From positions 1 to 64,000 of the forward strand of contig NZ_JAHLZF010000001.1 in assembly GCF_018967645.1 (NCBI RefSeq): a stretch of DNA of 64,000 nt, in the 5' to 3' direction. Under the pieces are notes generated by a model. That model searched no databases. It saw only the letters and a program-made list of their open reading frames with translations, and was not told the DNA's origin. Each line of letters begins with the position of its first letter. Position 1 is the first letter of the stretch. The stretch comes from Allobacillus halotolerans (GTDB taxonomy: Bacteria; Bacillota; Bacilli; Bacillales; Alkalibacillaceae). Shown piece by piece: positions 1 to 64,000 of the stretch. The position numbers and the translations under genes were made by a program.

Positions 1-2
1 AG

Positions 3-65
3 CCACCCGATCAGCCGCTCTAACCGCCCGATACATGAATCAATCCGCCCGATATTTGTGGTTAG
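3..65. repeat. Three 21-nt direct repeat units at the window edge
   Basis: Positions 3-23, 24-44 and 45-65 each begin with CC(A/G)CCCGAT and are exactly 21 nt long; the remaining 12 nt of each unit differ. The array may start before the window. It lies in the spacer upstream of glnR, and I see no open frame that would explain it. Two other arrays in the window have the same period with unrelated sequence. Confidence 0.6.
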
Positions 66-215
66 ACGCACCTTCTTCTCAAGAAATATTCATTTTTTCA
101 CCGGCAGGTTTCTTTTGGTCCAGATTCATTTTTAATTTTAAATGATTACCAGATTACCAAAGAATAATTCAATAAATACAACCCAATGACGAGCTAATGT
201 TTCAAGTCAGGTGTG

Positions 216-265
216 TGTCAACTTTCTTAACATTCCTTGACAACTTAATTTTCTAAAAATATACT
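216..265 (+). promoter_or_regulatory. GlnR/TnrA box and sigma-A promoter of glnRA
   Basis: Positions 216-232 read TGTCA-N7-TAACA, a perfect match to the TGTNA-N7-TNACA box bound by GlnR and TnrA. It is followed by a -35 TTGACA (237-242), a 17-nt spacer and a -10 TATACT (260-265). In B. subtilis a box in this position mediates repression of glnRA under nitrogen excess. A degraded second half-site, TGACA, overlaps the -35. The predicted start near 272 leaves only a very short leader before the glnR ribosome binding site. Confidence 0.85.
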
Positions 266-285
266 TTACTTATGGAGGGATGAAA

Positions 286-681
286 ATGGTAGCGATGGAC
301 CGAAAAGAATTGCCGTTATTCTCGATTAGTATTGTAACGTCACTCACTGAATTAACGCCTAGGCAAATTCGTTACTATGAAGAAAAAGGATTGATTGCAC
401 CAACCCGATCTAAAGGGAAACAACGTCTGTTTTCTTTTTATGATGTTGATCGACTATTGGAAATCAAAAAATTGAAAGATAAAGGCGTTAATATTGCAGG
501 AATAAAAGAAGTTTTAGGAATGGAAAAAAAGGGAATAAGTGAAAGGGCGATCGAAAGCTATCGTAAAGATTTAACGGAAGATGAGTTGCATCGTTTATTG
601 AGAAGTGAATTGATGGAATCCGGATATGTTAATCATTCTTCCATCAATCGCGGAGACTTGTCTCGGTTTTATCATCCCTAA
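286..681 (+). CDS. glnR: Glutamine synthetase repressor GlnR (MerR family)
   Basis: GlnR represses glnRA and other nitrogen genes when feedback-inhibited glutamine synthetase signals nitrogen sufficiency. The protein has an N-terminal MerR-type winged helix (residues about 15-80, with LTPRQIRYYEEKGLI and RLFSFYDVDRLLEIK) and a short C-terminal tail ending RGDLSRFYHP, the glutamine-synthetase-sensing region. Start: the GGAGGG at 274-279 abuts an ATG at 280, so the ATG at 286, 6 nt downstream, is preferred. It lies directly upstream of glnA behind a GlnR box, as in B. subtilis. Length (131 aa) is normal for the family. Confidence 0.95.
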   Translation: MVAMDRKELPLFSISIVTSLTELTPRQIRYYEEKGLIAPTRSKGKQRLFSFYDVDRLLEIKKLKDKGVNIAGIKEVLGMEKKGISERAIESYRKDLTEDELHRLLRSELMESGYVNHSSINRGDLSRFYHP

Positions 682-764
682 TATATGTATGAGCGTCAAC
701 ATCGTTACTATTTTGATCCCCTCAAAATAAAAAGTTTTTATGATATCAGGAGGAATAAAAAACA

Positions 765-2099
765 GTGTCAAAAATCACAAAAGAAGATGTGTACAAAAGG
801 ATTGAAGAGGAGAATGTTCGATTTATCCGACTTCAATTTACCGATTTACTTGGAACAATCAAAAACGTTGAAATTCCATTAGGACAACTCGAAAAAGCTT
901 TAAATAACGAAATGATGTTTGATGGTTCTTCAATCGAAGGCTTTGTCCGTATTGAAGAGTCCGACATGCGTCTACATCCAGATTTGGATACGTTCGTTGT
1001 TTTTCCATGGACCTCCGAAAAAGGAAAAGTCGCTCGTTTCATTTGCGATATTTATAATCCTGACGGAACACCTTTCGAAGGTTGTCCACGCTATAACTTA
1101 AAACGAAACTTAGAACGAATGGAAAAACTAGGCTTTACAGCATTCAATATTGGAACAGAGCCCGAGTTCTTCTTATTCAAATTAGATGAGATGGGTGAAC
1201 CATCGATGGAATTAAACGATAAAGGCGGTTATTTCGATCTGGCACCGACGGATTTAGGTGAAAATTGCCGACGTGATATCGTGTTAGAACTTGAAGAAAT
1301 GGGCTTTGAAATTGAAGCATCCCACCACGAAGTCGCACCAGGCCAGCACGAAATCGACTTTAAATATTCAGACGCGATCAGACACTGTGATGATATTCAG
1401 ACGTTTAAACTGGTTGTTAAAACAATTGCACGTAAACATGGTTTACACGCGACCTTTATGCCGAAACCATTATTCGGTGTAAACGGATCCGGAATGCATG
1501 CGAATATGTCACTATTCAAAGAAGGCGAAAACGTATTTTTTGATGAGAATGGTGAAGAACAGTTAAGTAAAACGGCTTATCAGTTTACAGCTGGAGTTTT
1601 GAAACATGCTGTGAACTTTACAGCAGTCACCAATCCGACTGTAAACTCTTATAAACGATTGGTCCCAGGCTATGAAGCTCCATGTTACGTCGCCTGGTCA
1701 ACACAAAACCGTAGCCCGCTTGTTCGTGTACCAACATCTCGTGGATTGAGCACACGGATTGAGGTGCGCAGTGTCGATCCAGCTGCAAATCCATACATGG
1801 CAATGGCAGTTATGCTGGCGGCAGGATTGGACGGCATTGAAAATGACCTTGATGTGCCAACACCAGTCGACCGTAATATTTATGCGATGAACAAAAAAGA
1901 AAGAGAAGAAAATGGTGTACTTGATTTACCTGCTACTCTCTATGAAGCCCTTCAAAAATTAGTGGAAGATGAAGTCATGAGAGAGGCGATGGGTGAACAC
2001 CTATTGAATCATTTTGTTGAATCCAAAGAGATTGAATGGGATATGTTTAGAACCCAAGTCCATCCATGGGAAAGAGAGCAATATTTGAACGGATTTTAA
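765..2099 (+). CDS. glnA: Glutamine synthetase type I
   Basis: Catalyses ATP-dependent amidation of glutamate to glutamine in the cytosol; in Bacillaceae it also controls GlnR and TnrA by direct contact. The 444 aa protein has the beta-grasp domain ([14 protein letters not shown], near residues 25-40) and catalytic signatures [16 protein letters not shown] and NRSPLVRVP, and ends EREQYLNGF. Length and motifs fit the GSI-alpha class, without the adenylylation loop of enterobacterial enzymes. It starts with GTG, 11 nt after AGGAGG (748-753), and is co-transcribed with glnR. No convincing hairpin terminator was found downstream. Confidence 0.98.
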
Positions 2100-2414
2100 T
2101 AGGATAAAAGTTGACATATTTGAGTTTAATATCTGTTGGAAATTGTGGGAATGATGATAAAGAAACATTAGTAAATCATCTCCTCCCATACTTTCCGCAG
2201 ATTTTTTATTTAGAAAACACTCTATCACAATAATGTGGATTTTTGACATTCGAAACAATAACAATAAAATTGGTGTTATCTATCTCAATATGAAGAACAT
2301 TTAATTTTTTGAATAAAATTAAAATCTATTGGCTGATAAAGAGCTAACTTAAAAAATATAATCGGCATAAGCAATTCATTATCTGTTTACTACTCTTTTT
2401 CATCATTTGTTACT
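2100..2414. other. Gene-free AT-rich spacer
   Basis: About 315 nt between glnA and the next promoter. I see no RBS-linked open frame, no convincing terminator and no repeat. The only sizeable frame (minus, 2001-2264) runs into glnA antisense and lacks an RBS. Confidence 0.5.
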
Positions 2415-2455
2415 AATTCACTATCTATTGTGAATTCACCATAATATTGTATAAT
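2415..2455 (+). promoter_or_regulatory. Promoter with overlapping palindromic half-sites
   Basis: A -10 TATAAT (2450-2455) is preceded by TTGTGA (2428-2433) at 16 nt. The -35 is embedded in AATTCAC-N8-GTGAATT (2415-2421 and 2430-2436, perfect 7-bp arms). GTGAATTCAC (2430-2439) is itself a 10-bp palindrome, so three half-sites are arranged across the promoter. This looks like an operator for an unidentified repressor of the lipoprotein gene at 2480. Confidence 0.55.
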
Positions 2456-2479
2456 GTTGGTGGAAAGGGAGGTAGTTAA

Positions 2480-3199
2480 ATGCAGAAAAAGATATATATA
2501 TTATTAGCTTTTGTATTATTTGTTTTATCGGCATGCAGTGCTAGTGCAGATGGGGAATTAATTCACGATGACATCCGCTCTGATACTGATCAACTTCTTA
2601 AAATCACTGAAAAAGCGAATGAAGAAAAAAGAGAACTAGAAGTGAACGAGAGAAGTCTATTCGACGATTACAAATACAAATATTACGTCGGAAAGTTTTA
2701 TGATGGTAATAGTAATAGTGAGTATGAAATGAATGATTTAGAAAAGGAACTTGTACGTAGGGTTTCCAGCTTGGCATTATTTGTTAATCCAAGTGAAAGT
2801 TTATCCAGTGAGAAGAGCGGCTATGATGTTTTTAGAGAAAACGTAGATGAATTATTGGATGCAGAAGAAATTCCCGATGAGCTCGTTGACAAACATATGA
2901 CCTATGAAAAACAGAATGGTGTTAATGAAACTTTTGTCGAGGATGCTAAAAAAGTTTTTAATTTCTTTGACGAAGCAGAAGGAACAATCACAGACACCTA
3001 TGTAGTAGATTCTTTTTTGCAAAATTATACTTCAGAACATTTAAAAGTTAATGATACTTATTATATGCACAATGAGCTGTCAGATGATATTCAGTTTTAC
3101 ATAGAAATGTTAAATGATCAAATGTGGGAAGAAAATAGGTTGAATTTACATGATGTTGACGAATTGGAAAATTTGATTAAAAGAGCGGAAAGATATTAA
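2480..3199 (+). CDS. Putative lipoprotein of unknown function
   Basis: A 239 aa secreted lipoprotein. Residues 1-19 form a lipoprotein signal peptide with lipobox LSAC and the modified Cys at position 19, so the protein should be anchored outside the membrane. The mature part is acidic, rich in Asp/Glu and predicted helical, without a catalytic signature that I recognise. The start ATG is 7 nt after AAAGGGAGG (2464-2472). It stands alone between glnA and a small membrane protein gene, with its own promoter and terminator. Codon use is more AT-rich than its neighbours, suggesting accessory origin. I do not recognise the family. Confidence 0.85.
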   Translation: MQKKIYILLAFVLFVLSACSASADGELIHDDIRSDTDQLLKITEKANEEKRELEVNERSLFDDYKYKYYVGKFYDGNSNSEYEMNDLEKELVRRVSSLALFVNPSESLSSEKSGYDVFRENVDELLDAEEIPDELVDKHMTYEKQNGVNETFVEDAKKVFNFFDEAEGTITDTYVVDSFLQNYTSEHLKVNDTYYMHNELSDDIQFYIEMLNDQMWEENRLNLHDVDELENLIKRAERY

Positions 3200-3227
3200 T
3201 GGAGCCAATTTAGGTTCCATTTTTCTT
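3199..3227 (+). terminator. Intrinsic terminator of the lipoprotein gene
   Basis: An 8-bp stem (ATGGAGCC / GGTTCCAT, one G-U pair) with a 6-nt loop starts at the stop codon and is followed by TTTTCTTGTT. Confidence 0.75.
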
Positions 3228-3454
3228 GTTGGTTTGTGGCCAATCTTACATTTCACCAAAACACTTTTGGTTACAAATCGACCATAAAAATATTTTTAGT
3301 CATCTTAATCTATTAAAAAGAGTCCAATGTCATCCATTCACTTCGCATCCAATTTTTTGAACACGAGAGAATACACACTGCAATAATTTTATAGCAAAAG
3401 CTAAGACAGAGCGTGTAAATATTTGAAAATATTTTGTTACAAATAGCTCTTTTA

Positions 3455-3478
3455 TTATATTCTCAATTAGAATATAAT
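3455..3478 (+). promoter_or_regulatory. Palindrome overlapping a -10 box upstream of the Ltp-like gene
   Basis: TTATATTCT (3455-3463) and AGAATATAA (3469-3477) are perfect 9-bp inverted repeats separated by 5 nt. The right arm contains TATAAT (3473-3478), so the palindrome covers a probable -10 element about 145 nt upstream of the gene at 3623. The rest of 3200-3622 shows no gene. Likely an operator; the regulator is unknown. Confidence 0.45.
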
Positions 3479-3622
3479 GTAAATGACATAGTGAATTCGG
3501 GAGGTGTGTTAGTTTTTATAAGAAACTTTGGATTGATTTGAAACAAGGATGTAACTTGATTTAATAAATTAGTTGTTCTAAAAGAGTTATCTAGAGTTCT
3601 ATACAAGAAGGAGAGGATAGTA

Positions 3623-4261
3623 ATGTCAGAAAAAACTAAGAAACCTATATATAAAAAGTGGTGGGTATGGTTAATTGTAGTCGTCGTGCTTATTGGTATT
3701 GGAACATCAGGGGAAGAAAGTGAAACGGTCGACGATACGAACAGTGAGCAAGTTGAAGAAGTGGAAGCAGATAGTCAAAGTGAGGATAGCAGTCAAGAGG
3801 AAAGTGAGAATAATTCTTCAGAATCGGATGAGGAAGAGCCAGTAAAAGAAAATGAAAAAGAAGAGTCATCAGAGAATCATGAGCAAGAAGATTCAGCAGA
3901 TAATCAAGAACAACAAGAAACAACGAATGATGATTCAGGCGAATCAAATGAATCAGAGGAAAAAAAGGATTTAACAATGGGTCAAAAAAATGCGATTCAG
4001 CAAGCTGAAAATTATTTGAGCATGATGGCCTTTTCTAAGTCAGGACTTATCGAGCAATTAGAATATGAAGGATACAGTACGGAAGATGCAGAGTTTGCGG
4101 TAGATAATATAACAGTAGATTGGCAAGAGCAGGCAACTCTCAAGGCAAAAGATTATCTTGATAATATGTCTTTTTCAAGAAGTGGATTAATTGAGCAATT
4201 AATCTTCGAAGGTTTCAGCGAGGAACACGCTAATAATGCAGCAGATGCAGTTGGATACTAA
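3623..4261 (+). CDS. Membrane protein with acidic linker and two Ltp-type repeats
   Basis: A 212 aa protein with three parts: a transmembrane segment (residues about 13-27, KKWWVWLIVVVVLIGIG), a long Glu/Ser/Asn/Gln-rich linker (about 30-115), and two tandem helical repeats (about 120-165 and 170-212). The repeats share QAxxYLxxMxFSxSGLIEQL and belong to the Ltp family (host cell surface-exposed lipoprotein). Phage-borne Ltp of Streptococcus thermophilus blocks injection of superinfecting phage DNA; whether this membrane-anchored version does so is inference. RBS GGAGAGG precedes the ATG. The gene stands alone and is AT-rich, consistent with acquisition. Confidence 0.8.
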   Translation: MSEKTKKPIYKKWWVWLIVVVVLIGIGTSGEESETVDDTNSEQVEEVEADSQSEDSSQEESENNSSESDEEEPVKENEKEESSENHEQEDSADNQEQQETTNDDSGESNESEEKKDLTMGQKNAIQQAENYLSMMAFSKSGLIEQLEYEGYSTEDAEFAVDNITVDWQEQATLKAKDYLDNMSFSRSGLIEQLIFEGFSEEHANNAADAVGY

Positions 4262-4428
4262 TGTATAGCTAGCTGCTTGGCTGAGTGAGTAAGTATCTTA
4301 CTATGTTTATGATTAAAACAGAAAGAAGCGAAATAAAAAGTATAAAAGTTCGCTTGAGTGATATCGGGCTTTAAATGATTATGAAGTTGTTTTTTACTAA
4401 TACTTTTTTCATCAGCTTCGCTGGTTAA

Positions 4429-4462
4429 AATCCTGCCGAAATATTGGTGGGATTTTTTTATT
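4429..4462 (+). terminator. Intrinsic terminator
   Basis: Stem AATCCTGCC / GGTGGGATT (two G-U pairs) with an 8-nt loop, then TTTTT. It lies 168 nt after the Ltp-like gene, the only upstream plus-strand gene it could serve. Confidence 0.6.
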
Positions 4463-4539
4463 GGTGAGTATGATGTTTACCCGATAACGGATGCCAATAT
4501 CAATAGTTAACCTTATTAAGTTTTTTTCTTTAAATTTAA

Positions 4540-4554
4540 TTGTAAGCGCATTCA
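4540..4554. promoter_or_regulatory. Candidate cre (CcpA) site
   Basis: TTGTAAGCGCATTCA fits the catabolite-responsive element consensus WTGNAANCGNWNNCW at every position. It lies about 70 nt upstream of the SOS promoter at 4622, too far for simple overlap with it. The link to any gene is inference. Confidence 0.4.
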
Positions 4555-4621
4555 TTGACTGATAACTTCTTTTTACGAAAAAAATCATAGATCCCCCGTA
4601 TTACAAAATTAAGTTTTGTGG

Positions 4622-4642
4622 TATACTACGAACAGACGTTCA
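4622..4642 (+). promoter_or_regulatory. SOS promoter: -10 box and LexA site of the polymerase operon
   Basis: A -10 TATACT (4622-4627), preceded by a weak -35 around 4599-4606, is followed at 4629-4642 by CGAAC-AGAC-GTTCA. This matches the Gram-positive LexA box CGAACRNRYGTTYC at 13 of 14 positions and covers the expected transcription start. It predicts damage induction of the three genes downstream. Confidence 0.8.
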
Positions 4643-4673
4643 CAAAACAAACGTTCTATTGGAGGGGTGGCTA

Positions 4674-4898
4674 ATGAATAACTTATTCAATCGTTCATTG
4701 AGAGAAAAAACAAAACTTGAAGTGATTTATATAAAGAAAAATGGCACGACTACCCAGCGTGTGGTTCGAGTGATTGCTGTTTCCGAGGATCATATCCTTG
4801 CTTATTGTTTTTATAAGCGTCAGGTGAGACGTTTTAATCGAGAAAATATTTTAGCTGCACTGCCGGTAGGAACAAGAAAAGAGCAAATGGGGGCATAA
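4674..4898 (+). CDS. Small WYL-like protein, first gene of SOS operon
   Basis: A 74 aa protein beginning MNNLFNRSL and containing IYIKKNGTTTQRVVRVIAVS and YCFYKRQVRRFNRENILAA. The pattern (a short beta-rich module ending in an aromatic/RxF segment) resembles the WYL ligand- or nucleic-acid-binding domain without a helix-turn-helix; the assignment is tentative. An upstream in-frame TTG at 4659 is rejected because GGAGGGG (4661-4667) lies 6 nt before the ATG at 4674. It is the first gene after the LexA box and is separated from the YolD gene by 3 nt, so it should be co-induced with the polymerase. Confidence 0.75.
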   Translation: MNNLFNRSLREKTKLEVIYIKKNGTTTQRVVRVIAVSEDHILAYCFYKRQVRRFNRENILAALPVGTRKEQMGA

Positions 4899-4901
4899 TC
4901 G

Positions 4902-5225
4902 ATGCATAAGGACCGTGGAACGATGAAGTGGTCCTCGCTCATGCTGCCTGAGCATGTGGAAATTTTGCAAGAGTTATGGCAAGAGGACCGTTATGAAAAG
5001 AAACCGACTATTGATGAACAACAAATGGAATGGAACGAACAATTGCTTCAAGAGGCTTATATAAATCAATCACTGATTCAAGTTACGCATTATAACGCAG
5101 GCACATATCACAAAGAGCGTTTGCGTGTAATGTATATGGAACCAAGTACACGATCGATTCGTTTTACAGACCAACAAGATGATCGAAAATATATTTCGAT
5201 TGAAAACATTTTACAGATTGAATAA
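4902..5225 (+). CDS. YolD-like protein
   Basis: A 107 aa YolD-family protein (start MHKDRGTMKWSSLMLPEHV, the usual N-terminal signature RDRGxxKWxxxMLPEH). YolD-like proteins are encoded next to UvrX/PolY-type lesion-bypass polymerases in Bacillaceae and are thought to act as a UmuD-like partner; the biochemical role is not settled. The rest is predicted as a helix followed by a small beta module (residues about 45-105). It is the middle gene of a tight SOS operon, 24 nt before the polymerase start. Confidence 0.88.
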   Translation: MHKDRGTMKWSSLMLPEHVEILQELWQEDRYEKKPTIDEQQMEWNEQLLQEAYINQSLIQVTHYNAGTYHKERLRVMYMEPSTRSIRFTDQQDDRKYISIENILQIE

Positions 5226-5249
5226 CGATGCGTGGAAGGAGAAGACAGG

Positions 5250-6518
5250 ATGGAAGAAACAGTGGATTATTCAATCTATCCGAGACATGATGTGTTATGT
5301 ATTGATATGAGGTCTTTTTACGCAAGTGTCGAGTGCATCAAGCGTGGACTTGATCCACAAACGACGTTGCTTGCAGTGGTGGGAGATCCGAATCGAAGTG
5401 GAAGCATTGTGCTCGCCGCTTCTCCCGCCTTAAAGAAAAAATATGGCATCTCCAATGTCAGCCGTTATTTTGAGTTGCCGGATGAACCAGATATTTTAAT
5501 TGCACCAGCACATATGGGAGATTATTTAAACGTTTCTGTGGAAATCACAAAAATGATCACCGACTTCGTTCCGAAAGAGTCCGTCCACGTTTATTCGGTG
5601 GATGAATTATGGGTGACCGTCGATGGATTGGAACGTTTATATGGATCGGTGTATGAAATCGCTGAACTCCTGCAACAAAATATCCGTGATCAATTTGGTA
5701 TGGAGTGTGTTGTCGGGATCGGTGACAATAAATTCTTGGCAAAGGTCGTCATGGACATTCATGCCAAAAAAGCAGCCGACGGAATTGCCGAATGTCGGTA
5801 CGAAGACGTCTCGCGATTGCTATGGCCAATTCCCATCGAAAAGATTTGGGGCATCGGTTCGCGAATGATGCGCAACTTGAACCGAATGGGAATCGTTACA
5901 CTTGGCCAATTGGCTCATACGCCACTGACTGCATTGAAAAAACGTTTTGGAATTATGGGCGAACAGCTTTATTGGCATGCGTGGGGTGTTGATTTAAGTC
6001 CGGTTACCGGCAACTTCACCAAAGACGAGCAAAAAGGCTACGGCCACGGAATGACGCTTTTAAGAGATTATGAAAAAAGTGAAATCTATGCTTGCTTACT
6101 TGATTTATGTGAAGAAGCATGCAGACGGGCGAGAAGAGATGAAAAAGAAGGGCGCACCGTACATCTGGGGATCGGCTATTCAACTGAAACAGGAGGCGGA
6201 TTCAGTCGCTCGGTTTCACGGGATGTCGCCAGCAATGAAACCTTAGATATTTATGAGATGTGTCTGCATTTATTCCATAAATTTTATGATGGAGAAAGTA
6301 AAATTCGTCGGGCATTTGTCACGCTAACCAACCTAAATGATGAAGTAGGCACACAGCTCGATTTATTTGAAAATCAAGTGAAAAAAAGAAGTGTCGGGGA
6401 AGTCATGGACCACATTCGCGAAAAATATGGTTCAACAGCCATTCTTCGGGCGAGCAGCTATACGACGGGGGGAATTGCTTTAGATCGAAGCAAGAAAATC
6501 GGTGGGCATTTTGCATAG
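5250..6518 (+). CDS. Y-family lesion-bypass DNA polymerase (UvrX/YqjW type)
   Basis: An error-prone polymerase that copies past damaged bases. Residues about 14-30 contain CIDMRSFYASVE with the first catalytic Asp; VYSVDELWVTVDG supplies the Asp-Glu metal pair. A helix-hairpin-helix/thumb region follows (KIWGIGSRMMRNLNRMGI), then the little-finger domain. QLDLF near residue 375 matches the beta-clamp binding motif. An in-frame GTG at 5232 overlaps the RBS, so ATG 5250, 8 nt after AAGGAG, is chosen. At 422 aa it matches UvrX/YqjW more than DinB. The LexA box at 4629 predicts SOS control. Confidence 0.93.
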   Translation: MEETVDYSIYPRHDVLCIDMRSFYASVECIKRGLDPQTTLLAVVGDPNRSGSIVLAASPALKKKYGISNVSRYFELPDEPDILIAPAHMGDYLNVSVEITKMITDFVPKESVHVYSVDELWVTVDGLERLYGSVYEIAELLQQNIRDQFGMECVVGIGDNKFLAKVVMDIHAKKAADGIAECRYEDVSRLLWPIPIEKIWGIGSRMMRNLNRMGIVTLGQLAHTPLTALKKRFGIMGEQLYWHAWGVDLSPVTGNFTKDEQKGYGHGMTLLRDYEKSEIYACLLDLCEEACRRARRDEKEGRTVHLGIGYSTETGGGFSRSVSRDVASNETLDIYEMCLHLFHKFYDGESKIRRAFVTLTNLNDEVGTQLDLFENQVKKRSVGEVMDHIREKYGSTAILRASSYTTGGIALDRSKKIGGHFA

Positions 6519-6555
6519 AAGTGGTTAGAGAAGTAACTAACTGCTTCTTTTTTGT
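6517..6555 (+). terminator. Intrinsic terminator of the yolD-polymerase operon
   Basis: A 12-bp stem (6517-6528 with 6537-6548, two G-U pairs) overlaps the stop codon and is followed by a T tract. Confidence 0.8.
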
Positions 6556-6608
6556 TATGGCTAGAGCCGAGTGGGGTATAGATAAATAAAAAACATTCGG
6601 AGGTACCC

Positions 6609-7346
6609 ATGGACAAAGAAACGAAGCAAATTCGCCAAGAAGAAGTAGAATATCACCAACAATTTTATCAAGAACATGAATTATTTGAAGAGGGAACTTG
6701 GTTGGAGGAACCGATTCCTTCCGTCATGGATGCCTTTCAGCTCATTCGACAAAAACCAAATTTACGCATACTGGATTTAGGGTCTGGAGTCGGCCGGCAT
6801 AGCATTCCAATCGCAAAAGATATCAAGAGCCGGGGCGGTATAATAGTTTGTGTCGACTTACTCGAGGAAGCTGTTGAAAACCTGAATCATTATGCGAAGG
6901 AATATGACGTTCAGCAAGTAGTTGAAGCTGTACAATCCGATATAGGAGACTATCGAATGAAAGAAAATCAATTTGATTTTATTATCGCTGTATCCAGTTT
7001 GGAACATACAAGCTCAGAAACTGCATTTAGAGAAGTACTAACGCGCATGGAAAGAGGGACGAAGCCAGGAGGCATCAACTGCATCATCATTAATGCAGAA
7101 GCATCTGATCAACAAGAAGAAAAGACGATGGAGATTGACAAGCCAACTGAGGAGTTGCTGTCAGAGTTGGATCTTCACTATAAGGGATGGGAAAAAATTA
7201 ATCGTTTTATTGAACCTTTGGCGTTTCAAACCGTTCGTGGTGGTGAATCCATGTGGTTGTATGCTAGAGCAATAACTTATGTAGTCCGAAAAAACGAACA
7301 AAGTAACGGTTTTCAATCAGAAATGAAAATAGATCAAAATACGTGA
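6609..7346 (+). CDS. SAM-dependent class I methyltransferase
   Basis: A 245 aa protein with a class I methyltransferase fold. Motif I is ILDLGSGVGRHS (about residue 55), an acidic residue of motif II lies in IVCVDLLEEAVE, and FDFIIAVSSLEHT is motif IV. The substrate cannot be inferred: such proteins are often annotated as tellurite- or small-molecule-type methyltransferases. The start ATG follows CGGAGGTACCC. It is a single gene between the SOS operon and lexA, converging with lexA, and both genes have their own terminators. Confidence 0.82.
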   Translation: MDKETKQIRQEEVEYHQQFYQEHELFEEGTWLEEPIPSVMDAFQLIRQKPNLRILDLGSGVGRHSIPIAKDIKSRGGIIVCVDLLEEAVENLNHYAKEYDVQQVVEAVQSDIGDYRMKENQFDFIIAVSSLEHTSSETAFREVLTRMERGTKPGGINCIIINAEASDQQEEKTMEIDKPTEELLSELDLHYKGWEKINRFIEPLAFQTVRGGESMWLYARAITYVVRKNEQSNGFQSEMKIDQNT

Positions 7347-7375
7347 ATTTGTGGTTAAATTCATGTGTTTTATTT
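7341..7375 (+). terminator. Terminator of the methyltransferase gene
   Basis: A 10-bp stem ACGTGAATTT / AAATTCATGT with a 6-nt loop spans the stop codon and is followed by GTTTTATTT. Confidence 0.65.
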
Positions 7376-7385
7376 AGTTGAATGT

Positions 7386-7424
7386 CATAAAAAACACCTG
7401 AACCGGTTGTCGATTCAAGTGTTT
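7386..7424 (-). terminator. Terminator of lexA
   Basis: Read on the minus strand: AAACACTTGAA, an 11-nt loop, then TTCAGGTGTTT (one mismatch), followed by TTTATG. It lies just downstream of the lexA stop. Confidence 0.7.
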
Positions 7425-7430
7425 GGCGTA

Positions 7431-8051
7431 TTAATGAATATTTCTATACAGTCCGATCACTTTACCCAAAACGGTAACCTGATCCAAGATGATCGGTTCC
7501 ATCGTTGGGTTTTCTGGCTCCAAACGGTAGTTGTTTTTATCTTTGAAAAACCGTTTAACAGTTGCTTCATTTTCTTCAGTCATCGCGACTACAATATCTC
7601 CGTTATCAGCGGTTGCTTGTTTCCGAACAATCACAAGATCTTCATTAAAAATCCCGGCCTCTATCATACTATCACCTTGAACGGTAAGGACGAATATGTT
7701 CTCTTCGGAAGCGGCAATCCCAGCTGGAAGAGGAATATATTCTTCAATGTTTTCGACGGCCGTTATTGGCTCACCGGCTGTTACTTTTCCGACTAAGGGT
7801 GCATAGATTGCTTCCCGTTCATGTACAGCATTTTCGTCTACATAGATGATTTCAATGGCGCGTGGCTTTGTCGGGTCGCGACGAATAAAGCCTTTGTCTT
7901 CTAGCCTGGATAGGTGACCATGGACGGTTGAGCTGGATGCAAGCCCGACAGCTTTTCCAATTTCACGAACAGAAGGTGGATATCCTTTTGATTTTACTTC
8001 GCTTACTAAAAAGTCGAATATGTCCTTCTGACGTTTGGATAGTTTCTTCAT
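7431..8051 (-). CDS. lexA: SOS repressor LexA
   Basis: Represses the DNA-damage regulon and self-cleaves when RecA filaments form. The 206 aa protein has an N-terminal winged helix ([20 protein letters not shown], residues about 22-42) and a C-terminal S24 peptidase domain. The expected cleavage site is Ala92-Gly93 (VTAGEPI); the catalytic pair is Ser128 (GDSMI) and Lys166 (ATVKRFF). The start at 8051 gives MKKLSKRQ, the family start; the longer frame to 8117 has no RBS and runs through the promoter. A LexA box overlaps its own -35, indicating autorepression. The gene that usually lies divergent to it (yneA) is missing. Confidence 0.97.
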
Positions 8052-8088
8052 ACTTTCTTTCACCCCTACGTCTTTATTTACTATTTGT

Positions 8089-8128
8089 AGTATACCAATA
8101 AAGAGCCTGGATAGCAAACGTTCGTTCG
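8089..8128 (-). promoter_or_regulatory. lexA promoter with LexA autoregulatory box
   Basis: On the minus strand: -35 TTGCTA (8112-8117), a 17-nt spacer and -10 TATACT (8089-8094). CGAAC-GAAC-GTTTG (8115-8128) matches the LexA consensus at 13 of 14 positions and overlaps the -35. The same site lies upstream of divergent ynzC, where a weak plus-strand promoter (TTGTTT near 8129, TAAAAT near 8151) can be drawn. Confidence 0.82.
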
Positions 8129-8207
8129 TTGTTTATACAGAATTCTTGTTTAAAATCACAAAACCATTTAAAATACGGATAAATAGTTGAAAAAAGGAGT
8201 TTATTTC

Positions 8208-8438
8208 ATGCTTTCTAAAGATAAATTGAACCGCATCAGTGAACTATCGAAGAAAAGTAAATCGGAAGGATTGTCTAAAAGCGAAAAAGAAGAACAGCGC
8301 GAATTGAGAGAAGAATATTTACAGGAATTTCGCGGAGCATTCAAAAATCATTTGAAATCCATTAAAGTAGTCGATCCAGAGGGTACCGATGTGACACCGG
8401 AGAAATTAAAAGAAGAAAAAAGACGTAAAGAACATTAA
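8208..8438 (+). CDS. ynzC: DUF896/UPF0291 protein YnzC
   Basis: A 76 aa highly charged helical protein: MLSKDKLNRISELSKKSKSE at the start and VVDPEGTDVTPEKLK near the end are the family hallmarks. Function is not established; in B. subtilis the gene is in the yneA-yneB-ynzC SOS operon. Here it is the first gene divergent from lexA, with yneA and yneB both missing from the 156-nt gap. The start is the ATG at 8208 behind AAAGGAG; an in-frame upstream start at 8187 lacks an RBS. A terminator follows. Confidence 0.88.
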   Translation: MLSKDKLNRISELSKKSKSEGLSKSEKEEQRELREEYLQEFRGAFKNHLKSIKVVDPEGTDVTPEKLKEEKRRKEH

Positions 8439-8440
8439 AC

Positions 8441-8470
8441 GTGCAAATCAGATTTGGTTTGCACCTTTTT
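8441..8470 (+). terminator. Terminator of ynzC
   Basis: Stem GTGCAAA / TTTGCAC around a 10-nt loop, followed by CTTTTTA. Confidence 0.75.
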
Positions 8471-8592
8471 AAAATGACAAATTTGTCGGAATTTCGAAAG
8501 AGTTTGTGTGACCTTTGAAATAACTTGTCAAATGAACAAATTAATTATAGCATTGAGAATGGAATAAAGAAGTGAAGGGAGTCTTCTATAAG

Positions 8593-10602
8593 ATGAGCGA
8601 GAATATTGAGTCCTTAGCAATAAATACGATTCGAACGTTGTCGATTGATGCAGTTGAAAAAGCAAATTCTGGTCACCCAGGTATGCCAATGGGGGCTGCT
8701 CCAATGGCCTATACGTTATGGACAAAGGTAATGAATCAGAATCCAAAGAATTCAAATTGGTTTGATCGTGATCGATTTGTTCTTTCTGCTGGTCATGGTT
8801 CAATGTTGTTATATTCATTGTTACATTTATCAGGTTATCAAGTTTCTCTAGATGACATTAAAAACTTCCGTCAGTGGGGTTCGAATACACCAGGACATCC
8901 GGAATTCGGTCATACAGACGGTGTGGAAGCAACAACTGGACCACTGGGCCAAGGAATTGCAATGGCTACTGGTATGGCGATGGCTGAAAGATATATGGCT
9001 TCCCAGTATAATCGTGATGATTTTGAAGTCGTTGATCATTACACGTATGCGATTTGCGGTGATGGTGACCTAATGGAAGGTGTTTCTCAAGAGTCAGCTT
9101 CCCTTGCAGGTCACTTAAAGCTAGGAAAGTTAATTGTGATGTATGATTCAAACGATATTTCATTGGACGGTGACTTGGATCGTGCGTTCTCAGAAAGTGT
9201 AGAAGATCGCTATAAAGCTTACGGATGGCAAGTCATTCGCGTGGAAGACGGAAATGATACGGAAGCGATTGAGCAAGCGTTGAAGGATGCGAAAGCAAAT
9301 AAAGAGCAACCGACAATGATTGAAGTTAAAACGGTCATCGGTTATGGTTCACCGTCGAAATCCGGTAAATCAGATGCTCACGGAGCACCATTAGGCTCTG
9401 ATGAAGCGAAAATGACAAAAGAATATTATAAGTGGACATTCGAAGAAGATTTTTATATTCCAGAAGAAGTGAAAGAGCACTTTGAAAAAACAGTAGCTGA
9501 GCGTGGCCAGCAAGCTGAAAACCAATGGAATGAAATGATGGAGAAGTATAAAGAAGCTTATCCAGAGTTGGCAAAAGAATTTGAAAACGCATTGGCAGGA
9601 AATTTAGCGGAAGGCTGGAATGTTGACCTACCTAGCTATGACGAAAACACAAAGCCTGTTGCAACGAGAGCCGTCTCTGGTGAAATTATCAATGCAATTT
9701 CATCAAAAATCACAAACTTCATCGGTGGAAGTGCCGATCTAGCTGGTTCAAATAAGACAGCTGTAAAAGAAGAAGATGATTTTAAATATCCAACATACAG
9801 CGGTCGGAATGTGTGGTTTGGTGTCAGAGAGTTTGCGATGGCTTGTGCCATGAATGGAATGGCGCTTCATGGCGGCTTAAGAGTATACGGAGGAACATTC
9901 TTCGTATTCAGTGATTACATGCGCCCAGCCATTCGTTTATCTGCACTAATGGGTGTACCGGTAACCTATGTGTTTACACATGATTCAATCGCTGTTGGTG
10001 AGGATGGACCGACACACGAACCAATCGAACAGCTATCTTCTTTACGTGCAATGCCAAACTTGTCGTTAATTCGTCCAGCAGATGCGAATGAGACAAAAGC
10101 TGCATGGGAGCAGGCTATTCAAGCAGAAGGACACCCAACAGCACTCGTATTGACACGTCAAGGACTTCCTGTACTTCCGGAGACTAATGAACGTGCAAGT
10201 GAAGGTGTACAAAAAGGTGCCTACATTCTAAAAGAAGCTGAGAAAGAGATTCCAGATTTACTCCTGATGGCTTCAGGATCAGAAGTCCAATTGGTTTATG
10301 AGGCAAGTAAAAAATTAAAAGAAGATGGTATTGATGTACAAGTGGTCAGTATGCCATCCTGGGATCGATTTGAAAAACAATCTACTGAATACAAAAGTGA
10401 AGTATTACCGAAAGCAGTCACTAAACGACTGGCCGTCGAAATGGCCTCACCATTCGGTTGGGAACGCTATGTCGGCTTAGACGGAACTGTGCTCGGAATT
10501 GATCAATTCGGCGCATCAGCACCAGGAGATGTCGTCATTGAAAAATACGGATTTACAGTAGAAAATGTTGTTAAAGAAGCAAAAGAGCTTATGGGTAAAT
10601 AA
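8593..10602 (+). CDS. tkt: Transketolase
   Basis: Thiamine-diphosphate enzyme of the non-oxidative pentose phosphate pathway that moves two-carbon ketol units between sugar phosphates. At 669 aa it has the full three-domain length: TPP site [19 protein letters not shown] (about residues 152-170), an N-terminal [17 protein letters not shown] signature, and [12 protein letters not shown] in the pyrimidine domain (about 465-480). The chosen start MSENIESL lies 11 nt after AAGGGAG; an in-frame GTG at 8572 overlaps that RBS. Gene order lexA-ynzC-tkt-yneF follows B. subtilis except that sirA is absent between tkt and yneF. Confidence 0.97.
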
Positions 10603-10610
10603 TAATCTCA

Positions 10611-10639
10611 AAGTGAGGTTCTTTTACGGAACCTCACTT
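10611..10639 (+). terminator. Strong hairpin after tkt
   Basis: A perfect 11-bp stem AAGTGAGGTTC / GAACCTCACTT with a 7-nt loop, 8 nt after the stop. The following GATTATG is not U-rich, so termination could be inefficient or the hairpin may act in mRNA processing. Confidence 0.55.
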
Positions 10640-10753
10640 GATTATGTGAACTATTCATAAAATTTGTTATTATTCATATGAATATTGCTATTGTTTTTAG
10701 TGATTCGTTTTAATATAATGTGTACGAGTCAACAAGAAGGAGGAAGTAGAAGC

Positions 10754-10996
10754 ATGAGCACGATTTGGGTTGTATTAATTGCTCTTGCAACATTGGTAAT
10801 CGGGCTGATCTTAGGTTTCTTTATCGCCAGAAAGACAATGATGAATTACTTGAAGAAAAACCCACCAATTAATGAGCAAATGTTACGTACAATGATGATG
10901 CAAATGGGTCAGAAACCATCACAGAAAAAGATCAATCAAATGATGCGTGGTATGACACAACAAATGGAAAATCAAGACAAAAAGAAGAAAAAATAA
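10754..10996 (+). CDS. yneF: Small membrane protein YneF (UPF0154)
   Basis: An 80 aa protein with one N-terminal transmembrane helix ([20 protein letters not shown]) followed by [20 protein letters not shown], the UPF0154 signature, and a basic C-terminus (KKKKK). The function is unknown across Bacillaceae, where it sits beside tkt. The start at 10754 follows AAGGAGGAAG; the longer frame from 10685 is not supported. It is a monocistronic unit with its own terminator. Confidence 0.9.
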
Positions 10997-11001
10997 CGAT
11001 G

Positions 11002-11042
11002 AAGGGTGAGCAGGCGGATCGAATGCTTACCCTTTTTTGTCT
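11002..11042 (+). terminator. Terminator of yneF
   Basis: Stem AAGGGTGAGCA / TGCTTACCCTT (one G-U pair) followed directly by TTTTGT. Confidence 0.85.
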
Positions 11043-11150
11043 TTCTAATAGATCGTCATGAAACTGTCAATCCTTTTATTCTATATTTGGCGGTCGATCT
11101 GTTAATCTGAAAGTGGGTTAAAGTTTTAATTTGATTGGAGCGTGAGCGAA

Positions 11151-11855
11151 TTGGCGGACGTAAATATATTCCTCGCATTTGGAGCGGGATTTCTTTCGTT
11201 TATTTCACCATGTGTATTGCCGCTTTATCCGGTATTTCTTTCCTATATTACTGGAATGAGTTTAGAAGAATTGAAAAATGAGAAGGGTATGTTAAGAAAA
11301 CGAAGTATGCTACATACACTCTTTTTCTTAATCGGTTTTTCTTCCATTTTCATTATGCTTGGATTTTCAGGATACGTAATTGGAGATTTTCTCATTCAAT
11401 ACCGTGATTTAATTCGCCAAGTGGGTGCGCTATTAATTATCTTCTTTGGGTTTGTCATGTTGGGTGTATTTAACTTTGATTTTCTAATGAAAGAACGAAA
11501 AGTCACCTTTAAAAATCGGCCATCAGGATACTTTGGTTCTGTTTTAATTGGTGCAGCTTTCTCCATGAGTTGGACACCATGTACGGGACCGATTTTAGCA
11601 GCAGTCATCTCGTTGGCCTATACCAACCCGGAATCTGGCGTTATCTTAATGTCTGCGTATTCCTTAGGTTTTGCGATTCCGTTTTTCATCCTGTCATTCT
11701 TTATCGATCGGATGGGTTGGTTAAAACGAAATTCACAAAAAATCATGAGAATCGGTGGCTATATCCTGATTCTACTTGGAATTGCATTGTTTCTTGATTG
11801 GTTACGCATTTTGACAGCTTATTTAGCAAACTTGTTCGGTTTCACAGGCTTTTAA
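11151..11855 (+). CDS. ccdA: Cytochrome c biogenesis membrane protein CcdA
   Basis: Passes reducing equivalents from cytosolic thioredoxin across the membrane to extracytoplasmic thiol proteins such as ResA and StoA, needed for cytochrome c maturation and spore cortex synthesis. The 234 aa protein is predicted to have six membrane helices; the redox cysteines are in FISPCVLPLYP (near residue 19) and SWTPCTGPIL. The TTG at 11151 is chosen because GGAG (11137-11140) is 10 nt upstream and the product starts MADVNIFLAFGAG, like the B. subtilis protein; an in-frame GTG at 11142 is only 1 nt from the RBS. Confidence 0.93.
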   Translation: MADVNIFLAFGAGFLSFISPCVLPLYPVFLSYITGMSLEELKNEKGMLRKRSMLHTLFFLIGFSSIFIMLGFSGYVIGDFLIQYRDLIRQVGALLIIFFGFVMLGVFNFDFLMKERKVTFKNRPSGYFGSVLIGAAFSMSWTPCTGPILAAVISLAYTNPESGVILMSAYSLGFAIPFFILSFFIDRMGWLKRNSQKIMRIGGYILILLGIALFLDWLRILTAYLANLFGFTGF

Positions 11856-11931
11856 GCACAGATTTGATTCCTGTTACACAAGTATATTAAAATAAGCTTT
11901 AGAACAAATCGTCTGAGGGAGCATTTTACTG

Positions 11932-12387
11932 ATGAAAAATTACAATGACCTAATTTTACGCACAATGACACAGTTAATCGCCTTCATTCTATTAGGGTTC
12001 TCTGTGTATTTGTTCTTTGCTGGTCATAATTCGCCAGGTGGGGGATTTATTGGCGGATTAATGACCGCGGCAGCATTTATTCTCATGTACATCACTTATG
12101 GATTTGATAATATGTCAAAAGTATTGCCAATCAATTTTCGTGCAGTGCTGACAATCGGTTTGTTGGTTGCGACGTTATCAGGCATTGGAGCTTTTGTTTT
12201 CGGTGAACCGTTCTTAACACAGACGTTCGGTTATTTTAATTTGCCAATTATGGGTGAAACAGAGCTGGCGACCGCAATGATTTTTGACTTAGGGGTGTAC
12301 TTAACTGTTGTCGGTGTCACAATGACAATTATTTTGACAATCGCTACGGACCAAAAGGAAGATTCACAAGAACAGGCAGGGATGTAA
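11932..12387 (+). CDS. Orphan MrpB/MnhB-type Na+/H+ antiporter subunit
   Basis: A 151 aa four-helix membrane protein that clearly belongs to the MrpB subunit family: GHNSPGGGFIGGL (about residues 31-43), ETELATAMIFDLGVYLTVVG (about 110-130). MrpB normally works only as part of the six- or seven-subunit Mrp complex, and none of the other subunits is encoded nearby. Here it sits between ccdA and ccdC, where B. subtilis has the CheY-like gene yneI. It is 4 nt from ccdC, so the two should be co-translated. The RBS GAGGGAG precedes the ATG. Its role at this locus is unknown. Confidence 0.88.
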   Translation: MKNYNDLILRTMTQLIAFILLGFSVYLFFAGHNSPGGGFIGGLMTAAAFILMYITYGFDNMSKVLPINFRAVLTIGLLVATLSGIGAFVFGEPFLTQTFGYFNLPIMGETELATAMIFDLGVYLTVVGVTMTIILTIATDQKEDSQEQAGM

Positions 12388-12391
12388 GCTT

Positions 12392-12868
12392 ATGAAAACG
12401 TTCTTTGTCATCACTGCATCCATTGTTGCTTTTTTTATGGCGATCGGAATGGTTTTTGTTCGGATGAAAGCAGCGAATAGACCAACATCGGTAAAGCGAA
12501 TCGTATTGCCGCCGTTGTTCATGAGCACAGGAGCATTGATGTTCATTTTTCCATATTTCAGAATAGAATGGATTCAAGTAGCTGAAGCAATCGGTGTTGG
12601 GGTTATATTTTCGATATTTCTCATTTTTACATCAAATTTCGAGTATAAAGATGGAAATATTTATTTAAAACCTTCCAAAATATTTCCGATTATTTTAGTA
12701 GTTTTATTAGTCGTTCGACTTTTTGCCAAACAATACATGGGTCAATACATTGAACTCGGTGAGTTAGCGGGGATGTTTTACTTGCTTGCATTCGGTATGC
12801 TATTTACATGGCGGATGGTCATGCTTATCAAATTCTTGAGCTTTCAAAAACAAATGATTCCAAAATAA
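12392..12868 (+). CDS. ccdC: CcdC-family membrane protein (YneJ)
   Basis: A 158 aa protein of the CcdC/YneJ family with about five predicted membrane helices; PPLFMSTGALMFIFP and FRIEWIQVAEAIGVG fit the family core. In B. subtilis it is linked to the ccdA locus, though not essential for cytochrome c assembly. It starts 4 nt after the orphan mrpB stop and has no separate promoter, so it is expressed with it. It converges with yneK through a shared hairpin. Confidence 0.85.
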   Translation: MKTFFVITASIVAFFMAIGMVFVRMKAANRPTSVKRIVLPPLFMSTGALMFIFPYFRIEWIQVAEAIGVGVIFSIFLIFTSNFEYKDGNIYLKPSKIFPIILVVLLVVRLFAKQYMGQYIELGELAGMFYLLAFGMLFTWRMVMLIKFLSFQKQMIPK

Positions 12869-12912
12869 AAGGTAAAGAGTTGCAAGTATTCATGCAGCTC
12901 TTTACCTTTTAT
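12867..12912. terminator. Bidirectional terminator between ccdC and yneK
   Basis: A 13-bp perfect stem, AAAAGGTAAAGAG / CTCTTTACCTTTT, overlaps both stop codons and has an A tract on one side and a T tract on the other, so it can serve both strands. Confidence 0.85.
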
Positions 12913-13337
12913 AATTCTAACAAGTGTTCATATCGGTTAAAATCGATATTTTTTTCATTGAGCGTTTTGACCAAAAATTTATGGTCTCTTTTAGGTGTTG
13001 CTTTAATATATCCTTCAATCATGACATCTAACGTGATCTTTTCTTTACGTCTTGCTAACGCTAGCTCGGCAATCTTCGCAGCGATTTTTTGTTTAGCGAC
13101 ATCCCTAAATAACTGAGGTACAGGTTCAACTAATTCATTGAGAAGTTTTTTCGAATCGTCATCCCACATATGCAGTGATTCATCGATATAATATTCTTCC
13201 CAGTCAATAATTGATTTCCCATCTGCTTTAGGCATCTTTTTCAAGAACTTCCGAAACATGAAAAAGCCACCGATTCCCATCAGAACGACCAACAATGTTG
13301 TCCAACCAATAATCAGTAATGCTATGAATGTATCCAA
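12909..13337 (-). CDS. yneK: DUF2621 protein YneK
   Basis: A 142 aa protein with one N-terminal membrane helix (residues about 5-28) and a cytoplasmic helical domain containing DWEEYYIDESLHMWDDDSK and MIEGYIKATPKRDHKFL. It matches the YneK/DUF2621 family, found beside ccdC in Bacillaceae; function unknown. It is transcribed toward ccdC with a shared terminator. Upstream (13338-13568) is the divergent regulatory region shared with the histidine kinase. Confidence 0.87.
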   Translation of the reverse strand: MDTFIALLIIGWTTLLVVLMGIGGFFMFRKFLKKMPKADGKSIIDWEEYYIDESLHMWDDDSKKLLNELVEPVPQLFRDVAKQKIAAKIAELALARRKEKITLDVMIEGYIKATPKRDHKFLVKTLNEKNIDFNRYEHLLEL

Positions 13338-13471
13338 TATCCTTCACTCTCTTCAATAAATCAATACAATTCTATTCTCATTATACGACGAAGAGTGACG
13401 ATTCTCAATCGAATAACCGTTACAAATTCATGAAAATGTCACTTGATAATTTAAAAATTTTAGACAATTTA

Positions 13472-13500
13472 CTTCTTTTTGGCTATTATTATAAACAGGT
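13472..13500 (+). promoter_or_regulatory. Sigma-A-like promoter of the histidine kinase gene
   Basis: TAGACA, a 17-nt spacer and TATTAT lie about 75 nt upstream of the kinase start. Nothing else in the spacer between yneK and the kinase stands out. Confidence 0.45.
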
Positions 13501-13568
13501 GTAATAATCTGTTATCTCTCCTCATAATTTGTATTAATGTTTTAACAAAGAGGGTTGGTGGAGAATGA

Positions 13569-14615
13569 ATGCATGAAAATGGTTGTAATGAAGAATTTTT
13601 AGAGAAAGTTTTTGAATGGATTGATGGGCAGATGAGTGATTATTTTTTTATCTGTGATGAACAATTAATTATTCAATATGTATCATATTCAATAGAGAAA
13701 GTTGGATTCTCACGAGAAAAGGTAATTGGCAAATCTGCCTTTACATTCATTGATTCAATTGATTCTGAAAAATTCCAACAAGAGGTCAATCAACTGAAAG
13801 TTAATTCCATTAAAAAAGATGTTTTTCGAGTCATTAATGTAAACAATGAGCTGAAACGTCATGAAATATCTATGGGGAAAATGGTATACGATCAAACAGG
13901 GGAAACGTTTTATATTTTTTTATCAAAAGATATTACGCGCATTCTGGAAACTAAAAATTTATTGATCCAATCGGAGAAACTGTCAAGCGCTGGCCAACTA
14001 GCGGCAAGTGTCGCTCATGAGATTCGCAATCCGCTCACTTCATTAAAAGGATTTTTACAACTCATGGAAGCAGGCATGGATAATGGAGATACTTACTTAA
14101 AAATCATGAAAGAAGAAATTGAAAAAATCGAAGCAATCTCAAAAGAATTACTATTTATTGCCAAACCCTCACCCAATGAATTCAAAGAAGAGAATTTGAT
14201 GGAATTGGCAGGAGAAGTATGTCTGTTGATGAATTCCCAAGCTCGTATGCATGACATCCGATTAAGTAAGAAATTTGACCGAGAAGAATATATGTTGAAT
14301 TGTGACCGATCACAGATCAAACAGGTGCTAATTAATTTAATCAAAAATGCCATAGAAGCAATGGGAGAGAGTGGGACGATAGAGATCCACATCCATACGA
14401 AAGATCAATTATTGATCGAAGTATTGGATGAAGGTCCAGGTGTCCCTGAAGAAATGAAAGAAAGAATCGGAGAACCATTTTTTACAACGAAACAAAATGG
14501 GACAGGCCTCGGTTTAATGGTGACCAAGCAAATCATAAAAAATCATGGTGCGAACTTAGAGATAGAAGACCGAGATGTGGGAGGCAGCAACTTTCGAATC
14601 CTATTTGAAACGTAA
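13569..14615 (+). CDS. PAS-domain sensor histidine kinase (Kin-type)
   Basis: A soluble 348 aa kinase. Residues about 20-125 form a PAS sensor domain (DYFFICDEQLIIQYVS, VIGKSAFTFID). The dimerisation domain carries the phospho-acceptor His150 in SVAHEIRNPLTSLKG. The ATPase domain has the N box (NLIKNAIEAM), G1 (DEGPGVP) and G2 (GTGLGLMV). No response regulator is adjacent, and the architecture resembles the Bacillus sporulation kinases that feed Spo0F; that target is inference. The ATG lies 5 nt after GGTGGAG. In B. subtilis this slot next to citB carries cotM and ssp genes instead. Confidence 0.88.
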   Translation: MHENGCNEEFLEKVFEWIDGQMSDYFFICDEQLIIQYVSYSIEKVGFSREKVIGKSAFTFIDSIDSEKFQQEVNQLKVNSIKKDVFRVINVNNELKRHEISMGKMVYDQTGETFYIFLSKDITRILETKNLLIQSEKLSSAGQLAASVAHEIRNPLTSLKGFLQLMEAGMDNGDTYLKIMKEEIEKIEAISKELLFIAKPSPNEFKEENLMELAGEVCLLMNSQARMHDIRLSKKFDREEYMLNCDRSQIKQVLINLIKNAIEAMGESGTIEIHIHTKDQLLIEVLDEGPGVPEEMKERIGEPFFTTKQNGTGLGLMVTKQIIKNHGANLEIEDRDVGGSNFRILFET

Positions 14616-14621
14616 GTAGCT

Positions 14622-14930
14622 TTCCGAAGTACTCTCCAGCTGACTCGGGGTTATAGCGAGCTTCTATAGGACATTCCGACATATATCTCAGCTGACTTGA
14701 GGTTATAGAAGGCTCCTATAGGACATTCCGATATACATTCCAGCTGACTCGAGGTTATAGAGTGCTTCTATAAGACTTTCCGAAGTCGTTTTTTAGCTCG
14801 TTTAAGGGTATAGAGCACTTCTATAGGACATTCCTGCGAACTTTTCAGCTCGCTCGAGGTTATAGCACACTTCTATAGGACTTACCGGTATTATCTTTGT
14901 TCACTCGACTGTATCGGGTACTCCAACTAA
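14622..14930. repeat. 52-bp tandem repeat array with conserved hairpin
   Basis: Five units at 14622-14673, 14674-14725, 14726-14777, 14778-14830 and 14831-14882, then a decayed sixth to about 14930. Each is 52 nt (one is 53) and starts TTCC, contains CAGCT(G/C) or AGCT, then GAGGTTATAG, and ends CTATAGGAC(A/T). Every unit has TATAG-N7-CTATA, a 5-bp hairpin with a different 7-nt loop. The array fills the spacer between the kinase gene and aconitase. No open frame spans it, and there is no spacer/repeat alternation as in CRISPR. Confidence 0.9.
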
Positions 14931-15011
14931 GTGTCATCAAAGATCTTTGTGCCGTAAGTGTCATGTTTTTAAGTGAATTGTCGCATACTAAAGAAAAATT
15001 TCCGGTCAATT

Positions 15012-15040
15012 ATTTTACTTATAATCTATTTTCATATAAA
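15012..15040 (+). promoter_or_regulatory. Candidate promoter of the aconitase gene
   Basis: TTTACT, a 17-nt spacer and TAAAAT are found about 90 nt upstream of the aconitase start. In B. subtilis this region is controlled by CcpC and CodY; I see ATAA/TTAT-type half-sites but cannot assign a site with confidence. Confidence 0.35.
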
Positions 15041-15129
15041 ATGTAATACGGCAGAGTCAATGAGAATTCTGTAACTATGTCTTTAAGTAATCTATTAAAC
15101 AATCAAACTACATAATTAAGGGGGTAACA

Positions 15130-17841
15130 ATGATGGCAGACAATAATGCTTTTAATGCCAAAAAACAATTTGAATTGAATGGCAAAACGTACAATTATTA
15201 TCACATGAAAGCATTGGAAGAAAAAGGTCTAGGAAAGATCTCCGAATTACCTTTTTCAATCCGTGTCCTACTAGAATCTGTTTTAAGACAGTATGATGGA
15301 CACGTCATCAAGGATGAGCATGTTGAGAAATTAGCTCAGTGGGTGAAAGGTGAAAAGGTGGATGTTCCATTTAAACCTTCTCGTGTCATTTTGCAAGACT
15401 TCACTGGTGTTCCAGCTGTAGTAGATTTGGCTTCTTTGCGTAAAGCAATGGTAGATATGGGTGGAAGCCCAGACCAAATCAACCCTGAAGTACCTGTTGA
15501 TCTAGTTATTGACCACTCCGTACAAGTAGACGCATATGGTTCACCTGATGCACTTCGCGTGAATATGGAAATGGAATTTGACCGTAACATGGAGCGTTAT
15601 GAATTCTTGCATTGGGCTCAGAAAGCTTTTGACAACTACCGCGCTGTTCCACCAGCAACAGGTATTGTTCACCAAGTAAACTTGGAGTACCTTGCAAATG
15701 TTGTCCATGAAATCGAAAAAGACGACGGTACGTATGATGCATTCCCTGATACATTGTTCGGTACTGACTCACATACAACGATGATCAATGGTCTAGGTGT
15801 ATTAGGCTGGGGTGTCGGTGGTATTGAAGCTGAAGCTGGAATGCTTGGTCAGCCTTCATATTTCCCTGCACCAGAAGTAATTGGTGTTAAATTAACTGGT
15901 AAATTCCCAGAAGGTGCAACAGCAACTGACTTAGCGCTAAAAGTTACACAAGTTCTACGTGAGAAAAACGTTGTTGGTAAATTCGTAGAGTACTTTGGAG
16001 ATGGATTAACATCTATGCCGCTTGCTGACCGTGCAACAATCTCCAACATGGCACCTGAATACGGAGCAACTTGTGGTTTCTTCCCAGTTGATGAAGAAGC
16101 ACTTAAATACTTACGTTTGACAGGTCGTTCAGAAGAGCATATCGCTCTTGTCAAAGAATATTTACAGAAGAACGATTTATTCTATACACCTGATCAAGAA
16201 GACCCTAAATTCACAGACTTGGTTGAAATCGATCTTTCTGAGATTGAGCCAAATCTATCTGGACCAAAACGTCCTCAAGACTTGATCAGACTTTCTGATA
16301 TGAAAGAATCATTCAACAAGTCCCTGACTGCTCCACAAGGTAACCAAGGATTTGGATTGAGTGATGAAGAAGTTGCTAAAGAAGCTGTCGTTAAATTTAA
16401 CGATGGTACTGAAGCTACAATGAAAACAGGTGCATTAGCCATTGCAGCAATTACGTCCTGTACCAACACATCTAACCCACATGTTATGTTAGGTGCCGGC
16501 TTGCTTGCGAAAAATGCTGTAGAAAAAGGATTGAATGTTCCTGCTTATGTTAAAACTTCATTGGCACCAGGTTCAAAAGTTGTTACAAACTACCTTGAAA
16601 ACTCAGGTTTAATGGAATACTTAAATCAGTTAGGGTTTAACTTGGTTGGTTACGGTTGTACAACTTGTATCGGTAACTCTGGACCATTATTACCGGAGAT
16701 CGAAAAAGCAATTGCAGATTCTGATTTAACTGTTTCTTCTGTTCTTTCCGGTAACCGGAACTTTGAAGGTCGAATCCACCCACTTGTACGTGCAAACTAC
16801 TTGGCTTCACCACCATTAGTTGTTGCTTATGCACTTGCTGGTACAGTCGATATCGATCTTATGAATGAACCATTAGGTCAAGATCGTGAAGGAAACGATG
16901 TGTTCTTTAAAGATATCTGGCCAGCATCTGATGAAATTCAAAAACAAATTGATGCAGTTGTCACACCAGAGATCTTCCGTAAAGAATATGAATCTGTTTT
17001 CAACTCCAATGAAAAATGGAACCAAATTGAAACAACGGATCAGCCATTGTACGATTTTGATGAGAATTCAACATATATTCAAAATCCTCCATTCTTCGAG
17101 AACATGGCGAAAGATCCTGAAAGTATCAAACCACTTAATGGACTACGTGTCATCGGTAAGTTTGGTGATTCAGTAACAACAGACCATATCTCACCAGCTG
17201 GTGCGATTCCAAAAGATATGCCAGCAGGTAGGTTCTTGATGGAAAAAGATGTTTCACCACGTAACTTTAACTCTTACGGTTCTCGTCGTGGTAACCATGA
17301 AATTATGATGAGAGGTACATTCGGAAATATCCGAATCCGTAATGAAATTGCCAACGGAAAAGAAGGCGGTTATACAACGTACTGGCCAACTGGAGAAGTT
17401 ATGCCTATTTATGATGCAGCAATGCGTTATCAAGAGGATGACACTGGTTTGGTTGTTATCGCAGGTAGTGACTACGGAATGGGAAGCTCCCGTGACTGGG
17501 CTGCCAAAGGTACAGACTTACTAGGGATCAAAACGGTAATTGCTGAAAGCTTTGAAAGAATTCACCGTTCAAACTTAGTGATGATGGGTGTATTGCCACT
17601 TCAGTTCCAAAAAGGCGATACGATTGAATCACTTGGTCTAACTGGTAAAGAGACATTTGATGTTGACGTTAATGAAGACGTTAAACCAGGAAGTCTCGTA
17701 AAAGTAACTGCGACTGATGAAGACGGCAAGAAGACTGAATTCGAAGTCGTTGCACGTTTCGACAGTGACGTTGAGTTAGATTATTACCGTCATGGTGGTA
17801 TCTTACAACTCGTCCTACGTAACAAACTAGAAACTGTGTAA
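15130..17841 (+). CDS. acnA: Aconitate hydratase
   Basis: Interconverts citrate and isocitrate in the TCA cycle; the apo form of the B. subtilis homologue (CitB) binds iron-responsive RNA. The 903 aa protein has full length and the 4Fe-4S ligands [14 protein letters not shown] (about residue 440) and [12 protein letters not shown] (about 505). The swivel domain includes [13 protein letters not shown] and [18 protein letters not shown] (15120-15124) precedes ATG ATG; the second ATG (15133) is equally possible. The gene is monocistronic with a strong terminator, behind the 52-bp repeat array. Confidence 0.97.
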
Positions 17842-17856
17842 GTATAAATATCATAT

Positions 17857-17896
17857 AAACCCGAAAGTCGTTCTAACGGCTTTCGGGTTTTGTTTT
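17857..17896 (+). terminator. Terminator of the aconitase gene
   Basis: AACCCGAAAG-tCG and CG-gCTTTCGGGTT form a 10-bp outer stem followed by TTGTTTTG. Confidence 0.9.
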
Positions 17897-18054
17897 GCAT
17901 TTAACGTTCTCCAATCGGTCATGTATTCACAGTTTTGTTATCTTCCGAGTCAATGGTTATTCATATTTTTGATATGATAGAGTAAATAAAGTAGGTTTTA
18001 CCCTAGCATCATCACAGTAATGTGAATGAGAATGATCGAGGAGGAAGAAAGCAA

Positions 18055-18633
18055 ATGATCTTCAAAAGATTGATCGCACTCGGTGTCATACTTACATTAA
18101 GTGCAGTGATTATATATAATCTTGTTGACGATGACCAGAATGCTCAAAACGGTTCTGATGACGGAATGATCTTCATACAGCCGGATGGCATGGATGTAGA
18201 TACAACGGATATTGAGGCTGGAGACGTGCCGCCGAACTTCCAATTAGAGACCCTTGATGGACAAACAAAACAGTTGCAAGATTTTAAAGGTAAAAAGGTT
18301 TTCGTGAATTTCTGGGCAACCTGGTGTCCGCCTTGCCGAAAGGAGATGCCTCATATGCAAGAAATTCAAGACAAGTATGATGATGTTGAAATCGTTGCTG
18401 TGAATGCTTTGAACTCTGAAACATCTGTAGACAAAGTGCGAGAATTTGTTGAGGAGAGGGATCTTACTTTTCCAATCCTGCTAGACGAATCCGGTGAAGT
18501 AACGCTTCGCTATCAAGCAATGAGCCTGCCCGTCACATATTTCGTGAATTCTGAAGGCATCATTCAGCTTCCTAAACAAGTGGGCCCGATGACATATGAA
18601 GAGATGGAGGAAAAAATAAAAAAGCTCGATTAA
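18055..18633 (+). CDS. yneN: Membrane-anchored thioredoxin-like protein (TlpA/ResA family, YneN)
   Basis: Thiol-disulfide oxidoreductase of the TlpA/ResA type, expected outside the membrane. Residues 1-23 are a membrane anchor (MIFKRLIALGVILTLSAVII); an acidic linker runs to about 60; the thioredoxin fold follows with the redox motif WATWCPPCRKEMP (about residue 95) and a cis-Pro in SLPVTYF. Position after citB matches yneN. CcdA, encoded in the same window, is the natural electron donor for such proteins, but that link is inference. ATG 18055 is preferred over an upstream GTG because GGAGGAAG directly precedes it. Confidence 0.92.
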   Translation: MIFKRLIALGVILTLSAVIIYNLVDDDQNAQNGSDDGMIFIQPDGMDVDTTDIEAGDVPPNFQLETLDGQTKQLQDFKGKKVFVNFWATWCPPCRKEMPHMQEIQDKYDDVEIVAVNALNSETSVDKVREFVEERDLTFPILLDESGEVTLRYQAMSLPVTYFVNSEGIIQLPKQVGPMTYEEMEEKIKKLD

Positions 18634-18660
18634 GTATAAAAAAGATTTAATTGGACAATT

Positions 18661-18694
18661 CTACATAGTAGATGTAAATCGAAAATCTATGTAG
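18661..18694 (+). promoter_or_regulatory. 8-bp inverted repeat ahead of the FbpB-like gene
   Basis: CTACATAG (18661-18668) and CTATGTAG (18687-18694) are perfect inverted repeats separated by 18 nt. The right arm runs into the ribosome binding site AGGAAGGAAG (18693-18702). A TTGGAC/TAAATC promoter could be drawn across the left arm. It could be an operator or an mRNA hairpin that limits translation; no canonical Fur box was seen. Confidence 0.45.
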
Positions 18695-18711
18695 GAAGGA
18701 AGTTATGATTG

Positions 18712-18858
18712 ATGCGAAGAAATAACCAAGTATCTTTTCAAACACTGATTCAACAGGAAAAAGACCGAATCATGAAAGATCCAAAAGAAATCGATAAAAT
18801 ATATGATCGGTTGGATCAGAAGTTTGAAGTGGTCAAGCAGGCTAGTCCTCATGCATAA
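18712..18858 (+). CDS. FbpB-like mini-protein
   Basis: A 48 aa charged helical protein. SFQTLIQQEKDRIMKDPKEI followed by DKIYDRLDQKFE resembles the Fur-regulated basic protein B (FbpB) family, whose B. subtilis member assists an iron-sparing small RNA; identity is moderate and iron control is not shown here because I see no Fur box. The ATG is 9 nt after AGGAAGGAAG. The gene lies between yneN and tlp, and the probable forespore promoter of tlp overlaps its stop codon. Confidence 0.72.
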   Translation: MRRNNQVSFQTLIQQEKDRIMKDPKEIDKIYDRLDQKFEVVKQASPHA

Positions 18859-18881
18859 CATTCACCTATTCTGACAAACTA
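18853..18881 (+). promoter_or_regulatory. Candidate sigma-G promoter of tlp
   Basis: GCATA (18853-18857), a 17-nt spacer and CAAACTA (18875-18881) fit the forespore sigma-G pattern GHATR / CATNCTA with one mismatch. It sits about 35 nt upstream of tlp, a gene known to be forespore-expressed in B. subtilis. Confidence 0.5.
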
Positions 18882-18916
18882 CTCAATGAATAAAGAATAG
18901 AAGGAGAGTGGTTATT

Positions 18917-19150
18917 GTGTCAGATAGAAATCCAAATCCAGATGATCGTTCGGATAACGTTGAGAAACTACAAGCAAATATTCAACATACGATTCAAAAT
19001 CTCAGAGAAGCAGAAGCATCAATGGAAACAGCTTCTGACGAACAGAAGGAACAAATACGACAAAAGAATGAGAAAAGAAGAGAATCACTAGAAGCGATGA
19101 GAGATGAAGTTCGAGATGAACATGCGTATCAGCAACGTCTAGAAGATTAA
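18917..19150 (+). CDS. tlp: Small acid-soluble spore protein Tlp
   Basis: A 77 aa hydrophilic forespore protein. NPNPDDRSDNVEKLQ near the N-terminus and LREAEASMETAS are family hallmarks, shared with B. subtilis Tlp. It supports the view that the organism makes endospores. The GTG at 18917 is preferred, 9 nt after AAGGAGA (18901-18907); the in-frame GTG at 18908 abuts the RBS. A sigma-G-like promoter lies just upstream and a terminator follows. Confidence 0.92.
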   Translation: MSDRNPNPDDRSDNVEKLQANIQHTIQNLREAEASMETASDEQKEQIRQKNEKRRESLEAMRDEVRDEHAYQQRLED

Positions 19151-19160
19151 ACTTATGGAC

Positions 19161-19202
19161 TACCTCGTACGAAAGGATTTTTTCTTTGTACGGGGTATTT
19201 TT
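19161..19202 (+). terminator. Terminator of tlp
   Basis: TACCTCGTAC / GTACGGGGTA (one G-U pair), with an inner AAAG/CTTT extension, followed by TTTTT. Confidence 0.8.
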
Positions 19203-19224
19203 ACATCGCACAAAACATTTTAGA

Positions 19225-19249
19225 TTACATAACTATTATTATGTAAACT
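19225..19249. repeat. Single copy of the TTATGTAAACT motif in a palindrome
   Basis: TTACATAA (19225-19232) and TTATGTAA (19239-19246) are perfect 8-bp inverted repeats. The right part, TTATTATGTAAACT (19236-19249), recurs in the 32-bp array at 41.2 kb and, as TATTATGTAAACT, at 47.09 kb. Confidence 0.5.
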
Positions 19250-19389
19250 AAAGTGATCATCTTCCTTGAGAAAATATTCCCTCTTTAAAATATCAAGCAT
19301 GGGCGATAACTCCTTTTCATTCATGCGGATTTACCAAAAAATATGATACGATAAGATAAGATTAAAGAGAAAAGAAAGGGAGAAGCAAA

Positions 19390-19809
19390 ATGGTTATCAA
19401 TGAAACAGATGTTGTAGTACGTTATCAAGAAACAGACCAAATGGGGGTTGTCTATCATTCAAATTATTTTGTTTGGTTTGAGATCGGACGGACCCGGCTA
19501 ATTGAGCAGTTAGGATTTGATTATTTAGCGATGGAAGAAGAGGGGATTTTAGCACCAGTCATAGACATACAAGCATCTTATAAGACGCCTGTGAGATATG
19601 GACAAACTGCGAGAGTCGAAACGAAAATATCAGAATATAACGGTTTTCGAGTAACATATTCATATAAGGTTTATACAGAAGATAATCAGCTATCTGTTAC
19701 TGGTACATCGACCCATGTTTGCGTCAAAAAATCGAATTTTAGACCGATTTCAATCAAAAAGCATTTCCCTAAACTACATGAGACTTATTTAAATGCAGTG
19801 GAGTCGTAA
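19390..19809 (+). CDS. yneP: Acyl-CoA thioesterase of the 4HBT family (YneP)
   Basis: A 139 aa hot-dog-fold thioesterase. RYQETDQMGVVYHSNYFVWFE (split around residues 11-31) contains the catalytic Asp of the YbgC/FadM type, and SYKTPVRYGQTARVETKI follows. It likely hydrolyses short or medium acyl-CoA in the cytosol; the substrate is unknown. Start ATG follows AAAGGGAGAAG. It forms a tight pair with yneQ (3 nt gap), the same order as in B. subtilis. Confidence 0.9.
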   Translation: MVINETDVVVRYQETDQMGVVYHSNYFVWFEIGRTRLIEQLGFDYLAMEEEGILAPVIDIQASYKTPVRYGQTARVETKISEYNGFRVTYSYKVYTEDNQLSVTGTSTHVCVKKSNFRPISIKKHFPKLHETYLNAVES

Positions 19810-19812
19810 AAA

Positions 19813-20109
19813 ATGGCATTTGGAATTAAAAGAGAAGAGCTTGTTCAATGGAAAAAAGAAGTTGAAAACGGAGAAATTGCTTTTTTAACACATTATTGGT
19901 TAGATCATCGTTTTCCATCCATGAAAACCGTCACTAAAGTCGGTTGTTGTGATGTAGAGAAGCTAGTTGCTTGGGGAAAGAAACATGGGTTGAAAAGAGA
20001 ATGGATTGATTTCCACGAAAAGTATCCTCATTATGACCTGATTGGAAGTTTCCAAGAAGATATTTTAAAAGCAGAAGGTATGCTTGAACAATTAAATCGA
20101 TTTAAATAG
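19813..20109 (+). CDS. yneQ: Conserved hypothetical protein YneQ
   Basis: A 98 aa protein matching the YneQ family: MAFGIKREELVQWKKEV at the start, then IAFLTHYWLDHRFP and TKVGCCDVEKLVAWGKK. Conserved His, Trp and paired Cys residues are seen, but no function is established. It starts 3 nt after yneP and ends at a strong terminator. Confidence 0.88.
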   Translation: MAFGIKREELVQWKKEVENGEIAFLTHYWLDHRFPSMKTVTKVGCCDVEKLVAWGKKHGLKREWIDFHEKYPHYDLIGSFQEDILKAEGMLEQLNRFK

Positions 20110-20111
20110 AG

Positions 20112-20159
20112 AAAGCTGTTCCTTTAATCCAAACGGATGGAAAGGAACAGCTTTTTTTT
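20112..20159 (+). terminator. Terminator of yneP-yneQ
   Basis: A 14-bp perfect stem AAAGCTGTTCCTTT / AAAGGAACAGCTTT with a 15-nt loop and a T tract. Confidence 0.92.
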
Positions 20160-20186
20160 ATGCCTATTTCAAATTGACAATCAACC

Positions 20187-20429
20187 TTATGAATGGTTAG
20201 ATTTTTCCTGTTTCTTCAGGTCAGGTACAGGATCGAAGCCGCCAGGATGGAATGGATGGCATTTCAAGATTCTTTTTATACTTAAATACAACCCTTTAAA
20301 AGCGCCAAAGCGCTGGATAGCGGTTAAGCTAAATTCAGAGCATGTAGGCTGAAACCTACATGAGGGTCCTAGAAGTGGTGAAATCCATTTCCGATACAAT
20401 TTGACTAGCCCAATCAACAAATATTTCAT
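20187..20429 (-). CDS. yidD: Membrane protein insertion efficiency factor YidD
   Basis: An 80 aa protein associated with YidC/SpoIIIJ-dependent membrane insertion. The signature is complete: [20 protein letters not shown] (residues about 10-30), then [13 protein letters not shown] and [14 protein letters not shown]. The start ATG at 20429 is preferred over the TTG at 20435 because AAAGG lies 10 nt upstream of it. It lies 21 nt downstream of folE2 and is probably read from the same transcript. Confidence 0.92.
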
Positions 20430-20450
20430 ACACAACAGACCTTTTTATCA

Positions 20451-21371
20451 TTATTCCGTACGTTTATCATAAGTTACCGAAGCGATTGCATCATGTAGAT
20501 GAATGGATTCTTCGTTTTCACACGCAACGTAAAACTTTTCAATGATATCAAGTTCATAAAGATCAGCAGCTACAAGGCGTACCATATCTTCGACAAATCG
20601 TGGATTTTCATAAGCCTGCTCAGTAACCATTTTTTCATCCGGTCGTTTTAAAACAGGATGGATTCTTGCACTGGCATTGGATTCCGCAGCTTCAAGCAAC
20701 ATGGCCTTCCAATCTGTTTGACGCTCATCAAAATCTTCGACAAGCTCAACTTCCATCGTCATGTTACCTCGTTGATTGTGCGCGCTATATTCACTAATTT
20801 CCTTAGAACAAGGACATAAAGTAGTCACTTTACCGGAAAGGCCGACAGTTATTTGGTGATGATCATGCTCATCATAACGAACGTGAATCCAAGCATCTGC
20901 ATGGTTCATCCCAGCCATATCTGTATAAGGGGCTTTACGTTCAAAAAACCAAGGGAACTCGACTTTCACTTCTGCGTCTTTTTGTTCAAGTCGTTCTTTT
21001 AAATCACGGGTAAATTGCTTCAATGATTCAATGCTCAAGGTAAAACCTTCGCTATGATAATGATGCAATTGTTCAGTAAATCGGCTCATATTTGTTCCTT
21101 TTGAATCTTGGGAGATCGAGGAAGCAAAGTAGAATTTACCGATTGTCGTCTGTGTCTCCGGTACCATCGAACTAGTAATTTTAATCGGATGTTTAACATT
21201 TGAAATACCAACTGCATCTAATTCAAATAAGAAATTTTGCTTTGTATTTTGTAAATCCTTCATTTTTTCTTTTTCATGAGGCTTTGTTCGAGGTCCTGGC
21301 GGTACAGAACCGAATAATTTATGTCTTTCTTCTTTACTGGGAAGTTGTTTTGGATTGTATGAGTTGTCCAT
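20451..21371 (-). CDS. folE2: GTP cyclohydrolase FolE2 (type IB)
   Basis: Converts GTP to dihydroneopterin triphosphate, the first step of folate synthesis; the IB type can use several metals and in B. subtilis is induced by zinc limitation. The 306 aa protein contains TTLCPCSKEISEYSAHNQRG (catalytic Cys region, about 205-225) and DAWIHVRYDEHDHHQ. No Zur box was found upstream; a TTGAAA-N18-TATACT promoter lies near 21424-21453, so it need not be zinc-controlled here. RBS AGAAAGGAG precedes the ATG. It precedes yidD on the minus strand. Confidence 0.94.
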   Translation of the reverse strand: MDNSYNPKQLPSKEERHKLFGSVPPGPRTKPHEKEKMKDLQNTKQNFLFELDAVGISNVKHPIKITSSMVPETQTTIGKFYFASSISQDSKGTNMSRFTEQLHHYHSEGFTLSIESLKQFTRDLKERLEQKDAEVKVEFPWFFERKAPYTDMAGMNHADAWIHVRYDEHDHHQITVGLSGKVTTLCPCSKEISEYSAHNQRGNMTMEVELVEDFDERQTDWKAMLLEAAESNASARIHPVLKRPDEKMVTEQAYENPRFVEDMVRLVAADLYELDIIEKFYVACENEESIHLHDAIASVTYDKRTE

Positions 21372-21452
21372 ATCTAGATCTCCTTTCTGGTTAAAGCAAT
21401 CTCACTGTAACCACAACCTCTAGTATACACGATTCAAAAGGATTGTTTCAAT

Positions 21453-22646
21453 TTATTGAACCGCCCCGAAGTTTGTCGGAAAGTCAATTTTATCGGTGAA
21501 TGATTGCAAATGTTTGATGGTTTCTTGGTAAATTTGATCAGCATTTTTTAAGCCATATTGATCAGCATCTGAAAGAGGGACAATCTTAAAATTCCGATTG
21601 TTCTCTGAGTAATTATACGTTGGAATCATTTGAGCATCTGAAATCTGATAACTTGTTTCATTGTGTGTTCTTTTCTTTGTGAGTTTAATTTGTGAGATCG
21701 CACGGATATTTCGATCAAGTCCATCTTGATTGGATAAAAAGTTACCTAGTGAGTACATAACAAAACGATCATGGCTATTTTCGCTTGAGACCCAATCCAC
21801 GGGTTGCAACACATGAGGGTGGTGACCGATGATGACATCGGCTCCGTTATTCGTGAGTAAATCGGCTAGATAAATTTGTTCGTCATTCGGCAAAGGTTCG
21901 TATTGTGTGCCGAAATGCATACTGACAACAACGAAATCTGTTTTGTCTTGTAAATTTTCAATATCCGTTACTATTTTTTCCTGATCAATATAATTGACTA
22001 AATAGTCTTTTCCCTCTGGGACCGGAATGCCATTCGTTCCATACGTATAAGAAAGAAAGCCGACTGAAATATCTTTTTTAGTCAGGATACGAGGTGTGTT
22101 TCGATCTTCTTCATTACGATAGGATCCAACATAGCGCATATCAATTTTCCTTAAATAATCCGTTGCATTCATGATTGCTTGCTCACCACGGTCCAATGTA
22201 TGATTGTTTGCCATGGACACGATATCCACGCCGACATATTGGAGAGCATCCGCTACCTCATACGGTGAGTTGAATGAGGGATATGTTGAAAGGCCAAGTT
22301 CTGCACCACCTAAAATCGTTTCTTGGTTAGCGATGGTTATGTCTGCATCCGAAATCAATGACTTTACAGGTTCGAACATTGGCTTGAAATTATACCCATC
22401 TTCTGTTTTGGCGTCTTCATAAACCGGTTGGTGCACGAGGATATCACCAATAGCATTCAATGTAATGGATGTTTCGTAGCTAGGTTTGTTTTTAGAGGAA
22501 AGGTTAGAATATCGAACTTCTTCGTGTGCTTCAGAGTCGAAGGACGTTTCTGTTTCTTTGTCGGAAAGTGTTGGCAAGAACAATAAAATGAGAACGATTA
22601 CGAAGAGCATTCCAATCATCAAGCGATACGCATGTATCTTTTTCAC
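21453..22646 (-). CDS. CapA-family membrane protein (poly-gamma-glutamate synthesis type)
   Basis: A 397 aa protein with an N-terminal membrane anchor (residues about 7-27) and an extracytoplasmic metallophosphatase-like CapA domain: LNAIGDILVHQPV, ANQETILGG, SMANNHTLDRG and IIGHHPHVLQPV. CapA/PgsA proteins take part in capsule or poly-gamma-glutamate handling, but no capB/capC genes are nearby, so its partner is unknown. Stand-alone copies such as B. subtilis YwtB-type proteins exist. It is followed by folE2 on the same strand with an 81-nt gap that holds a separate promoter. Confidence 0.88.
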   Translation of the reverse strand: MKKIHAYRLMIGMLFVIVLILLFLPTLSDKETETSFDSEAHEEVRYSNLSSKNKPSYETSITLNAIGDILVHQPVYEDAKTEDGYNFKPMFEPVKSLISDADITIANQETILGGAELGLSTYPSFNSPYEVADALQYVGVDIVSMANNHTLDRGEQAIMNATDYLRKIDMRYVGSYRNEEDRNTPRILTKKDISVGFLSYTYGTNGIPVPEGKDYLVNYIDQEKIVTDIENLQDKTDFVVVSMHFGTQYEPLPNDEQIYLADLLTNNGADVIIGHHPHVLQPVDWVSSENSHDRFVMYSLGNFLSNQDGLDRNIRAISQIKLTKKRTHNETSYQISDAQMIPTYNYSENNRNFKIVPLSDADQYGLKNADQIYQETIKHLQSFTDKIDFPTNFGAVQ

Positions 22647-22690
22647 TGTATATTCACCTCTTATTGTTCTTTATTCCCATCACTCAAACT

Positions 22691-23272
22691 CTAAAGCCAT
22701 GTAATTTTTGGTTCCGTTTTATTTTTGATTCGTTTAATATTATCCGTGTGACGATAGATTACAAAAGTAGCCAATAACACCGTCACGATAATCAATCCGA
22801 TATGTCTCATGAATAGCGCAACAATAACGGCGACAACGCCTGTTAGCATGGATGATAGGGAGACGTATTTTGATATCTTTAAAAAGACGAAAAACGAAAC
22901 AAAAATAATAGCAAATAATAATGGACTAACCCCAAGAAGCACACCACCAGAAGTGGCTACAGCCTTCCCGCCTTTAAATTTGGCAAACAACGGAAATGAG
23001 TGCCCGATTACCGCAAATGCACCAACGATTAAGGGTTCCAACTGTGCGGCAAAAAGATAGACAAGCACAACAGCAAGTGTACCTTTTAAGATGTCCAAAA
23101 TGGTTACAGCCAAACCGGCTTTCCATCCGAGTACTCGAAATGTGTTGGTGCCTCCAAGATTTCCACTACCGTGTTCGCGAATGTCCGTTTGATAAAAAGT
23201 TTTACCGATGACCAAACTGAACGGAATTGACCCTAATAAATATGCAATAATAGAATATATAACATAGTCCAT
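22691..23272 (-). CDS. plsY: Acyl-phosphate:glycerol-3-phosphate acyltransferase PlsY
   Basis: Transfers the acyl group from acyl-phosphate to glycerol-3-phosphate in the first step of phospholipid synthesis. The 193 aa integral membrane protein has the three family motifs: [22 protein letters not shown] (about residue 40) and [11 protein letters not shown] (about 105). The start MDYVIYSII at 23272 follows AGGGAGAG; a 19-residue upstream extension is not supported. It diverges from yneT, as in B. subtilis. Confidence 0.95.
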
Positions 23273-23471
23273 TGAAACTCTCCCTTTACAAATAATTTTG
23301 TAACATGTTTCTTGTAAGGTAGTTACCATCTGTCTTTAAGACCTAGTGTTATTTTATCAGAAGTTATAGCAATAAAGAAGAAGTAATTATGCAAGTACCT
23401 AACTGATTAGTTGAGAATAATTTCAAAAAAAGCTATTCTAATAGGTAAGAAGCGCAAAGGAGTGAACGGTT

Positions 23472-23888
23472 ATGCAGAACCCTTCGAACGAAACGCTAAA
23501 AAATATTTTACAGAATGCCAAAACCATTGCTGTCGTAGGTCTATCCGATAAGCCGGAAAGAACATCCTATCAAATAGCGAAAATCATGCAGGAAAATGGA
23601 TATCGGATTATTCCCGTCAACCCTACAGTCGATGAAGTGCTTGGTGAAAAAAGTTATCCAACATTAGCTGAAGTACCAGAGTCAATTGATATCATCAATG
23701 TGTTCAGACGATCTGAATTTCTTCCGGATATCGCTAAAGATGCAGTCACAACCGATTGCAAAGTCTTTTGGGCTCAACTAGGTGTAGAAAATGAAGAAGC
23801 TTATGGTATATTGAAAGAACATGATTTTACCGTCATAATGGACTTATGCATTAAAGTTGTACATGCTGTACAAATCGGAAATTCTTAA
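23472..23888 (+). CDS. yneT: CoA-binding domain protein YneT
   Basis: A 138 aa Rossmann-type CoA-binding protein: TIAVVGLSDKPERTSYQIAK (residues about 18-37), RIIPVNPTVDEVLG, and DLCIKVVHAV near the C-terminus. It resembles the CoA-binding domain of succinyl-CoA synthetase alone; the ligand in vivo is not proven. The position divergent from plsY and upstream of parE is conserved in Bacillaceae. Confidence 0.92.
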   Translation: MQNPSNETLKNILQNAKTIAVVGLSDKPERTSYQIAKIMQENGYRIIPVNPTVDEVLGEKSYPTLAEVPESIDIINVFRRSEFLPDIAKDAVTTDCKVFWAQLGVENEEAYGILKEHDFTVIMDLCIKVVHAVQIGNS

Positions 23889-23899
23889 CCAATTGGTTG

Positions 23900-23930
23900 A
23901 AATCTCTGCTCTCTTGCAGGGATTTTCTGT
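23900..23930 (+). terminator. Terminator of yneT
   Basis: AAATCTCTGC / GCAGGGATTT (one G-U pair) with a 6-nt loop, then TCTGTTTCT. Confidence 0.65.
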
Positions 23931-24003
23931 TTCTATCGTGAAATGTACAGAGAACAATTAGCGAAATTAAATAGATGAGTTGTTTTGGAAGGGAGTTATT
24001 TGA

Positions 24004-25956
<1,953 letters not shown>

Positions 25957-25967
25957 GAGTGAACAAA

Positions 25968-28415
25968 GTGGCCGAAGAAGCGAATTTAATGGATTTACCT
26001 TTAGAAGAAGTTATAGGCGACCGGTTTGGACGCTATAGTAAATATATTATTCAAGAGCGCGCCCTTCCTGATGTACGGGATGGACTCAAACCTGTACAAC
26101 GAAGAATTTTATATGCGATGCACGAGGAAGGAAATACACATGATAAAGCTTTCCGAAAATCGGCTAAAACGGTAGGGACAGTCATCGGTAACTACCATCC
26201 ACACGGCGACAGTTCTGTATACGAAGCATTGGTAAGGATGAGTCAAAAGTGGAAATTACGTCAAGAACTTGTTGAAATGCATGGGAATAATGGGAGCGTT
26301 GATGGTGATCCACCAGCAGCCATGCGTTATACAGAAGCACGCCTTTCCGGTATTGCTTCCGAATTATTGAGGGATATCGGTAAAGATACGGTTGAGTTCA
26401 TTGAGAATTTTGATGATACATCTTATGAACCTGTCGTATTGCCAGCAAAGTTCCCAAATCTACTCGTCAATGGATCTACAGGTATTTCTTCCGGTTATGC
26501 AACTGATATACCTCCTCATAACCTAGGGGAAGTCATCGATGCAGTCATTTACAAAATTGACCATCCGAATGCCTCGCTGGATAAATTAATGGAAAAAATG
26601 CCAGCACCTGACTTTCCGACTGGAGGAATTATTCAAGGAAAAGAAGGAATTAAAAAAGCTTATGAAACCGGAAGAGGAAGAGTAGTCGTTCGAGGGTTGG
26701 CTGAAATAGAAGAGCTAAGAGGTGGCCGGAAGCAAATTGTCATTACAGAAATCCCTTATGAGGTGAATAAGGCAAACTTAGTCAAACGGATGGATGAACT
26801 TCGCATTGACCGGAAAGTCGAAGGCATCAACGAAATTCGCGATGAAACAGATCGAACGGGTTTACGAATTGTCGTTGAACTGAGGAAAGATGCAGATAGT
26901 CAAGGGGTTTTAAATTACCTTTATAAAAATACAGACCTTCAAGTGAATTATAATTTCAATATGATTGCAATATCCAATCGTACACCAACGCTAATGAGCT
27001 TACCGGTTCTTTTAGATGCTTATATCGATCACCAGCGAGATGTTATTATACGCCAGTCTGAATATGATTTGAATAAAGCCCAAGCAAGAGCACATATCGT
27101 TGAAGGTTTAATTTACGCTATTTCAATCTTAGACGATGTCATCGCGACTATTCGTGCTTCACAAAACAAAAAAGATGCAAAAGAACGGTTAATCGCCGCT
27201 TACAACTTTACAGAAAAACAAGCAGAAGCCATCGTCATGCTTCAATTATATCGTTTAACGAATACTGATGTGACCGACTTGGAAGAAGAGGCAAGTAAGT
27301 TAAATGAAACGATCGAGCGCTTACAAGAAATTCTCGGTAATGAAGAAGTTCTGAAGAAAGTCATCAAGGACGAGCTTCGACTAGTCAAGAAAAATCATAA
27401 TGATGAGCGACGTACTCGGATTGAAGATGAGATAGAAGACTTAACCATCAATTTAGAAGTTTTGGTCCCTTCAGAAGATATCGTTGTGTCGCTGACGCGG
27501 GATGGTTATATCAAGCGGACAAGCACTCGTTCATTTGGTGCCTCAAGCATTGAAGATCTCCAGCGAAAAGAGGGCGATGAACTTATTCAATTAATGGAGG
27601 TTAACACAACTGATACGTTACTTGTGTTCACAAACAAAGGAAACTACTTATACATCCCTATCCATGAACTTCCAGATATAAAATGGAAAGACATGGGACA
27701 ACACGTAGCGAACATCATTTCTATTCCTAGTGATGAAAAAGTGATCAAAGCCATTCCAGTACGAGAATTTACTGAGACGCAATATATTTTATCGGTCACG
27801 AAAAATGGCATGATCAAAAAGACTTCATTAAATCTGTATAAAGTTCAGCGGTATTCACGACCGATTAATGGAATGAATCTGAAAAAAGAAGATGAAGTGA
27901 TCAATGTACATTTGACGGATGGAAATCAAGAGATATTCATTGCTAACAATAAAGGGTTTGGTCTCTGGTTCCATGAGTCAGAAGTTAACCCTATAGGAAT
28001 TAAAGCCGGTGGTGTAAAATCCATGCAGCTGAAGAAAGACGAATACATTATTAATGGTGAGATTTTTGATGACTTAAGTGATCCGTCACTTTTTGTCGTC
28101 ACACATCGTGGTGCATGTAAACGAATGAATCTGTCACAGTTCGAGCAAAGCACTCGAGCGAAACGTGGGTTAGCGATGCTGAGAGAACTGAAGCGGAATG
28201 CACATCAGCTTGTTGGTTTCCATTTAGTTAGCGAAGACACAACCGTCCAGCTACGAACAGAGAAAGGTATAATTGAAACAGTTATGCCATTGAACCTAAA
28301 AACAGCCGACAGGTACAGTAATGGGTCATTTGTGGTAGACACAGATCAAACCGGACCAGTGATCGATACGCAAGTAGAGGCTCGTTACCGGGAGTATTTC
28401 ACTTCGGGTGAGTAA
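25968..28415 (+). CDS. parC: DNA topoisomerase IV subunit A
   Basis: Breakage-reunion subunit of topoisomerase IV. The 815 aa protein carries the catalytic Tyr in [11 protein letters not shown] (about residue 121) and C-terminal beta-pinwheel blades. The quinolone-determining region [13 protein letters not shown] retains Ser82 and Glu86, the wild-type state equivalent to Ser80/Glu84 of Staphylococcus aureus GrlA. The GTG at 25968 is chosen: AGGAG (25955-25959) overlaps the in-frame GTG at 25959, and the product [20 protein letters not shown] aligns with homologues. No clear terminator was seen in the 219 nt that follow. Confidence 0.97.
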
Positions 28416-28634
28416 TCTCATTGATCCTGGAGAAAATTCTTAATGAAGAAACAATATCTTGTCCATGATACTCCGTTATCACGGGCATTTCTGTGAGGTC
28501 TTAAAATGGGTTAGTATGTAGTAAGAAGTAAAGGCATGGAGACCCTTGATTATTCATAACAAAATATTCTAGCGATTTTGATCATCCTAAATAAGAGCAA
28601 AACCTAAACGATCAAAAGTAAAGAAGGTATATAC

Positions 28635-30902
28635 ATGAAGAACAGCTGGAAAATTTACTTCCAAGATTTGAAGAATATATCACGTAATTGGGTCGCTGCT
28701 ATTTTAATTGGCGGACTTATTTTATTACCCTCTTTATACGCGTGGTTTAATATAGAAGCCTCATGGGATCCCTATAGTCAAACCGATCAAATTCCAATCG
28801 GTGTTGTCAATGAAGATTCAGGAGGCGAGATTAAGGAAAACAAAATTAATGTGGGTACAGACCTAGTCGAAACACTTGAAAACAATCAGTCAATGGATTG
28901 GCATTTCACGAACCGAGAAAAAGCAATGAAAAATTTAAAATATGGTGATTATTTCGCGGTTATTGTCATACCAGAGGATTTCTCGGAAAATTTATCATCG
29001 GTTATATCCAATGAACCTAAAAAGAGCGAGATGGAATATTACGTAAACGAAAAAATTAATGCTGTTTCACCAAAAATAACGGATAAAGGTGCTAGCACGA
29101 TAGTACAACAGGTTAGCAGTAATTTTATTTCTGCAGTGAATGGCGTTATTTTTGAGATGTTTGATGATATTGGCATAGAGTTGAACGATAAGTTACCAGA
29201 TATCAAGCAGTTTGAAAATTATATTTTTGAGATGGAGAAACAGTTACCAGAAATATACGAGTTGGTCTCGAACGGACTTGAAGACACGAAAAATGCACAA
29301 TCGATTATTAATAAAGCCCAAAACAAATTGCCAAAAGCTGAACGGACAACAAATGATGGTCTTCAAACTGTGAATGAAACAGCTGATTTATTATCAAAAG
29401 CTGAAGATCGGTTAAATGAAATGGCACCCCAAATTGAAACGGATTTGGAGAAGGCTCAAAACACCGCGGAAGATATTAACAAACTACTTCAAGATGCAAA
29501 AAATATGAATATTGACTTCAGTGAAGGGAAAGAGCTGCAACAAAGCATTGATCGTTCATTGGATGATGCGACTAGTCGTTTGGATGAAATTGAAAGTGAT
29601 TTAAAACAGCTGAAAGAAATGAATCAAGCACAACAAAATAAAGACAGTGAGCAAGAAAATGAGAGCAATGGAGACGGTTCAACAGATCAGGAAAATCATG
29701 AGCAAAATGGTAACCAACAGGACATCCAAAATAACAACAGTGATAATGATCAAGTGATTGATGATGCATTGGAACGACTAAGCATATTACGTGAGGCGCT
29801 TGAGGAAGTGCAAGATAATGGTCAAAATATCACTGCATTTATTGAGGATAAAAAACAGGAAGTCGACTCTGTTGTCACAGACTTAGAGGAGTTATCTGCT
29901 AACACAGCAAATAAAATAGGGGATTTTTTGAAAGACTATAAAGAAAATATTGAGCCGGTAGTGAAACAAAAAATTAGCGATGCTCAACAAACGTTAACGA
30001 GTGCAGATGATATTTTGTCAGAGATCAAGTCAACAATTCCGGAAGTTAAAGAAGTCTTGTCCAGTACTGAAACCCATATTGGTGATGGTCAAGGAATGTT
30101 GAATACGATTCTTGGTGAATATCCATATGTGAATAGTAAAATCAATGAACTCGCGGATCGAATTCGAGAAATTCAGGGTGAAACAGATATTAATGAAATG
30201 ATCGAATTATTACGGAATGATCCTGAAGCAGAAAAAAACTTTTTTGAGGAACCTGTCAAGTTGAGCAAAAATGAGCTCTTCCCAATTCCAAACTATGGTT
30301 CAGGAATGACGCCATTTTATACTGTTTTAGCTATATGGGTCGGTGGTTTGTTGCTGATTTCATTACTGGCCGTTGATGTACATGATAGAGAAGGTCTAAC
30401 TGGCCGAGAACGTTACTTTGGTAGGATGTTTACCTTCCTTACAATCGGATTATTGCAAACTCTTGTCGTAACGTTAGGTGACTGGTTATTGATTGGTTCG
30501 TATATTGCACATCCTGTTTGGTTTGTCTTATTCGGATTGATAATTAGTATCGTTTTTATGACATTGATCTATACACTCGTATCGGTCTTTGGCGATGTCG
30601 GAAAAGCAATGGTCATTGTTTTACTCGTTCTGCAAATTGCTGGTGCAGGTGGTACGTACCCAGTTATTTTATTACCAAAACTGTTCCAGGCAATTAGCCC
30701 ATTCCTTCCTTTCACCTATGCAATTGATTTAATGCGTGAAGCGGTCGGGGGCATTATATGGGAGTCGGCAATTCACGACATGATTATTCTCAGTTTATTT
30801 GGGATCGGAGCCTTGTTATTCGGAACGTTACTGAAAAATGTAATTAACAAACATACAGACAAATTGATGAAAAAATCTAAGGACGCCGGTTTATTTCATT
30901 GA
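28635..30902 (+). CDS. YhgE/Pip-family membrane protein
   Basis: A 755 aa protein with an N-terminal helix (residues about 18-40), a long extracytoplasmic segment and a C-terminal ABC-2-like bundle of about five or six helices (from about residue 560). The loop (about 190-530) is predicted coiled coil with a Gln/Asn/Glu-rich hydrophilic insert near 335-375. The family includes phage-infection protein Pip of Lactococcus and is related to the type VII secretion component EsaA. No other ESX gene is nearby, so a secretion role is speculation. It stands alone with a strong terminator and precedes a TetR gene, but the terminator separates them. Confidence 0.88.
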   Translation: MKNSWKIYFQDLKNISRNWVAAILIGGLILLPSLYAWFNIEASWDPYSQTDQIPIGVVNEDSGGEIKENKINVGTDLVETLENNQSMDWHFTNREKAMKNLKYGDYFAVIVIPEDFSENLSSVISNEPKKSEMEYYVNEKINAVSPKITDKGASTIVQQVSSNFISAVNGVIFEMFDDIGIELNDKLPDIKQFENYIFEMEKQLPEIYELVSNGLEDTKNAQSIINKAQNKLPKAERTTNDGLQTVNETADLLSKAEDRLNEMAPQIETDLEKAQNTAEDINKLLQDAKNMNIDFSEGKELQQSIDRSLDDATSRLDEIESDLKQLKEMNQAQQNKDSEQENESNGDGSTDQENHEQNGNQQDIQNNNSDNDQVIDDALERLSILREALEEVQDNGQNITAFIEDKKQEVDSVVTDLEELSANTANKIGDFLKDYKENIEPVVKQKISDAQQTLTSADDILSEIKSTIPEVKEVLSSTETHIGDGQGMLNTILGEYPYVNSKINELADRIREIQGETDINEMIELLRNDPEAEKNFFEEPVKLSKNELFPIPNYGSGMTPFYTVLAIWVGGLLLISLLAVDVHDREGLTGRERYFGRMFTFLTIGLLQTLVVTLGDWLLIGSYIAHPVWFVLFGLIISIVFMTLIYTLVSVFGDVGKAMVIVLLVLQIAGAGGTYPVILLPKLFQAISPFLPFTYAIDLMREAVGGIIWESAIHDMIILSLFGIGALLFGTLLKNVINKHTDKLMKKSKDAGLFH

Positions 30903-30952
30903 TTTTAATCGGTAGAGAAAAAAATCAATCTAAACAAAATACAGTGTTATTT

Positions 30953-30995
30953 AAAAGAGGCTGAGATGACAACAATGTGATCTCAGCCTCTTTAT
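30953..30995 (+). terminator. Terminator of the YhgE/Pip gene
   Basis: A 14-bp perfect stem AAAGAGGCTGAGAT / ATCTCAGCCTCTTT with a 12-nt loop. The GAGGCTGAGA core resembles the termini of the 310-bp element at 50.5 kb but is not identical. Confidence 0.88.
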
Positions 30996-31069
30996 CATTA
31001 AAAAAATAAGTGAATTGTTTTACTTTTTTAACAAATGTGATAATATGATAAAAAAGGTGGGGAGGGGTC

Positions 31070-31690
31070 ATGAGTTTACGTGAGAAAATCATCGCTTCAT
31101 CATTGAAGTTATTTTCTGAGAAAGGCTTCCACGGTGTGAGCGTTCAAGATTTAGTGAATGATTCTGCGACATCAAAAGGCGGATTTTATCATCATTTTTC
31201 ATCAAAAGATGAACTTTTATATGTCATCCACGATAAGTTTATTACATATGTTCTAAGTGAAGCACACTCGGCAAAAGAAAAATATGACCGCCCAATGAAA
31301 CAGTTGCATGAAATTTTAAAGTCTTTTGTTCGTGTGTTTGACCTGTACAATGAACATATTACCGTTTTTTATCAAGAAAATAAGTATTTAAAACAAGAAT
31401 ATGAAGAAATCATTAAACAAAAACGGAATGAGTTCAAACGAATCATCTATGAAGTGATCAATGATGGTCAGCAATCTGGAGATTTCAGAGGAAGTTTACC
31501 TCCAACGATCACCACGATGTCAATTCTAGGCATGGTCAACTGGACGTATAAATGGTATCAACGAGATGGTGAGAAGGATATTGAACAAGTGTCATCTGTC
31601 TATATAGACCTTTTAATGCATGGCTTACTGACAGATGAAGCCCTAAAAGAGTATGAAGCTTCTTCATTATACGTCGAATTGAATTTTTGA
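31070..31690 (+). CDS. TetR-family repressor of the acyl-CoA catabolic operon
   Basis: A 206 aa TetR-family regulator: the N-terminal helix-turn-helix (residues about 1-50, GFHGVSVQDLVNDSATSKGG then FYHHFSSKDELL) and a helical ligand domain. Its position directly upstream of, and in the same direction as, the leucine-type operon suggests that it senses an acyl-CoA and represses that operon, like FadR/LiuR-type regulators; the ligand is inference. RBS GGGGAGGGG precedes the ATG. A candidate operator lies at 31739-31756 in the operon promoter. Confidence 0.9.
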   Translation: MSLREKIIASSLKLFSEKGFHGVSVQDLVNDSATSKGGFYHHFSSKDELLYVIHDKFITYVLSEAHSAKEKYDRPMKQLHEILKSFVRVFDLYNEHITVFYQENKYLKQEYEEIIKQKRNEFKRIIYEVINDGQQSGDFRGSLPPTITTMSILGMVNWTYKWYQRDGEKDIEQVSSVYIDLLMHGLLTDEALKEYEASSLYVELNF

Positions 31691-31703
31691 AGTATCTAAC
31701 AAT

Positions 31704-31726
31704 CGCTTAATTCAAAGCGTTTTTAT
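31704..31726 (+). terminator. Weak terminator after the TetR gene
   Basis: Stem CGCTT / AAGCG with a 6-nt loop, followed by TTTTTATTT. The stem is short, so some read-through into the operon is likely. Confidence 0.5.
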
Positions 31727-31733
31727 TTAAGAG

Positions 31734-31763
31734 TTTACAGACCAACCAGTCGGTCTCAATAGT
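31734..31763 (+). promoter_or_regulatory. Operon promoter with TetR-type operator in its spacer
   Basis: The -35 TTTACA (31734-31739) and a -10-like AATAGT (31758-31763) enclose AGACC-AACCAGTC-GGTCT (31739-31756), an imperfect palindrome with 5-bp arms. A repressor bound there would block RNA polymerase directly. Assigning it to the upstream TetR protein is inference from position. Confidence 0.6.
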
Positions 31764-31808
31764 GTGTGGCTTTGAAATTCAATAAAAGCAATTAAGGGAG
31801 GAATGTTC

Positions 31809-32951
31809 ATGAATTTCGAATTGACGAAAGAACAGGAAATGACGAGAAAGATGGTTCGCGATTTTGCGGTAGACAAAATCAAGCCAAGGGCAATTGATAT
31901 TGACACAAAGGCTGATTTTCCCGAAGATCTATTTAAAGAAATGGGTGAACTAGGGTTACTGGGAATTCCTTTTCCGGAAGAAGAGGGTGGTTCTGGCGGC
32001 GATACTGTAACCTATGCACTAGCCGTTGAAGAAATTGGTCGTGTATGTGGGAGTACAGGACTAAGCTATGCGGCAGCTGTTTCACTTGGTTCCAGTCCGA
32101 TTTATATGTTTGGAACGGACGAACAAAGAAAGAAATTTTTGAAACCGCTTGCAGAAGGGGAAGCGCTAGGATCATTCGGATTGACGGAGCCAAATGCAGG
32201 CTCTGATGCCGGTGGGACAAAAACAACAGCCAACCTGGAAGGTGACGAATACGTAATCAACGGAGAGAAGTGCTTTATTACAAATGCTTCCTATGCCAAG
32301 CAAATTATTGTAACGGCCGTTACCGGAAAAGATTCTCGAGGTAAAAATATCATTTCAGCAATTATCGTTCCAACCGATAGTCCAGGCTTAAAAATTTCTG
32401 ATAATTACGATAAAATGGGTGTCAGAGGTTCTAACACAGCTGAAATTGTATTAGAAGATGTAAGAGTTCCAAAAGAGAATCTATTAGGTGATCCTGACGC
32501 TGGCTTCAAGCAATTTTTGCGTACGTTAGATGGCGGAAGAATTTCAATTGCAGCGTTAGGTGTCGGAATTGCTCAAGCTTCGCTGGACCGCGCGTTGGCT
32601 TATGCGAAGGAAAGGAAACAGTTTGGGAAACCAATTTCTTCCTTCCAAGCGATTCAATTTAAATTGGCCGATATGGCTATGGAAGTCGAATTGGCTCGCA
32701 ATATGGTTATGAAAGCCGCATGGCTGAAAGATAACGGAAAGCCGTTTACGAAAGAAGCTGCTTATGCAAAATTGTTTGCAACAGAAACGGCGACGCGATC
32801 AGCAAACCAAGCAATTCAAATACTTGGTGGTTATGGTTACATGAGAGAATACGAAGTTGAACGATTTTTACGGGATGCCAAGCTGTTGGAAATCGGTGAG
32901 GGAACCTCAGAAATTCAACGAATGGTGATCGCTCGGCAATTAGGATGCTAG
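31809..32951 (+). CDS. Acyl-CoA dehydrogenase (YngJ-like)
   Basis: FAD enzyme that introduces a 2,3 double bond into an acyl-CoA, here probably isovaleryl- or another branched-chain acyl-CoA by context. The 380 aa protein has the ACAD signatures GSFGLTEPNAGSDAGGTKT (about 127-145) and QILGGYGYMREYEVER (about 335-350). Glu364 in IGEGTSEIQ occupies the catalytic-base position of short/medium-chain enzymes, whereas human isovaleryl-CoA dehydrogenase uses a Glu elsewhere. ATG 31809 is preferred, 7 nt after GGGAGG; the in-frame ATG at 31803 is 1 nt from it. It is the first gene of the seven-gene operon. Confidence 0.93.
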   Translation: MNFELTKEQEMTRKMVRDFAVDKIKPRAIDIDTKADFPEDLFKEMGELGLLGIPFPEEEGGSGGDTVTYALAVEEIGRVCGSTGLSYAAAVSLGSSPIYMFGTDEQRKKFLKPLAEGEALGSFGLTEPNAGSDAGGTKTTANLEGDEYVINGEKCFITNASYAKQIIVTAVTGKDSRGKNIISAIIVPTDSPGLKISDNYDKMGVRGSNTAEIVLEDVRVPKENLLGDPDAGFKQFLRTLDGGRISIAALGVGIAQASLDRALAYAKERKQFGKPISSFQAIQFKLADMAMEVELARNMVMKAAWLKDNGKPFTKEAAYAKLFATETATRSANQAIQILGGYGYMREYEVERFLRDAKLLEIGEGTSEIQRMVIARQLGC

Positions 32952-32971
32952 ATTAAAAAGGAGGATTGCAT

Positions 32972-34609
32972 ATGAGTCTACTGACGTCAACCATTGGCGA
33001 ATTGCTAGAAGAAAAAGTGGATGAGAGACCAAACCATGAAGCTGTCGTTTATCCTGAGAAGGGTATTCGTTGGACTTATCAAGAGTTCGATGAAAAAGTG
33101 AATGAGACAGCTAAAGCGCTTATGGCTCTCGGTGTTGAAAAAGGTGAGCATATCGCAATTTGGGCTGACAATAAACCGGAATGGGTCTTGACTCAGTTTG
33201 CTACAGGAAAAATGGGCGCTGTATTAGTGACGGTGAATACCAGTTATCAAGCAGCAGAATTGGAATATTTACTGAATCAATCAGACACAACAACATTAAT
33301 TCTAGCAGAAAATTTTAAAGGAACATCCTATGTAGATATCGTTAATGAAGTAGCTCCCGAACTGAAAAACAGTGAACCGGGGCAACTGAACAGTGATAAA
33401 GTTCCGAAATTAAAACGAGTCATCGTTCTAGGGGAAAAACAAATTGCAGGCTGCTACACATGGGATGAGTTACTGCAAAAAGCAAAAGATGTTTCAGATG
33501 AAGATCTACGAAAAAGAAAAGAATCACTTCATCACGATGACATTATCAACATGCAATACACTTCAGGTACAACCGGTTTTCCTAAAGGTGTGATGTTGAC
33601 CCACTATAATATCGTCAACAACGGAAAACAGGTTGCCGAGGGAATGAATTTTACAGGTGAAGATCGTTTATGTGTGCCAGTGCCACTCTTTCACTGTTTC
33701 GGCTGTGTGATGAGTACGTTAGCAACAGTCTCCAAAGGAGGCACAATGGTGATGATTGAACAATACAATCCTGAAGTTGTTTTACAAGCTGTTCAAGATG
33801 AAAAATGTACAGCATTACACGGTGTTCCGACAATGTTCATTGGAGAGTTGAATAATCCTGAATTTGACCAATTTGATCTCTCGTCAATTCGTACAGGAAT
33901 CATGGCCGGTTCCAATTGTCCGAAAGAAGTCATGAATGATGTCATTCATAAAATGGGTGCTTCTGAAGTAACCATCTGTTACGGACAAACAGAAACATCG
34001 CCCGTTTTTACACAAACTCGACCGACTGATTCAATAGAAATCCGAACGACATCCGTTGGAAAAGTTCATCCGAATGTCGAAGCAAAGATCGTTGAACCAG
34101 GTACAAATCAAACACTTCCTCCAAATGAACCTGGTGAAATCGTGACTCGTGGTTACCACGTCATGGCAGGTTATTATAAAAATGAAGAAGAGACGAATGC
34201 GACGATTGATGAGGATGGATGGCTGCATACGGGTGATATCGGAATCATGGATGAAGATGGTTATTTCCAAGTGACTGGTAGAATGAAAGACATGGTCATC
34301 CGTGGTGGAGAAAATATTTACCCACGGGAGATTGAAGAATTCATCATTACACATCCGGATGTGTTGGATGTTCAAGTCGTCGGTGTACCAGATCCAAAAT
34401 ACGGTGAAGAGTTAATGGCCTGGATCATTCCAAAAGAAGGTGCCAATTTAACAGAAGAAAACATCAAATCGTTCTGTAAAGGTAAAATCTCGCATCATAA
34501 AATTCCGAAATACATTGAGTTGACAGAAGAATACCCAATGACAGCAAGTGGGAAAGTTCAAAAATACCGATTAAGAGAACAAGCAAAAGATTTAATTCAA
34601 ATCGACTAA
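32972..34609 (+). CDS. AMP-forming acyl-CoA synthetase (YngI-like)
   Basis: Activates a carboxylate to its CoA thioester through an acyl-adenylate. The 545 aa protein has the P-loop-like MQYTSGTTGFPKGVMLTH (about 190-207), CYGQTETSP (about 335), GWLHTGDIGIMDEDGYFQVT and the C-terminal Lys of PMTASGKVQKYRLRE. In this operon it may activate isovalerate or acetoacetate; the substrate is not readable from sequence. ATG 32972 follows AAGGAGG; an in-frame TTG at 32966 overlaps the spacer. It is separated from the dehydrogenase by 20 nt. Confidence 0.92.
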   Translation: MSLLTSTIGELLEEKVDERPNHEAVVYPEKGIRWTYQEFDEKVNETAKALMALGVEKGEHIAIWADNKPEWVLTQFATGKMGAVLVTVNTSYQAAELEYLLNQSDTTTLILAENFKGTSYVDIVNEVAPELKNSEPGQLNSDKVPKLKRVIVLGEKQIAGCYTWDELLQKAKDVSDEDLRKRKESLHHDDIINMQYTSGTTGFPKGVMLTHYNIVNNGKQVAEGMNFTGEDRLCVPVPLFHCFGCVMSTLATVSKGGTMVMIEQYNPEVVLQAVQDEKCTALHGVPTMFIGELNNPEFDQFDLSSIRTGIMAGSNCPKEVMNDVIHKMGASEVTICYGQTETSPVFTQTRPTDSIEIRTTSVGKVHPNVEAKIVEPGTNQTLPPNEPGEIVTRGYHVMAGYYKNEEETNATIDEDGWLHTGDIGIMDEDGYFQVTGRMKDMVIRGGENIYPREIEEFIITHPDVLDVQVVGVPDPKYGEELMAWIIPKEGANLTEENIKSFCKGKISHHKIPKYIELTEEYPMTASGKVQKYRLREQAKDLIQID

Positions 34610-34631
34610 GTCACAGTTACAGGAGGTTATT

Positions 34632-35975
34632 ATGTTTCAATCTATTCTAATCGCAAACAGAGGAGAAATAGCTTCACGTATCATCAAAACATGTAAGCAA
34701 TTAAACATTAAGTCCGTGGCCGTATATTCCGACCCGGATGAAGACTCACCGTATGTGGAAGAAGCAGATGTTGCTTATCCTCTTGGGGGATCACGTGTCA
34801 ATGAAAGCTATTTAAACATGGATAAAATCTTCGAAATTGCCAAAGAAGCCGAAGTAGAAGCGATTCACCCAGGGTATGGACTATTAAGTGAAAATGCTTC
34901 ATTTGCTAGACGTTGCGAGGAAGAGGGCATTACCTTTATTGGACCGACACCAGATGTGATTGAAAAAATGGGCAGTAAATTATCCGCAAGAAAAGCGATG
35001 GAAGAAGCGGGAGTTCCCATTATTCCGGGTACAAACGAACCCGTTGAAACAGTTGACGCGGCAAAAGAGGTTGCGAATGAGATCGGTTACCCTGTAATGG
35101 TAAAGGCGTCATACGGCGGTGGCGGTATTGGAATGGAGATTGTGAAAAGCGAATCGGAGCTGGAAAAAGCGATTGAATCCAATGCACACCGTGCGGAACA
35201 ATTTTTCGGTAACGGCACTCTATTTATTGAAAAAGTCATAGAAGATGCCCACCATGTTGAAATCCAAGTGCTAGGTGACCATCACGGAAATGCGGTTCAT
35301 TTATATGATCGTGAGTGTTCCATTCAACGTCGACATCAGAAAGTCATTGAAGAAGCACCATCACCACTTTTAACGGAAGAAACAAGACGTGAAATGGGTG
35401 AAAAGGCGGTGCAAGCCGTCAAATCCTTAGGCTATCGGAATGCCGGGACACTTGAATTTTTAGTAGACGAAGATCAAAACTATTATTTTCTTGAAATGAA
35501 TACAAGACTTCAAGTGGAACACCCAGTTACCGAAGAGATCACAGGCATCGATCTTGTTGAACAACAGATTCGTATTGCCAGTGGTGAAGAACTCGCGATT
35601 AATCAAGGGCTGGTACAAATCCAGGGTCATGCAATTGAAGCCCGCATTTATGCAGAGGATCCGAAGACGTTTTTTCCGTCTCCAGGTACAATCGAAGACT
35701 TAATCATTCCAAAAGAGGAATTCATTCGGAATGATCAATCCATAAAAAAAGGATTTAAAATCACACCTTTTTACGATCCAATGGTTGCGAAGTTGATTGT
35801 TAAAGGCAAAGACCGAAACGAAGCGATCAGTCGATTAGAGACGGCCCTATCCATGTACAAAGTAGAAGGAATAAAGACGAACATCCCACTATTGTTAAAT
35901 ATAGCTGCTAATCAAGCATTTCAAGATGGTAATACACAAACATCATTTATCCAAGAACACATAACAAACAAATAG
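34632..35975 (+). CDS. Biotin carboxylase subunit of acyl-CoA carboxylase (YngH-like)
   Basis: Carboxylates the biotin on the carrier protein encoded next, using ATP and bicarbonate. The 447 aa protein shows the full biotin-carboxylase architecture: ILIANRGEIASRIIKTCKQL, the ATP-grasp glycine loop KASYGGGGIGM (about 155-165), EVQIQVLGD-type HVEIQVLGDHHGN, and EMNTRLQVEHPVTEEITG (about 288-305). Together with the separate carrier (35988) and carboxyltransferase (37945) it should form methylcrotonyl-CoA carboxylase or a relative. RBS AGGAGG precedes the ATG. Confidence 0.93.
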   Translation: MFQSILIANRGEIASRIIKTCKQLNIKSVAVYSDPDEDSPYVEEADVAYPLGGSRVNESYLNMDKIFEIAKEAEVEAIHPGYGLLSENASFARRCEEEGITFIGPTPDVIEKMGSKLSARKAMEEAGVPIIPGTNEPVETVDAAKEVANEIGYPVMVKASYGGGGIGMEIVKSESELEKAIESNAHRAEQFFGNGTLFIEKVIEDAHHVEIQVLGDHHGNAVHLYDRECSIQRRHQKVIEEAPSPLLTEETRREMGEKAVQAVKSLGYRNAGTLEFLVDEDQNYYFLEMNTRLQVEHPVTEEITGIDLVEQQIRIASGEELAINQGLVQIQGHAIEARIYAEDPKTFFPSPGTIEDLIIPKEEFIRNDQSIKKGFKITPFYDPMVAKLIVKGKDRNEAISRLETALSMYKVEGIKTNIPLLLNIAANQAFQDGNTQTSFIQEHITNK

Positions 35976-35987
35976 GAGGAATATAAA

Positions 35988-36197
35988 ATGGAATTAAAAT
36001 CATCAATGGCAGGAAACGTATGGAAAATTGTTTTGAATGAAGGTGACCAAGTGGAAGAAGATCAAGATGTAGTCATCTTGGAATCGATGAAAATGGAAAT
36101 TCCAATTCCGGCAGAATCAGCTGGCACGATTAAAGAATTAAAAGTATCGGAAGGTGACTTTGTAAACGAAGGAGATGTTCTCGCTGTCATTGAATAA
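35988..36197 (+). CDS. Biotin carboxyl carrier protein (YngHB/BLAP-like)
   Basis: A 69 aa stand-alone biotinyl (or lipoyl-like) domain. Lys35 in ILESMKMEIPI is the attachment residue in the canonical ES-MKM hairpin; two symmetrical halves of the beta-barrel can be traced. It is 12 nt downstream of the carboxylase gene with RBS GGAGGAAT, and in B. subtilis the equivalent protein is split from the carboxylase in the same way. It carries CO2 from the carboxylase to the carboxyltransferase. Confidence 0.93.
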   Translation: MELKSSMAGNVWKIVLNEGDQVEEDQDVVILESMKMEIPIPAESAGTIKELKVSEGDFVNEGDVLAVIE

Positions 36198-36219
36198 GCT
36201 AGGGAGGCACCGAACATTT

Positions 36220-37119
36220 ATGGATTTACCAGAACAAGTTACGATTAAAGAAGTCGGCCCACGCGATGGCTTGCAAAATGAAAAGAAGGAAATATCTACG
36301 GAAGATAAAATTGCATGGATCAATCAACTCTCTGAGTCAGGCTTGTCCTACATTGAGATCACTTCATTTGTACACCCGAACTGGATTCCACAACTAAAGG
36401 ACGCCGTTGAGGTTGCTCAGTCCATCAAACGTAAAGAAGGCGTTACGTATGCAGCTCTAGTCCCAAACATGAAGGGGTTGGAGCGAGCATTGGAAGCTGA
36501 CGTAGATGAAGTATCGATTTTCATGTCAGCCAGCGAAACGCATAATAAGAAAAATATTAATAAATCCATTGAAGAAACTTATCCAGTGCTGCAGGAAGTT
36601 GTCACTGGTGCTAAAGAAGCCGGAAAAACAGTCAGAGGCTATGTATCAACTGTTTTTGGTTGCCCTTATGAAGGTTCAGTAGATGAAAATCAAGTAGTCG
36701 ATGTTTGTCAGCGTCTTTTTGATATGGGAATTGACGAGCTTTCACTAGGTGACACGATTGGTGTGGCAAACCCTCGTCAAGTTCACGATTTCTTGTGCAA
36801 AATGGAACATATTCTTTTAAAAGATCAGATTGCATTGCATTTTCACGACACGAGAGGTATGGCGCTAGCAAACACGGTAACTGCCTTACAGTTAGGATAT
36901 CATACCTTTGACGGTTCACTGGGTGGCCTTGGTGGATGTCCATATGCCAAAGGGGCTACAGGAAACCTTGCAACGGACGACCTTGTCCATATGATTCATG
37001 AAATGGGCATTGATACAGGTGTTGATCTAGACAGACTGACGGACGCGGGGTTCTTTATCCAGGATAAAATTGGTCAGGCATTACCAAGTAAGCAAATGCA
37101 AGTAAGAGCAAAAGAATAA
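36220..37119 (+). CDS. Hydroxymethylglutaryl-CoA lyase
   Basis: Cleaves HMG-CoA to acetyl-CoA and acetoacetate, the last step of leucine breakdown. The 299 aa TIM-barrel protein has EVGPRDGLQNEKK (about residues 10-22), the metal-binding LHFHDTRGMALAN (about 207-219) and the catalytic Cys loop GGLGGCPYAKGATGN (about 237-251). The start MDLPEQVTIKEVG at 36220 follows AGGGAGG with a rather long 12-nt spacer; the frame extends upstream into the carrier gene but without an RBS. Confidence 0.94.
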   Translation: MDLPEQVTIKEVGPRDGLQNEKKEISTEDKIAWINQLSESGLSYIEITSFVHPNWIPQLKDAVEVAQSIKRKEGVTYAALVPNMKGLERALEADVDEVSIFMSASETHNKKNINKSIEETYPVLQEVVTGAKEAGKTVRGYVSTVFGCPYEGSVDENQVVDVCQRLFDMGIDELSLGDTIGVANPRQVHDFLCKMEHILLKDQIALHFHDTRGMALANTVTALQLGYHTFDGSLGGLGGCPYAKGATGNLATDDLVHMIHEMGIDTGVDLDRLTDAGFFIQDKIGQALPSKQMQVRAKE

Positions 37120-37134
37120 AAGGTGTGAGAAACA

Positions 37135-37914
37135 ATGGATACAATTGATTTTCAGATTGTCGATGAAACGATCGGAATTTTAAAGCTGAATCGACCGAAT
37201 GCCGCTAATGCTTTTTCATTGAAATTGCTGGATGACTTTAATCAGCAGTTAGATGATATTGAGCAAAATGACCAGCTGCGTGTACTCATCATCACAGCCG
37301 TCGGTGAAAAAGTGTTTTGTGCGGGCGCAGATTTGAAAGAGCGAGCTTCGATGGGTGAAGAAGAGGTTGTTAAAACGGTAGGTAAAATTGGCGACCTCGT
37401 CTCACGGGTTGAACAGCTTAAGATTCCGACGATTGCGGCTATTAATGGTGCTGCTTTCGGTGGAGGATTAGAGCTAACGCTTGGCTGCGATATTCGTATA
37501 GCAAGCCGTTCAGCGAAAATGGGATTGACTGAAACATCATTAGCTATTATTCCAGGGGCAGGTGGAACCCAACGTCTTTCAAGACTCATTGGACTTGCGA
37601 ACGCTAAATATTATATTTTGACAGCGAAGCGATTTGGAAGTGATGAAGCTAAACAAATCGGTTTGGTTCAAGAGATTTTTGAACCAACGGATCTTGAAGA
37701 ACAAGCATTATCGATGGCCAAACAGATTGCTGGCAATGGACCAGTCGGTGTCAAAATGGCTAAAAAAGCAATCGACAAAGGTTATGAACTATCTAAAACT
37801 GATGGATTGAAAGTCGAGCGAGAGTGTTATTTAGAAACGATCCCGACGGCAGATCGATTAGAAGGATTACAAGCATTCAAAGAAAAACGAAAACCACAGT
37901 ATCAAGGGAAATAG
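37135..37914 (+). CDS. Enoyl-CoA hydratase/isomerase (methylglutaconyl-CoA hydratase-like)
   Basis: A 259 aa crotonase-fold hydratase, expected to hydrate 3-methylglutaconyl-CoA to HMG-CoA given its neighbours. CAGADLKERASM (about 62-73) provides one oxyanion-hole strand; INGAAFGGGLELTLGCDIRI (about 103-122) and the two catalytic Glu positions (GLELTL; GLTETSLAIIPGAGGTQRL) are present. Resembles B. subtilis YngF and human AUH. RBS AAAAGGTGTGAG precedes the ATG, 15 nt after the lyase gene. Confidence 0.92.
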   Translation: MDTIDFQIVDETIGILKLNRPNAANAFSLKLLDDFNQQLDDIEQNDQLRVLIITAVGEKVFCAGADLKERASMGEEEVVKTVGKIGDLVSRVEQLKIPTIAAINGAAFGGGLELTLGCDIRIASRSAKMGLTETSLAIIPGAGGTQRLSRLIGLANAKYYILTAKRFGSDEAKQIGLVQEIFEPTDLEEQALSMAKQIAGNGPVGVKMAKKAIDKGYELSKTDGLKVERECYLETIPTADRLEGLQAFKEKRKPQYQGK

Positions 37915-37944
37915 GTTGCAAAGAGACAGAAAGGGTGTAACGAC

Positions 37945-39471
37945 ATGACGACAGAAAATCATGAAGAATTACGTCGGAATATTGAGTCCGGCGGTGCGGA
38001 AAAATATCATGAAAAAAATAAAGAAAAAGGGAAAATGTTTGTCCGTGATCGATTAAAAGAACTGCTGGATGACGATCTTGATGTTGAAGATGCCTTTTTT
38101 GCCAACTGTATGGACGGATCACTTCCGGCAGATGGTGTTGTCACTGGCATTGGAAAAGTGAATGGCCAACGTGTCTGTATCATGGCGAATGATTCAACAG
38201 TAAAAGCAGGATCTTGGGGAAAACGCACAGTCGAAAAGATTCTTAGAATTCAAGAAACCGCGATGAAATTAGAGCTGCCTATGCTTTATTTAGTCGATTC
38301 GGCAGGTGCTCGTATTACTGACCAAATCGACATGTTTCCAAATAGAAGGGGAGCAGGACGAATTTTTTACAATCAAGTGAAACTTTCTGGAAGAGTGCCA
38401 CAGGTTTGTTTATTATTCGGTCCATCTGCTGCAGGCGGCGCCTACATACCGGCGTTTTGCGATGTTGTTATTATGGTTGATGGCAATGCTTCCATGTATC
38501 TCGGTTCACCAAGAATGGCAGAAAAGGTCATTGGTGAAAAAGTAAGCCTCGAGGAAATGGGCGGAGCTAAAATGCACACATCCGTTTCTGGTGTAGGTGA
38601 TGTGTTAGTAAAAGACGAGTCTGAAGCAATTGCATATACACAAAAGTATTTAACGTATTTTCCTGAGAACTTTAGAAGCAAACCACCAGTAGCTGAAACC
38701 AAATCTCCGGCTTCATTCGAAAAGACCATCAGTGAAATAATTCCCGAAAACCAAAACGCTCCGTTTGATATGCATCAATTAATCAAACGTTTGATTGACG
38801 CAGATAGTTTTTGTGAAATAAAGAAAAACTTCGCCAAGGAGTTAATTACCGGTCTTGCTCGAATTGATGGAAAAGCCGTTGGAATCATCGCCAATCAACC
38901 ACGAATGAAAGGTGGCGTATTATTCCATGATTCCGCCGATAAAGCAGCAAAGTTCATTCAATTATGCGATGCATTTAATATACCGCTAGTGTTCTTAGCT
39001 GACATTCCAGGCTTTATGATTGGAACACGTGTTGAGCAGGCTGGAATCATTCGACATGGAGCAAAAATGATTTCTGCAATGAGTGAAGCAACCGTACCGA
39101 AAATCTCTGTTGTTGTTCGCAAAGCTTACGGTGCAGGACTTTACGCTATGGCTGGACCAGCGTTTGAACCGGATGTAACGATTGCCTTACCAACAGCCCA
39201 AATTGCCGTCATGGGACCAGAGGCTGCAGTAAATGCTGTATATGCGAATAAGATTGCCGAACTTCCAGAAGAAGAGCGACCAGCATTCATCCAAGAAAAA
39301 CATAAGGAATACCAAGAGAATATCGATATATATCGATTAGCTTCTGAAATGGTTATTGATGATATTGTCGAACCGGACAATCTAAGAAAAGCGTTAGAAC
39401 TTCGGTTAGATGCCTATCAATCTAAAAATCTTCACTTTACCGAAAGAAAACATGGTGTTTATCCAGTTTAA
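37945..39471 (+). CDS. Acyl-CoA carboxylase carboxyltransferase subunit (YngE-like)
   Basis: Transfers CO2 from biotin to an acyl-CoA; the operon points to 3-methylcrotonyl-CoA, though propionyl-CoA cannot be excluded. The 508 aa protein has the two crotonase-like halves of the beta subunit: LVDSAGARITDQ and GPSAAGGAYIPAFCD (N-terminal, about 112-165), LADIPGFMIGTRVEQAGII and RKAYGAGLYAMAGPAFEPD (C-terminal, about 352-410). It is the last gene of the operon and is followed by a strong terminator. Confidence 0.93.
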   Translation: MTTENHEELRRNIESGGAEKYHEKNKEKGKMFVRDRLKELLDDDLDVEDAFFANCMDGSLPADGVVTGIGKVNGQRVCIMANDSTVKAGSWGKRTVEKILRIQETAMKLELPMLYLVDSAGARITDQIDMFPNRRGAGRIFYNQVKLSGRVPQVCLLFGPSAAGGAYIPAFCDVVIMVDGNASMYLGSPRMAEKVIGEKVSLEEMGGAKMHTSVSGVGDVLVKDESEAIAYTQKYLTYFPENFRSKPPVAETKSPASFEKTISEIIPENQNAPFDMHQLIKRLIDADSFCEIKKNFAKELITGLARIDGKAVGIIANQPRMKGGVLFHDSADKAAKFIQLCDAFNIPLVFLADIPGFMIGTRVEQAGIIRHGAKMISAMSEATVPKISVVVRKAYGAGLYAMAGPAFEPDVTIALPTAQIAVMGPEAAVNAVYANKIAELPEEERPAFIQEKHKEYQENIDIYRLASEMVIDDIVEPDNLRKALELRLDAYQSKNLHFTERKHGVYPV

Positions 39472-39487
39472 TATTTCATAGTAATAG

Positions 39488-39523
39488 AACCAGCAGCTGA
39501 TGACAAACGGCTGCTGGTTTTTC
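39488..39523 (+). terminator. Terminator of the leucine-type operon
   Basis: A 10-bp perfect GC-rich stem AACCAGCAGC / GCTGCTGGTT followed by TTTTCAC. Confidence 0.9.
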
Positions 39524-39541
39524 ACTTAGGAGGAGATTTAT

Positions 39542-41188
39542 ATGAAGTTTGATGCAATTGTTATTGGAGCAGGGTTGTCTGGGTTAGTAGCGACGGCCGA
39601 GATTGCTGACAGAGGAAAGAAAGTATTGTTATTGGACCAAGAACCAGAAAGTTCTTTCGGTGGCCAAGCTTGGTGGTCTTTTGGCGGACTATTTTTGATT
39701 GATTCACCGGAACAGAGACGAATGGGAATTCGTGACTCGTATGAATTGGCTAGGCAGGATTGGTTCGGTTCAGCGAACTTTGATCGTGATGAAGAAGATT
39801 ATTGGGGGAAAAAATGGGCAGAAGCGTACTTGGATTTTGCTGCGGGTGAAAAACGCTCATGGTTACGTAAGATGGGTATCAAATTCTTTCCGGTCATCGG
39901 CTGGGCTGAACGAGGTGGTGGATTAGCGGACGGACACGGGAATTCAGTTCCTCGTTTTCACATTACATGGGGAACAGGCCCTGGAGTAGTTGCACCATTT
40001 GATAAACGTGTTCGAGAACACATTCAAAAAGGAAACGTTACATATAAGCCACGTCACCAAGTTGATGATTTAATTGTTCAAAACAACGAAGTTACTGGTG
40101 TATCAGGTACCATTTTAATCGATGATCCAGTTGAACGAGGAGAGAAAAGTTCAAGAGATAAAGCAGGCGAGTTTCAATATCAAGGCGATTCAGTGGTCGT
40201 TGCGAGCGGGGGAGTAGGAGCGAATTTTGATTTGATTCGTCAGAATTGGCCAAAGCGACTGGGTAATCCGCCGAAGAGCATGCTTTCAGGTGTTCCCGAT
40301 TATGTCGATGGCAGAATGATCGAAATAACGGAGAAAGCAGGTGCACGAATCGTTAACCGTGACCGCATGTGGCATTATACAGAAGGGATAAAAAATTGGA
40401 ATCCCGTCTGGTCTGCACATGGCATTCGCATATTACCTGGACCCTCATCCATTTGGTTAGATGCTGAAGGAAATCGATTCGAGGCTCCAAATTATCCAGG
40501 GTTTGATACGTTAAGTACACTTGAAGCTATCATGAAAACAGGCTATGATTATTCTTGGTTTATTTTAACGCAGAGTATTATCGAGAAAGAATTCGCATTA
40601 TCCGGTTCGGAACAAAACCCGGATTTAACCGGTAAAAGCATTAAGCAACTGTTAAAGCGTTTGGGTTCTGGTGCTCCAGAGCCTGTAGAAGCGTTTAAAA
40701 AACACGGTGAAGACTTCATTGTTGAAGATGACTTAGAAACTTTAGTGGACAAAATGAACGCATTGAGTGGAGAGGAATTACTCGATTATGAGAAAGTTAA
40801 GCACCAGTTGGTAGCAAGGGATCGACAAATCGATCATAAATTTACGAAAGATCTTCAAGTAGCTGCTCTTAGAGGTTCTCGATTTTTTCGTGGAGACCGG
40901 ATCATCCGGACAGCAAAACCACATAAAATTTTAGATCCTAAAAATGGTCCCTTGATTGCTGTCCGATTAAATATTCTGAGCCGGAAAACTCTGGGCGGAT
41001 TGCAAACTGATTTATCAGGACGTGTTTTGGGTGAAGATGGTAATTCATTGAAAGGCTTGTATGCTGCTGGAGAAGCTAGCGGGTTTGGTGGAGGAGGGAT
41101 CCATGGCTACCGAGCACTCGAAGGAACCTTTCTGGGTGGCTGTTTATTCACTGGTAAAGTCGCAGGCACTACAATTGGGAACTTCTAG
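39542..41188 (+). CDS. FAD-dependent dehydrogenase (KstD/fumarate-reductase-like)
   Basis: A 548 aa flavoprotein. The dinucleotide-binding motif IVIGAGLSGLVATAEIADRG is at residues 6-25; GGQAWWSFGGLFLIDSPEQRR follows (split around 40-60) and the C-terminal FAD contact is GLYAAGEASGFGGGGIHGYR (near 505-524). It resembles the putative FAD-binding dehydrogenases related to 3-ketosteroid delta-1-dehydrogenase; the substrate is unknown. It lies 70 nt after the carboxyltransferase, beyond a terminator, with AGGAGGAG as RBS, so it may be expressed by read-through or from its own weak promoter. Confidence 0.85.
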   Translation: MKFDAIVIGAGLSGLVATAEIADRGKKVLLLDQEPESSFGGQAWWSFGGLFLIDSPEQRRMGIRDSYELARQDWFGSANFDRDEEDYWGKKWAEAYLDFAAGEKRSWLRKMGIKFFPVIGWAERGGGLADGHGNSVPRFHITWGTGPGVVAPFDKRVREHIQKGNVTYKPRHQVDDLIVQNNEVTGVSGTILIDDPVERGEKSSRDKAGEFQYQGDSVVVASGGVGANFDLIRQNWPKRLGNPPKSMLSGVPDYVDGRMIEITEKAGARIVNRDRMWHYTEGIKNWNPVWSAHGIRILPGPSSIWLDAEGNRFEAPNYPGFDTLSTLEAIMKTGYDYSWFILTQSIIEKEFALSGSEQNPDLTGKSIKQLLKRLGSGAPEPVEAFKKHGEDFIVEDDLETLVDKMNALSGEELLDYEKVKHQLVARDRQIDHKFTKDLQVAALRGSRFFRGDRIIRTAKPHKILDPKNGPLIAVRLNILSRKTLGGLQTDLSGRVLGEDGNSLKGLYAAGEASGFGGGGIHGYRALEGTFLGGCLFTGKVAGTTIGNF

Positions 41189-41208
41189 AAATCTAGATTA
41201 TCATAAAC

Positions 41209-41304
41209 TTATTATGTTAACCGAATAGTTGAGTATAATTTTATTATGTAAACTGAACAGGTGACCATATTACTCTTATGTAAACTAGGTTCGTGATAAT
41301 TTGG
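41209..41304. repeat. Three 32-bp tandem repeats carrying TTATGTAAACT
   Basis: Units start at 41209, 41241 and 41273, an exact 32-nt period. The conserved core is TTATTATGTAAACTGAA (unit 2), seen as TTATTATGTTAACCGAA (unit 1) and CTCTTATGTAAACTAGG (unit 3); the second half of each unit (GTTGAG / GGTGAC / GTGAT) is looser. It fills the gap between the flavoprotein and the HAD phosphatase. Confidence 0.7.
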
Positions 41305-41367
41305 CGTTTTTAATATTCCTCGATATAATAGAGCTAGCATTTTGATAAATAGAAAAGAGTGACTGAC

Positions 41368-42147
41368 ATGAAAGATCAAAAAGTTATTTTTATCGATATC
41401 GACGGAACGATCCTGAATTCGGATAAAGAAATACCTCAATCTACAAAGGAAGCCATTCAAGAAGCTAAACGCCAAGGTCATCATGTTATTATAGCGACTG
41501 GGCGGGCACCTTTTATGTTTACAGATTTACTGAAAGAGCTTGCTCTAGATTCGTTCGTGAGCTATAACGGTCAATTTGTTGTTCTAAACGGAGAAGTAAT
41601 TTTTACAAATCCTTTAAATATTGATTCATTAATTGAGTTAACAAATGATGCACTTCACCATAATCATCCTGTTGTATTTATGGACCATGAGGATATGAAA
41701 GCAAATGTACCTGAACATCCTTTTATCGAAGAGAGTATAATGACGTTAAAAATCAATCATTTTCCTACCCATGATCCGTACTACTATAAAGGTAGGGATT
41801 TATATCAAACATTATTGTTCTGTGAAGAAGGGGAAGAAGCGAGATACGAAGAAAAATTCACAGACTTTGATTTTATTCGTTGGCACCCATTGTCCGTGGA
41901 TGTCTTGCCAAAAGGCGGATCCAAATCGCTTGGTATTCAAAAAATGTTAAGTCACCTAGATGTACCGAGTGAAAACATTTATGCCTTTGGTGATGGGCTG
42001 AATGATATTGAAATGTTAACGGACGTGGAACATGGTGTGGCTATGGGGAATGCATTAACAGAGGTTAAAGCCGCTGCGCGACATGTGACACACTCAGTCG
42101 ATGATGATGGCATTTATCATGGTATGAAAAACTTAGGTATTATCTGA
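41368..42147 (+). CDS. HAD-superfamily phosphatase, Cof type
   Basis: A 259 aa Cof-type (IIB) HAD hydrolase. Motif I is FIDIDGTIL (nucleophile Asp near residue 10), motif II lies in VIIATGRAPF, and motifs III/IV are KGGSKSLGIQ and FGDGLNDIEML. Such enzymes dephosphorylate sugar phosphates or flavin-type metabolites; the substrate cannot be predicted. ATG 41368 is preferred to GTG 41359, which overlaps the AAAAGAG RBS. Monocistronic, with a terminator. Confidence 0.9.
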   Translation: MKDQKVIFIDIDGTILNSDKEIPQSTKEAIQEAKRQGHHVIIATGRAPFMFTDLLKELALDSFVSYNGQFVVLNGEVIFTNPLNIDSLIELTNDALHHNHPVVFMDHEDMKANVPEHPFIEESIMTLKINHFPTHDPYYYKGRDLYQTLLFCEEGEEARYEEKFTDFDFIRWHPLSVDVLPKGGSKSLGIQKMLSHLDVPSENIYAFGDGLNDIEMLTDVEHGVAMGNALTEVKAAARHVTHSVDDDGIYHGMKNLGII

Positions 42148-42151
42148 ATCG

Positions 42152-42186
42152 AAAGCTTGGTGGAATATCACCAAGCTTTTTTGTTG
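42152..42186 (+). terminator. Terminator of the HAD phosphatase gene
   Basis: An 11-bp perfect stem AAAGCTTGGTG / CACCAAGCTTT with a 6-nt loop and a T tract. Confidence 0.9.
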
Positions 42187-42250
42187 ATTGGTTTATAACT
42201 TGGCTTTGTTAAAGTTCGCTGTTGATGATTAAGTATTGATTTCTCCCTGA

Positions 42251-42376
42251 TTTATCGACGGCTTCGCACGGTTTTTCGATGGCTTTGTCCAATTTATCGA
42301 CGGCTTCACTCGGTTTTTCGATGGCTTCGTTCAGTTTTTCGACGGCTTCACATGGTTTATCGGCAGAACGATGTTA
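42251..42376. repeat. 21-bp tandem repeat array
   Basis: Five clear units (42251, 42272, 42293, 42314, 42335) and a decayed sixth to about 42376, each exactly 21 nt with consensus TTT(A/T)TCGA(C/T)GGCTTC followed by a 6- to 7-nt variable end. Units alternate between TTTATCGAC and TTTTTCGAT types. The spacer 42148-42594 holds nothing else apart from the HAD terminator. A plus-strand heptapeptide frame is closed by TGA immediately before unit 1. Confidence 0.9.
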
Positions 42377-42594
42377 CCCCATGGGACGTGTGGTTTTATC
42401 GGAAAATCTTTCATTTTGCCCGCTAGATATCGTCACCGATGTGATTCAAATTCAACTACTCAGCTCTATATTATTTGAAAACCAACACAAATCTTTAACA
42501 GAGCCTATAACTTAACCAGCGAGTTGTTGAGGAATATCTATTTACAGAAAGGGGAAGTGAATAAATAGAACATAGCAAGGTGAGGGATTCACAT

Positions 42595-43449
42595 ATGAAA
42601 TGGCGAGGAAGGAAAAAGAGTAGCAACGTAGAAGATCGTCGTGGGAAAAGTATATCTGGTAAGGGAATTGCCGGACTTGGTGGAGTCGGAATCATTATTA
42701 TGGTGGCAATTGCACTGATTACCGGAAATCCGACAATGATTTTAGAGCAATTACTCGGCATCCAAGGGGAACAACAATCTACGACAGCTCCTTATACAGA
42801 AACAGAAGAAGATCAGGAACTTGCAGATTTTGTTTCGGTGGTGTTAAACGATACAGAAGCAGTCTGGTCTGAACGATTCGAAGAAAATGGCATGACTTAT
42901 AAGGAGCCGACATTAGTACTGTATACGGACGCAGTTCAAACAGCCTGTGGATTTTCGAGCTCTGCAGTAGGTCCTTTTTATTGTCCTGGCGATCAAAAGT
43001 TATATATTGATTTAAGCTTCTATAACCAGTTGAAAACGGAATTCAACGCATCAGGTGATTTTGCGATGGCATATGTCATTGCGCATGAGGTGGGTCATCA
43101 TGTACAAACATTGCTTGGTAAAAGTAAGCAATTAAATCAATTGCGACAGGAACTTAGTCAAAATGAATTCAATGAGTATTCCGTTCGTTTTGAATTGCAA
43201 GCGGATTATTACGCTGGGGTTTGGGCGCATCACGTTGAAGATTTAGGTTATTTGGAACAGGGTGATATCGAAGAGGCATTAAACGCAGCTACTGCTGTTG
43301 GAGATGACACCATTCAAAAAAGGACCCAAGGGTATGTCGTCCCCGATAGTTTCACACACGGAACAGCCGAACAACGGCGTACATGGTTTCAAGAAGGTTA
43401 TGAAAAAGGTACGATCGAGGGCGGACAACCATTGGATTTAGACCAATAA
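42595..43449 (+). CDS. ypfJ: Neutral zinc metallopeptidase, YpfJ family
   Basis: A 284 aa membrane-anchored metallopeptidase-like protein. After a basic N-terminus, one membrane helix (residues about 30-45, LGGVGIIIMVAIALITG) leads into an outward domain with the zinc motif VIAHEVGHHVQTLLG (about 160-174), a second metal-site segment ELQADYYAGVWAHH and paired cysteines ACGF/YCPGD. The physiological substrate is unknown. ATG 42595 lies 9 nt after AAGGTGAGG; an in-frame upstream start at 42580 overlaps the RBS. Confidence 0.9.
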   Translation: MKWRGRKKSSNVEDRRGKSISGKGIAGLGGVGIIIMVAIALITGNPTMILEQLLGIQGEQQSTTAPYTETEEDQELADFVSVVLNDTEAVWSERFEENGMTYKEPTLVLYTDAVQTACGFSSSAVGPFYCPGDQKLYIDLSFYNQLKTEFNASGDFAMAYVIAHEVGHHVQTLLGKSKQLNQLRQELSQNEFNEYSVRFELQADYYAGVWAHHVEDLGYLEQGDIEEALNAATAVGDDTIQKRTQGYVVPDSFTHGTAEQRRTWFQEGYEKGTIEGGQPLDLDQ

Positions 43450-43460
43450 ATAGTTTTTAA

Positions 43461-44519
43461 TTATAAGCTCATTCCATATTTATTTAAAAGATCAATGATT
43501 CCGTAACGTGTGTTCTTATCTCTACCTGTCACGGTGTTAGCTGTCACTAATGAATTTAAAATAGCCTCTTCAGTTGCTTCACCAGCAGCTCTGAAAGCAT
43601 CTTCAAGCAATTCTTCATGAATAAAGGAAAAGGCTAACGGTTCAGGAACCGGTGAATGTGGGATTTTTGTTGCTGTTGAAAAACCAATCGCGATATCACC
43701 ACTCCCGTGTCCGATGATTGAGCCTGTTCTAGAGAGACCCGTAACTGTTCGCTTCAAAATGCGCTTCAGCTGTCGGTCGAATACTGGAAGGTCGGTTGCT
43801 AAAATAATCATGATTGAGCCTTTATCAGGTGATTTTGAATCATTTAAATGTTTGTCTAGTTCCATGCCAATCGCTCGACCATCCATCGTTAAATCACCTA
43901 GATTGCCAAAATTGGATAAAACTAAGACACCTAATGTATATTGTTTTTCCCCAATAGTCATCAGTCTTGACGCAGAGCCAATACCGCCTTTTAAGGAATA
44001 ACAAACCATTCCTCTACCAGCACCGACCGCACCTTCTTCAAAGTGATCAGTTGCATTGTCAATGGCTGCCAAAACATGTTGCTTCGATATCGCTTTCTGT
44101 CGGATATCATTTAAAATCATATCATTACATTCACCGACAATAGGATTGATCGTACCAGTTGTTCGGCCAATTTCAGGATTGGACTCAAGCATATAATCGA
44201 CCAGGTGGTTCGCAGTTATTCCGGCACTTAATGTGTTTGTCAGTAAGATCGGTGTTTCGATTGTGCCAAGTTCATCCAACTGGGTAAGTCCAATTGTTTT
44301 TCCGAATCCGTTGATAACATGAGAAGCACCTATGACTTTTTCTTTAAATAGATTTCCAGAATGGGGCAGGATGGACGTCACCCCTGTTTGAATAGCTCCT
44401 TCTCTGATTGTCGAATGACCTACTTGTACGCCTTTCACGTCTGTTATCGCATTCTTTTTTCCTGGTTGCAGCTGTCCAATTTTTATCTCATAATCTCTTA
44501 ATCGATACTGTTTTTTCAT
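43461..44519 (-). CDS. P1-family peptidase (DmpA/BapA type)
   Basis: A 352 aa N-terminal-nucleophile hydrolase related to L-aminopeptidase/D-esterase DmpA and beta-peptidyl aminopeptidase. NAITDVKGVQVGHSTIREG and TGTINPIVGECNDMILND are family signatures. The chain is expected to self-cleave before a Ser in the segment DKGSIMIILATDLP (about residue 240), the new N-terminal Ser being the nucleophile; GHGSGDIAIGFST follows. ATG 44519 has AGGTGA just upstream; GTG 44528 lies within the RBS. It lies downstream of the acyl-CoA synthetase gene, separated by a terminator. Confidence 0.9.
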   Translation of the reverse strand: MKKQYRLRDYEIKIGQLQPGKKNAITDVKGVQVGHSTIREGAIQTGVTSILPHSGNLFKEKVIGASHVINGFGKTIGLTQLDELGTIETPILLTNTLSAGITANHLVDYMLESNPEIGRTTGTINPIVGECNDMILNDIRQKAISKQHVLAAIDNATDHFEEGAVGAGRGMVCYSLKGGIGSASRLMTIGEKQYTLGVLVLSNFGNLGDLTMDGRAIGMELDKHLNDSKSPDKGSIMIILATDLPVFDRQLKRILKRTVTGLSRTGSIIGHGSGDIAIGFSTATKIPHSPVPEPLAFSFIHEELLEDAFRAAGEATEEAILNSLVTANTVTGRDKNTRYGIIDLLNKYGMSL

Positions 44520-44534
44520 TTTAATCACCTACAT

Positions 44535-44561
44535 TGGAAAAGCCCACGTAAAGTGGGCTTT
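44535..44561 (-). terminator. Terminator of the acyl-CoA synthetase gene
   Basis: A 9-bp perfect stem AAAGCCCAC / GTGGGCTTT with a 5-nt loop; on the minus strand TTCC follows, so the U tract is short. Confidence 0.7.
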
Positions 44562-44566
44562 GACTA

Positions 44567-46510
44567 TTATTTTACTGTATTTAGTCTTTTAATATAATCC
44601 ACTGATTCGGGGTTCTCCAAAGCAGACAAGTCACCGGCATCTTCACCAAGATATGCCGTCCGAATGGCGCGGCGCATCACTTTCGCATTGCGCGTTTTTG
44701 GTAAATCCTCAACAATATATACTTCTCGAGGTGCAATTGCTTTCCCTAATCGATGAATCGCATGGCTCGTTAACTCTTCAATCAATTCGCTTTCGGGTTT
44801 GCGATTTTCTTTTATAACGACGAAGGCAATAGGAGATTCACCTTTGACTTCATGTGGAACTCCGATCACACCAGCTTCGACAACAGCTTCATGTTCTACA
44901 TAAATGGACTCCAACTCAGCCGGTCCGATCCGTTTACCAGCGACATTCAACGTATCATCTGACCGTCCAGTAATCGTATAAAAACCTTCCTCATCACAAA
45001 TGACCCAATCACCATGACACCACGTATCCGGATAACGGTTCCAATACGTTTTTTCATAGCGTTCATTATCTTGATAGAATCCTTTCGTCATGCCTACCCA
45101 CGGTTGTTTAATGACTAATTCACCAACTTCATTTTTTACGGATTGGCCGTTTTCATCATAAATATCTACATCCATTCCAGGAACAGCAGCATTAAAAGCC
45201 ACCGGAGCGATCGGTTTAACGAGCACATTTGTTAAGATACCCCCAGAAATCTCCGTTCCTCCTGAGTAGTTGATAATCGGAACCTTGCGATTGAGAACCT
45301 TTTCAAATAGCCACATCCAAGGCTCGTCGTTCCAAGGTTCACCTGTCGATCCGACCATTTTCAACGTCGATAAATCATGCTTTGTCGCATACGATTCATC
45401 CATTGTCATTAACGTACGAATTAAAGTAGGGGAGATTCCTAAATGAGTCACTTGATGCTTTTCAACTAACTCCCAAATCCGACTAGGTTCTGGATAGGTT
45501 GGCGTGCCTTCGAAAACAGTAATGGTCGCACCATTCATTAATCCACCATAAACTAAGAAAGGCCCCATCATCCAGCCCATATCTGTATACCAGAAAATAT
45601 TGTCTTGTTCAGTGACATCCATCATGACACCCGCATCAAACGCTGCTTTAACTGGAAATCCATGATGTGTATGCAATGTCCCTTTTGGTTTACCCGTTGT
45701 ACCAGAAGTGAAGATGATCATATAAGGGTCATCACCATTTGTATGAACACTTTCGAAATGAGTATCTAACGTTTTTAATTGTTCCCAGTCAACATCTTTA
45801 TCCGCATTCCATGAAACTTCTTCATTTGTTCGACGTACGACAAACACCTTCTCGATGGAAGAGGAGTCGGCGACTGCTTGATCTGCTTCTTCCTTTAGAT
45901 TGATTTGTTTGCCGCCACGATAAAAACCATCTGCTGTAATTAAATATCTGGCCTGAGCGGCATTGATTCTCGTAGCAATCGCTTCAGACTTATAACCGGA
46001 AAATGCTGGACAAAAGATAGCACCAATCTTTGAAACCGCGAGCATCGCGATGACCGTTTCAGGAATCATCGGCATAAATATTGTAAACCGATCCCCAGAT
46101 TTAGCTCCTTGAGCAACCAATCCGTTGGCAACTTGGTTTACTTGATCTTGAAGATCTTTATAAGTATACGTGATAACCTCTCCGTTATCGCCTTCCCAAA
46201 TAATTGCTTGATTGTTTTGTGTTTCCACATCATTTGCGAAGCGATCAAGGGCATTATAAGCAACATTCATTTTACCGCCATCAAACCATTTGGGATATTT
46301 GTTACCGTTTTCAAGATTTAAGACACTTTGATATGGTTCAAACCATTGTAAGTTTAATTCGAGGTCAACTTCACCCCAAAATCGTCCGATGTCTTGTATG
46401 CTTTCCTGAAAGAATTCATCATAATTTTCGTGATTAAACCGTTGCATAAATTGATAAAGACGTGTGTTTTTTACATAATCTGAACTTGGATTCCAAACTG
46501 CTTTTGTCAC
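44567..46510 (-). CDS. AMP-forming acyl-CoA synthetase (Acs-like, YtcI type)
   Basis: A 647 aa acetyl-CoA-synthetase-superfamily enzyme with an N-terminal ACAS_N region, MIIFTSGTTGKPKGTLHTHH (about 262-281), WYTDMGWMMGPF and the C-terminal GRSDDTLNVAGKRIGPAELE. Where true acetyl-CoA synthetases have WWQTETG, this protein has NYSGGTEISGG, and the conserved Lys sits in TRNAKVMRR rather than TRSGKIMRR. The substrate is therefore probably not acetate; a larger acid, possibly acetoacetate, is a guess. GTG start behind GGAGGG. Monocistronic. Confidence 0.88.
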   Translation of the reverse strand: MTKAVWNPSSDYVKNTRLYQFMQRFNHENYDEFFQESIQDIGRFWGEVDLELNLQWFEPYQSVLNLENGNKYPKWFDGGKMNVAYNALDRFANDVETQNNQAIIWEGDNGEVITYTYKDLQDQVNQVANGLVAQGAKSGDRFTIFMPMIPETVIAMLAVSKIGAIFCPAFSGYKSEAIATRINAAQARYLITADGFYRGGKQINLKEEADQAVADSSSIEKVFVVRRTNEEVSWNADKDVDWEQLKTLDTHFESVHTNGDDPYMIIFTSGTTGKPKGTLHTHHGFPVKAAFDAGVMMDVTEQDNIFWYTDMGWMMGPFLVYGGLMNGATITVFEGTPTYPEPSRIWELVEKHQVTHLGISPTLIRTLMTMDESYATKHDLSTLKMVGSTGEPWNDEPWMWLFEKVLNRKVPIINYSGGTEISGGILTNVLVKPIAPVAFNAAVPGMDVDIYDENGQSVKNEVGELVIKQPWVGMTKGFYQDNERYEKTYWNRYPDTWCHGDWVICDEEGFYTITGRSDDTLNVAGKRIGPAELESIYVEHEAVVEAGVIGVPHEVKGESPIAFVVIKENRKPESELIEELTSHAIHRLGKAIAPREVYIVEDLPKTRNAKVMRRAIRTAYLGEDAGDLSALENPESVDYIKRLNTVK

Positions 46511-46612
46511 AAAATCCCTCCTGCATTCGGTGTAGAATATTCTGAATATATGTTTATTATAACTTAGATGCGCATTGTTGAGAAGGAAAGACTTATCGAG
46601 AGGGGAGGGGAT

Positions 46613-46819
46613 TTATCCATAGAAACCAATTGCTTTTAATAAATATACGCCGGTAAAAACAACCAACAAAGATCCAACGGTGACTATAGACGTCATTTTC
46701 ATTTCTTTTGTATCAAACCAAACGAGCAAACCAATGATTAACGTAAATACAAGTCCGAAAATAATAGATGCAAAGGGTGTAGTCGGTGTGATAAAGTCAA
46801 ACCAATTAATTGTCAACAT
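46613..46819 (-). CDS. Small hydrophobic membrane protein
   Basis: A 68 aa protein with two predicted membrane helices (residues about 18-35 and 44-65) joined by the charged turn FDTKEMKM. The ATG follows GAGGTG at a good distance, which supports a real gene. I do not recognise the family. It lies alone between the acyl-CoA synthetase gene and the 21-nt repeat array. Confidence 0.72.
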   Translation of the reverse strand: MLTINWFDFITPTTPFASIIFGLVFTLIIGLLVWFDTKEMKMTSIVTVGSLLVVFTGVYLLKAIGFYG

Positions 46820-46911
46820 AAAAACACCTCACTTATCTGAATATTATTACTTATATATTTGCTGATTAATGAATATTTGTCAAATACGTATGAACGTCGG
46901 AAGGAATTTAA

Positions 46912-47037
46912 ATGAACTTTGAAGGATTGAATGTTAACGCTGAAGGATTTGGAATTAACACTGAAGTAGGCTCAATTAACACTGAAGAATTTGAAATAAA
47001 CGTTGAAGCTGACTTAATCAACACTGAAGAATGCTAA
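46912..47037 (+). CDS. Possible 41 aa heptapeptide-repeat peptide
   Basis: An ATG 6 nt after GGAAGGA (46899-46905) opens a frame of 41 codons made of six heptapeptides. The repeat pattern is (I/V)N(T/A/V)E followed by three variable residues, for example INTEEFE and INVEADL, ending INTEEC-stop. The frame follows the 21-nt DNA repeat exactly. Against a gene: a seventh DNA unit lies beyond the stop, other 21-nt arrays in the window are not coding, and the RBS itself resembles part of a decayed unit. Product strongly acidic; function unknown. Confidence 0.35.
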   Translation: MNFEGLNVNAEGFGINTEVGSINTEEFEINVEADLINTEEC

Positions 47038-47058
47038 ATAACCAATGAAGTAGCTTAA
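46912..47058. repeat. 21-bp tandem repeat array (seven units)
   Basis: Seven units of exactly 21 nt start at 46912, 46933, 46954, 46975, 46996, 47017 and 47038. The conserved part is (A/G)TTAACACTGAAG with GAA at the same place in every unit; the last 7-9 nt vary. A decayed eighth unit may lie upstream (from about 46890). TATTATGTAAACT of the dispersed 32-bp family lies just after it at 47091. Confidence 0.88.
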
Positions 47059-47073
47059 TAATTTGTTTTAATC

Positions 47074-47104
<31 letters not shown>

Positions 47105-47120
47105 GCAAATAAATTTATTC

Positions 47121-47136
47121 ACTGATTGGGATCAGT
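47121..47136 (-). terminator. Weak hairpin downstream of the DprA-like gene
   Basis: ACTGAT / ATCAGT with a 4-nt loop; on the minus strand GAATAAATTTATTT follows. It is the only terminator candidate for the DprA-like/PRTase pair. Confidence 0.4.
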
Positions 47137-47165
47137 TACCTTTACTCCATCTCATTGTTGCAGAA

Positions 47166-48134
47166 TTAGAATAAAGATAACTGCTCATCATTCTTATCAG
47201 AATCGGAATCCTTCTTAGATTCTCCAACGCTATTTAGGCTTTGAATAAATTTCTCAAAGTCTTTTGGAGTAAATAACGGCATTGCTTGATTCTTTTCTAA
47301 TAATAATTGATTGCCACTAGCTTGATCATTATTTACAAGAAATTTATTCGGGTGATTTAAACAACCAAGTGGTTTTCTTTGTTTAAGACAAAAATCTACA
47401 GTATGCATGGTTCCGCCCTTAACATCGGTTTCAATTACAGCTACACCATCACTTACTCCACTTTGGATTCTATTTCTCTCAACAAAATAATTAGGTCTAC
47501 CTCTCACACCTAAGCCATATTCACTAAGTAAACATCCACCCGCAGCTATTATTTTATCTGCTAGCGGCCTGTTTTCCTTAGGGTATATAGGAGTATCTAA
47601 ACCCTGCGCTAGAACTGCTATCGTTTTCCCGTTAACTTCTATACAACCTTTATGGGCTAAAGTATCTATTCCTTTTGCTAAGCCACTTACTACAACTATT
47701 CCTCTTTCAGCAAAGTTCTTTCCAAATAAGTGACTACACGTACTTCCATACTCTGAGGGTTTACGAGTTCCTACAATTGCTACTAGTTTTTGATCATTTA
47801 AACAATTAAGATTACCTTTTGCATAAATTAATACGGGCGCATCCGGTATTCGTTTCAAGCGTTTAGGATACATTTCATCGCAGATCCCTATAACATGAAT
47901 GTTTAATTTTTTACATAGTTCAATTTCTGCTCTTGCTTTATCATTCGATTTTATTAATGTTTCCCATTCAGGGACTTTAATCTTGGAGTTGTTGTTATTT
48001 GTGTGCTTGATTAATCCCCATAATTCCTTTAAGTTGCTAGGTGTTTCTGTTGTAGTATGGATTATTTCAGTAACTTTCACTCTTCCTATACCTGGTAATT
48101 TTAACAAAGTAAGAATATGTTCTGTATGTAACAT
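47166..48134 (-). CDS. Divergent DprA/Smf-like SLOG-domain protein
   Basis: A 322 aa protein of the DprA/Smf family. A helix-hairpin-helix lies near the start (LLKLPGIGRVKVTEII), and the Rossmann-type SLOG domain spans about 105-270: VAIVGTRKPSEYG, SGLAKGIDTLAHKG, LAQGLDTPIYPKENRPL and RNRIQSGVSDGVAVIE. Two differences from housekeeping DprA: the usual SGSLITA loop reads KGGTMHTV, and no C-terminal winged helix is seen, the tail being DKNDEQLSLF. It lies 5 nt after a phosphoribosyltransferase gene. Canonical DprA loads RecA on incoming DNA; here a nucleotide-sensing or defence role is inference. RBS AGGAGG, 12 nt before ATG. Confidence 0.88.
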   Translation of the reverse strand: MLHTEHILTLLKLPGIGRVKVTEIIHTTTETPSNLKELWGLIKHTNNNNSKIKVPEWETLIKSNDKARAEIELCKKLNIHVIGICDEMYPKRLKRIPDAPVLIYAKGNLNCLNDQKLVAIVGTRKPSEYGSTCSHLFGKNFAERGIVVVSGLAKGIDTLAHKGCIEVNGKTIAVLAQGLDTPIYPKENRPLADKIIAAGGCLLSEYGLGVRGRPNYFVERNRIQSGVSDGVAVIETDVKGGTMHTVDFCLKQRKPLGCLNHPNKFLVNNDQASGNQLLLEKNQAMPLFTPKDFEKFIQSLNSVGESKKDSDSDKNDEQLSLF

Positions 48135-48139
48135 CTAGA

Positions 48140-48694
48140 CTAGTATCCTCCTGTCTCCCCAATTGCTAAACAATTGACCTTCTTTGCGCCATGATCTAAG
48201 AGGATCTTTTGACAAGCAAACAAAGAGTTATATGTTGTCGTTACATCATCTAAAATAAGAACTGTTTTTCCTTCAATTAAGTGTGAATTCTCTAAATGAA
48301 TCGATTGCAAGTGAACCTCTTGATTTCTGTCGCCTCCGTTTGTTAATTTTGCAATTTTAGAGTGTCTAACTAAACAAGAGGTTGCATCAACTCTATTGTT
48401 TTGTGAAGCGAGCTTTGTAGCTAATCTTTTTACACCGGAGTCTTTATTAGCTGGGATGTGAGAAGGTACATAGGTTAATAAAATATTATCTTTTAAATGG
48501 GGATTTAATAGATTAAAGAAATGGTTAATTGCTCCGGGTTTTCCTTCTTTTAAATCTAACACTAGGCCAGAAAAGGAATTGAAATTTGGATTTCTGACTA
48601 ACTTTCCCCACTCATTTTTAATCCGATAGGGATAATAAGTATTTAAAAATATTATCTGATTAGGATTATTATATTCCTCATTCAAAAATGGCAT
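48140..48694 (-). CDS. Phosphoribosyltransferase-like protein paired with DprA-like gene
   Basis: A 184 aa type I phosphoribosyltransferase-fold protein, ComF-like in its C-terminal half: VLILDDVTTTYNSLFACQKI (about residues 142-161) is the PRPP loop, and LLTYVPSHIPANKDSGVKRL resembles the ComF substrate-side region. Two departures: there is no N-terminal zinc ribbon as in ComFC, and the loop reads TTTYNS where catalytic enzymes have TTGxT. It is the first gene of a two-gene unit with the DprA-like protein. AGGGGAG precedes the ATG. Codon use is AT-rich. Enzyme, regulator or ssDNA-binding helper are all possible. Confidence 0.82.
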   Translation of the reverse strand: MPFLNEEYNNPNQIIFLNTYYPYRIKNEWGKLVRNPNFNSFSGLVLDLKEGKPGAINHFFNLLNPHLKDNILLTYVPSHIPANKDSGVKRLATKLASQNNRVDATSCLVRHSKIAKLTNGGDRNQEVHLQSIHLENSHLIEGKTVLILDDVTTTYNSLFACQKILLDHGAKKVNCLAIGETGGY

Positions 48695-48706
48695 AAACTC
48701 TCCCCT

Positions 48707-48765
48707 TCATCATACGTTCAATCATCATAAGTTCAATCATCATAAGTTCAGTGATTTTTATGATG
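48707..48765 (-). promoter_or_regulatory. 15-bp iterons forming the promoter/operator of the PRTase-DprA unit
   Basis: Three direct repeats at 48707-48721, 48722-48736 and 48737-48751; on the minus strand each reads (T/C)TGAAC(T/G)TATGATGA. TTGAAC resembles a -35 and TATGAT a -10, and adjacent units place the two 16 nt apart, giving overlapping promoters. CATCATAA (48739-48746) and TTATGATG (48758-48765) also form an inverted repeat, and ATGATGAA recurs at 48781. This suggests cooperative binding by a dedicated regulator, possibly one of the two products. Confidence 0.65.
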
Positions 48766-48873
48766 TCTTCTGTAATGTGTATGATGAAACCATTTTTGTT
48801 ATGAATCGTATAAAATTGATAAGGAAAAATTCATAAGATGCACTATTCTCTAACTTACTCTATCACTTTCAGT

Positions 48874-49620
48874 CTACTTCTCAAGATCACTCTCATTAAA
48901 CCATCGGACAAAATCCGTTGTTGTGGATCCACTGCTGAAGCCGTGTCCGTTTAATGAGTTTTCTGGAAAAGTTCTTTCATCAAATTCATTGTACGATGTC
49001 CAGCCAAAATAGATTAAATGATTCAAGCCCATGTGACTAAACAAATTCAACCCTTGTCTGTCTGGAATGGCTAAATTCGCAGTATTTTTATAGAAGGATT
49101 GCCAATCTTCAGGCAATGTAAACACGCCAAAGGAATTCTCTCCTACAGGAATCTCTCGTTCAATTTGTACCCGTGGTGTGTACATATGATTACCACTGGA
49201 AATTTGATAATTACGATCTCGAATAATGTAGTACTTCAGAGAGCTTAGTTCGTCTTTTGGGTTAAAGTTCCATAAAATATGGAACGTAGACGGTTTTTCA
49301 GCATCTATCTTCCACATAAGAGGTTCTCCGCTTGTATTTATGTGAATAGGTTCCCACTTTCTACTGCTCCACTCCCAGTAGCTGACCCCATATTTCTCAG
49401 ATTTAGATATAAACGGGACAAAAACGTGCTCACGATCCAATTGAATGGTGTCCTGGATTTGATCTACTTCAGCTTGAGGAAATGTTTCATTGATTTGCTT
49501 GACTAATTGTTCATCTGATAGAAACCCAGTTGGCTTGGAAAAATAGTACCAATAGATGAAGAAAAGGATAATCAGAATAAAGACCGGAGCAGTGATTGTA
49601 AATAATTTTCTTTTTGTCAT
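48874..49620 (-). CDS. Membrane-anchored protein of unknown function
   Basis: A 248 aa protein with one N-terminal membrane helix (residues about 7-27, ending in FIYWYYFSKP) and an extracytoplasmic domain rich in aromatic residues (YGVSYWEWSSRKWEPIH, HILWNFNP, FGWTSYNEFDERTFP). I do not recognise the family. Its ATG overlaps the stop of the upstream gene by 4 nt (49617-49620), so the two are translationally coupled and probably work together at the membrane. No signal-peptide cleavage site or catalytic motif is apparent. Confidence 0.82.
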   Translation of the reverse strand: MTKRKLFTITAPVFILIILFFIYWYYFSKPTGFLSDEQLVKQINETFPQAEVDQIQDTIQLDREHVFVPFISKSEKYGVSYWEWSSRKWEPIHINTSGEPLMWKIDAEKPSTFHILWNFNPKDELSSLKYYIIRDRNYQISSGNHMYTPRVQIEREIPVGENSFGVFTLPEDWQSFYKNTANLAIPDRQGLNLFSHMGLNHLIYFGWTSYNEFDERTFPENSLNGHGFSSGSTTTDFVRWFNESDLEK

Positions 49621-50330
49621 TGCTCTCCTACCTTTAATAATAATTCATCTGATCGAAAATAGTATTGACTCTCTGGAGTGGTTATTAGTAGACCTCTTCC
49701 ATCTTTCTCTATGTAAATAGCTGAACTCACTCCACTTCCCCACTTTGAATCGAATTCCGTCAAAAAGTATGGAAACCTCTCATCGATAGCTTCAGCTTGT
49801 GGAGTCATGCTGGTTGCGACTTCGTCGTACCACTTGTCACTATGAATCGCTGCCCTGTTTAAGTCCTTCAATTGCTTAGTAAACTCATTTTTATTAAACG
49901 AAAACTCTTCAGCAGATGGGTGGATTGAGATGACTGAAGCATGATCGGCATTCGCTATGTATGTAGAGAGTTGATCTTCCGGGTAAACGAGATGGTTGAG
50001 TGGAATAGTCAACAAAGAAGTGAAGAGAAAAATAAATTGACCCGCAAATCCAATCCAAGCAAAGGGACGATACATTTCCCATCTCCCTTTTTTGCCTATA
50101 AAAAAAACCATCAAAATCCAAACACCTAACGGCAAGATTGGTAGCCGAATCCAGGAACCGAATACCTCTAGATTGACCGTAAACGCTAAAATACCGATAA
50201 AAGTAACCACTAAAACCTTCCAAAAAGCCGGTTTCTCCTGCAATTTCTTATATGTAAAATAAGCAATCGCAAAAATAGAAAACCAAGAAATTATCGTAAA
50301 TATAGTTGTTATAACACTTACGTCTCCCAT
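49617..50330 (-). CDS. Polytopic membrane protein of unknown function
   Basis: A 237 aa protein with about four N-terminal membrane helices (residues about 5-115) followed by an extracytoplasmic domain of about 120 residues, which contains IYIEKDGRGLLITTPESQYYF. It is the first gene of a two-gene operon and overlaps the next gene by ATGA. RBS AGTGAGGTGA precedes the ATG. No match that I recognise. The pair lies between the PRTase-DprA unit and a 310-bp inverted-repeat element, all on the minus strand. Confidence 0.82.
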   Translation of the reverse strand: MGDVSVITTIFTIISWFSIFAIAYFTYKKLQEKPAFWKVLVVTFIGILAFTVNLEVFGSWIRLPILPLGVWILMVFFIGKKGRWEMYRPFAWIGFAGQFIFLFTSLLTIPLNHLVYPEDQLSTYIANADHASVISIHPSAEEFSFNKNEFTKQLKDLNRAAIHSDKWYDEVATSMTPQAEAIDERFPYFLTEFDSKWGSGVSSAIYIEKDGRGLLITTPESQYYFRSDELLLKVGEQ

Positions 50331-50398
50331 AAGTCACCTCACTTAAATCATGTGAACCTTTCATTATCGCAATGTATGTAATCACACTGTAAGTATGT

Positions 50399-50420
50399 GG
50401 TTCTCCAAGTAGAACCTTTT
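50399..50420. other. Small hairpin upstream of the membrane-protein pair
   Basis: GGTTCT / AGAACC with a 6-nt loop, followed on the plus strand by TTTTGATTC. It lies in the leader of the minus-strand operon. It could be a weak plus-strand terminator or a leader structure. The rest of 50331-50512 shows no gene. Confidence 0.3.
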
Positions 50421-50512
50421 GATTCACTAATATTATATTACCTTTATTTGTAAGCTTGTTACTCCCTTGATGAAACCAGTATAACAGTCGGTACTAAAAA
50501 TGTTTTCAAAAA

Positions 50513-50822
50513 AATAAGAGGCTGGGACAAATTAAAGTTTTACACTCAGAAACACGAATAGCAATCTAACTTAGCGTAGGAAATATACGGAGACTTCTGC
50601 GGTCAACTAAATGCGGCCACGTCCTGTGGCCAACGTTGACACTAGCCCGTCCTGAGCGTCGGGAGCAAAAGCCTAGGTGAGACCCCGCAGTGCGAAGCAC
50701 GAGGAGGCTCAACAGCTGCCCGCGAAAAGCGGAGTATATTTCCGAAGCGGATATTTCCGGATTACTAAATTATATTATTCGTATCTGAGTCAACTTTGAA
50801 GGTTTAGTCCCAGCCTCTTATT
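50513..50822. repeat. 310-bp element with perfect 16-bp inverted termini
   Basis: AATAAGAGGCTGGGAC (50513-50528) and GTCCCAGCCTCTTATT (50807-50822) are perfect inverted repeats. Inside, GGAAATATAC pairs with GTATATTTCC, GTCAAC...GTTGAC encloses GGCCAC-gtcct-GTGGCC, and GTGC-gaa-GCAC forms a further hairpin. GC content is clearly above the surroundings. From memory, elements beginning GAGGCTGGGACA and containing GAGACCCCGCAG recur in many Bacillaceae genomes. The sequence has no open frame, so it behaves as a mobile or structured-RNA repeat. It may also terminate tatA transcription, 31 nt away. Confidence 0.75.
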
Positions 50823-50853
50823 ATTTGCTCGTTCTGTATAATCAAAGTCTATC

Positions 50854-51096
50854 TTATGAATGGTTGTCTGTTTTTTGATCGACATTTTCAGAGGACTGAT
50901 CTTCTTCAGTTTCATCTTTTGCATCTTTTTCGTCTTTTTCATGTTCACTTATTAAGTCATTCGTGGAGTTTTTGAATTCTTTCAATGTTTGACCCGCTGC
51001 TTTACCGAATTCAGGTAATTTTTTCGGTCCGAATATAACTAATAATATAATAACGATCAAAATTAATCCCGGTATACCAATTTGAGTGAATCCCAT
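50854..51096 (-). CDS. tatA: Sec-independent protein translocase TatA
   Basis: An 80 aa pore-forming subunit of the twin-arginine translocase: N-terminal helix ([19 protein letters not shown]), the [11 protein letters not shown] hinge, an amphipathic helix ([16 protein letters not shown]) and a very acidic tail. No tatC is adjacent, so it is an isolated TatA; Bacillus genomes often carry several. RBS GAGAGGTG precedes the ATG. The 310-bp inverted-repeat element lies immediately downstream. Confidence 0.93.
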
Positions 51097-51211
51097 TTAT
51101 TACACCTCTCTTGCTGAAATGACGTATTCTTATCCTTACTTATCTAATCATAACATCAAATAAATTCAAGCTAAAGAAATATCTTAATTCATACATTAAA
51201 TTTAGATAAAA

Positions 51212-51244
51212 CAGAACTTCTATTTATTATGGATAGAAGTTCTG
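51212..51244 (-). terminator. Terminator of the DUF2188 gene
   Basis: A 12-bp perfect stem CAGAACTTCTAT / ATAGAAGTTCTG; on the minus strand TTTTATC follows. It could also act on the plus strand. Confidence 0.8.
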
Positions 51245-51293
51245 TATTTTGCTAGAAGAATCCAATCACGTTTAATTAGAGTTATTTAAAATA

Positions 51294-51518
51294 CTATCCT
51301 CTAGGTGGAAATGGATCGTTGCCGTAGCTATTTGATTCGCTGATTTTTCCATTGCGGTTATGAATGACGTGTTCTGTTTCATCATTTTTAGCTTTTTCAC
51401 GTCCTGCTTCAACAGCTAACCCTTTTGTTTCATATAAATCTATCGTTTTACCATCTTGAACGTTTTTCCACTCACTACCATTCGGCACTGTGTGAACGGT
51501 TGGATTGTTATTTGCCAT
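51294..51518 (-). CDS. DUF2188 protein
   Basis: A 74 aa protein of the DUF2188 family: HTVPNGSEWKNVQDGKTIDL, AGREKAKNDETEHVIHNRNG and the Gly/Pro-rich end NDPFPPRG. It forms a small beta-alpha-beta module found widely in bacteria, with no known function. RBS AATGAGGTGAAGG precedes the ATG. Monocistronic with its own terminator. Confidence 0.85.
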   Translation of the reverse strand: MANNNPTVHTVPNGSEWKNVQDGKTIDLYETKGLAVEAGREKAKNDETEHVIHNRNGKISESNSYGNDPFPPRG

Positions 51519-51692
51519 AATCCTTCACCTCATTTTTATGATGATATTTATTATTTTCCCGTTCAAATGGTGGAAATAACGATTTATCGTGTTAAATTCA
51601 TATGACAAAATATATTTATTTCTGGTCCGATCTATAAAATGTGTCTTAACCGCTCAAACACCCTAACCTATTCTCAACTTCTTTTTCTTCAC

Positions 51693-52943
51693 TCACCAAT
51701 TTTTCCGCCAAGGACGAGGGTCTTTGTATGATTCGATAACGATTGGTGATTGTTCTGGTTTCGTCGTTCTTTTCTTCTTAAATCGCATAAACAACAACCC
51801 AGCAACAATCAGTATGCTGCTAAAGAGTATAGTGTACATAATGATTCGCCATAATCCAGGTCCATCAGAACCTGTTGGATTTGGGTTGGCTTCCCCTCCT
51901 GCTGTTGAACCGTACACTGGTTTATCATCCGTCATGGTTTCTTCTATTGGAAATTGATATTCAAAAATCAGTTCATTGGCTTTATTTTTAATGGACAAAA
52001 GGCCGTCTGTGTTGATCTGAGTTGTCCAATCTTGTCCCTTTTTAACAGTAAAATTGATTGTTTCATCTAAAATATATTGCTCGCCTTCTTCATCTGTGAA
52101 TTCCTTACCGGCTGGTATTGTTTCTGTCTGGAATTGATATCCATATTCAATCAATCGCTCAGTATCCATATATGCATGCCTCGGATGTTCTGCATTAAGT
52201 GTGACTACGACTAACTCAATCTCATCATTTTCAGCAGTTGTTGACAGAGTAAATCCAGCATCGTCAGTGTAGCCATTTTTCACGCCTGTTACATCATCTC
52301 GTTGCAAAACAAGCTGGTGGTGATTCCGTAGGGTTGTATCCCAGCTTTCTCCTACCCATTTTAATTCTTTCGTCCCGACGATTTTCCGGAATGTTTGATT
52401 CTCCATCGCATAGGCAGTAATCCTTGCCATATCATGAGCAGTTGTTACGTGTTCAGGATCCGGTAGTCCATGTGGGTTTTTAAACGTAGAGTCGGTTACT
52501 CCAACCTTTTCTTGGACAAACTCAGTCATCCGCTCAGCGAATGCTTCTTCTGAACCATCGAGATGTTCAGCAATGGCAATTCCTGCATCATTTCCGGAAT
52601 TAATAAGCAACCCCTGGATAAGTTTTTCTAGTGTTACCTCTTCCCCCTCTTCCAAATAAACGCGTGTCCCTTCGGCTTCCCGGGCATTTTGGCTGACGGT
52701 TACGATGTCCTCCAAATTGCCTTCTTTAATCGCAAGCAATCCACTAACGATTTTTGTGATGCTGGCTGGGTACATTTCTTTGTCTTTTTGCTTTTCATAG
52801 AGAATAACGCCTGAGTTGGCATCCATTAAAATGGCTGACTCACTGTACAATTCGAGTTCTTCTTCAGTGTGTGCATAAATAGGACTACTCCAAAATAACA
52901 AGGAAGTGATCATTAATATTGAAATGATTCTCAGTATATTCAT
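51693..52943 (-). CDS. D-alanyl-D-alanine carboxypeptidase (S11, DacF-like)
   Basis: A low-molecular-weight penicillin-binding protein that trims the terminal D-Ala of peptidoglycan stem peptides. The 416 aa protein has a signal peptide (cleavage likely after PIYA, residue 24), the nucleophile Ser61 in PASITKIVSG and the SGN motif in LINSGNDAG. The third motif, usually KTG, reads KNG (TGVKNGYTDDAG). A C-terminal membrane helix (about 365-388) follows a Gly/Pro-rich linker, so the protein is anchored at both potential ends. Monocistronic. Confidence 0.9.
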   Translation of the reverse strand: MNILRIISILMITSLLFWSSPIYAHTEEELELYSESAILMDANSGVILYEKQKDKEMYPASITKIVSGLLAIKEGNLEDIVTVSQNAREAEGTRVYLEEGEEVTLEKLIQGLLINSGNDAGIAIAEHLDGSEEAFAERMTEFVQEKVGVTDSTFKNPHGLPDPEHVTTAHDMARITAYAMENQTFRKIVGTKELKWVGESWDTTLRNHHQLVLQRDDVTGVKNGYTDDAGFTLSTTAENDEIELVVVTLNAEHPRHAYMDTERLIEYGYQFQTETIPAGKEFTDEEGEQYILDETINFTVKKGQDWTTQINTDGLLSIKNKANELIFEYQFPIEETMTDDKPVYGSTAGGEANPNPTGSDGPGLWRIIMYTILFSSILIVAGLLFMRFKKKRTTKPEQSPIVIESYKDPRPWRKNW

Positions 52944-53122
52944 CAGAAGGCTCCTAAAATTGATCGATTTTTGTCGTTTTCATCTACTAAAAGTATAAGG
53001 AATCAAAACATATTGTGCAATTGCTTATCAAGGAAATTCAGATTATTATGATCTGATTCAATTGGTATAAGATGCGCTGGTACATCCAAAATATAAATAA
53101 CAATATAAAAGTAGGTGGTTGA

Positions 53123-53716
53123 ATGGTTGTTGTCTGGGAATCGCTTTTGATGGTTGTTGCAGGATTATTTTTGTTGCGTTTTGCCGGCAGAAAATCTATA
53201 TCACAAATGTCACTCGCTCAAACAGTTGTCATGATTTCGATAGGGTCCATTATTATTCAACCCATTGTAGAGTCGAGTGTTTGGCGGACGTTGTTAGCTG
53301 CTTCAATGTTTATATTGGCGTTAATCGTGATGGAGTATTTACAAGTAAAATTCAATTTCATGGAAAACTTCATTACAGGTAAATCAAAAATCGTGATTGA
53401 GCAAGGTGAATTAAAAACGAAAAACATGAAAAAATTACGTTTTACTGCCGATCAGTTGGAAATGCGATTGCGTCAACAAGGAATTAATCGGATTAGTGAT
53501 GTGAAAACAGCGACACTTGAACCCAATGGACAGCTCGGCTATGAATTGTTTCCGGATGCAAAACCAATTACTGTCAGAGAGTTTAAAGAATTAATGAGTT
53601 TGTATACAGGCTTACAAGTTCAACAAAATCAAAATAATCATCAACAAACATCCAATATTTTTGATGAAATGAAAAAGAATGTCGAGACGCCACAGTCTCC
53701 TGATCATCTAAAGTAG
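53123..53716 (+). CDS. DUF421 membrane protein (YetF family)
   Basis: A 197 aa protein of the YetF/DUF421 family, spore-germination-associated in some Bacillus paralogs but of uncertain function. It has two or three N-terminal helices (residues about 3-80) and a cytoplasmic domain with the signature LRFTADQLEMRLRQQGINRI (about 105-125), then a Gln/Asn-rich tail. RBS GTAGGTGG precedes the ATG. The gene is followed by the DUF2512 gene after 84 nt. Confidence 0.87.
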   Translation: MVVVWESLLMVVAGLFLLRFAGRKSISQMSLAQTVVMISIGSIIIQPIVESSVWRTLLAASMFILALIVMEYLQVKFNFMENFITGKSKIVIEQGELKTKNMKKLRFTADQLEMRLRQQGINRISDVKTATLEPNGQLGYELFPDAKPITVREFKELMSLYTGLQVQQNQNNHQQTSNIFDEMKKNVETPQSPDHLK

Positions 53717-53800
53717 ATATTGATTTTTCCATACTATTGAAAGAATAACTTTTGATGAATTTCAAAAGCTATAGGTAAATATCGGGAAGGAGTTAGCTAA

Positions 53801-54235
53801 ATGAATCATTTCAGTTTAATTTTAAGCAAATTTGTTGCGATGTTGGTTTTACTGTATATTATCCTCGGAATTATATTCGGTGTGAATTTCATGAGTGTTT
53901 TTTGGGTCACTTTGACTTTTTCAATCGTTTCTTATCTAATTGGCGATTTGCTTATTTTACCAAGAACCAATAATATGGTTGCATCAGTTGTAGATTTCGT
54001 TATGAGTTTTGCGGTAATTTACTTTTTAGTGGATGCGTACGCTTTTGAAGGAAACTTATTTACGGCAAGCCTGCTATCTGCAATTGGGGTCACTTTATTC
54101 GAAGTGTTTTTCCATAACTCGGTCCAGACTCAAATGGAAGAAGAAAACAATGTAGACAGACGGAGATATAATTTACAAACAGAGGTCTCAGAAGAAATTG
54201 ACCCACTCATTGAGGATGAGAATCGGACTGATTAA
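53801..54235 (+). CDS. DUF2512 membrane protein (YndM-like)
   Basis: A 144 aa protein with four predicted membrane helices (residues about 8-105; GDLLILPRTNNMVASVVDF is a family hallmark) and an acidic cytoplasmic tail (EEIDPLIEDENRTD). It matches the YndM/DUF2512 family of spore formers; function unknown. The start follows GGGAAGGAG. A strong terminator follows. Confidence 0.87.
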   Translation: MNHFSLILSKFVAMLVLLYIILGIIFGVNFMSVFWVTLTFSIVSYLIGDLLILPRTNNMVASVVDFVMSFAVIYFLVDAYAFEGNLFTASLLSAIGVTLFEVFFHNSVQTQMEEENNVDRRRYNLQTEVSEEIDPLIEDENRTD

Positions 54236-54246
54236 TAATAAAGGAT

Positions 54247-54284
54247 AATCACTTCTGTCCTAAAAAAACAGAAGTGATTTTTTC
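54247..54284 (+). terminator. Terminator of the DUF2512 gene
   Basis: A 12-bp perfect stem AATCACTTCTGT / ACAGAAGTGATT with a 9-nt loop and TTTTT. Confidence 0.9.
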
Positions 54285-54344
54285 CTATAACCATTCACCT
54301 ATGTCATACATACAATAAAACGATGACATAAGGAGGTATAAAAT

Positions 54345-55325
54345 ATGGAAGACCGTAATTCGCTTTATCAATACGTCGTAGAAATGGAAAATTGGCTCGA
54401 GCAATTCCAATATACCATGCAAGAGCTGGAAAAGAATCCAAGTGTGGTGCTCAACAACGACACACTCCCAAATATACAAAAACAGCTCAATAAACTAGTG
54501 ACTGATATAAATTATTATAAAAACACCCCTCAAGAACTACACAAAGACTTGATGAATGACTTACAAAAAGAGGCATCTGCTTTATATAATGGATATCGAT
54601 CACTTCTTCAATCGAATTCAAAGAAAGAGCAACAAAAATCAATGAAAGAAAAGAAAATGAAAACAAACCCTAAGGAGATCTCAGAAAAACCATCTGGGTT
54701 CGTTCCCATTGGAGAACATAAACTCCCTCCCCTACCCTATTCATACGACGCTTTGGAGCCTTATATAGATAACGAAATCATGAAGTTACATCATCAAAAA
54801 CATCATCAAAGTTATGTTGATGGCTTGAATAAGGCTGAACGTGAGATGGAGAAAGCAAGAAGGAATAATGACTATCATCTGATTAAGCATTGGGAACGAG
54901 AAGCGGCATTTCATGGTGCAGGTCATTATTTGCATACGATATTTTGGGACATCATGAATCCGAAAGGTGGCGGCAAGCCCAAAGGAGATTTACTGAAAGC
55001 GATAAAGAAGTCCTTTCATAGCTTTGATGCATTCAAGAAACATTTCTCTGAAGCGGCTAAAAATGTTGAAGGTGTTGGCTGGGCAATTCTCGTTTGGTCC
55101 CCCCGTTCACATCGGTTAGAAATCTTACAATCAGAAAAACACCAAGTCCTAACTCAGTGGGATGTCATTCCGCTACTTGTATTGGATGTATGGGAACATG
55201 CTTATTACTTACAATACAAAAATAATCGAGATGAGTATGTAGACAATTGGTGGAATGTAGTTTGCTGGGATTCGGTTTCTAAACGATTTGACCAAGCGAA
55301 AAAATTGACGTGGCAACCTTATTAA
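54345..55325 (+). CDS. sodF: Fe/Mn superoxide dismutase with long N-terminal extension (SodF-like)
   Basis: Converts superoxide to hydrogen peroxide and oxygen. The catalytic part (about residues 120-326) has the four metal ligands: His in MKLHHQKHHQSYV, His in GAGHYLHTIFW, and Asp/His in LDVWEHAYYLQY. About 115 extra N-terminal residues precede it, predicted helical and charged (YVVEMENWLEQFQYTMQELE); this matches the longer SodF-type proteins of Bacillus rather than SodA. No signal peptide is seen. RBS AAGGAGG precedes the ATG. Monocistronic. Confidence 0.92.
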   Translation: MEDRNSLYQYVVEMENWLEQFQYTMQELEKNPSVVLNNDTLPNIQKQLNKLVTDINYYKNTPQELHKDLMNDLQKEASALYNGYRSLLQSNSKKEQQKSMKEKKMKTNPKEISEKPSGFVPIGEHKLPPLPYSYDALEPYIDNEIMKLHHQKHHQSYVDGLNKAEREMEKARRNNDYHLIKHWEREAAFHGAGHYLHTIFWDIMNPKGGGKPKGDLLKAIKKSFHSFDAFKKHFSEAAKNVEGVGWAILVWSPRSHRLEILQSEKHQVLTQWDVIPLLVLDVWEHAYYLQYKNNRDEYVDNWWNVVCWDSVSKRFDQAKKLTWQPY

Positions 55326-55390
55326 TGACCATAAATTAAAACGTTTTTTAATTATGTATGTTGATCAATACATTATAATTTTTTATTAAT

Positions 55391-55434
55391 GAAAAACCGT
55401 CCATTGCCCTATTGGGTCAAGTGGACGGTTTTCA
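55391..55434. terminator. Bidirectional terminator between sodF and the channel gene
   Basis: An 11-bp perfect stem AAAACCGTCCA / TGGACGGTTTT between two convergent genes, with T tracts on both strands. Confidence 0.85.
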
Positions 55435-55437
55435 CTG

Positions 55438-56703
55438 TTATAAAGTTGGTGGTTCATCATTGGAACCAGGCTGATTTTGTTGTGTTTTCTTATTCATTTT
55501 CTTTTCAGCTTTGCTTAATTGATTTTTGGCAAATTCTCTACCGCCAATACCAAAGGAAATCGCAAAGGCTGTCATGAGACCGCCAAGAATCAATAGGAAA
55601 CCTAGATTCACAATGGAAGTTGCGAATTTCAACTGATCAAGTGTCATAAATACTGCAAATACAATGATCACATATTTGATGATCGTTGCAGATGCTTTGC
55701 TTCCAGTGTATCGACGAATCCATTTATCCAAGAGGTTCGCCAAGAAGAATCCAATACCTAAGATCAATAAAGCACTTACTAATAATGGTAGGTATTCAAG
55801 AATGGCACTACCAATGTTATTCAATACCTCTAACTGTAAGACATTTAACGCCTCGACAGTAAAGAATAAGATAATGATGAATTTAACCACATTGGTGATT
55901 ACTTTCGACAAATCAAAGGATGGCTCTTCACTTTCACTCAACCCAACAGCTCGATAAATTCGATCGATACCAGCACCTTTGAGTACACTGAATAGTAAGT
56001 TGCCGACGAATTTTGCAATGTAATAGCCTAATACGGCTAGTATGATTGCAACGAAAATGTTCGGAATCATATTCAGAACACTATTTAGAACAGCTGTTAC
56101 CGGTTCTGTTATCGATTGGATGTTTAATGCATCCAAAGCCATCGTGATAACTGGAATCAATACGAAAACGTAAACAATGTTTGCCAAAACATTGGATAAA
56201 GCGTATTGATTAGGTGCCTCACCCGCTGAATCTGGATTTAGCTTTTGATACCAACTATCGATGTGTAAACTTTGTAGGAATTTAAATACCAAATCTTTAA
56301 TGAGTCTGGCAATAAATACACCTAAAACGAGGATGATTGCCGCTGCGATCAAGTTTGGAATAAACGATAGCATCCGGTCCATCATGTTGGTAATCGGTTC
56401 AGATACGGAATTCATCCCTAATGCATTAAGAATTGAAGGTAAGAATAGGATGAATATGAGGTAGTAAACAATGTTGCCGATTATACTTAGAATATCTTCG
56501 CCTTGCTCTTTATTTTGAATAATCGGTGCTTTGCTAAGAGCTTTATGGAAGCCCATCTTTACAAAGCCCTTTGTGATGAGTGCTTTGACACCCTTGGCAA
56601 TAATCCAAGCTAATAAAAGAAGTAGTAATGCATAAATGACATTCGGAATGGCTTGGATCAATTGAGTTAACATTGATTGAAAAGAATCGCTAATGTTATT
56701 CAT
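55438..56703 (-). CDS. Mechanosensitive-channel-like membrane protein (TM-helix repeat, CmpX-like)
   Basis: A 421 aa membrane protein built of four repeated two-helix units, each starting with a PN(V/L/I)-type turn (AIPNVIYALLLLLLAWIIAK, FIPNLIAAAIILVLGVFIAR, MIPNIFVAIILAVLGYYIAK, EYLPLLVSALLILGIGFFLA). It ends in a glycine-rich helix (FAISFGIGGREFAKN) similar to MscS pore regions. Such proteins are thought to be small-conductance channels. The start MNNISDSFQ at 56703 follows AAAGGAGAG; a 12-residue upstream extension is not supported. Confidence 0.88.
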   Translation of the reverse strand: MNNISDSFQSMLTQLIQAIPNVIYALLLLLLAWIIAKGVKALITKGFVKMGFHKALSKAPIIQNKEQGEDILSIIGNIVYYLIFILFLPSILNALGMNSVSEPITNMMDRMLSFIPNLIAAAIILVLGVFIARLIKDLVFKFLQSLHIDSWYQKLNPDSAGEAPNQYALSNVLANIVYVFVLIPVITMALDALNIQSITEPVTAVLNSVLNMIPNIFVAIILAVLGYYIAKFVGNLLFSVLKGAGIDRIYRAVGLSESEEPSFDLSKVITNVVKFIIILFFTVEALNVLQLEVLNNIGSAILEYLPLLVSALLILGIGFFLANLLDKWIRRYTGSKASATIIKYVIIVFAVFMTLDQLKFATSIVNLGFLLILGGLMTAFAISFGIGGREFAKNQLSKAEKKMNKKTQQNQPGSNDEPPTL

Positions 56704-56889
56704 TTTTCCACTCTCCTTTATCATTAAATAATGACTCAATAAACATATTACCTATCATAAACCCGACTAAACATTTTGCCCGCTATTAAACACATAGTTA
56801 AGTAGAAGGTAATTTTTTAAAGGTATAAAAATCACCTTTTATAGATTTAATAGAATGATATAATCTCAAAAGAAAAGGAGGCCATTAAC

Positions 56890-57807
56890 TTGAGAAAAAG
56901 AAAGCGAAATCCATTTAGAGCATTACGTACGCTGTTACTGATTTTAGGTGCAATCTACATATTCTTAAATATATTACCGGTTCACCACGTAGAAGCTCAT
57001 CCTTTTTTCGAAAATGGAGACAAGCCATTGGTTGTTGCACATCAGGGTGGGGAGCATTTAAGACCTTCAAACACAATGATTGCTTTTGAACATGCAAAAG
57101 AACTTGGCGTGGATGTAATAGAAACGGATATCCATATATCTAAGGATGGTTATCTAGTTGCCATTCATGATCCAACCGTCAACCGGACGACAGACGGTAG
57201 TGGTAAGGTTGTTGATTTCAACTTAGATGAGTTGAAGCAATTAGATGCAGGCTATTATTTCGAGAAGAACGGTAAACATCCTTATCGAAATCAAGGGATT
57301 CAATTGGTTACCATCGAAGAATTATTTCAACGTTTTCCTGATATGCGGTTCATATTGGAAATTAAAAATACAAATCCAAGTGAGAAGATCGACCCGCTCA
57401 TCAATCGGTTGGTTCACTTAATTGATACATATGGAATGAGAGAGAAAGTACTCATTGGATCATTTGATCAAGAAGTAGTCGAACAATTTCGAAGTCAAGC
57501 AGGTCCTGGAATAGTTACATCAGGCGGCAGAGGTGAAGTGACGAAATTTGTCATCTTGAACAAATTCTTTTTAAAGAATTTCTATCGCCCTCAAGTAGAG
57601 GCACTGCAAATCCCTCAATCAGAAAGCGGCTTTGATTTAACGACAAAATCTATTGTTGAAGGTGCTGAACGAATTGGCATGAACCTTCACTATTGGACGA
57701 TTAATGATCCGGATGATATGCGAAGATTGATTGAAAACGGTGCTGATGGCATTATTACCGATCGACCTGATCTATTGATTGAAATATTAAACCAATTAGG
57801 TTACTGA
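56890..57807 (+). CDS. Glycerophosphodiester phosphodiesterase
   Basis: Hydrolyses glycerophosphodiesters to glycerol-3-phosphate and an alcohol. The 305 aa protein has an N-terminal membrane anchor (residues about 12-30), so it acts outside the membrane. The TIM-barrel GDPD motifs are present: VAHQGGEHLRPSNTMIAFEH (catalytic His and Glu region), VIETDIHISKDGYLVAIHDP, FILEIKN and the C-terminal HYWTINDPDDM with ADGIITDRPDLL. TTG start behind AAAGGAGG. It converges with the PBP gene at a shared terminator. Confidence 0.93.
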   Translation: MRKRKRNPFRALRTLLLILGAIYIFLNILPVHHVEAHPFFENGDKPLVVAHQGGEHLRPSNTMIAFEHAKELGVDVIETDIHISKDGYLVAIHDPTVNRTTDGSGKVVDFNLDELKQLDAGYYFEKNGKHPYRNQGIQLVTIEELFQRFPDMRFILEIKNTNPSEKIDPLINRLVHLIDTYGMREKVLIGSFDQEVVEQFRSQAGPGIVTSGGRGEVTKFVILNKFFLKNFYRPQVEALQIPQSESGFDLTTKSIVEGAERIGMNLHYWTINDPDDMRRLIENGADGIITDRPDLLIEILNQLGY

Positions 57808-57811
57808 CAAC

Positions 57812-57856
57812 AAAAAAGACTGCATGGAAGTGATCCGCGTCCATGCAGTCTTTTAC
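57812..57856. terminator. Bidirectional terminator
   Basis: A 14-bp perfect stem AAAAGACTGCATGG / CCATGCAGTCTTTT with a 13-nt loop between two convergent genes. Confidence 0.9.
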
Positions 57857-57858
57857 TA

Positions 57859-59901
57859 TTATTGACTCATTTTTTCATAAAACATTTTCGCTTTCTTAAC
57901 AGCATATCCACTGCCGCCTTGATCCTGCACACCTTCCAAAAGAATTCCTAACACGAAATCGGGTTGATTTTGATCATAAGAAATGAATAGACCATTTTGC
58001 TCATCATTTTCATCCTCATGACTAGCTTTTAACTCAGCTGTTCCTGTTTTTCCAGCAATCGCTCTTCCTTCGATTTCGGCAGATGTTGCTGTCCCTTCCG
58101 TTACAACTTTTCGCAATAAGTTTTGTAATCGTTCTACGTTCTCACCCGTAGTGATTTCGCTCAGCCACACCTCTGGAGATTCTGATGCGAGCAATAATGG
58201 TTTCTGGATGTTTCCGTCGTTTGCAATTCCGCCATAAATGGATGACAGATGAACGATATTGATTAAAACTTCTCCTTGACCGTAAGCTGAATCAGCTAAT
58301 TGACCTTCAGAGCTGAATTCTCCGCTGTTAGATACTTGAGATGTAGCCATTGGATATGCGAATGGAATGGATTCTGCAAATCCTAAGGCTTCTAATTCTT
58401 CTTGGAATGTTTCGCCACCCATTTTTAATCCTTGCATCGCAAAGTAAATATTATCAGAATGCTTGAAGCCTGTTTCCAAGTCAACATTGGTATGATTCGT
58501 ACTGACACGGGTTACTTTGAAATCACCCCATGAGTCATCTTTTTGCCAGCGTTTCCCTTCGATCTCCAATGCTTCATTTGGATCAAGTGTACCTGCATTT
58601 AATCCCGCAACCGTCGTTAGAAGCTTCATTGTTGAACCAGGTGAATAAGTAGAAGAGAAACGATTAATTAATGGTTGATCAGGATTTTTAGATAACTGGC
58701 TATATTGTTCATCGGTGATTCCGTGAACGAATAAATTAGGGTCAAAACTAGGCAAACTAACTAAACTCGTTACTTCTCCAGTCTCAGGATCGATGGTTGT
58801 AGCAGTTCCCTTCTCTCCTTCTAAAACGGAGTATAATTTCGATTGAAGTTCAGCATCAATGGTAACCTTTATATCTTCACCATCTTTTGCCTCTTGTTCA
58901 ACTACAGGTGTTTTGGAGCCATCCGGCTTTTCTATATAAAGCTCAATACCATTAATCCCCCGTAGTTGGTCTTCATATAACTGTTCAAGTCCTCTTTTCC
59001 CTACAACATCACTTGATGAATATCCTTTTCCTTCAAGCTCTTCCAAGTCTTCAGCTGTTACTTGGCCAATGTAACCTGTTAAGTGCCCTAACACATCTTT
59101 ATATGGGTATATTCGGTCAACCTCAACTCGGGAGGATACGCCTCCTATTGATACAGCATTCTGAACGATGTCTTTATCGTCTAACATGAATTTCTTGACG
59201 GGTACGAAATGATCTTCATCAACCCAGCTTTGTGTATACTTTTCTTTAATAGATTCTGGTGAAACCTTCAAGATATTCGCTAATTCTGAGAGCGTATTTT
59301 CATTGAAGTCCATAGGTGTTATTCCTACTTCATATACCTCACCATTCGCTGCGATGCGATTGCCATTTCGGTCTAAAATCTCTCCCCGTGATGCCAGTGT
59401 TGTTTGATATCGCACCTCATCTTCTGCCTGCATTTCAGGCATGATGAAAGTTGTATCCCATTCAACAAACCAGCGATCTTCTTCATTTTCTTCTTCTTCT
59501 TCCTTTTCATTCAACGGGCGTGTTAACTGTAATGTATTTTCATATTGAATTTGACCAGCTAACGTATTAAACGAGATTTGAATAGGCACCTCATATTCCG
59601 TCATCGTCTCGAGTTCCTCATTTGTCAGCTCTTCTACCGGCTCTGTACGCTCAATGGTAACTTGGTCCACAGAAAGAGCTTCATATAAATGATTATAACG
59701 TTCTACAAAATCTTCTTGAGAAAAAGTTGATTTTGTTTGCTCGCTCAAATAGTTTTCATACAATTTTTCAAAGTCATATTCCATCCATTGCTCCATGTAT
59801 TCATCAGCTGTATCGTTTGGATTCGGATATTGTGTCTCCTCTTCTGAACACGCAGTCAAAAATAAAACTGTCACCAGAAATAAAACAACCGCTTTTTTCA
59901 T
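57859..59901 (-). CDS. pbpC: Class B penicillin-binding protein with MecA-type N-domain (PbpC-like)
   Basis: Peptidoglycan transpeptidase. The 680 aa protein begins with a lipoprotein signal (lipobox LTAC, Cys18), then an NTF2-like MecA_N domain (about 35-155), a dimerisation domain starting near LASRGEILDRNG, and the transpeptidase domain: active Ser in SPGSTMKLLT (about 395), SDN in FKHSDNIYF, and KTG in IAGKTGTAEL. It resembles B. subtilis PBP3 (PbpC), whose relatives include low-affinity PBP2a; affinity here is unknown. ATG 59901 follows AGGAGGTC, giving MKKAVVLF; the frame extends upstream without RBS. Confidence 0.92.
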   Translation of the reverse strand: MKKAVVLFLVTVLFLTACSEEETQYPNPNDTADEYMEQWMEYDFEKLYENYLSEQTKSTFSQEDFVERYNHLYEALSVDQVTIERTEPVEELTNEELETMTEYEVPIQISFNTLAGQIQYENTLQLTRPLNEKEEEEENEEDRWFVEWDTTFIMPEMQAEDEVRYQTTLASRGEILDRNGNRIAANGEVYEVGITPMDFNENTLSELANILKVSPESIKEKYTQSWVDEDHFVPVKKFMLDDKDIVQNAVSIGGVSSRVEVDRIYPYKDVLGHLTGYIGQVTAEDLEELEGKGYSSSDVVGKRGLEQLYEDQLRGINGIELYIEKPDGSKTPVVEQEAKDGEDIKVTIDAELQSKLYSVLEGEKGTATTIDPETGEVTSLVSLPSFDPNLFVHGITDEQYSQLSKNPDQPLINRFSSTYSPGSTMKLLTTVAGLNAGTLDPNEALEIEGKRWQKDDSWGDFKVTRVSTNHTNVDLETGFKHSDNIYFAMQGLKMGGETFQEELEALGFAESIPFAYPMATSQVSNSGEFSSEGQLADSAYGQGEVLINIVHLSSIYGGIANDGNIQKPLLLASESPEVWLSEITTGENVERLQNLLRKVVTEGTATSAEIEGRAIAGKTGTAELKASHEDENDEQNGLFISYDQNQPDFVLGILLEGVQDQGGSGYAVKKAKMFYEKMSQ

Positions 59902-59953
59902 TATTGACCTCCTAGCTTCTCTAATCAAATTCATTAGCTTCAAATTTTAATGA

Positions 59954-60271
59954 TTAACGATAGTTGTTTAGCACATTCTGTAGTTTTAACGCGAGACCAA
60001 TGTTTCCATCTACTTTAATTTTCCCCATCATAAAAGCAGAGGTGGCATTCAATTGCCCATCGATCAACTTATGTAAGTTTTCTTTTTTCAATCGCAAGCT
60101 ACATTTAGCATGATCGGTTGCTTCTTCATTCAACTCCACACCTTGGTCAAAAAATTCAATGGAGTATTGTCCCCCTTCACTCAATATGAAATTATAAGTA
60201 GCGGACAAATGATCTAATCCACTTGGGTCCTCATTCATTTTATCAACTAATTTTTGTAAAGTCTCTCTCAT
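59954..60271 (-). CDS. SCP2 sterol-binding domain protein
   Basis: A 105 aa single-domain SCP2-like protein: YNFILSEGGQYSIEFFDQGV, then CSLRLKKENLHKLIDGQ and AFMMGKIKVDGNIGLALKLQ are typical of the fold, which has a hydrophobic tunnel for lipids or acyl chains. The ligand is unknown. It lies 52 nt upstream of the PBP gene on the same strand without a visible terminator, so co-transcription is likely. RBS GGGGATGATGAG precedes the ATG. Confidence 0.88.
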   Translation of the reverse strand: MRETLQKLVDKMNEDPSGLDHLSATYNFILSEGGQYSIEFFDQGVELNEEATDHAKCSLRLKKENLHKLIDGQLNATSAFMMGKIKVDGNIGLALKLQNVLNNYR

Positions 60272-60401
60272 CTCATCATCCCCTATTATTTCTTACTTAT
60301 TTCATTATAACAAATATTCTACGTTTCGATAGAACTGAAGTTTGAATACCGTGTCGCATGGGTACGTTACTAATAAATAGAAAAATGAAGAGGTGAAGAA
60401 A

Positions 60402-60548
60402 ATGCTCTGGTGGATTATAGGGATTATACTCGCGATCTGGTTAATTGGTTTTATATTGGACATCGCTGGGGGACTCATTCACTTATTATTGATCGTCGCA
60501 GGAATTGTATTTGTCTTCCAATTGATTACGGGAAAAAGAAAATTATGA
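60402..60548 (+). CDS. Mini membrane protein of the Lmo0937 family
   Basis: A 48 aa hydrophobic protein starting MLWWIIGIILAIWLIGF with GGLIHLLLIVAGIVF in the second helix and a basic end (TGKRKL). The pattern matches the two-helix Lmo0937 family common in Firmicutes and often linked to cell-envelope stress; function unknown. GAGGTGAAG lies just before the ATG. It is followed by a terminator, so it is monocistronic. Confidence 0.88.
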   Translation: MLWWIIGIILAIWLIGFILDIAGGLIHLLLIVAGIVFVFQLITGKRKL

Positions 60549-60554
60549 CTGATG

Positions 60555-60590
60555 AGTCTTGGGTGTGCATCAACACTCAAGGCTTTTTTA
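60555..60590 (+). terminator. Terminator of the Lmo0937-family gene
   Basis: AGTCTTGGGTGT / ACACTCAAGGCT (two G-U pairs) with a 6-nt loop and a T tract. Confidence 0.8.
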
Positions 60591-60591
60591 T

Positions 60592-60619
60592 TTTGCAAAA
60601 GCCCTTCAACTGTTATAAT
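60592..60619 (+). promoter_or_regulatory. Promoter of msrA
   Basis: TTTGCA (60592-60597), a 16-nt spacer and a perfect TATAAT (60614-60619), about 30 nt ahead of the msrA start. Confidence 0.6.
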
Positions 60620-60648
60620 TCAGTGTATTGTGAAAGGGGTGTAGTGCA

Positions 60649-61176
60649 TTGACTGAACATAAAGAAAAAGCCGTGTTTGCAGGCGGATGTTTTTGGTGTA
60701 TGGTAAAGCCATTTGATCAATGGGATGGTGTTTATTCTGTTACTTCCGGCTACACAGGTGGACATGTAACAAATCCTACATATGAACAAGTGAAAGAAGG
60801 AAATTCAGGTCATTATGAAGCGGTAGAGATTGTCTTTGATCCAAGTAAAGTTTCTTATGAATTTATTTTGGACCTCTACTGGAAACAAATTGATCCGACG
60901 GACCCAGGTGGTCAGTTTCATGATCGCGGATCACAATATCGGACAGCAATATTTTACCAGAACGAGCAACAAAAACGATTGGCGGAACAATCGAAACGAG
61001 AGTTGGAACAATCCGGCCGTTTTAAACAACCGATTGTCACCGAAATTTTAAAAGCTTCCACCTTCTATCCTGCAGAGGAAGAACACCAAGACTTTTATAA
61101 AAAGAATGAGGAATATTATTTAAAAGATCGTGAAAAATCAGGTCGAGATGAATTTATCGACCAGAATTGGAATTAA
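60649..61176 (+). CDS. msrA: Peptide-methionine (S)-S-oxide reductase MsrA
   Basis: Repairs oxidised methionine in proteins. The 175 aa protein has the catalytic motif [14 protein letters not shown] (nucleophile Cys near residue 14), then [16 protein letters not shown] and [19 protein letters not shown], a normal single-domain MsrA. Resolving cysteines are not in the usual C-terminal place: the only other Cys visible is in the FWC motif. TTG start behind AAAGGGG. No msrB is adjacent. It converges with the S9 peptidase gene at a shared hairpin. Confidence 0.93.
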
Positions 61177-61218
61177 AAAAGCAGCATTCTCGGAATAACC
61201 GGGAATGCTGCTTTTTGT
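61175..61218. terminator. Bidirectional terminator
   Basis: AAAAAGCAGCATTC-TCGG pairs with CCGG-GAATGCTGCTTTTT (18-bp stem, one G-U pair), between convergent msrA and the S9 peptidase gene. Confidence 0.9.
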
Positions 61219-61220
61219 AT

Positions 61221-63209
61221 TTACTGTAAATATTCATCAAACCAACCGACAATGTGATTTAACCGCTCCAGACGGAGGTTCGGTTTTCCTGTTCGTGATA
61301 AGTTGTGGTCAGCTTCAGGGAAACGAACGAACTTTGTTTTTTGTTGACGATATTTTAATGCTATGAACAACTGTTCCGCTTGTTCGATTGGACAGCGAAA
61401 ATCATTTTCGTTATGAATAATCAATAAAGGAGTTTCCATCTGATCGACGTAAGCAATCGGTGAGTGCTTCCATAACTTTTCTACATCCGAAAATTCCGCT
61501 TGGATTTGCCAATCGCTGAAATAGTAACCGATATCGCTGACGCCGCGGAAACTAATCCAGTTGGAAATACTTCGCTGTGTTACAGCTGCTTTAAAACGAT
61601 TTGTATGACCAACAATCCAGTTTGTCATGAAACCACCATAACTGCCTCCAGTCACTCCTAATCGTTCTTGATCAATCCAATCGTATCGATTTGTAATATA
61701 GTCAACACCGTTCATAATATCTTCATAATCACCATTTCCATAATCGCCTCTTACCGCATCGACGAATTCTTGGCTATAACTGTGACTGCCGCGCGGGTTA
61801 ACATATAGAACTGCATAGCCTTTTGCGGCCAATAATTGCATTTCATGAAAGAATGTATTGGCGTAAAAAGCGTGTGGCCCACCGTGAATATTCACAATCA
61901 TTGGATATTTCTTTCCTTCTTCATAGCCAGCCGGCTTCATAAACCATCCATGAACTGTCCAATCATCTTTACTTGTATAAGAAATGGATTCTGGTTTAAC
62001 TACTTCCGTTTTTTCTAAAAAAGATTGATGGAAATGAGTGACTTGCGTTAACTCACCTGATGGAATATCCAAAGAGTAAAGCTCACTTGGATTTGTTGGT
62101 GTACTGACCGTCAACAATGCTTGTTGGTTTTCGCCATTCACATCAAAGCCATAGATATGGAAGTCATCTTGTAATGCTGGGTACAATTCACCATCGACAT
62201 TTCCATAATAAAGAACGAGATTTCCTTGTGTCGAAACTGGAAAATAAAAATCACGATTGCTTGCCCAGACTACCAATTGCAAGACGGGCTGCTGCTGAAT
62301 ATCAGCCACGACAAAATCTCCGACAGGTGCGTCTAATCCTTCTGTCAAGCATGTTTTAATCCCTGTTTCAAGATCATAGTGATATAATTCTGTATGGGTT
62401 GCATTTTCATAGGTTCTTCCCATTTCAACAAACAACAATTGTTTTCCGTCTGGGGAAACCCGTAAACCTGAGACATATCCTTCCTCTGTTTCGATTAGAC
62501 TAGATTGCTTGCTGTCTAGATCATACCGATAAAGATTCATATTAAAATTAAAGTCTTGATCGACTTCTTCATCAGTTACATAGAAGAAAGATTGCCCATT
62601 AGGTATCCAATCCAGGACATTGAAATTTTGCTTGCCACTTAATAAGGTCTCAACTTTTTCGTCTTCAAGGTTAACTAGTTTGACCTGTTGAAAGCTCTCT
62701 TCTAATAATCCAACACTATCTGCTTTATATTTCATCCGTTCAATGACTTTAGGCTTTGGAAGATCTTTTTCATCTTTTTCTTCTGCCTTTTCATCACCGT
62801 TTTTATTTTCATCTTTTTCTGCAGAAACGTGATAGATTACTTTTTTTCCGTCTGGGGAAAAGATTGCACTATTTACACCTTTTTCTTCGTCAGTGATCTG
62901 TTTTGCTTCTCCTCCATTCTTGGACATCAAGAATACTTGGTTTTTCTCATTTCTTGTTGATAAAAATAGAAATTGTTCTCCATTTGGTGCCCACTGGATA
63001 CCAGACACTCTGTCTTTACCATGGGTCCAAGCACCTGTTGTATTTGTCGCTCGATCCCAATGGTATAAGTTCGAAACATACGTATTCTTCTCTTTATCCA
63101 TTTCTGTTCGGATGAAAAGAGCTTCACTTCCGTCTGGTGAAAATCGTGGATCGGAAATCGATGAAATATGAAACAGATCATCTGCTTGCATGAATTTTTT
63201 CTCAGCCAT
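61221..63209 (-). CDS. S9-family prolyl oligopeptidase-like peptidase (YuxL-like)
   Basis: A 662 aa acyl-aminoacyl-peptidase-type serine hydrolase. Residues about 1-400 form a beta-propeller with repeated FSPDG/WAPNG blades (DPRFSPDG, IQWAPNG, AIFSPDG, LRVSPDG). The C-terminal alpha/beta-hydrolase domain has the nucleophile in GVTGGSYGGFMTNW, the Asp in NENDFRCP and the His in PEADHNLSR. No signal peptide is seen, so it is cytosolic. A Lys/Glu-rich insert (near 130-150) lies in the propeller. RBS AGGGGGG precedes the ATG. Confidence 0.92.
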   Translation of the reverse strand: MAEKKFMQADDLFHISSISDPRFSPDGSEALFIRTEMDKEKNTYVSNLYHWDRATNTTGAWTHGKDRVSGIQWAPNGEQFLFLSTRNEKNQVFLMSKNGGEAKQITDEEKGVNSAIFSPDGKKVIYHVSAEKDENKNGDEKAEEKDEKDLPKPKVIERMKYKADSVGLLEESFQQVKLVNLEDEKVETLLSGKQNFNVLDWIPNGQSFFYVTDEEVDQDFNFNMNLYRYDLDSKQSSLIETEEGYVSGLRVSPDGKQLLFVEMGRTYENATHTELYHYDLETGIKTCLTEGLDAPVGDFVVADIQQQPVLQLVVWASNRDFYFPVSTQGNLVLYYGNVDGELYPALQDDFHIYGFDVNGENQQALLTVSTPTNPSELYSLDIPSGELTQVTHFHQSFLEKTEVVKPESISYTSKDDWTVHGWFMKPAGYEEGKKYPMIVNIHGGPHAFYANTFFHEMQLLAAKGYAVLYVNPRGSHSYSQEFVDAVRGDYGNGDYEDIMNGVDYITNRYDWIDQERLGVTGGSYGGFMTNWIVGHTNRFKAAVTQRSISNWISFRGVSDIGYYFSDWQIQAEFSDVEKLWKHSPIAYVDQMETPLLIIHNENDFRCPIEQAEQLFIALKYRQQKTKFVRFPEADHNLSRTGKPNLRLERLNHIVGWFDEYLQ

Positions 63210-63230
63210 AAGTACCCCCCTAGAAAATGA

Positions 63231-63260
63231 AAAGCTAGTAGAATGATCTCTACTAGCTTT
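63231..63260 (-). terminator. Terminator of the gene at the right edge
   Basis: An 11-bp perfect stem AAAGCTAGTAG / CTACTAGCTTT with an 8-nt loop; on the minus strand TTCATTTTC follows. Confidence 0.7.
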
Positions 63261-63310
63261 GATAGATTAAGATTATTATAAATTAAAAGATAATTTTTGT
63301 CGATTACAAA

Positions 63311-64000
63311 TTAATTCAACTGATGTTCGGCAAGAATTTCATTCAGTCTTATCTGAAGCTGTTCTAGTGATGTGATGACTTCTTTACTTTCAAAAATCAA
63401 TTGTTTGTGTTTTCGTTCTAAATCGATATTCGTTAAGATTTCATCCATCAACGCATCTTTGGTAGTGTGTAATTTCTTCACAAAGGAAGTGTGCAATGTA
63501 TCGTTAAATTGTTTAATGACGTCTGTTTTCTTATTACCGATCCACCGAGTGATTTCCTCGAATAGTTCGCTCCGTGTGTTTTCTTCAAAGAAGTCCTTTT
63601 TATTTTTAAAGTATTTTAAGAATTGTTTTTGTTCATCATCCGTCATTTGGAACGAGAAGGCTGGAAGCTCTGTACCCGTATAATCCTCGGTTTCAAAAAA
63701 TAGCTTTTCTTGTGGAAAGCTTTCTTCAATGAATTCATTGAATTCATCAATCAGTTGATTTTTGATTCGATTCATTTGGTCATCCAATAATAAATCGATC
63801 TCGTACCATTCTTTTGTTAGTTTATGTTGAATGGATTGGACGGTTTGTTGTAATGCATTCGCTAGCTCTTCTTTTCCTTTTTTGCCGTTTGATTGGATGA
63901 CTGCTGGATTGATCGTTGCCTTTAGCCATTCAATTGACTGAATATCGATTCGTTCTGCTAAATAGTGTGTCAGTTCAGTTGCTTCTTGCGTGAGCTGGTT
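63311..64000 (-). CDS. C-terminal part of a large helical protein (possibly dynamin-like), cut by window end
   Basis: An open frame without stop continues from the window end to 63311, so at least 229 C-terminal residues are visible. They are almost entirely helical and charged, with heptad-like segments (LQQTVQSIQHKLTKEWYEID, EVITSLEQLQIRLNEILAEH). The style resembles the C-terminal helical region of bacterial dynamin-like GTPases such as YpbR/DynA, but no GTPase motif is in view, so the assignment is weak. A TTG at 63787 could be mistaken for a start; the frame runs through it. Confidence 0.7.
   Translation of the reverse strand, partial: NQLTQEATELTHYLAERIDIQSIEWLKATINPAVIQSNGKKGKEELANALQQTVQSIQHKLTKEWYEIDLLLDDQMNRIKNQLIDEFNEFIEESFPQEKLFFETEDYTGTELPAFSFQMTDDEQKQFLKYFKNKKDFFEENTRSELFEEITRWIGNKKTDVIKQFNDTLHTSFVKKLHTTKDALMDEILTNIDLERKHKQLIFESKEVITSLEQLQIRLNEILAEHQLN

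Follow-up and report, generated by a model that had tools for sequence, protein, structure and literature searches.

What does a DprA-like gene do beside a phosphoribosyltransferase (PRTase) gene, away from any competence locus? We addressed this question for a gene pair of Allobacillus halotolerans, which lies in a window of 64,000 nucleotides, the whole stretch of DNA that we analysed. An initial annotation had described a DprA/SLOG-type gene and a PRTase gene lying 5 nt apart in AT-rich DNA. Both open reading frames (ORFs) are present with the corresponding domains, on the same strand and with the PRTase gene first; the gap covers 48135-48139, and the G+C content is 34.5% for shosA and 33.2% for shosT, compared with 38.6% for the whole window. 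We found no competence gene elsewhere in the window among the 12 ORFs scanned against NCBIfam and the 7 scanned against Pfam, of 50 others of at least 100 aa. The features discussed here are:

48140 to 48694, minus strand: shosT, the upstream gene of the pair, encoding a 184-aa PRTase, the predicted toxin
47166 to 48134, minus strand: shosA, encoding a 322-aa DprA/SLOG-type protein, the predicted antitoxin
48700 to 48705, minus strand: GGGGAG, resembling a ribosome-binding site, 5 nt ahead of the shosT start and read directly from the sequence
48707 to 48751: three 15-bp direct repeats immediately upstream of shosT
48221 to 48262, minus strand: PRPP loop VLILDDVTTTYNSL, ShosT residues 145-158, from alignments A1 and A4
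47169 to 47234, minus strand: predicted flexible tail of low pLDDT, ShosA residues 301-322
47169 to 47183, minus strand: QLSLF, ShosA residues 318-322, a candidate sliding-clamp-binding pentapeptide with pLDDT of about 51-52
47120 to 50821: variable segment holding shosTA and an unrelated two-gene unit (48874-50330)

We are highly confident that the pair is a ShosTA-family toxin-antitoxin module. ShosA matched PF02481 (DNA_processg_A) with an E-value of 7.1e-64 (215.3 bits, cut-off 29.6), and its best match in the PADLOC defence library was ShosA PDLC03961 (E 2.7e-73). ShosT matched PF00156 (E 1.3e-6, 28.3 bits, cut-off 26.3) and the PADLOC model ShosT PDLC03962 (E 4.6e-21, model positions 39-212 of 237). 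A full-length match of ShosT to the NCBIfam ComF family was absent: 27.8 bits were reached over positions 125-187 of 190, with a cut-off of 233.55. The earlier view that the two genes form one unit holds, and a defence module is its best reading. The ShosTA matches exceed the PADLOC matches to PsyrTA (PsyrA 2e-35, PsyrT 9.9e-6). PsyrTA (RqlHI) has the same combination of a DprA-like antitoxin and a PRTase-containing toxin, but the PsyrT match is weak and covers model positions 575-684 of 689, and the window toxin lacks the long N-terminal part. The PADLOC ShosT model alone was rejected as a marker of presence: it had matches in all 60 genomes and in 13 of the 14 controls, and we infer that most of these matches are ComF-like or other PRTases. 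The search for homologous adjacent pairs that had been proposed returned 68 cases, counted over the loci examined with overlapping fetches included, in which a PRTase frame adjoins a DprA frame; 40 remained after removal of those at least 70% identical, with DprA-type ORFs shorter than 230 aa or open-ended excluded.

Predicted structures pointed to the same family. Both AlphaFold2 models were confident (pLDDT 94.4 for ShosA and 95.5 for ShosT); solved structures were searched with Foldseek for ShosT only, and ShosA was compared by VIA-align. The first three Foldseek ranks for ShosT were the ShosT entries 8zvd, 8zvc and 8zvb (8zvd, E 4.7e-6). By VIA-align, ShosT 8zvc (Z 11.4, 3.1 Å over 156 residues) was tied with ComF 7p0h (Z 11.2), and the PRTase fold leaves window ShosT unseparated from ComF. 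ShosA aligned with DprA 3maj (Z 34.2), DprA 3uqz (Z 32.0) and E. coli ShosA 8zva (Z 27.9; 24% identical by structure alignment). Structure alignment A3 comprised the window protein with 43 of the 84 references found, and A4 the window protein with 34 of the 44. Window ShosA and the housekeeping DprA of S. pneumoniae (3uqz) have in common a SLOG/Rossmann core and a helical N-terminal part. Window ShosA differs from housekeeping DprA in three respects: (i) it scored 187.1 bits against the NCBIfam DprA equivalog, under the cut-off of 191.15; (ii) it is paired with a PRTase; and (iii) it carries a C-terminal motif that occurs in none of 31 housekeeping DprA proteins of relatives.

The closest known counterpart is ShosTA of E. 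coli and P2-like phages (8zva, 8zvb-d, 9vzo, 9w2p-q; Rousset et al. 2022, PMC9122126), likewise a DprA-like protein with a PRTase. It corresponds to the best PADLOC matches of the window pair and to the top Foldseek matches of its ShosT, and its ShosA likewise ends in a clamp-type sequence, QLSLL. The gene order differs, T then A in the window and A then T in phage P2_4C9, and window ShosT has 184 aa compared with 424 aa in the reference and a Tyr in place of the PRPP-loop Gly. Also related are compact pairs found in Paenibacillus tengchongensis (L071), in Fischerella (L059) and on the Hymenobacter plasmid pHB (L037), which have the T-A order seen here, stand-alone PRTase frames of 175-194 aa, and adjacent or overlapping genes. 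The L071 proteins are 52% (ShosT) and 55-56% (ShosA) identical to those of the window. The L059 tail lacks the pentapeptide, and that of the plasmid-borne L037 has the relaxed form only. In L056 (5779-7503, with the same place in L043), the toxin frame, a ShosT-like PRTase, is open, and the ShosA gene after it is split between several frames.

The published accounts, in the portions that concern these systems, supply the probable roles. A DprA and PRTase pair from a P2 hotspot of E. coli gives protection from T7 and lambda, and the antitoxins of shosTA, 'syrTA' and rqlHI are DprA homologues (PMC9122126); in ShosTA, the toxin is the PRTase, and its DprA-like partner serves as antitoxin (PMC9122126, PMC12593503). 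ShosT is described as both a PRTase and a pyrophosphatase, upsetting purine metabolism and causing DNA duplications, filamentation and death, ShosA as a DNA-binding protein that likely recruits recombination factors, and T7 Gp0.7 as a trigger (all PMC12593503, a review citing Pu et al. 2025). According to the relevant part of PMC10732053, ShosTA is one of the systems that phage SSB activates. The toxin and antitoxin roles and the defence function that we propose are carried over from the E. coli literature; gene pair, family, fold, variable site and recurrent motif were observed here.

We then considered the end of ShosA, which reads ...NDEQLSLF. The pLDDT is 65, 52 and 51 in the final three blocks and at least 90 in all earlier ones. 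The bacterial sliding-clamp pentapeptide has the consensus QL[SD]LF, and we take QLSLF of ShosA to be such a clamp-binding pentapeptide. QLDLF is present in each of the two Y-family polymerases that we found in this genome, one of which is encoded in the window at 5232-6515, and the genome also has dnaN. Similar ends occur on other ShosA proteins: QLDLF (L045), QLELF (L042), QLNLF (L078, Anoxybacillus), QLEFF (L071), QLKLL (L076, Clostridium), QLNMF (L211, Priestia plasmid), QMTLF (L216, Tunicatimonas plasmid) and QLSLL (L221, E. coli phage P2_4C9). Over residues 22-349, L221 ShosA is identical to the deposited ShosA 9vzo; the 9vzo tail is QQLSLLGDE, and the deposited chain 8zva is shorter, ending 14 residues earlier, so the tail is not needed for the fold. 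This recurrence of a clamp-type motif on a predicted flexible tail, in distant relatives that include the E. coli reference, is the new element here. In the literature that we searched, a scope outside which Pu et al. 2025 (Nat Commun 16:3141) lay, we found no work linking ShosTA with the sliding clamp and none combining the sliding clamp, anti-phage activity and a clamp-binding motif; clamp-binding motifs and DprA were mentioned together only in unrelated passages.

We counted the motif as Q[LMI]x[LMIF][FL] within the last nine residues, a pattern written after the first examples had been seen. It was present in 8 of the 40 paired non-redundant ShosA proteins, where shuffled sequences gave a mean of 0.04 and none of 2,000 shuffles reached 8. 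With the pattern unchanged, a later set from IMG/VR (77 ORFs reduced to 62, of which 44 paired and 18 unpaired; those shorter than 200 aa or open-ended excluded) gave 4 of 44 paired proteins (shuffle mean 0.05, none of 3,000 reaching that count) and none of the 18 unpaired; pairing here used a loose PRTase threshold (E 1e-2), and some of the 44 may be other than true ShosTA. We regard this as a partial replication because three of the four positives are kin of earlier ones (L236 of L216; L248 and L250 of L221) and the query alignment, A2, was made mostly of motif-bearing rows; the shuffles, moreover, ignore kinship. A tree of 84 proteins splits into sides of 46 and 38, a division taken from the tree after the fact, and the canonical motif was found in 11 of 46 on the ShosA side, 1 of 38 on the other side and 0 of 936 background ORFs (stop-to-stop frames of at least 250 aa, whose gene status is unchecked).

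Two other forms were also counted. A hexapeptide clamp motif, searched with two slightly different patterns, was found in 5 of 46 (shuffle mean 0.31) and, in the later paired set, 1 of 44 (shuffle mean 0.20); it was set aside as main evidence, its enrichment being weaker than that of the pentapeptide. The PIP-box-like ending Qxx[LIM]xx[FY], chosen after viewing the sequences, occurred in 2 of only 5 archaeal ShosA-like proteins versus 5 of the 936 background ORFs. Some archaeal ShosA tails are perhaps PIP-box-like ligands of PCNA.

How far does the motif argue for a clamp? A serious but less favoured explanation, which we hold as tentative, is that this is a ShosTA defence pair whose C-terminal motif is no clamp hook: ShosA would act only by binding DNA and forming oligomers, with a tail that is decorative or serves another partner. 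The canonical pentapeptide is lacking in 35 of the 46 proteins on the ShosA side (30 of 46 lack even the relaxed form), the SopEPhi and related proteobacterial group is without the motif, and the chain deposited as 8zva does without the last 14 residues. A decorative tail, however, fits poorly with an enrichment far above that of shuffles, housekeeping DprA and neighbouring ORFs, or with a motif state that needs at least seven changes on the tree, and the letters agree with the clamp consensus and with the genome's own Y-family polymerases. Judged from its sequence, docking of ShosA on DnaN through QLSLF is somewhat favoured.

We next examined the site of the pair. In a genome of the same genus (G001), the left flank aligns up to 47119 and the right flank from 50822; the interval is filled in G001 by 1.39 kb of other sequence, which includes a DUF6241 protein, and in the window by 3.7 kb. 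The pair is sporadic and absent at this site in the nearest genome, contrary to what conservation at a syntenic place in all relatives would give. A ShosT-like match (E 1e-8) was found in 5 of 397 genomes of the order, its own included. A second DprA was found in 2 of 40 genomes searched, this one and G026, and adjoins a PRTase in each; the other 21 genomes tested in the family carry one DprA apiece. Single-protein searches of the genome and viral contigs found no relatives; profile searches of the same did find them. Such searches gave 20 matches at 1e-12 in 398 genomes of the phylum and 5 at 1e-14 in 398 of the class, and these tallies were not used as ShosTA counts because matches near 50-60 bits are probably ComF. 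The nearest pairs found come from Paenibacillus, a genome of the same class (L180), a cyanobacterium, a planctomycete MAG, Neobacillus and Bacteroidota, a spread consistent with lateral transfer.

The variable segment also holds the two-gene unit at 48874-50330, which occurs elsewhere, separately, in G003, G007 and G010; the site has therefore gathered unrelated cargo. Its two genes overlap, show hydrophobic stretches by eye and have a sub-threshold match to YfjL_N only. At the right edge of the segment, 50505-50830 is a repeat some 310 bp long whose ends are inverted copies of GGCTGGGAC. Counting this copy, the genome has 34 matches to it, full or partial, and the repeat contains a Bacillaceae-1 RNA match (RF01690, 50591-50658).

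Flanking repeats had been reported as a 21-nt array and iterons. The array (46904-47050) and the three 15-bp repeats are real; the name iterons found no support. An iteron or plasmid-origin reading was rejected on two grounds: the window holds the core genes glnA, lexA, tkt and acnA, and the 15-bp repeat is absent from all six upstream regions of relatives' shosT that we compared, of which five have no direct repeat at all and one (L059) has a different, AT-rich 28-nt repeat. As read from the sequence, the 15-bp repeats are a possible operator; on the minus strand they also encode, by our reading, a short frame MMIELMMIERMMKGRVYAIFE that overlaps the shosT start. The 21-nt array was kept out of the module because its DNA is shared with the same-genus genome that lacks the pair; G001 has, again by our reading, a differing form of it. 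Tandem arrays with 21/42-nt or 52-nt units lie at 46904-47050, 42250-42362 and 14622-14881.

Neighbourhoods were also checked for defence genes, as proposed at the outset. Among relatives, the filamentous Pseudomonas phage PfAC02a (L222, 1549-5388) has an annotated ShosTA adjoining Kiwa genes. Within the window, the other 50 ORFs matched only mad1, mad2 and JetC of PADLOC (E 1e-5), one ORF each, and the mad1-matching ORF (280-678) matches HspR-type regulators too.

These observations bear on the idea that shosTA is chiefly a toxin-antitoxin module for addiction or stabilisation of a variable locus and plays no part in defence in this host. Location in a segment swapped for other DNA in a sister genome, and relatives borne on plasmids, would suit such a role, which we nevertheless consider unlikely: other relatives are found on phages, one of them next to the genes annotated as Kiwa, and the E. 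coli homologue guards against T7 and lambda in the relevant part of PMC9122126. Defence remains our preferred function for the pair.

The predicted toxin raises a separate point of chemistry. The ShosT PRPP loop reads DDVTTTYNS: the acidic pair is retained and the loop glycine is replaced by Tyr155. Gly occupies this position in 31 of 35 aligned sequences, the window counted, and the loop departs from that of a canonical type I PRTase. By sequence, the Tyr may mean that the toxin chemistry is altered or weakened. Pfam found no HAD domain in window ShosT, which is a bare 184-aa PRTase, a second point of difference from the long reference ShosT with its HAD-like part. Elsewhere a HAD hydrolase precedes or follows the PRTase in a single fused protein (L045, L211) or is encoded by a third gene (L213, L215); these are several architectures of one family, and the HAD part was not taken as defining ShosTA, as the PADLOC ShosT model spans just 237 positions. 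Loss of catalysis, with ShosT reduced to a decayed toxin or to a partner that only binds a ligand, would account for the Tyr where most sequences have Gly and for a HAD domain missing here and present, fused or as a neighbour gene, in L045, L211 and L213. We judge it improbable, since both ORFs are intact with confidently folded models, D149, D150, R110 and T153 are invariant among the 35, and the Gly is missing from further lineages as well (Asn in L071, Glu in L061, Thr in L238, His in L037).

Least of all do we favour the initial proposal that the PRTase makes a nucleotide-type messenger sensed by the SLOG protein, or that the pair controls DNA uptake, which we regard as very improbable: although the SLOG fold is common to ThsA, a messenger sensor (6lhx, Z 12.1), ShosA is far nearer to DprA (Z 34.2), the published roles, in the portions of the literature that treat ShosTA, are those of toxin and antitoxin, and the genome encodes, at other loci, both a further DprA (G000:C6, with 37% identity to ShosA across 212 aa) and a protein resembling ComF (G000:C8, 139 bits over positions 1-190, also under the cut-off of 233.55). 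On this last ground a competence function was rejected, and the pair does not represent the only dprA and comF copies of the genome.

Taken as a whole, a ShosTA-type defence module with ShosA docked on DnaN through QLSLF is in our view a probable account of the locus. In this model, ShosT would, by analogy, disturb the use of PRPP and purine nucleotides and so cause damage in DNA replication. ShosA would dock on the sliding clamp DnaN by its C-terminal QLSLF and be held at replication forks, where, thus tethered, it would bind single-stranded DNA, bring recombination to the damage and keep forks repaired. When a phage takes over replication, ShosA would lose its place or its partners, ShosT would go uncountered, and the infected cell would stop. 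The wider statement, that ShosA antitoxins are sliding-clamp clients, that the toxin is checked only while the host replisome is present and that ShosTA guards the host fork, we put forward at even odds.

The pair itself is a real ShosTA-family member at a variable site, and what deserves specialist attention is the clamp-type tail that recurs on ShosA. The locus adds a ShosTA-like pair to a family whose other 21 tested genomes have no second DprA. A clamp-type pentapeptide on ShosA proteins from Bacillota, Bacteroidota and an E. coli phage points to DnaN as a candidate factor. If true, clamp docking would help to explain how a relative of DprA became an antitoxin, and what ShosTA systems watch.
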